Below, piece by piece: positions 1-25,241 of a stretch of DNA of 25,241 bases. This DNA comes from a virus, in IMG/VR virus record IMGVR_UViG_3300007734_000509, positions 1 to 25,241 of that record; one strand, written 5' to 3'. The notes under the pieces were generated by a model, which worked only from the letters and a program-made list of their open reading frames with translations, searched no databases and was not told where the DNA came from. Each line of letters starts with the position of its first letter. Within the stretch, counting starts at the first letter, position 1. The translations under genes and the position numbers were made by a program.

Positions 1-109
1 AAATAGTTATATTATTAAATGGTAAATCAGCTTTAAATAATCTCCATACTATTTTTTGTTTATCAAAATCACTAAATGGATTAAGAATTGTAAATGAAAA
101 ATTTATCAT
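1..109 (-). CDS. hypothetical protein, N-terminal part only (runs off left edge)
   Basis: An open frame begins at the ATG whose first base is 109 and stays open for 36 codons to the window edge. The start shares a base with the TAA stop of the upstream hydrolase gene (TAATG junction), and AAGGATGG lies a little upstream as a possible ribosome site. The visible N-terminus starts MINFSFTILNPFSD and is rich in aromatic residues. The position directly after an endolysin gene would suit a lysis accessory gene, but nothing visible proves that. Function is not recognised. Confidence 0.55.
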   Translation of the reverse strand, partial: MINFSFTILNPFSDFDKQKIVWRLFKADLPFNNITI

Positions 110-489
110 TAGTAAAACACCATCCTTCCTATGTGCGTTTTCTTGCGTTTACCGAACCATTCTTTCTTTGGCGGTATTGAGTCATCATGGAAATATAAAG
201 CATTTGCAACTGGGTTAGCATATTTATTATGAACAATCGTATCAATAACAAGTAGTTTAGTCTCCAGATACGCTTTTTCATTAACTGGATTGTGGGACTC
301 ATCTTGCACAGCAAACTGATTATTAGAATAAACGACAGAACATACATCACGACCCCAACGACCAGAACGCACTCTATTGCGAATAACATTTATCACACCT
401 ACCTTTTCTTCTAGTGAACGAGTATTGACCTCATGATACACCGCAGTAGCATAACATGCAACATCTAACTCTAAATTATGAATATCCAT
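109..489 (-). CDS. SleB-like cell wall hydrolase (endolysin)
   Basis: This 126-residue protein looks like the catalytic core of the SleB/Hydrolase_2 family, which cleaves the glycan strand of peptidoglycan as a lytic transglycosylase. A conserved helix carries YHE (likely catalytic Glu20). It is followed by the family pattern VGVINVIRNRV (30-40), then VCSVVYSNNQFAV (49-61) and a C-terminal NALYFHDD segment. There is no signal peptide or membrane segment, so release to the cell wall would need a holin, which was not identified. The start at 489 overlaps the TAA of the upstream gene and has no clear Shine-Dalgarno, which suggests translational coupling. It is probably the lysis enzyme of the phage, although it sits in a leftward operon headed by recombination genes. 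Confidence 0.85.
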   Translation of the reverse strand: MDIHNLELDVACYATAVYHEVNTRSLEEKVGVINVIRNRVRSGRWGRDVCSVVYSNNQFAVQDESHNPVNEKAYLETKLLVIDTIVHNKYANPVANALYFHDDSIPPKKEWFGKRKKTHIGRMVFY

Positions 490-821
490 TATGGTTTATA
501 AGTATTATACACAATAGGATGCACCACTTCTGGCGTTAAAATATCCACAATTTTTCTTCTAATAGAATCTTTATGTATATTCACTATAAAACAACATAGG
601 TCTAATAAATCACTATTAGTAAATAACCATTTAATGGCGTCTATCCTACTATCTGCATTAATTTGATGGTCATATTTTGTATTTTTACTTAAATCAAAAT
701 TAGGTCTTTGCCTATATAAAGCATCTTCTACTGCTTTCATAAGAATACATGTCATTAACTTGCCTTCTGGGGTATGTGCCAACATACTGTTATCATCGTT
801 ATCAATTATATCTTCTAACAT
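489..821 (-). CDS. hypothetical protein, 110 aa
   Basis: This soluble protein of 110 residues starts at 821 behind a good ribosome site (AGGAGG, 5-6 bases from the ATG). It ends in a TAATG overlap with the hydrolase gene, so the two are almost certainly co-translated. The N-terminal third is acidic (MLEDIIDNDDN). The middle, LTNSDLLDLCCFIVNIHKDSIRRKIV-like region, looks helical. I recognise no domain. It is the first leftward gene after pqqA, which is transcribed away from it, and may be reached by readthrough from the promoter at 2863-2891 or by a promoter in 822-935. Confidence 0.65.
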   Translation of the reverse strand: MLEDIIDNDDNSMLAHTPEGKLMTCILMKAVEDALYRQRPNFDLSKNTKYDHQINADSRIDAIKWLFTNSDLLDLCCFIVNIHKDSIRRKIVDILTPEVVHPIVYNTYKP

Positions 822-864
822 ATTGCCTCCTGATTTTCCTTAGGGTTATATAATTACTTTTTTA

Positions 865-893
865 TTGACTTTGCCTGTAAAAACCACGAAAAT
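865..893 (+). promoter_or_regulatory. weak candidate promoter for pqqA
   Basis: TTGACT (865-870, five of six consensus bases) is followed after 17 bases by GAAAAT (888-893), which is only a partial -10. A second possible -10, TATACA at 896-901, would need TTGCCT at 871 as its -35 with a 19-base gap. The region is non-coding and lies just upstream of pqqA, so a promoter is expected here, but neither match is strong. Confidence 0.35.
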
Positions 894-901
894 TGTATAC
901 A

Positions 902-916
902 CAAGCAAACTGCTTG
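902..916 (+). promoter_or_regulatory. leader hairpin upstream of the pqqA ribosome site
   Basis: CAAGCA (902-907) and TGCTTG (911-916) are perfect inverted copies around a three-base AAC loop. They end seven bases before the AAGGA ribosome site of pqqA. The hairpin could stabilise the short mRNA or be a protein site. This is a sequence observation only. Confidence 0.4.
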
Positions 917-935
917 GACTTTTAAGGACATTATC

Positions 936-1007
936 ATGTGGACAAAACCATCAGCAACTGAAATGCGTTTCGGCTTTGAAGTAACTATGTACGTTATGAA
1001 CAAGTAG
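936..1007 (+). CDS. pqqA: PqqA, precursor peptide of pyrroloquinoline quinone
   Basis: A 23-codon gene encodes a peptide beginning MWTKP and containing MRFGFEVTMY, the hallmark of PqqA. In this family PqqE, with the chaperone PqqD, joins the Glu and Tyr of the E-V-T-x-Y motif; these atoms become PQQ. Here they are Glu15 and Tyr19 with the correct three-residue gap. Length (usual 22-26), the N-terminal MWxKP and a basic C-terminus all fit. AAGGA lies seven bases before the ATG. Codons such as TTC, GGC, TAC and AAC differ from the T-ending style of neighbouring genes, which suggests acquisition from a host. No pqqB-E gene is visible, so the peptide would be matured by host enzymes. It sits alone on the plus strand between two minus-strand genes and is followed by a terminator. 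Confidence 0.9.
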   Translation: MWTKPSATEMRFGFEVTMYVMNK

Positions 1008-1023
1008 TGTGTATAGTGTGTAT

Positions 1024-1061
1024 GGGGATGCTCCTAAAATGGAACATCCTCATTTTCTTTT
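1024..1061 (+). terminator. intrinsic terminator after pqqA
   Basis: GGGGATGCTCC (1024-1034) pairs with GGAACATCCTC (1041-1051) with one mismatch and one G-T pair around a TAAAAT loop. ATTTTCTTTT follows. The T-run lies only on the plus-strand side, so it stops rightward transcripts from pqqA but not the leftward operon. Its right half overlaps the last codons of the minus-strand gene ending at 1034. Two tandem AGTGTGTAT copies (1006-1023) lie between the pqqA stop and the stem. Confidence 0.7.
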
Positions 1062-1270
1062 GCAACTTCACGTTGAGCTTCTGAATTACTTTCTTTTAGT
1101 TGTGCACTTCCAGAAATAAACTTACCATTTTTACCTTCACGAATCCAACCAGAAATTCTAAACTCAATACCGTCAAGATTTAGGTTTCCAGTGTAATCTG
1201 GTCGTTTAGGATTGTCGCCCTTATTGTTTTTAAATAAAGTAAACGTATTTGTATTGTCGTATTCTGCCAT
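1034..1270 (-). CDS. small protein with SSB-like C-terminal tip
   Basis: This 78-residue protein has a beta-rich middle (TGNLNLDGIEFRISGWIR, then GKFISGSAQL), a hydrophilic linker and an acidic end, ENEDVPF. That ending resembles the D-D-x-P-F tip by which bacterial single-stranded DNA-binding proteins recruit recombination and replication partners. The protein is shorter than a classical SSB and is not clearly an OB-fold by eye. It lies downstream of the exonuclease and Erf genes, which supports a ssDNA-handling role. The start at 1270 follows GGGGAA. Calling it an SSB substitute is an inference. Confidence 0.6.
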   Translation of the reverse strand: MAEYDNTNTFTLFKNNKGDNPKRPDYTGNLNLDGIEFRISGWIREGKNGKFISGSAQLKESNSEAQREVAKENEDVPF

Positions 1271-1271
1271 G

Positions 1272-1520
1272 TTAGTTCCCCATTGTGTTAATTAAATTAT
1301 CAATTGATTTATTATGTTTTTTAGTATAATAATTTTTATAAAAGTTTGCTACTGTGCTACCTGTAAAGTTATCAGGATTACGCTTAATTAATTGACCAAT
1401 AACTTTATCTAATCTTTCCATGTACTCTTCTTGCTTTTCTAAAGACAGTTCATCAAATGTTTGTGCATGTAATCCACTAGATGCTTTTATTAATGCTTGC
1501 CTTTCTATGTCATTAAACAT
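1272..1520 (-). CDS. hypothetical protein, 82 aa
   Basis: The start overlaps the TAA of the exonuclease gene (TAATG), with AAGGAGATTAAG just upstream as ribosome site, so the two are coupled. The 82 residues are mostly helical and highly charged (LSLEKQEEYMERLDKVIGQL). No catalytic motif or membrane segment is visible. Its place between exonuclease and SSB-like genes suggests a recombination accessory factor, but function is unknown. Confidence 0.65.
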   Translation of the reverse strand: MFNDIERQALIKASSGLHAQTFDELSLEKQEEYMERLDKVIGQLIKRNPDNFTGSTVANFYKNYYTKKHNKSIDNLINTMGN

Positions 1521-2122
1521 TACTTAATCTCCTTAAGTTTATTAATTACCTCATCCACTTCTTTTAAAAACTGCTGCACTTCCACTTCTAATTCTTTTTG
1601 ATATACAGGGTCTGCTTCTATACGTTTTACAAATATCTGTAAATGTTTTGGAAACATTGGGTGGTAACTCACAAAGTCACACCACTTACGACCTGTCACC
1701 AAAAGTTGAAACTGTACTTGAGGAACGTACTTACTTGGAATATCTTGTGTCATCAATGTTTCAGTATGCGTACTTCCCATAGGGCACTTAATCTCAAGAA
1801 TACCATCATCACCTACCATGCCATCAGGACTAGCACCAGCTTCCAAAGTTGGATGTTTAACAAATCCTACCTCTTCCACTTCCCCATGTTCTTGCACATA
1901 CCTTTCCCTAGCAAATTGTTCTCTATCTATACCGTCTTGCATTGCTTGGTTAATATAAGACTCTTGCCTTTCTCCAGTTAATCTTTCGCTTACTAACTGA
2001 ATCTTGTAGTTACGCCTAGACGCAGATTCACCACTCTTAATTTTTGCTAATACATCAGCTACACGACTGGCTGTGACCAAACCTAGTCTTGCTTGAAACC
2101 ACTCTTCTGAACGCTGTTCCAT
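1520..2122 (-). CDS. YqaJ / lambda-type 5'-3' exonuclease
   Basis: This 200-residue PD-(D/E)XK exonuclease belongs to the YqaJ viral recombinase family. It starts with the family signature QRSEEWFQARLGLVTAS (3-19). The catalytic core is ASPDG...ILEIKCP, giving Asp100, Glu110 and Lys112, and VPQVQFQLLVTG forms the conserved Gln helix near residues 132-143. Such enzymes digest one strand of duplex ends to leave the 3' overhang used by an annealing protein, here the Erf product encoded immediately upstream (TAATG overlap at 2122). Together they form a two-component recombination module like lambda Exo/Beta. Length matches the family. Confidence 0.92.
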   Translation of the reverse strand: MEQRSEEWFQARLGLVTASRVADVLAKIKSGESASRRNYKIQLVSERLTGERQESYINQAMQDGIDREQFARERYVQEHGEVEEVGFVKHPTLEAGASPDGMVGDDGILEIKCPMGSTHTETLMTQDIPSKYVPQVQFQLLVTGRKWCDFVSYHPMFPKHLQIFVKRIEADPVYQKELEVEVQQFLKEVDEVINKLKEIK

Positions 2123-2541
2123 TAGATAAAGTCCTCCGCTTTAGTATCTTTCATATTAATCACAGCACCCGCACTAGCATCAATAGCATCATGCTCTACA
2201 ATCTCAAAAGCATTAGTCCATAAATATCTACGCAAGTAAGTTTGTACTGCACCTAAGTTTTGAACCTCATGGCAACCTTTTAAAGCAGCACTTGACATAG
2301 GGCATTTAAACTCAATAAATTGTGTAGCATCATTCATATCTGTAACAGTTAAGACTGCAATGTCTGTATAAAATGTGACTGTGCCACAAATACCCACCTC
2401 ATTACAAATCTCTTGAATGGTAGGTAAGAAATCACCTAACTCAAAATATTTGTATCCAGCAAACTTATTATGACCAGACTTCTTAAGGTCTGCTACTTGT
2501 AACTTTAATCTTGCTTTCATTAATTTACTGTGTATGCTCAT
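2122..2541 (-). CDS. erf: Erf-family single-strand annealing protein
   Basis: The ERF family signature is visible: HNKFAGYKYFELGDFLP (24-40), a middle strand pair, and the GAVQTYLRRYLWTNAFEI block (97-114), matching the family G-x-x-x-T-Y-x-R-R-Y pattern. Erf proteins form rings on ssDNA, promote annealing and circularise phage genomes. I place the start at 2541 because GGGGAG sits six bases upstream and family similarity begins there; a longer frame reaches 2655 but would overlap the upstream gene deeply. At 139 residues it lacks the longer C-terminal tail seen in P22 Erf. It overlaps the upstream gene by 17 bases. Confidence 0.88.
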   Translation of the reverse strand: MSIHSKLMKARLKLQVADLKKSGHNKFAGYKYFELGDFLPTIQEICNEVGICGTVTFYTDIAVLTVTDMNDATQFIEFKCPMSSAALKGCHEVQNLGAVQTYLRRYLWTNAFEIVEHDAIDASAGAVINMKDTKAEDFI

Positions 2542-2722
2542 CTTTTTCTCCCCTGTTACATAATTTAATGTCTCTAATACTTCTTTCTGATGTTTCTCCA
2601 TCATTACTTGGTCGTAATGTTGTCTTTGGCTCATTTGCTTTCTCCCATTTATCATTATCCTCTTTCAATTCTTTTACAAGGTCAGAAAGAATTAATGCTA
2701 TATGTTTTAAATTATTCTCCAT
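2525..2722 (-). CDS. hypothetical protein, 65 aa
   Basis: This small, very polar protein starts at 2722 (MENNLKHIALILSDLVKEL) with a GGGGAT ribosome site. Its N-terminal third is an amphipathic helix; the remainder is a charged, likely disordered tail. The start overlaps the 3' end of the small membrane-protein gene by 16 bases, and the stop overlaps the erf start. The tight packing supports it as a real early gene. No family recognised. Confidence 0.6.
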   Translation of the reverse strand: MENNLKHIALILSDLVKELKEDNDKWEKANEPKTTLRPSNDGETSERSIRDIKLCNRGEKDEHTQ

Positions 2723-2838
2723 ATAAAATATCCCCAAAATATTACTGTAAAACATCCTACCACATAATAAAACTTTTGTGTAAACTTTTTTTGCAATTTT
2801 TCATTAGTAGTAATTCTTATAAATCTATTTAAATTCAT
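2707..2838 (-). CDS. small single-span membrane protein, 43 aa
   Basis: This gene is the first of the leftward operon. AGGAG lies six bases before the ATG at 2838, and the stop TAA is at 2709-2707. The 43-residue product has a basic N-terminal half (MNLNRFIRITTNEKLQKKF) and one hydrophobic segment, YYVVGCFTVIFWGYFIW (24-40). One transmembrane helix with the N-terminus inside is predicted. Early small membrane proteins of phages often affect host membranes or superinfection, but no specific function can be read here. Confidence 0.6.
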   Translation of the reverse strand: MNLNRFIRITTNEKLQKKFTQKFYYVVGCFTVIFWGYFIWRII

Positions 2839-2862
2839 ATTCACTCCTAAATTTGAAAACAC

Positions 2863-2891
2863 ACTATACTCCTACTTTAATAAATTGTCAA
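2863..2891 (-). promoter_or_regulatory. leftward early promoter (PL-like)
   Basis: On the minus strand TTGACA (2891-2886) is followed after exactly 17 bases by TATAGT (2868-2863). This is a near-consensus sigma-70 promoter 25 bases upstream of the first gene of the leftward recombination/lysis operon. Its -35 is part of a 10-bp inverted repeat shared with the divergent promoter. Confidence 0.85.
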
Positions 2892-2946
2892 TAGGTATTT
2901 TAATTAATAATATTTATCCAACTTCTCTATTGACAAGATTTGACAA
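2885..2946. promoter_or_regulatory. putative operator region between divergent promoters
   Basis: TTGTCAATAG (2885-2894) and CTATTGACAA (2927-2936) are perfect inverted copies, each covering a -35 box. A further TTGACAA at 2940-2946 repeats the one at 2930-2936 with a 10-bp step, one helical turn. The 32 bases between the inverted arms are almost pure A/T. The arrangement suits a repressor that shuts both promoters; the Cro-like protein encoded just to the right is the obvious candidate ligand. Confidence 0.5.
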
Positions 2947-2958
2947 CTATGCTATAGT
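2930..2958 (+). promoter_or_regulatory. rightward early promoter (PR-like)
   Basis: TTGACA (2930-2935), a 17-base gap and TATAGT (2953-2958) make a near-consensus sigma-70 promoter 29 bases before the cro-like ATG. It is the mirror image of the leftward promoter, with the same -10 hexamer and the same spacing. Confidence 0.85.
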
Positions 2959-2987
2959 CGCTATTCATTTCAATCAAGGAGAGCAAG

Positions 2988-3185
2988 ATGACCTTTCAAG
3001 AAGCGGTAGCACACTTTCATAACTCAAGACGTAAGATGGCATATGCCTTAGACATATCTATTCAGGCAGTTCAGAATTGGGCAAAGAATCCTGAAAAGCC
3101 AATTCCAAATAAACGAGCAGAACAAATTGAAGAAGTGTTAATTAAAAGAAGACAGGCAGAAACAATTCCGCAAGCAACAGAGTAA
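2988..3185 (+). CDS. Cro-like helix-turn-helix regulator
   Basis: This 65-residue protein has the layout of phage Cro repressors: TFQEAVAHF, then a helix-turn-helix RRKMAYALDISIQAVQNWAK (residues 14-33, recognition helix IQAVQNW), followed by a PIPNKRAEQIEEVL helix. It starts behind AAGGAGAGCAAG and is the first gene from the rightward promoter. It probably binds the symmetrical site between the two promoters to lower early transcription. No CI-type repressor or integrase gene is visible in the window, so whether the phage is temperate cannot be judged. Confidence 0.8.
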   Translation: MTFQEAVAHFHNSRRKMAYALDISIQAVQNWAKNPEKPIPNKRAEQIEEVLIKRRQAETIPQATE

Positions 3186-3194
3186 GGGGATTAT

Positions 3195-3785
3195 ATGAGA
3201 ATTAAAAATTGGGAAAGGTTTCAGCATTACACTCCCATGAATCCACGTTTTCAAAAAAAGATGACTTGGTTTAAAGTTTATGGCGATGATTTATTGAACG
3301 ACCCTGACTTTATGAACCTTTCAGACGAATGTCAAGCTATGCTAGCAAAGTGCTGGTGTCTTGCTAGCAGAAAAAATGGTGAATTACCAGATATAGATGG
3401 CATAGCTTTTGCCTTAAGAAAGGATAAAGCCTTTGTAATTAAGACTTTAGGTAAGTTATCATCATGGTTGCTAGCAGAAGGCTATCAGCTTGCTACCATA
3501 GAAAAAGAAAAAGAAAAAGAAAAAGAAATATCTATAGTTCATTTTGATACATTTTGGAATTTGTATCCAAGAAAAGTTGCTAAAGATTTATGTCTTCAAA
3601 AATGGAAGTCAAAGAAACTTGACAAAATAGGTGAACAAATTATTAATCATGTTAAAGTTATGAAAGAAACAAAACAATGGAAAGATAGTGATGGTCAATT
3701 CATTCCTATGCCATTAACTTATATAAACCAAGCAAGATGGGAAGATGGTAAAAAAGTTAAAAATGTTTGGGAAGGTGGCATTTAA
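3195..3785 (+). CDS. O-like replication initiation protein
   Basis: The 196-residue product has two domains joined by a charged linker. The N-terminal half (about 1-100) resembles the winged-helix of phage replication organisers (MTWFKVYGDDLLNDPDFMNLSDE...). The linker is EKEKEKEKE (103-111). The C-terminal half carries FDTFWNLYPRKVAKDLCLQKW (117-137) and PLTYINQARWED (173-184), the pattern common to phage initiator/helicase-loader tails. This matches lambda O, where the first half binds origin repeats and the second recruits the helicase. The gene contains candidate origin repeats exactly between the two domains. The next gene, a DnaB-like helicase, overlaps it at TAATG. Confidence 0.78.
   Translation: MRIKNWERFQHYTPMNPRFQKKMTWFKVYGDDLLNDPDFMNLSDECQAMLAKCWCLASRKNGELPDIDGIAFALRKDKAFVIKTLGKLSSWLLAEGYQLATIEKEKEKEKEISIVHFDTFWNLYPRKVAKDLCLQKWKSKKLDKIGEQIINHVKVMKETKQWKDSDGQFIPMPLTYINQARWEDGKKVKNVWEGGI
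3340..3530. other. candidate replication origin inside the O-like gene
   Basis: TGCTAGCA occurs at 3340, 3362 and 3469, with a near-copy TGCTACCA at 3491. Both pairs are exactly 22 bp apart, and related TGCT/GGCT words lie midway at 3351 and 3480, giving an 11-bp step. A purine tract of four GAAAAA copies (3501-3524) follows. The word falls in two different reading frames, so protein sequence does not explain it. Repeats followed by an A-rich tract in the middle of the initiator gene is the layout of the lambda origin. Confidence 0.6.
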
Positions 3786-4702
3786 TGAATTTAGGTCAAG
3801 TAATTGATAAACTCACAGTTACTCAAGATACAGTTACAAAATTTTATAACGAAGGATATGGACATGCAGAGTTTAAGGTTAAAAGTACGGATATATTTGC
3901 TGATGATTTGGTCAAGTATTTTGGTGAGGAAATTCATAGTGGCAAATCACTTGGCTGGGTTAAGACGGAAGATAAGTTTAGGGTTAGGGCTTCGGAACTA
4001 ACTATTCTTACTGGTGTATCAGGTCATGGTAAGTCTATGTGGTTATCACAAGTCATATTGTCTATGATGAAACAGAATACTAAATGTTTAATAGCTTCTT
4101 TAGAAATGCGACCTGTTTTAACATTAGCTCGTATGGTGACACAGACATTAGGTTCACCAGAGCCAACAGATGAATATATACATAAGTTTTGTGAACGTGC
4201 TAAAGACAAGTTATATATTTACGATCAAACAGGTGTAACTACTTCACAAGATATGATTGCTACGTTATACTATGGAAAACATATTTTAGGTGTAGATGTA
4301 TTTGTTATAGATAGTTTGATGAAGCTGAATGATATATCTGAAGAAAGTTTAGATGCACAAAAAAGATTTGTTAATACTTTGGCAGTAGTATGTCGTGATT
4401 TAAACATACACATATTTTTAGTGGCTCATACTCGTAAAATGAAAGATGAAACTGATATACCTGATGCAACAGATTTGATGGGCTCAAGTCATCTGCGTAA
4501 TTTATGTGACTCACTTATCCTATGCTGGCGTAACCGCAGTAAAGAAAAATTAATAGAGGTAGGAAACACATCTGAAGCAGAATTAAAGATTATTCCAGAT
4601 GCAAAAGTTTTCGTTCAGAAGCAACGTAATGCTCAATGGGAAGGTGCGTTTAACTTTTGGTATGACCAAAAATCATTAAAATATTTAGAATCACCAAAAT
4701 GA
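3785..4702 (+). CDS. DnaB-like replicative helicase (RecA-fold ATPase)
   Basis: This 305-residue protein contains only the ATPase half of a DnaB/T7 gp4-type helicase plus a short N-terminal segment. Walker A is GVSGHGKS (77-84), the SLEM motif is at 105-108, Walker B is VFVID (172-176), and VAHTRK (213-218) plus GSSHLRNLCDSL (233-244) are the later DnaB motifs; the C-terminal KQRNAQWEGAFNFWYD is also typical. It would unwind DNA at the fork after loading by the O-like protein. I use ATG 3785, which overlaps the upstream TAA and follows GGAAGGTGG, rather than an in-frame TTG at 3767. The full DnaB N-terminal domain is absent. Confidence 0.87.
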   Translation: MNLGQVIDKLTVTQDTVTKFYNEGYGHAEFKVKSTDIFADDLVKYFGEEIHSGKSLGWVKTEDKFRVRASELTILTGVSGHGKSMWLSQVILSMMKQNTKCLIASLEMRPVLTLARMVTQTLGSPEPTDEYIHKFCERAKDKLYIYDQTGVTTSQDMIATLYYGKHILGVDVFVIDSLMKLNDISEESLDAQKRFVNTLAVVCRDLNIHIFLVAHTRKMKDETDIPDATDLMGSSHLRNLCDSLILCWRNRSKEKLIEVGNTSEAELKIIPDAKVFVQKQRNAQWEGAFNFWYDQKSLKYLESPK

Positions 4703-4875
4703 CTGTAAATGAATTTATAAAAGAATGTAAAAAATTATTTGGTGATAATATTGCTTATAAAGCAACTTCTAAAGATGGTGTAGTATTTAAAAATAAATGG
4801 AGAGACAGTTATGATACGATGGAGCTTGAATCAACAGAACCTAAACAATTTATTCGAGAAAATAAAAACACTTGA
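4699..4875 (+). CDS. hypothetical protein, 58 aa
   Basis: The ATG lies within the helicase stop (ATGA overlap), and the frame runs 58 codons to TGA 4873-4875. Its last 65 bases overlap the start of the ninB gene. The protein is mixed-charge (MTVNEFIKECKKLFGDNI...) with no recognised domain. The overlaps at both ends suggest a genuine small gene coupled to its neighbours. Confidence 0.55.
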   Translation: MTVNEFIKECKKLFGDNIAYKATSKDGVVFKNKWRDSYDTMELESTEPKQFIRENKNT

Positions 4876-5164
4876 CTTTACTAAACGATGGAAGGTAAAC
4901 ATTAGTGAGGAGAAAACGGTCAGGTCTCTTGAATCCAATGAGAGATTATGGGCTTTGTATAATTCTATAGGTAATTATTTGGGAGAAGACGCTACTACAA
5001 TACATGAGCTTATGGGGTATAAGTTTTTAAGAGAACAACGTGAAATATGTGGTAATCCTGTAGAGCTTATTAAGTCAACTACAAAGTTGGATAGTAAACA
5101 GATGGCGGAGTATCAAGAAAACATTGAACGTTGGGCTAGTCAGTTAGGTTGGAGTTTTGAGTAA
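4811..5164 (+). CDS. ninB: NinB-like recombination protein
   Basis: The 117-residue product resembles NinB (Orf) of lambdoid phages, a DNA-binding recombination mediator that can stand in for RecFOR in loading recombinase onto ssDNA. Family traits are RWKVNISEEKTVRSLESNERLWALYNSIG (the NinB 'R-S-x-x-Q/E-N-x-x-x-W' region) and a downstream helix with FLREQREICGN. A GGAGAG site lies seven bases before ATG 4811. Its location between helicase and a YbcO-type nuclease is the standard 'nin' region order. Confidence 0.82.
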   Translation: MIRWSLNQQNLNNLFEKIKTLDFTKRWKVNISEEKTVRSLESNERLWALYNSIGNYLGEDATTIHELMGYKFLREQREICGNPVELIKSTTKLDSKQMAEYQENIERWASQLGWSFE

Positions 5165-5450
5165 TTACAGAAACAAGAAACTACTTGAATTAGTTCGTGA
5201 CTTTCCCTGTGCTATGTGTGGTAGAGAAGACGGAACAGTTTGTGCGTCTCACTCTAATCAACAGCGTGATGGTAAAGGCACAGGAATTAAGGCTCATGAC
5301 TATCGCATCGCTAGTCTTTGTTATGCTTGCCATGATATGATAGACAATCACAAAGAGTTAAGTAGAACAGAAAAGGTAGAAGCATGGGAACAGGCTCATC
5401 GTAAAACTATAGGTTGGTTATTTGAGAAAGGAAAAATTAAAATTGGGTAA
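5157..5450 (+). CDS. YbcO-like zinc-binding nuclease (DUF1364 type)
   Basis: This 97-residue protein resembles the DUF1364/YbcO group of lambdoid phages, structurally HNH-like nucleases that bind a metal. CAMC (Cys18, Cys21), the ASHSNQ segment with His32 and the CYACHDMID block (Cys55, Cys58, His59, Asp60) are all present. The role is presumably DNA processing during recombination. The start is TTG at 5157, inside the end of ninB; no ATG suits. The ribosome site is close and poor, so translation may be coupled to ninB. Confidence 0.75.
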   Translation: MSNYRNKKLLELVRDFPCAMCGREDGTVCASHSNQQRDGKGTGIKAHDYRIASLCYACHDMIDNHKELSRTEKVEAWEQAHRKTIGWLFEKGKIKIG

Positions 5451-5649
5451 AGGTTCTACGAGAAGACCGTTGTTAATTTCTGAAACAGAAATAGAAAGCA
5501 ATTGGAACAAAATATTTAAACGAAAAGAAAACAGTCCTGACGTATCACCACACGCTTATGAATATGAATTAAACAAGTCCACAGGTGAAGTAGAAAAACG
5601 TTTTAAAGAAGGATTTGAAAAACCTAACGGAGATCAATTTGGCGACTAG
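5443..5649 (+). CDS. hypothetical nin-region protein, 68 aa
   Basis: I choose TTG 5443 because the product then begins M-GKGSTRRP, a start I recognise from many small phage proteins, and AAAGGA lies ten bases upstream; a TTG at 5422 is possible. The protein is highly charged with a conserved-looking ESNWNKIFKRK segment. It overlaps the end of the YbcO-like gene and the beginning of the next gene. Function unknown. Confidence 0.55.
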   Translation: MGKGSTRRPLLISETEIESNWNKIFKRKENSPDVSPHAYEYELNKSTGEVEKRFKEGFEKPNGDQFGD

Positions 5650-5953
5650 TCCAACGCAGTTAAGTATCAAGAAGTTAAAAAAAGAAGGTTATCTAGTTGC
5701 TATTACAGAGAAGTGGAATCACTTTTGTAATATACGCCAAGACATGTGGGGATTCTGCGATATACTTGCTATCAGAGAGAATGAAGTATTAGCGGTACAG
5801 ACCACATCTGCTAGCAACATGTCAGCAAGGGCAAACAAGATAGCTGATAGTGAGAACGTTGGCATGGTAAGAAAGTCAGGTATAAAAATACATATTCACG
5901 GATGGATCAAGAATGGTAGAAAATGGGAATGTAAGGTAATGGACGTATCATAA
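5639..5953 (+). CDS. PD-(D/E)XK nuclease-like protein, possible resolvase
   Basis: With TTG 5639 as start (GGAG six bases upstream) the product has 104 residues. The sequence VAITEKWNHFCNIRQDMWGFCDILAIRENEVLAVQTTS contains a conserved Asp (FCDILAI) and a beta strand ending in Q-T-T where classical nucleases have E-x-K, followed by an alpha helix and IHIHGWIKNGRKWECKV. This resembles a common phage group with a restriction-endonuclease-like fold. Its place in the nin region would fit a Holliday-junction or DNA-branch nuclease. Activity is uncertain because the E-x-K is changed. Confidence 0.55.
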   Translation: MATSPTQLSIKKLKKEGYLVAITEKWNHFCNIRQDMWGFCDILAIRENEVLAVQTTSASNMSARANKIADSENVGMVRKSGIKIHIHGWIKNGRKWECKVMDVS

Positions 5954-5961
5954 GGGAAAAT

Positions 5962-6294
5962 ATGCAAGCCAAAAGTAGAAGTTATAATGTAAGAGGTCGG
6001 TTAATCAATTTAGAAAAAATGCGTAGTCTCATTGTAGAAACCATTGGAGATAGAACATTAACCATTGAAGAGTTATCTAAAGACATGGGCATGGAACGTA
6101 GAAAAGTGCAATATGTTTTGCTTAACATGAAAAATTTAGGTATGTTGAATTGCGTTAAAGATGGAAAGTTATTCAAATATTTCAAACCTTATGCTCACCC
6201 ATTACAAATGATATTTCACCCTATGCCAGACTTTAGCGACAGGATTAAAGGCATTTATATTCATACAGAAGAGGAAGCTAATGCACATAGATAG
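5962..6294 (+). CDS. winged-helix DNA-binding protein
   Basis: The 110-residue product holds one clear winged helix-turn-helix: LTIEELSKDMGMERRKVQYVLLNMKNLGMLNCVKDGKLFKYFK, residues about 33-74, with the wing at KDGKLFKY. AAGGG precedes ATG 5962. It ends 14 bases inside the antiterminator gene. It could be a late-gene regulator acting beside the Q-like protein, but no target is evident. Confidence 0.65.
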   Translation: MQAKSRSYNVRGRLINLEKMRSLIVETIGDRTLTIEELSKDMGMERRKVQYVLLNMKNLGMLNCVKDGKLFKYFKPYAHPLQMIFHPMPDFSDRIKGIYIHTEEEANAHR

Positions 6295-6607
6295 GCTTAA
6301 ACAGATTTTAGATGATTGGGCATTGTGGCATAAGACTCCAAGTCATCGTTTAGGATACCCTAGCAAGTCTTTAGGCATGATTTCAGGAGGTGAATCCACT
6401 AGCGATGCTTTTGAGGATATGGTAGGTCAAATGGATATGACTAATGTCAGGACAATAGATGCGATCATAGATAGTTTACCTATTAAACAAAAGGAAGCAA
6501 TCTATACAAGGTATTTGAAAACTCGCAAATCTCTCAATTATGAGCATGAATTAATGATGGCTATGGACAATCTACTGACTATGGCTTCAAAGCGTATAGT
6601 CGCTTGA
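6281..6607 (+). CDS. Q-like late antiterminator
   Basis: The 108-residue protein shows the pattern of phage 21/P22-type antitermination proteins: an N-terminal LKQILDDWALW, a central TIDAIIDSLPIKQKEAIYTRYLKTRK that resembles a sigma-4/HTH module, and a final helix. Such Q proteins bind near the late promoter, join RNA polymerase during an early pause and let it read through terminators. AGAGGAAG precedes the ATG. The call is strongly supported by context: the gene's stop codon lies inside a consensus promoter followed by a terminator. Confidence 0.72.
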   Translation: MHIDRLKQILDDWALWHKTPSHRLGYPSKSLGMISGGESTSDAFEDMVGQMDMTNVRTIDAIIDSLPIKQKEAIYTRYLKTRKSLNYEHELMMAMDNLLTMASKRIVA

Positions 6608-6632
6608 CACGAGCATTTAATTGTGGTATAAT
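6604..6632 (+). promoter_or_regulatory. consensus late promoter (pR'-like)
   Basis: TTGACA (6604-6609), a gap of exactly 17 bases and TATAAT (6627-6632) match both sigma-70 hexamers perfectly; TGG before the -10 is an extended -10. Transcription should begin near 6639. GATAAC (6643-6648) and CATAAT (6656-6661) in the first transcribed bases look like -10 elements and might cause the sigma-dependent pause that Q proteins use. Confidence 0.92.
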
Positions 6633-6676
6633 CACGCTATTGGATAACTCTCGCCCATAATCTCCGTAGCATCTTT

Positions 6677-6704
6677 AAGCCCTTGTAAATAAAGGGCTTT
6701 TTTT
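6677..6704 (+). terminator. intrinsic terminator after the late promoter (tR'-like)
   Basis: AAGCCCTT (6677-6684) and AAGGGCTT (6692-6699) form a perfect 8-bp stem with a seven-base loop, ending in a run of seven T (6698-6704). A transcript from the promoter at 6604 would be only about 65 bases long unless antitermination occurs. Confidence 0.9.
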
Positions 6705-6715
6705 ATAGGTCAAAT

Positions 6716-6874
6716 ATGAAAAAATTAGCATCAGTTAAAAAGATTAAAAAAGTTATGAAAGAATGGAAATCTGGCACTCTTCACACAGGTTCAAAAATGG
6801 GTAAAATAGTTAAAAGCCAAAAACAAGCCGTAGCTATCGCCTTAAGTGAAGCTGGTAAATCTAAAAAGAAGTAG
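6716..6874 (+). CDS. DUF6496-like small basic protein
   Basis: This 52-codon gene is the first after the late terminator. The product, with VMKEWKSGTLHTGSKMGK and KSQKQAVAIALSEAGKSKKK, matches the pattern of the DUF6496 family, short basic proteins common in phages and some bacteria (K-V-M-x-E-x-K-x-G-x-L-H-S/T-G-S, then Q-A-I-A-I-A-L-S-E-A). Function is unknown; the charge suggests nucleic-acid binding. Its TAG stop abuts, with no gap, the stop of the minus-strand gene that starts at 7003. The ribosome site is weak (ATAGGT). Confidence 0.75.
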   Translation: MKKLASVKKIKKVMKEWKSGTLHTGSKMGKIVKSQKQAVAIALSEAGKSKKK

Positions 6875-7003
6875 TTAGTCCCCAAAAAAGCTATCTAATA
6901 GCCAAAATAAGATTTTATATAAGAAATAAGTTAAGATTCCCATAACAGCGTATTCAACAATTCCACGTTTTCTGTGTGATAAATGCGGTCTATGATGATA
7001 CAT
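6875..7003 (-). CDS. small membrane protein, 42 aa
   Basis: A 42-codon gene starts at 7003 behind AAAGGAG and stops at TAA 6877-6875. The product begins with a basic, His-rich stretch (MYHHRPHLSHRKRG) followed by one hydrophobic helix (YAVMGILTYFLYKILFWLL, 18-36) and a short acidic tail. One membrane span with the N-terminus inside is predicted. It is the last gene of the minus-strand block. It overlaps the end of the upstream gene by 14 bases. A small holin-like role is possible but unproven. Confidence 0.6.
   Translation of the reverse strand: MYHHRPHLSHRKRGIVEYAVMGILTYFLYKILFWLLDSFFGD
6884..6902 (-). terminator. possible terminator of the minus-strand block
   Basis: On the minus strand GCTAT-TAG-ATAGC (6902-6890) is followed by TTTTTT (6889-6884). 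The stem is only five base pairs plus a possible G-T pair, and it lies within the last codons of the 42-residue gene. It would stop leftward transcription before the late-promoter region. Confidence 0.4.
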
Positions 7004-7172
7004 GTTGACTCCTTTGTTTTTGAATAAGTGATTCAGCTTCTTTTCTAGTATTTAAAAAATAATAGTTTTTAATTGTAGATTGATTATACATAATTATATC
7101 ATTTAAAAAGCTGGATAGCCTTTTACTGTTAAAGTTAGCAATAGTTCTGTTTTTAAAGTCGATAACATACAT
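6990..7172 (-). CDS. hypothetical protein, 60 aa
   Basis: The start at 7172 overlaps the stop of the upstream gene (TAATG) and uses the ribosome site AGGAGAAC embedded in that gene's final codons. The 60-residue product (MYVIDFKNRTIANFNSKRL...) is basic overall with a C-terminal helix ending in IQKQRSQHVSS. No domain recognised. Confidence 0.6.
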   Translation of the reverse strand: MYVIDFKNRTIANFNSKRLSSFLNDIIMYNQSTIKNYYFLNTRKEAESLIQKQRSQHVSS

Positions 7173-7420
7173 TATTTGTTCTCCTGTATAGGTTCAAATT
7201 TAGGGCAAGTATAGTCTTCGTCATAATCAATAGCGTTTTTAATAGAATATTCAATAAGATTATAAAGCTCTTCCCCATATTCAGTATTGCGAGTGCCATC
7301 TTCATTGTCAGGGTCGTGCTCAATACATTTTTTAGCAATTCCAAAATGGTCTACAATGCTAAAGTAAACCTCTTGGGTAATAGTGCATACTTGGTTTAAA
7401 TCTAAAATATCTGTAGTCAT
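7172..7420 (-). CDS. hypothetical acidic protein, 82 aa
   Basis: This acidic, soluble protein (MTTDILDLNQVCTITQEVYF...) starts at 7420 in a TAATG overlap, behind AAGGAGAAC. Its last codons (ENK, stop) themselves carry the ribosome site for the next gene. Two regions, CIEHDPDNEDGTRN and NAIDYDEDYTCPKFEP, are rich in Asp/Glu. Function unknown. Confidence 0.65.
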   Translation of the reverse strand: MTTDILDLNQVCTITQEVYFSIVDHFGIAKKCIEHDPDNEDGTRNTEYGEELYNLIEYSIKNAIDYDEDYTCPKFEPIQENK

Positions 7421-7581
7421 TATTTGTTCTCCTTGTATTCGATAAATAAGTCTTCAGCTAGTCTGTCAGCTTCTTTGTCAGTCATAGGGTCGCAATAATC
7501 AAGACTATAAGCTAACATGTCATTGACATAGAATCTAAATTGATTCGTGTCAGGGTCATAAGAATAAGTAAAATCATTCAT
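7420..7581 (-). CDS. hypothetical acidic protein, 53 aa
   Basis: Two ATG codons lie in tandem (7584 and 7581); I use 7581 because GAAAGG is then six bases upstream. The 53-residue product (MNDFTYSYDPDTNQF..., with MTDKEADRLAEDLF) is acidic. It overlaps the upstream gene by eight bases and ends in ENK-stop, with the same 16-base junction sequence as the following gene. Function unknown. Confidence 0.6.
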   Translation of the reverse strand: MNDFTYSYDPDTNQFRFYVNDMLAYSLDYCDPMTDKEADRLAEDLFIEYKENK

Positions 7582-7798
7582 CATTTGCCTTTCTGTCATA
7601 TTTTGACTCTAGATAGTTAAGTTTATATTCATCTAGCAAAGAATTAGCTAGTTCACTTGCTTCACTTGCAAAGGTTGAGGCGTATTGATCAAGAAATCCT
7701 TGCCAATCCTCATTGGATATTTCATTTTGAGGGTCAATGTCTTCTTTATCAATATATTGATATAGTTTATTTGATAGTAAGTCGTCTATTGTTTGCAT
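7574..7798 (-). CDS. hypothetical acidic helical protein, 74 aa
   Basis: The start at 7798 follows GGAGG by six bases. The 74-residue product is acidic and largely helical (FASEASELANSLLDEYKLNYLESKYD). No known family is apparent. It is separated from the upstream gene's stop by two bases and overlaps the downstream gene. Confidence 0.62.
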   Translation of the reverse strand: MQTIDDLLSNKLYQYIDKEDIDPQNEISNEDWQGFLDQYASTFASEASELANSLLDEYKLNYLESKYDRKANDE

Positions 7799-7800
7799 GA

Positions 7801-7974
7801 TTAAGCCTCCATATTTGATATTTCGGTAGTAATCTCGGATAGTCTATAACGCATGTCTTCTAAATACGAATTTATGGTTAAGTATCCGCTAGGGGTAAAG
7901 CCTCTATTGACATCTTCTAAATTGAAGTCGATAGCGTGTAGCTTCTCTGTAATATAGTCTAGTTCTACTTGCAT
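7801..7974 (-). CDS. hypothetical protein, 57 aa
   Basis: A 57-codon gene starts at 7974 with AAGGAG seven bases upstream; the TAA is at 7803-7801. The product (MQVELDYITEKLHAIDFNLEDV...) appears to be two acidic helices around a GFTPSGYLT turn, and its last codons, ATG GAG GCT, contain the ribosome site of the next gene. Function unknown. Confidence 0.6.
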   Translation of the reverse strand: MQVELDYITEKLHAIDFNLEDVNRGFTPSGYLTINSYLEDMRYRLSEITTEISNMEA

Positions 7975-8008
7975 GGTAAAGTCTCCTTATAGTGCGTTAA
8001 AATGCGTT

Positions 8009-8194
8009 TTAGATGTATTCATGGTCAATCTTGATATTCCAATGAATAGCGTCTCCAAATTGGTTTGCCTTGTCAATGGCATCAATAATTGTATCTAGTT
8101 CGCTTGTATCTATTAAATCAAGCCTTAATTCAAAGCATGGTCTACCTTCTTTTTCTTTATTGGTATATCCTTGCATAATTGTATTAGCTAACAT
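8009..8194 (-). CDS. hypothetical protein, 61 aa
   Basis: The start at 8194 uses ATGGAG as ribosome site, located inside the end of the upstream gene with an 11-base overlap. The 61 residues alternate strand and helix (CFELRLDLIDTS, ELDTIIDAIDKANQFGD, AIHWNIKIDHEYI), suggesting a small beta-alpha-beta fold. No family recognised. Confidence 0.62.
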   Translation of the reverse strand: MLANTIMQGYTNKEKEGRPCFELRLDLIDTSELDTIIDAIDKANQFGDAIHWNIKIDHEYI

Positions 8195-8360
8195 TTTTTG
8201 TCTCCATATTAGATTGTGAATTTTTAAGCCTTTGATTTGCTTCTATACATATAGACCTCATTAATGCCTGATATTCTAAAGGGTCTTCTACTCCCTCTAT
8301 CTCTTCGGCATCTTGCATAGCATTTATAACATTTTGATATATTTGTTTAGCTCTATTCAT
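8184..8360 (-). CDS. hypothetical protein, 58 aa
   Basis: A 58-codon gene starts at 8360 behind AAGGAG and stops at TAA 8186-8184. The product is helical and acidic at its N-terminal half (NAMQDAEEIEGVEDPLEY), with two Met/Cys-containing helices. It overlaps the following gene's start, showing coupled translation. Function unknown. Confidence 0.6.
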   Translation of the reverse strand: MNRAKQIYQNVINAMQDAEEIEGVEDPLEYQALMRSICIEANQRLKNSQSNMETKNVS

Positions 8361-8371
8361 TTTGCAGCTCC

Positions 8372-8458
8372 TTATAAAGATAACATTAATAGTAAGAACA
8401 TATATAGGTTAATAAAACCTAGTATTAAGATAAAAGCGTGTTTAAGTAAGTTATTCAT
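8372..8458 (-). CDS. 28-residue membrane peptide
   Basis: A 28-codon frame begins at 8458 behind a strong ribosome site (AAGGAG, seven bases upstream) and ends at TAA 8374-8372, just before the next gene's AAGGAG. The product is almost wholly hydrophobic after MNNLLKH: AFILILGFINLYMFLLLML. One transmembrane helix is predicted. The good translation signals and operon position argue for a real microprotein, although its small size leaves some doubt. Confidence 0.5.
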   Translation of the reverse strand: MNNLLKHAFILILGFINLYMFLLLMLSL

Positions 8459-8470
8459 TGTTTAATCTCC

Positions 8471-9004
8471 TTAATGTAAAGATTGATATATAAAATCATA
8501 ATTGTCAAGCATGAATAGATTATCTGATTCAAACTTACTGACAAGGTATTCTAAAATATAATCCGATAGAATGTCATCTTTATTTGATAAAGCCTCTGAA
8601 AAGCTATAATGAGATATAAAACCGCTTCTAGAAGTAGTTCTATCCTCCAAATAGGATATAAAGTCTTTATCACGCTTGAATGTCATCATTAATAGGGAAT
8701 TGTCTCTATCTGATATATTGCAATTAATGGCATCTGTTGAATAGTTATAAAATTGAGGGCTATTTAGTAATAAGTCCTTAAAGTCTATATCAAGGTCATA
8801 GTTATCATGAATCCATGACTTAAATTCATCTGTAAAGACCTCTATATAGTCTTTAAAGATTGTTTTATAGTCTATGTTATCGGCTATTAAGTTATAGTCA
8901 TAGAATCCGTTATCATCGGCATAATAAGACTCTATCGCATGGTCTATATTATCTGAATGAATAGAGTCATAAAAACCATTGAATCTGATATTGGTATTAA
9001 TCAT
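8471..9004 (-). CDS. hypothetical strongly acidic protein, 177 aa
   Basis: This is the largest product of the minus-strand block. By my count it has 27 Asp and 7 Glu against 8 Lys and 5 Arg, so it is strongly negative, and it is also rich in Tyr and Phe. Acidic residues are spread evenly and many sit in helical stretches (YKTIFKDYIEVFTDEFKSW). This composition resembles phage DNA-mimic inhibitors of restriction or nucleases, but there is no recognisable Ocr or ArdA sequence signature. The start at 9004 follows AAGGAG and overlaps the upstream stop as ATGA. Confidence 0.68.
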   Translation of the reverse strand: MINTNIRFNGFYDSIHSDNIDHAIESYYADDNGFYDYNLIADNIDYKTIFKDYIEVFTDEFKSWIHDNYDLDIDFKDLLLNSPQFYNYSTDAINCNISDRDNSLLMMTFKRDKDFISYLEDRTTSRSGFISHYSFSEALSNKDDILSDYILEYLVSKFESDNLFMLDNYDFIYQSLH

Positions 9005-9150
9005 TGTAAAGTCTCCTTTTTGATGTAATTGTCAATTTGTTTGATAATGTTGTCATATTGCTTTAATGATATTGTTTGAGGTAAGCAAAGGGTCAAGCCT
9101 TTGTCAAGCTGTTGTTTAATCTCTTTTAGTTCTGTTATAGATAGTTTCAT
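9001..9150 (-). CDS. hypothetical protein, 49 aa
   Basis: A 49-codon gene starts at 9150 behind AGGAGATAA and ends in ATGA overlapping the acidic-protein gene; its last codons (AAG GAG) form that gene's ribosome site. The product is basic and helical (LKEIKQQLDKGLTLCLP, YDNIIKQIDNYIKK), a possible coiled coil. It may be the partner of the acidic protein translated after it, which is inference. Confidence 0.58.
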   Translation of the reverse strand: MKLSITELKEIKQQLDKGLTLCLPQTISLKQYDNIIKQIDNYIKKETLQ

Positions 9151-9178
9151 AATGTTATCTCCTGTTAATGTATAAGTA

Positions 9179-9206
9179 ATAATACATAGCTTTATAATGT
9201 TGTCAA
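9179..9206 (-). promoter_or_regulatory. promoter for the minus-strand block
   Basis: On the minus strand TTGACA (9206-9201) is followed after 16 bases by TATTAT (9184-9179), 29 bases before the ATG at 9150. It could drive all genes from 9150 down to 6875. The hexamer lies in the word CTTGACAA that recurs upstream of other genes here. Confidence 0.6.
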
Positions 9207-9213
9207 GTCTTAT

Positions 9214-9417
9214 TTAAATTCTTTTATCATATTTATAAAAGGGTCTAGGATAATTACTTGAATTATATTCATGGTTAATTTGATTCTTTTTACAATAATC
9301 AAAGAGTTCTTTTAAATCTATAAATACAGGAGTTATAGCCTCCATATTATCTACATAGAGGAATGACCCTGTTTTATTTGTTAATCTATCTATAGACTGA
9401 ATAGCTACTTTGTTCAT
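9214..9417 (-). CDS. hypothetical protein, 67 aa
   Basis: Start at 9417 with AAAGGAG eight bases upstream. The 67-residue product (MNKVAIQSIDRLTNKTGSFLYV...) looks beta-rich at its N-terminus, followed by an LKELFDYCKKNQINHEY helix. No family recognised. CTTGACAA lies about 22 bases before the ATG, too close to be a functional -35, so the gene's promoter is unclear. Confidence 0.6.
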   Translation of the reverse strand: MNKVAIQSIDRLTNKTGSFLYVDNMEAITPVFIDLKELFDYCKKNQINHEYNSSNYPRPFYKYDKRI

Positions 9418-9464
9418 GGTAATAACTCCTTTGTTATATTGTCAAGTTTGATTAAAGCGTAGTT

Positions 9465-9493
9465 ATAAAAGGGAGATTATAAAAAACCTCCCT
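9465..9493 (-). terminator. terminator-like hairpin between two minus-strand genes
   Basis: On the minus strand AGGGAGGTT (9493-9485) pairs with AATCTCCCT (9478-9470) with one G-T pair and a six-base loop, followed by a short T-rich stretch (TTTATAA). It lies just after the stop of the gene starting at 9783 and would separate that gene from the remainder of the block. Confidence 0.5.
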
Positions 9494-9507
9494 GTTATAT
9501 GTATATA

Positions 9508-9783
9508 CTAGTTAAGATTCTGTAAGATATAAACGCCTTCTTTAATCTTGCGTTCTGTCTCTTTAGTAGATTCATTTAAAAATGTAGAACGATGTTTGCT
9601 AGTAGTTCTAGAATAGTTCCAATAAATAGGGTCTAGATAAACTTTATCAGGTAAAGAGCCGTTATCTTCAATCTTAACTATAATTGATTTATAGGATTGA
9701 AAATAGGTAGCCTTGTCATCTTCTATAATGAATTGATTTGCAACGATGTTGCCTCTATTGTTTATGATGTTAGATACTTTCAT
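9508..9783 (-). CDS. hypothetical protein, 91 aa
   Basis: This is the first gene of the minus-strand block. AAGGAG lies eight bases before the ATG at 9783. The product (MKVSNIINNRGNIVANQFII...) begins with a beta-rich region, then contains DPIYWNYSRTTSKHRSTFL and a charged helix, STKETERKIKEG. N-terminal strands followed by YWNYSRTTSKHR, rich in aromatic and basic residues, suggest nucleic-acid contact, but no family is recognised. Confidence 0.66.
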   Translation of the reverse strand: MKVSNIINNRGNIVANQFIIEDDKATYFQSYKSIIVKIEDNGSLPDKVYLDPIYWNYSRTTSKHRSTFLNESTKETERKIKEGVYILQNLN

Positions 9784-9804
9784 AGTTAAGTCTCCTTAAG
9801 TTAT

Positions 9805-9820
9805 TTGTCAAGATTGACAA
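9805..9820. promoter_or_regulatory. palindromic operator-like site
   Basis: TTGTCAA-GA-TTGACAA is a perfect 7-bp inverted repeat with a two-base centre. It lies 22 bases upstream of the ATG at 9783 and directly downstream of that gene's -10 box, where a repressor would block transcription. The arms equal the TTGACAA words in the early divergent promoter region. Confidence 0.5.
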
Positions 9821-9825
9821 TGCCT

Positions 9826-9853
9826 ATATTAAACTCATCTATCAACTTGTCAA
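9826..9853 (-). promoter_or_regulatory. candidate promoter for the gene starting at 9783
   Basis: On the minus strand TTGACA (9853-9848) is followed after 16 bases by TAATAT (9831-9826). The -10 is imperfect. It is placed about 43 bases before the ATG, with the palindrome between. Confidence 0.5.
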
Positions 9854-10199
9854 GTATTATTATTGTAAAAGATTGTAAAGAATTGTAACAAATTGTAAAT
9901 GACTATTAAGTCAAGTATATATATAAGGAATAAGTAATAACATGGAAGACATAAATATAAACCCTGTTGACAACGTGGTCAATAATATGGTAGAGGATAG
10001 CAAAGCCTTATTACCTGTTGACTCTTTACCTATTGACACGATAGAGACAGAGGAAGAGAAAACAGGGAGAGGAAGACCCCCACACCTTCCAAATGCGGAC
10101 ACCCGAAATAAAGTTTATACTCTAGCGGTGGTAGGCACTCGCCACGAAGATATAGCCACCGTATTAAACATATCACATGATACGCTTGTCAAGTATTAT
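9846..10199. repeat. GTCAAGTAT repeats around the start of terS
   Basis: GTCAAGTAT occurs at 9849-9857, 9910-9918 and 10188-10196. The first and last sit in an identical 15-mer, CTTGTCAAGTATTAT (9846-9860 and 10185-10199), once in non-coding DNA and once inside terS. The ATTGTAA array lies between the first two. Confidence 0.65.
9862..9898. repeat. four ATTGTAA direct repeats, exactly 10 bp apart
   Basis: ATTGTAA begins at 9862, 9872, 9882 and 9892 with no spacing error, so all four copies face the same side of the helix. The array is non-coding and ends 43 bases before the terS ATG. It may bind small terminase or a regulator. Confidence 0.75.
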
Positions 10200-10403
10200 A
10201 AAGAAGAGCTTGACAAAGGTCGTATTGAAGCTAACGCTTCTGTAGCAGAGACGCTATTCAAACAAGCTAAAGAAGGCAACACTACTGCTATGATATTCTG
10301 GCTTAAGTCTCGTGCCAAATGGAAAGAAACATCTCAACATGAGATTAGTGGTAACCCAGACGGTAGTCCTGTAGAAGTTAAAATCATTACAGGAATAGAA
10401 TAA
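9942..10403 (+). CDS. terS: terminase small subunit
   Basis: The 153-residue protein has the small-terminase layout: a variable acidic N-terminus, a GRGRPPHLPNADTRNKVYTLA entry (split here at the Pro-Pro), a helix-turn-helix HEDIATVLNISHDTLVKYYKEEL (about 64-86) that would recognise the packaging site, a helical oligomerisation region ETLFKQAKEGNTTAMIFWLKSRAKWKE, and a short tail presumed to contact the large subunit. It starts at 9942 after AAGGAA. It initiates packaging and hands DNA to TerL. Repeated words upstream and inside the gene may be its target. Confidence 0.85.
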   Translation: MEDININPVDNVVNNMVEDSKALLPVDSLPIDTIETEEEKTGRGRPPHLPNADTRNKVYTLAVVGTRHEDIATVLNISHDTLVKYYKEELDKGRIEANASVAETLFKQAKEGNTTAMIFWLKSRAKWKETSQHEISGNPDGSPVEVKIITGIE

Positions 10404-10486
10404 GACCCCCCACCCCTTATTTTTTGTGATATGATTTCAGCAGTTATTTGAAACGGCAGTACCCAAATTTTTTATAGGATATTATT

Positions 10487-10612
10487 ATGTCAATGAATGA
10501 ATTAAATGGCAATTACCCCATGCCTAAAAAATCAACAAAGAAAAAAACTAAAAAAGCAGTTAAAAAAGTAGTTGCCAAACCTATGAAAAAAGGAGCTAAA
10601 CGTGGCTACTAA
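10487..10612 (+). CDS. small lysine-rich protein, 41 aa
   Basis: A 41-codon gene starts at 10487 with AGGA seven bases upstream. After MSMNELNGNYPMPKK the product is nearly all Lys with Ala, Val and Gly (KKTKKAVKKVVAKPMKKG). The end overlaps the next gene's GTG start. It could neutralise or bind packaged DNA, a guess from composition. The 83 bases before it hold only a C-rich tract and the ribosome site. Confidence 0.6.
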   Translation: MSMNELNGNYPMPKKSTKKKTKKAVKKVVAKPMKKGAKRGY

Positions 10613-10754
10613 ACAAGGACTATACGCTAACATTAACGCAAAGAAAAAACGTATTGCTGCGGGTTCTGGTGAGAAAATGCGTAAGGTAGGCTCTAAAGGT
10701 GCTCCAACAGCTATGGCATTTAAACAATCAGCAAAGACAGCTAAAAAGAAATGA
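10602..10754 (+). CDS. small basic protein, 50 aa, GTG start
   Basis: The frame begins with GTG 10602, preceded by AGGAG eight bases upstream, and runs 50 codons to TGA 10752-10754. The product (MATKQGLYANINAKKKRIAAGSG..., SKGAPTAMAFKQSAKTAKKK) has the look of a small basic phage protein found next to terminases and tail genes. The ATGA overlap couples it to the following gene. Function unknown. Confidence 0.68.
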   Translation: MATKQGLYANINAKKKRIAAGSGEKMRKVGSKGAPTAMAFKQSAKTAKKK

Positions 10755-11047
10755 CAGCAGCTTGGCAAAAGAAAGCAGGTAAGAACCCTAAAGGCGGACT
10801 CAATGCTAAAGGTCGTGCCTCTTACAAAGCTGAAACAGGTGGCACTTTAAAACCACCAGTAAAGTCAGGGGATAATCCTAGACGTGCATCTTTCCTAGCT
10901 CGTATGGGTAACAATGCAGGACCAGAACGCAAACCTAATGGTGAACCTACAAGACTATTACTATCACTAAAGGCTTGGGGTGCATCATCTAAAGCAGATG
11001 CAAAGGCAAAAGCTAAAACAATATCAGCAAGGAATAAAAAGAAATGA
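10751..11047 (+). CDS. DUF6321-like basic protein
   Basis: The 98-residue product begins AAWQKKAGKNPKGGLNAKGR and continues with LKPPVKSGDNPRRASFLARMG and a C-terminal TRLLLSLKAWGASSKADA segment. I recognise this as the DUF6321 type, a conserved basic phage protein of unknown role usually found near the terminase genes. Gly, Lys and Arg are abundant, and a DNA contact is plausible. It overlaps both neighbours by four bases. Confidence 0.78.
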   Translation: MTAAWQKKAGKNPKGGLNAKGRASYKAETGGTLKPPVKSGDNPRRASFLARMGNNAGPERKPNGEPTRLLLSLKAWGASSKADAKAKAKTISARNKKK

Positions 11048-11499
11048 AATGTCCTATAGCCACACATGATATTAAAATTAATCTTAAACATCGTGATTGG
11101 GCATTTAAAAATGTGGGTTATGGTCCAGTAAATCCAGAAATAGAAGATAAAGTATTTTGGGCTAAACGTGCAGACGAATGGGCTACTACACCAGAGATTG
11201 CTAAACAATCACGTTGTGGTAACTGCTCTGCCTTTATCCAAACTCCAGAGATGATGAATTGTATTGTTCATGGTATTGCAGGTGATGAATCTGTTAATGA
11301 GTCTTATGCACCAGAAGTCATTGCTTCTGCTGAATTAGGCTATTGTGAACTATTCGATTTTAAGTGTGCTGCTGACAGAACTTGTTCTGCGTGGTTAGTA
11401 GGTGGTCCAATTAAAACGCCACTTACTTCAGCACAAAAGAAAATGCTTATGATGGCTAAATTTGAAAACGGTAACAAAGAAGATACATACGAAGAATAA
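11044..11499 (+). CDS. cysteine-patterned protein resembling a HiPIP-type Fe-S domain
   Basis: The 151-residue protein has seven cysteines, with CGNC (Cys58, Cys61), Cys73, GYC (Cys101), Cys108 and TCSAW (Cys114). The arrangement C-x2-C, then G-x-C-x12-C-x-A-W, resembles high-potential iron-sulfur proteins, which hold a 4Fe-4S cluster through four cysteines. Zinc binding is an alternative. It overlaps the DUF6321-like gene (ATGA) and precedes the large terminase, a slot where many podoviruses have a similar small protein. No signal peptide. Function in the phage is unknown. Confidence 0.6.
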   Translation: MKCPIATHDIKINLKHRDWAFKNVGYGPVNPEIEDKVFWAKRADEWATTPEIAKQSRCGNCSAFIQTPEMMNCIVHGIAGDESVNESYAPEVIASAELGYCELFDFKCAADRTCSAWLVGGPIKTPLTSAQKKMLMMAKFENGNKEDTYEE

Positions 11500-11519
11500 C
11501 AAGGAGGCGATGACCCTAT

Positions 11520-12788
11520 ATGGAGTCGCAAAAAACTTTAGATACTGGATACAGACCTCGTGTCCCACAAAAATTAATACATAACGCAGTTAAAGATCAT
11601 AGGTTTGTAGTAGTTGTAGCACACAGACGTATGGGTAAAACTGTTTCTGCTATTAATCAACTGATACATAGTGCTCTTACATGTACAAAAAAAGAACCTA
11701 GATACGCATATGTAGCTCCAACTTACAATCAATCTAAACGTATTGCATGGGATTATCTTGTAAACTATACAAGACCTCTTGGTGCTAAAGCAAACATTGC
11801 TGAACTTCGTGTAGATTTTATGGGTAGACGTATTAGTCTTTATGGTGCAGATAACCCTGACTCACTTCGTGGTATCTATTTAGATGGTGCAGTCATAGAC
11901 GAAGTAGGTAATATTAATCCATCTGTCTTTAGTGACATTATCCGACCTGCTTTGACAGACCGACTAGGTTTCTGCGTTGCTATGGGTACGCCTAAAGGCA
12001 ACAATCATTTTAGAGGGTTGCGAGATAGAGCCGCTGAAGGACAAGGATGGAAATTACTAGAGTTTAAATCTAGTGACACAAAGATTTTAAATGAACAAGA
12101 ATTATCTGCTGCTCGTAATGAAATGGGCGAAGATAAATTTATGCAGGAATTTGAATGTAATTTTAATTCTCCTGTAGAAGGTTCTTTTTATTCTAAAATT
12201 ATAAATGAAATAGAAGAAAAAGCACACATGACAGAAATACCTCGTGATGATTTGTGTCGTAGTTACACAGCATGGGATTTAGGTATGTCAGATTCTACTG
12301 CTATATGGGTAGCTCAACTTACAGGCAAAGAAATTAGACTAATTGATTATATGGAAAATCATGGTCAAGGATTAGATTACTATGTTTCATGGCTTAAAGA
12401 CAATGACTATGGACATTTTACACACATACTGCCACATGATGTAGAAGTTAGAGAATTAGGTACAGGCAAATCTCGTAAAGAAATATTAGAAGATGCAGGA
12501 CTTAACATTGTGACTGCTCCTCGCCTTAATGTAATGGATGGCATACAAGCAGTCAGAAGAATAATTCCTAGATGTTGGTTTGACCCAAAATCAAAACAAG
12601 GATTAGATGCACTAAGAAATTATCGTAGGCACTATGATGAAAAAAGAGCAGTTTTCCATGATAGACCTTTACATGATTGGTCATCGCATGCTGCTGATGC
12701 TTTTAGATACCTTGCTACAGGATTAGATGATAGTCCTGCCGAAGAATGGAATAAACCAATTAACGTAAATAATAAATGGATAGTTTAA
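11520..12788 (+). CDS. terL: terminase large subunit
   Basis: The 422-residue ATP-driven DNA packaging motor and nuclease is complete. The N-terminal ATPase shows Walker A AHRRMGKT (34-41), Walker B DGAVIDE (122-128) and the coupling motif GTPKG (156-160). The C-terminal RNase H-like nuclease shows three metal-binding acids: Asp253 in TAWDLGMSDS, Asp307 in LPHDVE and Asp393 in HAADAFRY. It works with TerS and docks on the portal, which is encoded next. The ribosome site AAGGAGG is 12 bases from the ATG, rather far; an out-of-frame ATG at 11510 opens only 24 codons. Confidence 0.95.
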   Translation: MESQKTLDTGYRPRVPQKLIHNAVKDHRFVVVVAHRRMGKTVSAINQLIHSALTCTKKEPRYAYVAPTYNQSKRIAWDYLVNYTRPLGAKANIAELRVDFMGRRISLYGADNPDSLRGIYLDGAVIDEVGNINPSVFSDIIRPALTDRLGFCVAMGTPKGNNHFRGLRDRAAEGQGWKLLEFKSSDTKILNEQELSAARNEMGEDKFMQEFECNFNSPVEGSFYSKIINEIEEKAHMTEIPRDDLCRSYTAWDLGMSDSTAIWVAQLTGKEIRLIDYMENHGQGLDYYVSWLKDNDYGHFTHILPHDVEVRELGTGKSRKEILEDAGLNIVTAPRLNVMDGIQAVRRIIPRCWFDPKSKQGLDALRNYRRHYDEKRAVFHDRPLHDWSSHAADAFRYLATGLDDSPAEEWNKPINVNNKWIV

Positions 12789-14884
12789 TGGATCAAAATA
12801 AATTAAAGTCGATTATTGAATCTGAAATAGACAATGCTTTAGGCTATGTTGAAACAGATACATCCGCAGAAAGACAAAAAGCATTAGAATATTATCTTCG
12901 TGAGCCTTATGGCAACGAAATAGAAGGTAAATCCCAAATTGTTACAGGTGAAGTAGCAGAAGTAGTAGATGGAGCATTACCACAACTTATTCGTGTGTTT
13001 ACATCTTCTGATAACGTAGTAGAGTTTCAACCTGTTAATGAAGGGGATGAACCATTTTCTAAACAAGCTACAGAATATTGTAATTGGGTATTTTATAAAG
13101 AAAATGATGGTTTTTTAATTCTACATAATTGGTTTAAAGACGCACTTTTACAAAAAACAGGCGTAATTAAAGCTTACTGGGATGACAAGAAAGACGTTAC
13201 TAAAGAAAAGTATGAGAATTTATCTGATGATGAGTTACTTATGCTTATGCAAGACGAAGAACTTGAGGTCGTAAGCCAAGAAACGATAGAAAATAGCATA
13301 GAAGTTATAGACCCAATGACAGGAATGCCAGCAGTAGACCCTATGACTAATATGCCTATGATGCAAAGTAATAGAACGCACAATGTTAAAGTTAAACGTA
13401 CTATTAACAAAGGTTCTGTTGTAATAGAAAACATACCACCAGAAGAATTCTTAATATCTAAACGTGCTAGAACTATACAAGACTCACCTTTTGTAGCTCA
13501 TCGTAGACAAATGACTCGTTCTGAGTTAATAGCTACAGGTTTTGATAGAAAAATTGTAGAAAATCTTTCAGCAGGCGATACAGTTGAGTTTAGTCCTGAA
13601 AGAATTGCTAGATATACTCGTGGTGAAGAGCCAAATACTATGGATTCACAAGACGAATCTATGGAAATTATTGAAGTTTATGAATGTTATATTAAAACTG
13701 ACTATAATAATGACGGTATTGCTGAATTAAGACGTGTTGTTTACGCTTCTAACGAAATATTAGAAGATATGGAGTGTGATTATGTTCCTTTTCACACTAT
13801 ATGCCCTATACCTATTCCACATAAATTTTACGGACAGTCTTTAGCAGACAGGGCTATAGATTTACAACTTATTAAGTCTACAGTCGTAAGACAAATGCTA
13901 GACAATATGTATCTTACTAACAACTATCGTGTGGGTGCAGTAGAAGGTCAAGTCAACCTTGATGATTTACTTACATCTACAGCAGGTGGTGTAGTTCGTA
14001 TTAAGAACCCTAATGCAATTGTTCCTATTACTGTGCAATCTAATATATCACAATCTTTTCCAATGCTTGAATATTTAGATGGTATACAAGCTAGACGTAC
14101 AGGCGTATCAGATTCACAAAATGGTATAGATCCTAATATATTACAAAACGTAACTGCTGCTGCTGTATCAGCAATGTCACAAGCAAGTGCAGGAAAGCTT
14201 GAACTTATAGCTCGTATCTTTGCAGAAACAGGTGTTAAGAGCCTTTTCAAAGGTATCTTACAGTTACTATGTAAGTATCAAGATAAACAACGTGTCATTC
14301 GTTTAAATGGCAAATTTATACCATTTAATCCTCGTGAATGGAACGATCAATACAATGTTTCTATTAACGTAGGTTTAGGTACAGGCACTCGTCAAGAGCA
14401 ACTTGCTACTATGCAAATGATTTTAAGTAAACAAGAAGAAATTATTCAAGGTTATGGTTTGTCTAATCCACTTGTATCTATCAAACAATATAGAGACACA
14501 TTAGCTAAATTTATTAATATGGCAGGCTTTAAAGATGCTACTGCATTTATGAATGAAATTACTCCAGAACAAAATGCACAGTTATCACAACCTACCCCTA
14601 AACAACCTGATTCTAATGTAGAAGCTACACAAATCTTGGCTCAAGTAGAACGTGAAAAAGCTGACCTCAGGTCTAGAACAGAAATGGCTAAACTAGAGTT
14701 AGAACGTGAACAAATGCAATTAGACAATGCTCGCAAACAATTAGAGTTACAGATGCAAGAAATGAAGATGCAAGCAGAAGCACAAAACAATGCAGAGAAA
14801 ACTCGTGGCGACCAAACTAAAACAATTATAGATGCGTTATCTAAAATAAATGACATACAAAAAGGTGATATGAATGTCGGATAA
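12788..14884 (+). CDS. portal (head-tail connector) protein
   Basis: This protein of about 698 residues follows terL at a TAATG overlap. Its length, the N-terminal region (LKSIIESEIDNALGYVETDTSAERQ, split here for readability), the SQIVTGEVAEVVDGALPQL stretch and the ...DSQNGIDPNIL...TAAAVSAMSQASAGK block fit P22-like/podoviral portals, which form the dodecameric ring for DNA entry and exit. The last 100 residues are a Glu/Gln/Lys-rich coiled coil, as in P22-type barrels. An in-frame ATG at 12776 would add four residues. Start choice is uncertain by those four codons. Confidence 0.9.
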   Translation: MDQNKLKSIIESEIDNALGYVETDTSAERQKALEYYLREPYGNEIEGKSQIVTGEVAEVVDGALPQLIRVFTSSDNVVEFQPVNEGDEPFSKQATEYCNWVFYKENDGFLILHNWFKDALLQKTGVIKAYWDDKKDVTKEKYENLSDDELLMLMQDEELEVVSQETIENSIEVIDPMTGMPAVDPMTNMPMMQSNRTHNVKVKRTINKGSVVIENIPPEEFLISKRARTIQDSPFVAHRRQMTRSELIATGFDRKIVENLSAGDTVEFSPERIARYTRGEEPNTMDSQDESMEIIEVYECYIKTDYNNDGIAELRRVVYASNEILEDMECDYVPFHTICPIPIPHKFYGQSLADRAIDLQLIKSTVVRQMLDNMYLTNNYRVGAVEGQVNLDDLLTSTAGGVVRIKNPNAIVPITVQSNISQSFPMLEYLDGIQARRTGVSDSQNGIDPNILQNVTAAAVSAMSQASAGKLELIARIFAETGVKSLFKGILQLLCKYQDKQRVIRLNGKFIPFNPREWNDQYNVSINVGLGTGTRQEQLATMQMILSKQEEIIQGYGLSNPLVSIKQYRDTLAKFINMAGFKDATAFMNEITPEQNAQLSQPTPKQPDSNVEATQILAQVEREKADLRSRTEMAKLELEREQMQLDNARKQLELQMQEMKMQAEAQNNAEKTRGDQTKTIIDALSKINDIQKGDMNVG

Positions 14885-15107
14885 AACACAAGCAATTGCT
14901 AATGTTTTAAGTGACCAACACTTTCAAGAAGTTATTAAAGAAATAACAGATAACCATTTACAAACTATTATCAACTCTAACCAAACAGAATATGAAGTTA
15001 GAGAACAAGCCTACCAACGTATCGCTTGTATAAACGAACTCATCAATACTCTTGAAGGCATTGCTAAAACTAGCGATATTAAGAGTAAAAGATGGAACAT
15101 ATTTTAG
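14874..15107 (+). CDS. hypothetical protein between portal and scaffold, 77 aa
   Basis: The ATG overlaps the portal end by 11 bases, with AAAGGTGAT as ribosome site. The product is a helical soluble protein (TQAIANVLSDQHFQEVIKEI..., VREQAYQRIACINELINTLEG). Similar small helical genes lie between portal and scaffold in podoviruses of this type. Function unknown. Confidence 0.68.
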   Translation: MSDKTQAIANVLSDQHFQEVIKEITDNHLQTIINSNQTEYEVREQAYQRIACINELINTLEGIAKTSDIKSKRWNIF

Positions 15108-15156
15108 ACAATTCTAAAATGGGCAACCACCCCTAGTGGAAACATAGGAAATAAAA

Positions 15157-16143
15157 ATGAGTGAAACAACCATGACTCCAGAAGATGGAAGTGGCACGCT
15201 TACAGTAGGACAAGCAGCCAATGCGTTTGAAGGTTTAATGAACACACCAGCGAACTCGCAAGAGGAATCAGAAGGTGCTGCACAAGAACCAGTAGAAGCA
15301 GAAGCTCCTGAAGCAGAGCCACAAGAAGAAGTAGAAGAAGGTGAAGCTGAAGAACAAGAAGAAACTGAAACTGAAGAAGAGGAACAACCACGCTACAGGG
15401 TAAAAGCTGCTGGCGAAGAAAAGGAAGTTACCCTTGATGAATTAGTTAAAGGTTATCAACTTGGTGCTGACTACACTAAAAAGACGACTGAAGTTGCTGA
15501 ACAACGCAAGGCTAATGAAGCTGAACGTGCAGCAATAGAAGAAGCCAAGTATGCGAGAGATACGTATGCTCAACGTCTGCAAGCTATAGAGGAATTTATA
15601 ACTTCACAGACGCCACAGGAAGATTTATCTTACCTAAAGGAAAACGACCCTATCGGATATGCTGTCAAAGTGGCTGAACTTTCTGAAAAGAAAGAACAAC
15701 TCCAAGCTATAAGAGCAGAGCAATACAGAATTGCACAATTGCAACAATCTGAACAAGCTCAAGCCATGCAACAAAGAGTTGCTCAAGAAGCACAAAAATT
15801 GACTACTATCCTCCCAGAGTTTTCAGACCCTGTCAAAGGCGAAACAGTCCGCAAGGAAATTCGTAACTATGGCAAAACGCTTGGTTTCACAGATGAGGAA
15901 TTATCCAACGTCTATGACTCTAGGCACGTTGTTACTTTACACAAGGCTATGATGTATGACAAATTACAGAAGTCAAAGCCAGCAGTTATCAAAAAAGTCA
16001 ATGAAGCACCTAAAATGCTGAAGGCTGGTTCTGCTAATACAAAAACAAGTAATAACGAAACAATCAAGAAACAATCACAACAGTTGCGTAACTCTGGCAA
16101 AGTCAGAGATGCTGCAGCTTTATTTGAACAATTATTAGAATAA
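15157..16143 (+). CDS. capsid scaffolding protein
   Basis: The 328-residue protein has a scaffold-like build: an N-terminal stretch very rich in Glu (about residues 35-78), a short domain YRVKAAGEEKEVTLDELVKG, long predicted coiled-coil helices (ERAAIEEAKYARDTYAQRL; LQQSEQAQAMQQRVAQEAQ) and a basic C-terminal tail, which in this class contacts the coat protein. It directly precedes the major capsid gene and starts behind AGGAAATAAAA. No protease is visible, so the scaffold is probably released intact as in P22. Confidence 0.85.
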   Translation: MSETTMTPEDGSGTLTVGQAANAFEGLMNTPANSQEESEGAAQEPVEAEAPEAEPQEEVEEGEAEEQEETETEEEEQPRYRVKAAGEEKEVTLDELVKGYQLGADYTKKTTEVAEQRKANEAERAAIEEAKYARDTYAQRLQAIEEFITSQTPQEDLSYLKENDPIGYAVKVAELSEKKEQLQAIRAEQYRIAQLQQSEQAQAMQQRVAQEAQKLTTILPEFSDPVKGETVRKEIRNYGKTLGFTDEELSNVYDSRHVVTLHKAMMYDKLQKSKPAVIKKVNEAPKMLKAGSANTKTSNNETIKKQSQQLRNSGKVRDAAALFEQLLE

Positions 16144-16152
16144 GGAAAAATC

Positions 16153-17103
16153 ATGGCAACGTATCAAACCTATACCTCTATTGGTAATAGAGAAGATTTG
16201 TCAGATGTTATTTATAACATTTCGCCAACAGAAACTCCATTTATGAGTTCTGTAGGCAAGACAAAAGCAACAGCAACGTATCACGAATGGCAAACTGATT
16301 CACTTGCAGCAGCAGCAGTTAATGCTGTCGTTGAAGGTGCAGCAGCTTCTGACATTACAGTAACTCCAACAACACGAGTAGGTAACAGAACTCAAATTTC
16401 TGAAAAGACAATTAAGATTTCTGGCACTATGGAAGCAATCAACAAAGCTGGTCGTAAATCTGAAAAGGCTTACCAATTAGCTAAAGTTTCTTCTGAACTT
16501 AAACGTGATATGGAAAAAGCACTTTTAAACAACACAGTTTCAACAGCAGGTAATGCTACTACAGCTCGTGCACTTGGTGGTCTACAAACATGGTTATCAT
16601 CTAACTACGTTGGTGGCACTAACGGTACTGCTGGTTCATTAGGCACTACAGCTCGTGTATCTGGAACAGACGCAGCATTTACAGAAGCAATGATTAAATC
16701 AGCTGTAAAATCTGCATATACTAATGGTGGTACTCCAACCATTCTTATGACAACTCCAACACAAAAGGTAAATATTTCAGCATTTACTGGTGTTGCAGCT
16801 CAACGCTACATGGCTCCAAGCAACAAACCTACAACAATCATTGGTGCAGCTGACGTTTATTTGTCAGACTTTGGTACATTATCTGTTGTTCCTAACAGAT
16901 TTATGACTGCTGATGCTGGTGATAGTGGTGAAGTAGCATTTGTTCTTGACCCAGAGTACGCAGCAGTTGCATATTTACGCCCATTCCAAACAAATGAATT
17001 GGCTAAATCTGGTGACGCAGATGTAACTCAACTTTTAGTAGAATACACATTAGAAGTTAAGAACCAAGCTGCTCACGCAATTATTGCTGACTTAGCAGAG
17101 TAG
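16153..17103 (+). CDS. major capsid protein (DUF5309/SU10 type)
   Basis: The 316-residue protein starts MATYQTYTSIGNREDLSDVI and continues with NISPTETPFMSSVGKTKATA and HEWQTDSLA, the pattern of the DUF5309 (SU10-like, HK97-fold) capsid family. Later ELKRDMEKALLNN and the beta-rich IIGAADVYLSDFGTLSVVPN section fit the A- and P-domains. The last third carries FVLDPEYAAVAYLRPFQ. AAGGAAAAATC precedes the ATG. A strong terminator after the stop probably lifts the level of this transcript relative to the genes beyond. Confidence 0.92.
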   Translation: MATYQTYTSIGNREDLSDVIYNISPTETPFMSSVGKTKATATYHEWQTDSLAAAAVNAVVEGAAASDITVTPTTRVGNRTQISEKTIKISGTMEAINKAGRKSEKAYQLAKVSSELKRDMEKALLNNTVSTAGNATTARALGGLQTWLSSNYVGGTNGTAGSLGTTARVSGTDAAFTEAMIKSAVKSAYTNGGTPTILMTTPTQKVNISAFTGVAAQRYMAPSNKPTTIIGAADVYLSDFGTLSVVPNRFMTADAGDSGEVAFVLDPEYAAVAYLRPFQTNELAKSGDADVTQLLVEYTLEVKNQAAHAIIADLAE

Positions 17104-17111
17104 TAAAAATT

Positions 17112-17179
17112 TAATGGAATTTTATCCATTATTGAGTGCAGAGGTTGTAGGTTATGCCTACACCTCTGTCATTCTTTTT
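17112..17179 (+). terminator. tandem hairpins and terminator after the capsid gene
   Basis: TAATGGA/TCCATTA (17112-17131) is a perfect 7-bp stem. A second, longer hairpin follows: CAGAGG-T-TGTAGG (17139-17151) pairs with CCTACACCTCTG (17157-17168) leaving one bulged T, with TTCTTTTT behind it. This looks like an intrinsic terminator. The rest of 17104-17248 contains no gene. Confidence 0.8.
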
Positions 17180-17248
17180 GTATTTACATTTTAATAAGTT
17201 TGTCTGTAAAAATTGTTTTCACTCAATTCACAGGCAAAAGGCAAATGA

Positions 17249-17557
17249 ATGAAACCTACAACATTTAGAACAAACATTGCTCACAATACTGATAGTGGTT
17301 TAGTAATTGAAACTAGACAAGACATCACAGATATTATTGAAGATAATCATAACCAAAGAAAATATACAGATAAACACACTCGTTGGGGTGATGATTTATT
17401 TGACAACAAGATAGCAAGTATTCCTATGACTGTCTTTGACGAATTAAACAAAAAAGGTATTATGCGTGGATTCCATGTCATAGACCAAAAAGGCTTTAAA
17501 CGATTTCTTAATGACCCAGATAACAAAGTGTTTAGAACACGAGAAGGCAACGTATAA
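17249..17557 (+). CDS. hypothetical protein after capsid, 102 aa
   Basis: Start at 17249 follows AAAGG by seven bases; an ATG four bases earlier is out of frame. The polar product (MKPTTFRTNIAHNTDSGLVI..., with FDELNKKGIMRGFHVIDQKG) has no recognised domain. Its position between the capsid gene and the adaptor gene suggests a head-completion or minor head protein. It overlaps the next start by one base (TAATG). Confidence 0.68.
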   Translation: MKPTTFRTNIAHNTDSGLVIETRQDITDIIEDNHNQRKYTDKHTRWGDDLFDNKIASIPMTVFDELNKKGIMRGFHVIDQKGFKRFLNDPDNKVFRTREGNV

Positions 17558-18168
17558 TGGCATTTACAACATACACAGAATTAAAAGCATCTGTAGCTGA
17601 TTACTTGGCTCGTAGTGACTTAACAACACAAATCCCTGACTTTATTACATTAGCAGAAAAAAGACTAAAAAGAGATTTGCGTATTAGACAAATGTTAAAG
17701 GTAGTAACTACAGCTATGACAGCAGGTGATTCTACAGTAGCATTGCCTAGTGACTTTTTATCTATGCGAGGCATATATTTAAGCACTAATCCTGTCAGAA
17801 CAATTGAGTATTTAAGTAACCCAAGTTTCTTTGCTAATGCTAGAACAACAGAATCAGGTGTGCCTACTAAATACACAGTATTAGCTTCAGAGTTTCAATT
17901 TGCACCTATTCCTGATAGTGCTTATACACTCTCTATGCTGTATTACGCAGCACCTACAGAATTAAGTTCATCAGTTTCATCTAATGTATTCTTGGCTACT
18001 TGCCCAGACCTTTTATTATATGGAGCATTAGGTGAAGCAGAACCTTATCTTATGAATGACGCAAGAATTCAAACTTGGGCTGCATTATACGATAGGGGTG
18101 TCAATTCATTAACATCATCAGACGATTCTAGTGAATATACTGGAAGTTTGTCAATTACAACAGCATAA
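17557..18168 (+). CDS. head-tail adaptor protein (gp4/gp6-like)
   Basis: The 203-residue protein shows the pattern of podoviral adaptor proteins that attach under the portal: MAFTTYTELKASVADYLARS, a helical FITLAEKRLKRDLRIRQM, then VALPSDFLSMRGIYL, a beta middle with FAPIPDSAYTLSMLYYAAPT and a C-terminal helix LLLYGALGEAEPYLMND. These are features of the SU10/P22 gp4-like adaptor group. The start is coupled to the upstream gene by TAATG. Confidence 0.82.
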   Translation: MAFTTYTELKASVADYLARSDLTTQIPDFITLAEKRLKRDLRIRQMLKVVTTAMTAGDSTVALPSDFLSMRGIYLSTNPVRTIEYLSNPSFFANARTTESGVPTKYTVLASEFQFAPIPDSAYTLSMLYYAAPTELSSSVSSNVFLATCPDLLLYGALGEAEPYLMNDARIQTWAALYDRGVNSLTSSDDSSEYTGSLSITTA

Positions 18169-18177
18169 GGAAAAATC

Positions 18178-18564
18178 ATGGCAGAAATGAGTAACCACCT
18201 TGAGAATGCGTTAATCAACGCAACTCTACGCAACACATCATACACATCACCCGCTACAGTATATGTAGCATTATTTACAACAGACCCAACAGACGCAGGT
18301 TCAGGCACAGAAGTATCAGGTGGTTCTTACGCTAGAACATCCGTTACCTTTGCTGCACCTTCTAACGGAGCTTCTGCAAGTAATGCTGACTGCACATTCC
18401 CAACTTGCACATCTACATGGGGAACAGTTACTCATATAGGTCTTTATGACGCATCTACATCAGGAAACCTTTTATATCACACACCTTTAGATACATCTAA
18501 AACAATTGAAACTGGTGATATATTTAAGATAGCTTCAGGTAGCTTGACGGTCACTCTCTCATAG
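18178..18564 (+). CDS. small beta-rich tail protein (Gp80-like)
   Basis: The 128-residue protein contains NATLRNTSYTSPATVYVALF, GGSYARTSVTF and GTVTHIGLYDASTSGNLLYH, which I recognise as the common phage tail/fibre-associated beta protein group (Gp80-like). It starts behind TAAGGAAAAATC, the same initiation sequence as the capsid gene. The last bases of the gene contain the promoter of the following HNH gene. A role as a structural or decoration protein is likely. Confidence 0.75.
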   Translation: MAEMSNHLENALINATLRNTSYTSPATVYVALFTTDPTDAGSGTEVSGGSYARTSVTFAAPSNGASASNADCTFPTCTSTWGTVTHIGLYDASTSGNLLYHTPLDTSKTIETGDIFKIASGSLTVTLS

Positions 18565-18572
18565 TGTATAAT
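18544..18572 (+). promoter_or_regulatory. strong promoter for the HNH endonuclease gene
   Basis: TTGACG (18544-18549), exactly 17 bases, then TATAAT (18567-18572): five of six and six of six consensus bases. It overlaps the end of the upstream tail gene and lies 32 bases before the ATG at 18605, so the endonuclease can be expressed independently of late control. Confidence 0.8.
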
Positions 18573-18604
18573 ACTAACGGAAACTTTAATATGAGGAGTT
18601 CGTT

Positions 18605-19249
18605 ATGTATCAAGGTAAAAGGCATCACAATTGCAAATTATCTTATGAAAATGAATTAAAGGTTATAGATAAATATAAAGAAGGTTTAAGTTTAGAAGCT
18701 GTAGGTAAATTGTTTAATGTTAATTTTGTAACCATTAGGAATATTCTTAAAGGTAATAAAATAGAACGTAGAAAACAAGGCAATAAACATAAACTATTTG
18801 ACGAAGAATTTACTAAAACAGTTATTGATTTATATAATAGTGGGGTCAGTCAAGAAAAGATAGCAACACAATTTCATACATCACAAACAAAAATATCAAG
18901 ACTATTACAGTTTAATGGTATTAATTGTGGCATAAAAAAAGGTGAAAACCATCATTCTTGGAAAGGTGGTAAGCATATTCAGAATGGATATGTATTTGTA
19001 TCAATTACTAAAGACTCGCCTTATTCATTTATGGCAATAGGCAACGGGTATATATTAGAGCATAGGTTAGTAATGGCACAGCATTTACAAAGACCTTTAT
19101 TCAAAACAGAAACAGTACATCATATTAATGGGAACAAAGAAGATAATAGTATTGAAAATTTACAATTAAGGCAGGGTAAACATGGAAAAAACCAAGTATT
19201 TATTTGTTGCGAATGTGGCTCAAAAAATATTAAACCATGCGAACTGTAA
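18605..19249 (+). CDS. free-standing HNH homing endonuclease
   Basis: The 214-residue protein has two helix-turn-helix units (LEAVGKLFNVNFVTIRNILK near 30-49; VSQEKIATQFHTSQTKISRLL near 81-101) for target recognition, and an HNH catalytic part EHRLVMAQHLQRP...VHHINGNKEDNSIENLQL (about 152-188, His172-His173, Asn175, Asn181). A final CCECGSKN segment may hold a metal. Such genes spread by cutting related genomes that lack them. It has its own consensus promoter and AGGAG ribosome site and sits between two tail genes. The following gene lacks a clear ribosome site, as expected if an insertion broke an older junction. Confidence 0.88.
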   Translation: MYQGKRHHNCKLSYENELKVIDKYKEGLSLEAVGKLFNVNFVTIRNILKGNKIERRKQGNKHKLFDEEFTKTVIDLYNSGVSQEKIATQFHTSQTKISRLLQFNGINCGIKKGENHHSWKGGKHIQNGYVFVSITKDSPYSFMAIGNGYILEHRLVMAQHLQRPLFKTETVHHINGNKEDNSIENLQLRQGKHGKNQVFICCECGSKNIKPCEL

Positions 19250-19255
19250 TAGTAT

Positions 19256-20227
19256 ATGCCTACGCCATTAACGCTAGAACAACTAGACGTCTATGGTAGT
19301 TTAGAAAGTGTCCCATATAGTTTAGACCATAACTTTTATGCTGGTAAAGTATGTGGACCTTGGACATTAGACGAGTTAGATGCCTTTGGTAGTTTAGATA
19401 GTTTAGTCTTATCACTAGACGATACACTCTGGACTACTAATGCTTGTATCAATTTATCAGAAGGTGTCGTAACTGCTAGTGCGTCAGCTACTTCTGATGC
19501 TAACAGAATAAGAACAGGTATAGGAAGTGTTACAGCTACAGGCACAGTAAGTTCTAGTGGAAATAGAACTGCTGCTGGTGTAGGTTCTGTGACTGCTAAC
19601 GCATTTTTAGAGTCAAATGCTAGTAAAATTACAGGTGGCATAGGTTCAATAACTGCTACTGCTACTGCAACATCTAACGCCAATAGGGTTAGAATAGGTC
19701 TAGGAAGCATCACAGGCAACGCTACAATAGTAGCTAATGGTAATGCTATCTTTATAAGTGTAGGCACTATAAATGGCACAGCAACTATAGTAAGTGATTG
19801 CAATAGAATTAGGTCAGGCGTTGGAGTTATTGCTTCTACAGGCACAGTTACTTCTAATAGTGTTAGGACAAGAACGACATCAGGTGATATTACAGCAACA
19901 GCAACAACAACTGCATTAGGTGGCTTTATTGCAACTGGTGTAGGTAGTATTAGTGCAACAGCATTAGCTTCATGTAGTGCAAATGCAATATTTGTAGGTG
20001 TAGGTAGTGTTTCAAGTCTAGCATCTCTAACCGCTATAGGTTATAGACTAGGTGAGGAATGGTCTACTTCTACCGCAGGCACAGAAACATGGTCTACAGT
20101 TTCAGCAGGTGTAGAAACTTGGACAAATGTAACAGCAGGAACAGAAACATGGAGTGATATAGCAGCAGGCTCTAACACTTGGACAGATACTTCTTCTAGT
20201 AGTAACACATGGCTTCAACAAGGATAA
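19256..20227 (+). CDS. repetitive tail/fibre protein with ten 20-residue repeats
   Basis: The 323-residue protein has three parts. The N-terminus holds two copies of a TLxxLDxxGSLxSxxxSLD motif (residues 6-24 and 37-55). From residue 68 to 266 there are ten repeats of exactly 20 residues with Gly fixed at 70, 90, 110 and so on to 250 (consensus GVGSVTATATxxSNANRIxx). The C-terminus repeats every 10 residues with Trp at 269, 279, 289, 299, 309 and 319 (AGTETWSxxx). Alternating small and hydrophobic residues suggest a beta-solenoid or spiral fibre shaft. The ATG at 19256 lacks a good ribosome site. Likely a tail structural protein. Confidence 0.72.
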   Translation: MPTPLTLEQLDVYGSLESVPYSLDHNFYAGKVCGPWTLDELDAFGSLDSLVLSLDDTLWTTNACINLSEGVVTASASATSDANRIRTGIGSVTATGTVSSSGNRTAAGVGSVTANAFLESNASKITGGIGSITATATATSNANRVRIGLGSITGNATIVANGNAIFISVGTINGTATIVSDCNRIRSGVGVIASTGTVTSNSVRTRTTSGDITATATTTALGGFIATGVGSISATALASCSANAIFVGVGSVSSLASLTAIGYRLGEEWSTSTAGTETWSTVSAGVETWTNVTAGTETWSDIAAGSNTWTDTSSSSNTWLQQG

Positions 20228-20241
20228 ATTAAGGACTCAAC

Positions 20242-21156
20242 ATGGCAAAGACAAAAATTTCAGAATATTCAACTACCGCTGGTAGTAATACGGATATTGA
20301 CTCAACTAATATAGATGAGGGATGTGCGCCTTCAGGGATAAACAATGCTATACGTTCCCTAATGGCACATCTAGCTGTAGACTATAACGCTACAAAAGCC
20401 TATACCACTACAGCAACTGCAGCAGGTACAACTACACTTACTGTAACTAGCACACAATTACAATTTTTTACAGGCTCTACCACACAAACAGTTGTATTAC
20501 CTGTAGTAAGCACTTTAGTCACAGGACAACGCTACGAGATACATAATAACTCGTCAGGTGCTATCACAGTCAATTCATCAGGTGGAAACCTAGTGGCTAC
20601 TGTCCCAGCAGGCGTTACCACAGTTTGCACTTGTATCTTAATTACAGGCACAACTGCTGCTTCTTGGGATGCTGATATACAAGGCTTTACGACTACACTT
20701 CCTATAACTCAAGGTGGCACAGCAGCTTCAACTGCGGCAGGTGCTAGAACATCACTAGGACTTGTTATTGGAACAGATGTGCAAGCGTATAGTGCTAACA
20801 CAGCATTTCTTAATACAGCACAAACATTTACCGCATCACAACGAGGCACAATTACTGCTTTAACAGATGGTGCTACTATTACACCAGACTTTTCTGTCAC
20901 TAATAATTATTCAGTTACACTAGGTGGCAATAGAACTTTAGCTAACCCTACTAACATTACAGCAGGACAAAGTGGTTCTATCTTTGTATCACAAGATGCC
21001 ACAGGTTCACGCACATTAGCTTATGGTTCATATTGGGACTTTGCTGGTGGCACAGCACCTACCTTATCAACTGCTGCTTCTGCTGTAGACCGCATAGATT
21101 ATGTAGTCAGAACATCTACTTCTATCCATGCAGTATTTACCGCTAATTATAGTTAA
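20242..21156 (+). CDS. tail fibre protein
   Basis: The 304-residue protein carries the fibre motif LPITQGGTAASTAAGARTSL followed by GTDVQAYSANTAFLNTAQTF, common in phage fibres. The N-terminal MAKTKISEYSTTAGSNTDID...GCAPSGINNAIRSLMAHL is the usual virion-attachment start of such fibres. The rest is Thr/Ser/Gly-rich beta structure, ending in a typical pattern DFAGGTAPTLSTAASAVDRID...YVVRTS. It starts behind AAGGACTCAAC. It probably forms part of the adhesin with the next gene's product. Confidence 0.82.
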   Translation: MAKTKISEYSTTAGSNTDIDSTNIDEGCAPSGINNAIRSLMAHLAVDYNATKAYTTTATAAGTTTLTVTSTQLQFFTGSTTQTVVLPVVSTLVTGQRYEIHNNSSGAITVNSSGGNLVATVPAGVTTVCTCILITGTTAASWDADIQGFTTTLPITQGGTAASTAAGARTSLGLVIGTDVQAYSANTAFLNTAQTFTASQRGTITALTDGATITPDFSVTNNYSVTLGGNRTLANPTNITAGQSGSIFVSQDATGSRTLAYGSYWDFAGGTAPTLSTAASAVDRIDYVVRTSTSIHAVFTANYS

Positions 21157-21165
21157 GGATTACGA

Positions 21166-23619
21166 ATGTCAATTATTGGCTCAAATGTATTAGCAGGTGC
21201 TAGTGGACAAGCTGGATATAACCTAAACAATTCTTTAAGATATAGAAGTAGTGCAAGTGCTTATCTATCAAGAACTCCTACAGTTGCAGGTTCAAGAACT
21301 ACATGGACATGGAGTGGCTGGGTAAAAAGAGGAGCTATTAGTGCAACATCTTCTATTTTTTCAGCAGGTAGTGGAGCAAATATAACTGAATTATTTTTTA
21401 CAGCAGCAAATATTTTAAGGTTTTATGATTATATTTCTAGTTCATACGCTACTAATCTTGAAACAACTCAAGTATTTCGTGACCCTTCAGCTTGGTATCA
21501 TATTACTGTTGTTTACGATACAACTCAAGCAACTGCGGCTAATAGAGTTAGATTATATGTAAATGGTAATCAAGTAACTTCGTTTAGTTCAACAACATAT
21601 CCTGCACAAAATTATGCTAGTGGCATAATGAATTCAACAACTGCTTCAGCTATTGGAGGAAATGCAGGAACAGGATACTTTGATGGTTACATGACTGAAA
21701 TAAACTTTGTTGACGGACAAGCCCTAACACCATCATCATTCGGTGAAACATCTACAACTACAGGCACATGGATACCTAAAGCCTACTCTGGTTCTTATGG
21801 CACTAATGGGTTTAAATTAAACTTCTCTGATACATCTGCTGCAACTGCTGCCGCTATAGGTAAAGATAGTTCAGGTAACGGAAACAATTGGACACCTAAT
21901 AACATATCTGTAACTGCTGGCACAACCTATGATGCTATGACAGATGTGCCTACTAATACAAGTGCGACTGTGGCGAATTATGCGGTGATGAACCCATTAA
22001 TGAAATTTGGTTCTAATTTAAGTTGGAACAATGGTAATCTTCAATTAGTAAAATCATCTTCAAGCACACAAGACCACACTTATGGAACTATTGGTGCATC
22101 TAGTGGCAAATATTATTGGGAAACAACAATAACAGCTTTTGCTGGTAGTAGTCCTTATATTTATTATGGTATTGCAAGAGGATTAGATACTACAACAATT
22201 TATGATAATACTGCTATTTGGTATGCTTCAGACGGAACAAAATCAAACAGAGCATCAGCAAGTTACAATCAAGCATATGGCTCATCATATACAACAAACG
22301 ATGTTCTTGCAGTTGCTCTTGATTTAGATGCTGGAACTATTACATTTTATAAAAACAATGTAAGCCAAGGTGTTGCTTATAGTAATTTAGGTTCATATCC
22401 AGGTTTATACATGGCTTATATAAATTTTGATGGAACTTCAGTTACTGCAACAACTGAATGGAATTTTGGTCAACGACCATTCACCTACACACCACCTACA
22501 GGCTATGTAGCACTCAATACCTTCAATTTGCCAACACCTACTATACTGCAAGGTAATAAGTATATGGATGCAACGCTATGGACAGGTGCAGGTGCTTCAA
22601 CTATGACCATAACTAATACGGCTGGATTTAAACCTGATATGGTATGGGTAAAAAGTAGAAGTAATGCTTATAGTAATCTTGTATGGAATTCAATAGTAGG
22701 TGTTGGTAATACTACAATGCTTGTTACAGATACTACAGCTGCGGAAGGTTCTTATTATGGAAATGCTAATTTAACATCATTTAACTCTAATGGTTTTTCT
22801 ACAGGAGCTACTTCAGGCACGAATGTATTAAATGCAAATGGAGTTACTAATGTAGCATGGCAATGGCAAGCAGGTCAAGGCTCAACATCATCTAATACTT
22901 CAGGCACTATTACATCTACTGTATCTGTAAACACAACTGCTGGGTTTAGTGTGGTGACTTATACAGGAACAGGTGTAGCTGGAAATAAAACAATTGGTCA
23001 TGGACTTGGTGTTGCACCATCTATGATTATTTTAAAAGATAGGGATACTGCATCTTCAGGCGGACCTGGTGCATTAGGTGCTAATGATTGGTTTGTTTGG
23101 CATAGTAGTTTTGCAAATGTTAATTCTATTTTGGGATTAAACTCTACAGTTGCAACACAAACTACTTCTGGGTTTTGGGGTGCATCTGTTCCATCATCAA
23201 CAGTATTTGGTATTAATGGCACTTTAGCTTCATTAAATGAAAGTGGAGATAGATATTTAGCTTATTGCTGGGCAGCTATATCAGGCTTTAGTGCATTTGG
23301 TTCTTACACAGGTAATGGTTCTGCTGATGGGCCGTTTGTATTTACAAACTTCCAACCTAAATATGTAATGATTAAAATTTCATCAGGTATTGAATCATGG
23401 TATGTATATGATTCAGTTAGAAATACATATAATTTAACTAATACAGTTTTAAGTCCAAATGATTCAGCAGCTGAATATACTGCTAGTGCATCTGTATTAG
23501 ATTTATTATCTAATGGATTTAAAATTAGAGGTGCTGCAGGTGGATTAAATGTATCTAGTGCAACATATATATATGCTTGTTTTGCAAGTAATCCCTTTAA
23601 GAATTCTAACGCACGCTGA
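21166..23619 (+). CDS. large lectin-like tail protein (LamG, SPRY-like, DUF7483-like)
   Basis: This 817-residue protein is a chain of sugar-binding-type beta domains. Residues about 24-195 form a LamG/concanavalin-like domain (TWTWSGWVKRG; AWYHITVVYDT; RLYVNG; GYMTEINFVDGQAL). About 270-450 look SPRY-like (HTYGTIGASSGKYYWE; ALDLDAGTITFYKNN; EWNFGQRPF). About 470-817 hold two or three repeated units with GFSVVTYTGTG...IGHGLGVAPSMIILK and FVFTNFQPKYVMIKI, similar to DUF7483, ending YIYACFASNPFK. It presumably recognises surface glycans. Its stop overlaps the next start by one base. Confidence 0.82.
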   Translation: MSIIGSNVLAGASGQAGYNLNNSLRYRSSASAYLSRTPTVAGSRTTWTWSGWVKRGAISATSSIFSAGSGANITELFFTAANILRFYDYISSSYATNLETTQVFRDPSAWYHITVVYDTTQATAANRVRLYVNGNQVTSFSSTTYPAQNYASGIMNSTTASAIGGNAGTGYFDGYMTEINFVDGQALTPSSFGETSTTTGTWIPKAYSGSYGTNGFKLNFSDTSAATAAAIGKDSSGNGNNWTPNNISVTAGTTYDAMTDVPTNTSATVANYAVMNPLMKFGSNLSWNNGNLQLVKSSSSTQDHTYGTIGASSGKYYWETTITAFAGSSPYIYYGIARGLDTTTIYDNTAIWYASDGTKSNRASASYNQAYGSSYTTNDVLAVALDLDAGTITFYKNNVSQGVAYSNLGSYPGLYMAYINFDGTSVTATTEWNFGQRPFTYTPPTGYVALNTFNLPTPTILQGNKYMDATLWTGAGASTMTITNTAGFKPDMVWVKSRSNAYSNLVWNSIVGVGNTTMLVTDTTAAEGSYYGNANLTSFNSNGFSTGATSGTNVLNANGVTNVAWQWQAGQGSTSSNTSGTITSTVSVNTTAGFSVVTYTGTGVAGNKTIGHGLGVAPSMIILKDRDTASSGGPGALGANDWFVWHSSFANVNSILGLNSTVATQTTSGFWGASVPSSTVFGINGTLASLNESGDRYLAYCWAAISGFSAFGSYTGNGSADGPFVFTNFQPKYVMIKISSGIESWYVYDSVRNTYNLTNTVLSPNDSAAEYTASASVLDLLSNGFKIRGAAGGLNVSSATYIYACFASNPFKNSNAR

Positions 23620-24095
23620 TGGGTAAACTTATAGACATGATAGGTAAGAAGTTTAATAGACTTACCATTGTTTCTAGAGCTGCTAATGAAGATACCAGAG
23701 CAGCGTGGAATTGTGTTTGTGACTGTGGAAACACTATAACTCTTAATGGTAAGCAAATAAGAAGTGGTCATACCAAGTCATGTGGTTGCTATCGTAGAGA
23801 TGTAACTTGCCCACAACAAGGTAAATCCAATACTAAACATGGTTTATCAAGAACTAAAGGTTATGCAAGGTTTCATAGTCGTTTAAGAGAAATTGCAGAA
23901 ATTAGACAAAGACCTAAATGGGCTAACCTAAAAAAGATTATGGAAATATATGTAAATAGACCTGAAGGTTATCATGTAGACCATATCATACCTCTACGAG
24001 GAAAAACAGTATCAGGACTTCATGTAGAAAGTAACTTACAATACTTACCAGCATTAGAGAATATGAAGAAACATAACAAATTTATAGGAGTGTAA
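23619..24095 (+). CDS. HNH homing endonuclease with zinc-finger region
   Basis: The 158-residue protein has an N-terminal zinc-ribbon-like region typical of phage homing nucleases (DMIGKKFNRLTIVSR; WNCVCDCGN; SGHTKSCGC; Cys32, 34, 36, 55, 57), a linker, and a C-terminal HNH core YHVDHIIPLRGK...NLQYLPALENMKKHNKF (Asp121, His122, Asn139, His152). Unlike the first HNH gene, this one starts inside the stop of the fibre gene (TGATG), so its expression is tied to late transcription. It closes the fibre block on the right. Cutting specificity unknown. Confidence 0.85.
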   Translation: MGKLIDMIGKKFNRLTIVSRAANEDTRAAWNCVCDCGNTITLNGKQIRSGHTKSCGCYRRDVTCPQQGKSNTKHGLSRTKGYARFHSRLREIAEIRQRPKWANLKKIMEIYVNRPEGYHVDHIIPLRGKTVSGLHVESNLQYLPALENMKKHNKFIGV

Positions 24096-24098
24096 CAA

Positions 24099-24560
24099 AT
24101 GTTTTTATTAAACGGTAACAGACTTCCAGAAGGCACAGCTTTTACAGATGCTAATGGCACACAATTTCCAGCTAACTGGCTCAACCTTTCTACAGAGGAA
24201 GAAAAGAACGCTGTAGGTATTACATGGGTAGCAGACCCAGCACCTATTGATACTCGTTTCTACTGGGACACAGACTTACCTAAAGCTCTTGAAGATAAGC
24301 TAGAAGAAGATGGCTCTACGACTAAAGGTCTTAAGACTCAATTTATAGCACAAGTTAAAGATACAGCAGGTAAACTTCTTTCACAAACTGATTGGATGGT
24401 TATTCGTAAAGCAGAAAGAGATGTAGAAATACCTTCAGAAGTAGCTCTAAAACGCACACAAATTGTTGCAGAGGCTAATAGATTAGAAGTTGGTATCAAA
24501 GCATCAACTACTGTAGAAGCTCTTATAGAGGTATTAAACGCACAAAATTGGGGTAAGTAA
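24099..24560 (+). CDS. tail fibre assembly-like protein
   Basis: The 153-residue protein begins MFLLNGNRLPEGTAFTDANG, with LNLSTEEEKNAVGITWVADP, then a long helical region KTQFIAQVKDTAGKLLSQTDWMVIRKAERDVEIP (shown in parts in the sequence at 24330-24430). This resembles the tail-fibre assembly/DUF4376-like group, in which the S-x-T-D-W-M-V-I-R-x-x-E motif is common. It probably aids folding of, or binds to, the fibres encoded upstream. Start follows AGGAGTGTAACAA. Confidence 0.65.
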   Translation: MFLLNGNRLPEGTAFTDANGTQFPANWLNLSTEEEKNAVGITWVADPAPIDTRFYWDTDLPKALEDKLEEDGSTTKGLKTQFIAQVKDTAGKLLSQTDWMVIRKAERDVEIPSEVALKRTQIVAEANRLEVGIKASTTVEALIEVLNAQNWGK

Positions 24561-25241
24561 TGGCAACTCAAAGAGTAGCATTTACAGAATGGTTACCAGA
24601 CCAACCATCTACCACAGGTGCTTTATTAGAGGCTAATAACGTCTATCCACTTACAGTAGGATATGCACCATTCCCTGCATCATCAGACTTATCTAGTGCT
24701 GCTAGTGAGGCTCTTAATAATGTTACTGCTGCTAAATACCAATTAACTACAGAACTCTTTGCGGGTGGTGCTACTAAACTCTTTAAATATAATGGCACAA
24801 CCCTAGCTCTTGCTGATGTAAGTAAAGTTGGTGGCTATACAGGTTCAGATAGATGGAATTTTACACAATTTGGTGACACATTACTTGCCACTAATAACAA
24901 AGAAGTCATACAAGCATGGACTATTGGCACTTCTACTTTATTTGCAGATGTATCAGCCACAGCACCTAAAGCCAAATTTATAACTGTAGTGCGTGACTTT
25001 GTAGTTGCAGCATACATAGACCTTGAGTCTAATAAAGTTCAATGGTCAAATATTAATGATGAAACTAATTGGACATCAGGTGGTGCAAGTCAGTCAGATT
25101 ATCAGTTGATTCCCGAAGGCGGAAACATAGTAGGGATTACAGGTGGTGAAGCAGGTCTAATATTACTAGACCGAGCATTGATAAAAATGACTTATGTTGG
25201 AAGCCCTTTATTTTTCCAATTTGATGCTATCTCAAGAAATT
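24560..25241 (+). CDS. tail structural protein, N-terminal part (runs off right edge)
   Basis: The gene starts at a TAATG junction with the preceding one (GGGGTAAG as ribosome site) and stays open for about 227 codons to the edge. The product begins MATQRVAFTEWLPDQPSTTG and has WNFTQFGDTLLATN, KFITVVRDFVVAAYID and the VQWSNINDETNW stretch. This resembles the beta-propeller-like tail (tubular B / stabilising) proteins of podoviruses with this capsid type. The family assignment is by eye. Confidence 0.75.
   Translation, partial: MATQRVAFTEWLPDQPSTTGALLEANNVYPLTVGYAPFPASSDLSSAASEALNNVTAAKYQLTTELFAGGATKLFKYNGTTLALADVSKVGGYTGSDRWNFTQFGDTLLATNNKEVIQAWTIGTSTLFADVSATAPKAKFITVVRDFVVAAYIDLESNKVQWSNINDETNWTSGGASQSDYQLIPEGGNIVGITGGEAGLILLDRALIKMTYVGSPLFFQFDAISRN

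Follow-up and report, generated by a model that had tools for sequence, protein, structure and literature searches.

Phage-encoded PqqA of Venkman-related and other methylophages, a probable substrate-only contribution to host PQQ synthesis

A close counterpart of the system analyzed here is the Lake Baikal methylophage VP_266, whose PqqA, the precursor peptide of PQQ, has been put forward as a means of raising methanol oxidation (Coutinho et al. 2020, PMC7678222). Published in 2020, the idea of a phage pqqA is thus not new in itself, and the first-pass annotation of the present DNA, which recognized such a gene and could not say whether one had been reported, is answered on the latter point by this one methylophage. 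VP_266 is a single case of a T4-like phage in which pqqA stands beside a phage methanol dehydrogenase gene, whereas the phage studied here is related to Venkman and no dehydrogenase was found in it. Furthermore, virus-encoded pqqA, pqqE, and pqqD have been recorded in viral contigs from reservoir sediments (PMC13188868), where, as far as the accessible part of that report goes, they are treated as phosphate-solubilizing genes on the basis of annotation, with no conservation or context analysis, whereas both are given here. Beyond the Baikal and reservoir reports, we found no earlier mention in the open-licence literature; the P19250A paper might hold one, and the texts of the Venkman, MEP301, MEP401/402, and Melnitz papers do not mention pqqA. 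New here are the breadth of its occurrence, its fixation in a lineage, the constraint acting on it, its repeated acquisition, and its oversight in isolate genomes.

On the host side, PqqE crosslinks a Glu and a Tyr of PqqA while PqqD binds the leader of the peptide (PMC10906245). Methylophilaceae keep 3–12 copies of pqqA and mostly single pqqB–E genes (PMC4109929), and in a methylotroph the expression of pqqA1 and pqqA3 increases with the rate of PQQ synthesis (PMC9851590).

The window, that is the whole stretch of 25,241 bases of an IMG/VR viral record, encodes terminase subunits, a portal protein, a major head protein, Erf, a YqaJ exonuclease, a single-strand DNA-binding protein (SSB), and a Cro-like regulator; the presence of portal, terminase, and capsid genes confirms the initial placement of pqqA in a phage. 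Its terminase is 94% identical to that of Manatee Spring phage, 72.6% to that of Venkman, and about 47% to those of Pelagibacter phages, which are the nearest relatives with a named host after Venkman. From sequence, we infer a Venkman-related tailed phage with a Methylophilaceae host. Further along (21166–23619, plus strand) lies a gene for a protein of 817 residues, likely a tail protein or adhesin, that contains lectin-like and SPRY domains as well as DUF7483; it matches MEP301 in part at the DNA level. The features referred to below are the following.

489..821, minus strand: upstream neighbour of unknown function, divergent from pqqA
865..893, plus strand: candidate promoter TTGACT-17-GAAAAT, 9/12 matches, weak alone
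924..928, plus strand: ribosome-binding site AAGGA, read from the sequence, 7 bases 5' of the ATG
936..1007, plus strand: pqqA, PQQ precursor peptide, 23 codons, stop TAG at 1005–1007, crosslink residues Glu15 and Tyr19
1034..1270, minus strand: SSB, convergent with pqqA (PHROG 18154, E 7e-15)
1520..2122, minus strand: YqaJ exonuclease, lineage marker independent of pqqA (PF09588, 91 bits)
2122..2655, minus strand: Erf-like single-strand annealing protein
11520..12788, plus strand: terminase large subunit, 72.6% identity to OM43 phage Venkman

Translation of pqqA gives the 23-residue product MWTKPSATEMRFGFEVTMYVMNK, followed by a stop. Its identity as PqqA is borne out by both curated families, whose cut-offs are exceeded: the Pfam profile PF08042 is matched over positions 1–19 of 19 (E 3.2e-11, 43.3 bits for a cut-off of 21.1) and the NCBIfam equivalog TIGR02107 at 2.3e-10 (40 bits for a cut-off of 20). 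The whole viral record holds a single PF08042 match (E 8.3e-12), and no family of the phage library PHROGs matches the peptide. The length, start, strand, ribosome site, and Glu15/Tyr19 spacing described in the first-pass annotation all hold in the sequence, the two residues forming, with three others between them, the E-x-x-x-Y pair that becomes the PQQ skeleton. The peptide shares with Methylophilaceae PqqA its 23 residues, the MWT(K/T)P leader, the EMRFGFEVTMY core, and Glu15/Tyr19, and differs in being phage-encoded, alone, and beside phage recombination genes, with Ser6 common in phage copies. In Venkman, MEP301, and the window alike, pqqA runs opposite to the adjacent recombination genes.

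Since pqqA is flanked on both sides by minus-strand genes, a promoter of its own and separate transcription are expected. The TTGACT of the candidate promoter is retained in close relatives, and the total of promoter-like sites is not above chance. A motif resembling a ribosome-binding site precedes the gene in 41/41 distinct copies of the lineage. The conserved GGATG...CATCC stretch 3' of pqqA was considered as a terminator and rejected, as it forms the 3' terminus of the SSB gene that converges on pqqA. In one sub-clade, a palindrome (TGTGTAATATATTACACA, seen in L321) lies just 5' of pqqA and is a possible operator; other copies have unrelated upstream sequence.

Relatives were collected by the neighbouring exonuclease (identity of at least 75% and a flank of at least 1.8 kb), pqqA taking no part in the selection. 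All 57 relatives thus gathered carry pqqA at the same place, 440–620 bases beyond the exonuclease and on the opposite strand, and more distant exonuclease relatives place it likewise (5/5). This position is fixed while the adjacent SSB is merely 64–77% identical in nearly all members. Conservation of Glu15 and Tyr19 in related phages, one of the points on which the initial reading had been made to depend beforehand, was found in 57/57. Furthermore, pN/pS among distinct copies is 0.09–0.11, with 1936 synonymous versus 278 nonsynonymous pairwise codon differences in core codons 9–19 and, in the freer leader (residues 1–8), 718 versus 1094. An excess of synonymous changes in the core together with a freer leader is what one expects when a peptide is translated and its core matters. 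Of 178 exonuclease segments of equal length, 63 have a pN/pS as low; the constraint on pqqA is thus typical for a conserved phage enzyme, comparable in magnitude to that on the neighbouring exonuclease and not exceptional. In this lineage, pqqA is under purifying selection and fixed in position.

How widely phages carry the gene was examined by tblastn of PqqA against 50,697 phage records. Positive phages are Venkman, Manatee Spring phage, P19250A, MEP301, MEP401, MEP402, and four Melnitz isolates; apart from two Acinetobacter records, matches in this collection are confined to methylophages and the one Manatee Spring relative, and the Pelagibacter phages that it contains gave none. Every cultured methylophage lineage that the search reached carries pqqA; as the search was keyed on PqqA itself, cultured methylophages devoid of the gene are possible, and MEP431–434 and HIM624-A, named in the taxonomy, did not turn up in the collection. 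The PqqA peptides of cultured methylophages, encoded in several genomic settings that are unrelated to one another, are 77–100% identical to that of the window, that of Venkman being identical. The suspicion that gene callers miss pqqA proved justified: most GenBank methylophage records have no feature annotated there, and in others a hypothetical antisense ORF is annotated over it, as in Melnitz (L310:1961-2056) and Manatee Spring phage (MW202481, overlap at L001:2067-2195). Acinetobacter phage MD-2021a (L311, CAKLQF020000010.1) was rejected as a case of phage pqqA, its record being contaminated by bacterial chromosome in which the pqqABCDE operon is complete.

Among environmental viruses, IMG/VR was scanned with degenerate DNA patterns, in two scans of at least 120 matches each. 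The search of viral contigs recommended at the outset was fruitful, over a hundred environmental contigs being positive; a full PqqA-like peptide is present in 178/185 collected loci, the matches listed in these scans among them. The alphaproteobacterial pattern VGMEVTxY was found in only 4 viral contigs. Grouped by flanking proteins, 301 viral loci form one large group and 26 smaller ones, several of which carry terminase, portal, or tail genes. It appears from these contexts that pqqA was acquired independently more than a few times; the exact number of acquisitions is not readable because the flanks are short.

Gain and loss are visible at closer range. Within the Venkman exonuclease lineage (at least 92% identity, with enough flank) pqqA occurs in 26/26 members; it occurs in 5/8 relatives at 62–80% identity and in 0/41 YqaJ relatives at 53% identity or less. 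Three near-identical Venkman relatives (L419–421) have no pqqA near the marker. In Melnitz-like phages, pqqA forms a small cassette 5' of a tRNA-Leu gene; some contigs have this cassette, and many others are cleanly devoid of it despite a neighbour gene of 99–100% identity; a comparison of this kind, upstream of an OB-domain gene, is offered by L518/L519 versus L515, L516, L517, L520, and L521. Among MEP402-like phages, pqqA is found in 3 of the 4 closest relatives and is mostly absent from distant ones. The gene is thus not indispensable in every lineage, as its absence from L419–421 and from many Melnitz-like contigs indicates. Because Melnitz is related to SAR11 phages, presence or absence of the cassette in Melnitz-like phages could mark host adaptation.

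That pqqA comes alone, without the enzymes of the pathway, was likewise upheld: no pqqB–E gene was found in 477 viral loci, the contaminant being set aside, and no methanol dehydrogenase gene in viral loci either, the loci spanning up to about 15 kb (40 kb for Manatee Spring phage). The same search, as a positive control, retrieved pqqB–E in 21/120 host loci. PqqA itself was found in all 120 Methylophilaceae genomes searched, in 1–12 copies each, with many orphan copies away from the operon, and PqqE exceeds its cut-off in 112/120, so that the partner enzyme is available in hosts. When the phage peptides were set against host PqqA sets, the leader variety of the former was also present in the latter. 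Thr4 variants occur in 109/187 host genomes and Lys4 in 97/187, and Lys4 and Thr4/Ser4 peptides lie largely in different genomes (G001–G187), a split that offers a possible clue for matching phages and hosts. Thr4/Ser4 as a viral modification was rejected because host genomes show the same split, and the Lys4 versus Thr4/Ser4 variety of phage PqqA probably follows host lineage. Residue frequencies of host PqqA obtained by pattern search are biased by the pattern and were kept out of the argument on invariant positions.

Here, pqqA is a host-type gene within a bona fide phage genome and is retained by selection, as is characteristic of auxiliary metabolic genes. We consider it quite probable that it is a genuine substrate-only gene of this kind, by which a Venkman-related Methylophilaceae phage feeds PQQ synthesis in its host. 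The phage would make the PqqA peptide during infection, the PqqD and PqqE of the host would crosslink its Glu15 to Tyr19, and the host protease, PqqB, and PqqC would complete PQQ, so that PQQ methanol dehydrogenases would stay supplied with cofactor while host genes are shut down. Infected cells would presumably run short of PqqA, and the phage copy would make up the shortfall. As one PqqA is consumed per PQQ, the peptide is the sole component that a phage can add with a gene of 72 bases. The many host copies, and the expression of two of them rising with the PQQ synthesis rate in a methylotroph (PMC9851590), fit the view that peptide supply matters; with up to 12 pqqA copies already in hosts, the benefit of one more is not self-evident. 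We infer that the gene is expressed during infection, that host PqqD/E accept its product, that PQQ increases, and that the phage gains from it.

Other readings of the same gene deserve to be weighed. The peptide might act as a decoy occupying PqqD and PqqE, thereby lowering host PQQ or steering its use, and many phage peptides do differ from the common host ones in the PqqD-binding leader (Ser6, Thr4). Had the peptide become a decoy, one would expect Glu or Tyr to be lost, whereas the core and both residues are kept, and the leader changes follow host variety, given the frequencies of Thr4 and Lys4 among the 187 host genomes; we regard this reading as unlikely. Retention for another role, such as signalling to host methylotrophy genes or regulating them, with the supply of PQQ being secondary, could draw on the many orphan copies that hosts keep off the operon. 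Nothing in the sequence points to such a role, the conserved residues are those of the PQQ pathway, and we hold it to be improbable.

The gene could also be valued as DNA rather than for its product, as a recombination or attachment site that lets the phage integrate at a host pqqA. While dispersed host copies are numerous and the pqqA of the main lineage is next to genes for exonuclease, SSB, and annealing protein, its ORF is intact, has a ribosome site of its own, and is no mere gene end, its synonymous sites vary freely among relatives (pS 0.34–0.40) where an attachment core would forbid it, and no integrase is among its annotated neighbours, which makes this proposal very unlikely. That the gene is functionless DNA captured from a host, or that host contigs were miscalled as viral, is extremely improbable. 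Two Acinetobacter "phage" records did match and the one inspected proved to be host chromosome with the full operon; this explanation is nevertheless refuted by the genomes of isolated phages that carry pqqA and by the codon pattern, and the fixed position in 57/57 relatives, the purifying selection, and the structural genes of the window likewise argue against it.

A supply of precursor peptide to host PQQ synthesis thus being the preferred reading, the distribution of the gene suggests a common viral way to keep methanol oxidation running during infection. We find it rather more plausible than otherwise that phages of methanol oxidizers carry pqqA almost generally, as a substrate-only gene acquired repeatedly, and that its gain and loss may mark adaptation to methylotrophs. 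Cultured pairs already carry pqqA (Venkman and Melnitz on H5P1, MEP phages on FZCC strains), which makes cofactor manipulation through a peptide precursor directly testable. It is also an example of how surveys of viral metabolic genes pass over very small genes. In coastal water and lakes, the oxidation of methanol by OM43 and related methylotrophs accounts for an important flux of carbon and, if our reading is true, viruses would act on this flux through a 23-residue peptide missed by gene callers and phage family libraries.

Follow-up and report, generated by a model that had tools for sequence, protein, structure and literature searches.

To our knowledge, replication origins that lie within a gene are known among phages chiefly from lambda and its kin. 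Plasmid iterons usually step two helical turns, not one. In PMC5043065 and PMC7466680, the lambda origin is described as working by iteron binding, opening of an A+T-rich region and helicase loading. According to PMC7466680, a P27 lambdoid plasmid whose iterons were altered with the O protein unchanged yielded fewer than 10 transformants. The locus described here resembles the origins of iteron plasmids (P1, RK2 and others), as presented in PMC5043065, in having helix-phased direct repeats beside a candidate opening region, but those are plasmid origins, whereas the array here forms part of the reading frame of a phage initiator. Literature searches, which covered few subscription papers, returned no published description of the word lattice reported here.

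The DNA under study, hereafter the window, is the whole stretch of 25,241 nt of the IMG/VR virus record IMGVR_UViG_3300007734_000509. Judging from sequence comparisons, positions 3340-3528 of the window are very probably a phage replication origin located inside its own initiator gene (probability about 0.85).

The initiator gene and its repeated words

The genes around the array are arranged in the order cro, initiator, helicase and NinB (Table 1). The product of the cro-like gene matches P22_Cro at 29.8 bits, slightly under the Pfam cut-off of 30.2. The initiator is composed of an N-terminal winged-helix domain (N-domain), an EKEKEK linker and a C-terminal initiation-protein domain. Its C-terminal half matches phrog_9474 (7.5e-17) and phrog_270 (2e-12), both phage 'replication initiation protein', and a weak match to phrog_26426 ('replication protein', 6.3e-04) covers its N-terminal half. 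The winged helix is predicted to contain helices at residues 44-58, 67-74 and 78-87, within a block of pLDDT about 86-90 over residues 41-90. A structure search with the predicted initiator gave no match at E<=0.001 and no confident structural neighbour, and when PDB sequences were searched with a profile, the three matches were weak and to unrelated molecules (best E 0.023). The helicase ORF opens at a TTG at 3767; its likely start is the ATG at 3785, which overlaps the initiator stop, and the match of its product to phrog_239 (DNA primase/helicase) covers the helicase half only. Elsewhere in the window, two ORFs among the structural genes (18605-19249 and 23619-24095) resemble HNH endonucleases, and their likely counterparts by position in MW202481 are annotated 'hnh endonuclease' and 'hnhc'.

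Table 1. Coordinates of the genes, words and tract at the initiator locus of the window
Feature	Position	Strand	Remarks
Cro-like regulator gene, 5' of initiator	2988..3185	+	P22_Cro 5.1e-07; phrog_409 (transcriptional regulator) 8.4e-08
O-like replication initiator gene, 196 aa	3195..3785	+	Matches to phrog_9474, phrog_270 and phrog_26426
Word 1, TGCTAGCA, pair 1	3340..3347	+	Seen in the sequence; inside invariant run 3339-3370
Weak midpoint word TGCTGGTG, 11 bp past word 1	3351..3358	+	5/8 matches; invariant in seven genes
Word 2, TGCTAGCA, pair 1	3362..3369	+	Invariant in seven genes
Word 3, TGCTAGCA, pair 2	3469..3476	+	Absent from L005 and L006
Midpoint word GGCTATCA, 11 bp past word 3	3480..3487	+	TGCTATCA in L005, L006 and MW202481
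Word 4, TGCTACCA, pair 2, degenerate in the window	3491..3498	+	Exact TGCTAGCA in L004, L005, L006 and MW202481; TGCTAGCT in L003
T-free A/G tract (AGAAAA repeats), candidate unwinding element	3500..3528	+	AGAAAA x4.8; encodes linker
DnaB-like helicase gene, directly 3' of initiator	3785..4702	+	DnaB_C 5.2e-12; phrog_239 9.1e-47

The initial annotation had pointed to four words in the initiator gene, and all of them are present, TGCTAGCA at 3340, 3362 and 3469 and TGCTACCA at 3491, forming two pairs with an identical internal spacing of 22 bp. The weaker copies that it placed at the 11-bp midpoints are uneven: the one at 3480, GGCTATCA, has 6 of 8 matches, or 7 of 8 when scored by the family word TGMTAKCA, and the one at 3351 has 5 of 8. 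Two of the six lattice positions of the window are weak. The claim that two reading frames are used also stood: counted from the start codon at 3195, the words at 3340 and 3469 share one phase and those at 3362 and 3491 another, so that within each pair the frame differs from one word to the other. The purine tract said to adjoin the words was likewise found, as 4.8 copies of AGAAAA at 3500-3528; it starts 2 nt past word 4 and encodes IEKEKEKEKE between both initiator domains. Further exact words occur in the window at 5767, 5809 and 20559. The first two, TGCTATCA and TGCTAGCA, lie 42 bp apart within the ORF at 5615-5953, and MW202481 has further words at 7242 and 7353, where no genes are annotated.

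The words in the initiator gene of the window exceed what the protein sequence demands. When synonymous codons were permuted within the gene with the protein sequence fixed, none of 500 permutations reached the three exact TGMTAKCA words observed (0.07 expected), and the chain of three words at 11-bp steps also exceeded 500 of 500 permutations. Meanwhile, words with at most one mismatch are not in excess over the whole window (18 versus 13.9 expected; 12 of 100 shuffles reached 18), the initiator locus is not among the top four sites when the window is scanned word-blind for lag 11, and in a word-blind test of the window gene alone none of the lags 7 to 30 reached p<=0.02. Taken alone, the array of the window is weak, being suggestive and not decisive, and the case therefore rests on relatives.

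Conservation in relatives and across the family

Six close relatives of the window gene were found by protein similarity (78-97% identical), and all six keep pair 1. Positions 3339-3370 (32 nt) are the sole invariant run of at least 14 nt across the window gene and the six relatives, and synonymous invariance was observed at 8 of 9 codons of pair 1, compared with 60 of 114 outside both pairs (Fisher p=0.035). In L005 and L006 word 3 has been lost, but the midpoint is TGCTATCA, and in MW202481 all three positions of pair 2 are filled by words on the 11-bp lattice. The initial annotation had named relatives that keep the protein and lose the repeats as contrary evidence; this is seen in part, in two distant ones, L007 (51% identical) and phage Venkman (44%), which have the protein without the words. 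Its suggestion to look for co-varying repeats in relatives led to a positive result, in that two sister words occupy the same place in the gene on a shared 11-bp lattice. As for the existing annotation of this gene, it is missing from the GenBank records of L027 (MW202640) and L088 (MW202462), and in MW202481 the annotated start, 4520, is 42 nt inside a conserved frame beginning at 4478.

The family set was gathered by N-domain searches of viral contigs and named phages, and the word was not used in the selection. From each of two viral-contig searches 80 loci were kept, one of the samples being the best-scoring 80, and the 192 loci of the protein-selected set yielded 177 genes of at least 115 aa with the N-domain, the window included. 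Chains of at least three words at 11-bp steps are present in 97 of 176 protein-selected initiator genes, a count that allows one mismatch to a consensus derived from the same data; 63 of the remaining genes have two words at 11 bp, and 16 have none or one, with no 11-bp pair. At the control steps of 9, 10, 12 and 13 bp, a chain of three words was found in 0 of 176 genes. Because the consensus for the chains comes from the same data, a word-blind lag test is cleaner than the chain count. Applied to 67 representatives below 80% identity with a codon-permutation control, it gave a mean z of 2.75 at lag 11, where 24 of the 67 reached p<=1/300. Lags 22 (5/67, z 1.39) and 32 (4/67, z 0.96) were weaker, and every other lag reached this level in at most 3 of 67. 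Lag 11 is individually non-significant (p>0.01) in 32 of the 67 representatives, which stay in the count. As positive controls, the test recovered the annotated lambda iteron spacings of 20, 23 and 24 and spacings of 23-24 in P22 gene 18. An 11-bp step is about one helical turn, and the order of the lags, 11 and then 22, is consistent with phasing at one or two turns.

The words were also searched for directly. In IMG/VR, three copies of TGCTWKCA were found in 96 stretches at 11-bp steps, versus 15 at 10 bp and 11 at 12 bp. The array lies inside an ORF with the N-domain in 80 of the 95 stretches examined among the 96 at 11 bp, versus 4 of 15 (10 bp) and 2 of 11 (12 bp), and a GA/CT tract lies within 80 nt of the array in 62 of the 95. 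In seven complete phage genomes, the best site of the word-blind lag-11 scan is the initiator gene in six, and in MW202481 this gene is second best. Queries of the TGCTAGCA class matched the N-domain in 9 of 50,697 named phage records; in metagenomic viral contigs, at least 593 of 600 and at least 551 of 600 candidate stretches match the N-domain queries, and an N-domain search of plasmids gave no match. Named relatives with both N-domain and lattice are Xanthomonas phage PBR31, Iodobacter phage PhiPLPE, Cylindrospermopsis phage Cr-LKS3 and Limnohabitans phage DC33. Term searches of the main text of the PBR31 paper (PMC10975493) and of PMC3391216, which covers PhiPLPE, found no origin-of-replication or iteron term. 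The record of phage DC33 (L028, PQ492659) is 39 kb long and has tailed-phage relatives, yet carries an Inoviridae taxonomy line, which is probably a mislabel.

Contigs of bacterial genomes were considered as a source of prophages, but 0 of 29 arrays found there lie in an ORF with the N-domain, so these arrays are other things and were excluded from the support. Among them, chromosomes of Robertmurraya (L390, L403, L412, L413, L415) have TGMTAKCA-like arrays with 11-bp steps outside any N-domain ORF, possibly an unrelated, genus-specific regulatory repeat; in L412 and L403 the arrays sit between what we take to be a ComF-like ORF and a small zinc-finger-like ORF. At four other loci (L337, L294, L298, L343), in which no N-domain was detected, arrays of TGCAAGCA/TGCTTGCA at 11-bp steps stand beside GAGGA or CTGATTCC/CTGACTCC repeats, and these are perhaps further initiator families of the same architecture.

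One clade of the family carries TGATATCA (or GATATCA) on the lattice in place of TGCTAGCA. The change is symmetric, at palindrome positions 3 and 6, and the family form TGMTAKCA covers both the word of the window and that of the sister clade. Both words share the same nucleotide register, starting 263, 274 and 285 from the domain start in L316 and 263 and 274 in L205, and 263 is the commonest array start in the family set. This bears on the explanation that the repeats are a by-product of coding, in which Leu-Ala-Ser-rich helix peptides with CTA/GCT/AGC/GCA codons yield the word by chance and common descent keeps it. LAS and LLAS peptides do recur in part of the family and encode the word, and the close relatives share ancestry. 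However, the sister clade keeps the lattice with a different peptide (DDINVIS versus DASTMLAS); a step of 11 is not divisible by 3, so that the repeats pass through all frames; and the fixed-protein codon permutations are exceeded at lag 11 only, those at 22 and 32 being weaker. We regard a coding by-product as scarcely credible.

On a tree of the N-domain with 224 tips, a single change of word class is seen. The two classes are separated perfectly by residue 12 of the domain: all 67 unique domains that go with TGATATCA have Phe there, and all 157 that go with TGCTAGCA have Tyr. Since there is a single word change on the tree and one sample consists of the best-scoring 80, residue 12 can be put forward only tentatively as a specificity switch. 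A broader picture is possible, though somewhat doubtful when all of its parts are taken together: the loci would form one widespread class of phage origins, mostly of uncultured Proteobacteria phages plus one cyanobacterial phage, in which a TGMTAKCA lattice holds one initiator per helical turn; the peptide would be bent to the DNA lattice, the word would have changed at all repeats together as the sister clade arose, and residue 12 would help to recognise the altered base pair. A lattice that carries either of two sister words would make a clean system for the study of co-change between initiator and site where the sites encode part of the initiator.

The array and tract as a putative origin

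The equivalent of the window tract in relatives is T-poor DNA of the GAGACAGAG type, GA-rich rather than A+T-rich. In 60 of 67 representatives the linker is uniform in its codon usage: Thr is ACA in 155/167 cases (142/486 elsewhere in genes), Arg is AGA in 70/77 (150/841 elsewhere) and Glu is GAG in 302/337 (376/868 elsewhere). Simple-repeat slippage may be an alternative or added source of this uniformity. The length of the T-free run was rejected as a sign of selection, as it is no longer than under codon permutation (p<=0.05 in 5 of 67 representatives; p=0.50 in the window).

An origin made up of initiator-binding words within the initiator gene, as proposed by the initial annotation, is the best reading of the locus, and the sister words on one lattice support it. 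The N-terminal winged-helix domain would bind the words, with neighbouring molecules lined up along the same face of the DNA at intervals of one helical turn, and the initiator assembly would open or capture the adjoining A/G tract. The C-terminal domain would then recruit the DnaB-like helicase, which is the product of the adjacent gene. By analogy with lambda, transcription from a promoter on the cro side may assist.

Alternatively, the words could be operators, at which the initiator or the Cro-like protein binds and blocks transcription of the initiator gene, with no origin involved. The words are palindromic and lie near the cro-like gene, and either protein could bind the arrays. However, Cro-type operators usually sit at promoters; no exact word is found in the cro promoter region of the window, and the arrays hold a fixed place adjoining the A/G tract throughout the family. 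Operators are thus quite unlikely.

GC skew was dropped as a test of the origin: the minimum of the window, 2975, falls at a switch of gene direction and the complete genomes disagree, with minima no more than about 2.1 kb away from the array in five of seven and far from it in two. The skew is uninformative here because its switch coincides with divergent transcription. The disagreement in two of the seven genomes would fit arrays that serve some other function of the replication module (e.g. partition, an incompatibility handle or a recombination hotspot) while replication starts elsewhere. The location of the array in an initiator gene, with the tract adjoining and the helicase gene next door, and a layout that agrees with ori-lambda and the P22 origin make this very unlikely. 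Should the lattice prove to be the origin, sequence alone would show where replication begins in a family nearly absent among named phages, and since the same lattice recurs in many uncultured phages, their start points would be predictable as well.

Comparison with the origins of lambda and P22

The locus had been described as lambda-like, with the sites where the lambda origin sits in O. In its layout this is so. As in ori-lambda, an array of iterons inside the initiator gene, that is, several repeats that resemble initiator sites and go beyond coding constraint, is followed by a T-poor, purine-rich tract of the coding strand, here the strand-asymmetric AGAAAA tract; P22 likewise has a T-poor, purine-rich stretch past its iterons. 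The module running from cro through the initiator to a further replication gene is also shared, but the gene after O is P, whereas here the next gene encodes a helicase. As to position, pair 2 falls between the domain and the linker, as the lambda iterons do, but pair 1 falls within the winged-helix coding sequence. The likeness does not extend to word length and step. Long iterons as in lambda-type origins (about 18-19 bp, at steps of 20-24 bp) were not found here: ori-lambda has four annotated 18-bp iterons at steps of 20, 24 and 23 bp, and the window has 8-bp palindromes at 11 or 22 bp.

Nor does it extend to the DNA-binding domain. Alignment of the N-domain with lambda O and with P22 gp18 detected no homology (hhalign probability 0.1% and 0.3%, respectively), and neither lambda O nor P22 gp18 matches phrog_26426 at E<=0.01. 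P22 gp18 does match phrog_270 (3.5e-09), one of the PHROGs of the C-terminal half of the window initiator, and L205 and L291 reach the O-like phrog_678 through the linker and the C-terminal part. As the DNA-binding domain has no detectable homology and word length and step differ, we class the locus as a probable in-gene iteron origin outside the lambda O family.

In the case of P22, an O-like initiator gene (gene 18) holds the origin and, as in the window, is followed by a DnaB-like helicase gene (gene 12) and ninB. However, the P22 repeats are spaced at 23-24 bp, and pairwise BLASTP detected no homology between the gene 12 helicase and that of the window. The best reading is of an in-gene iteron origin that would work like ori-lambda, with shorter words and a shorter step.
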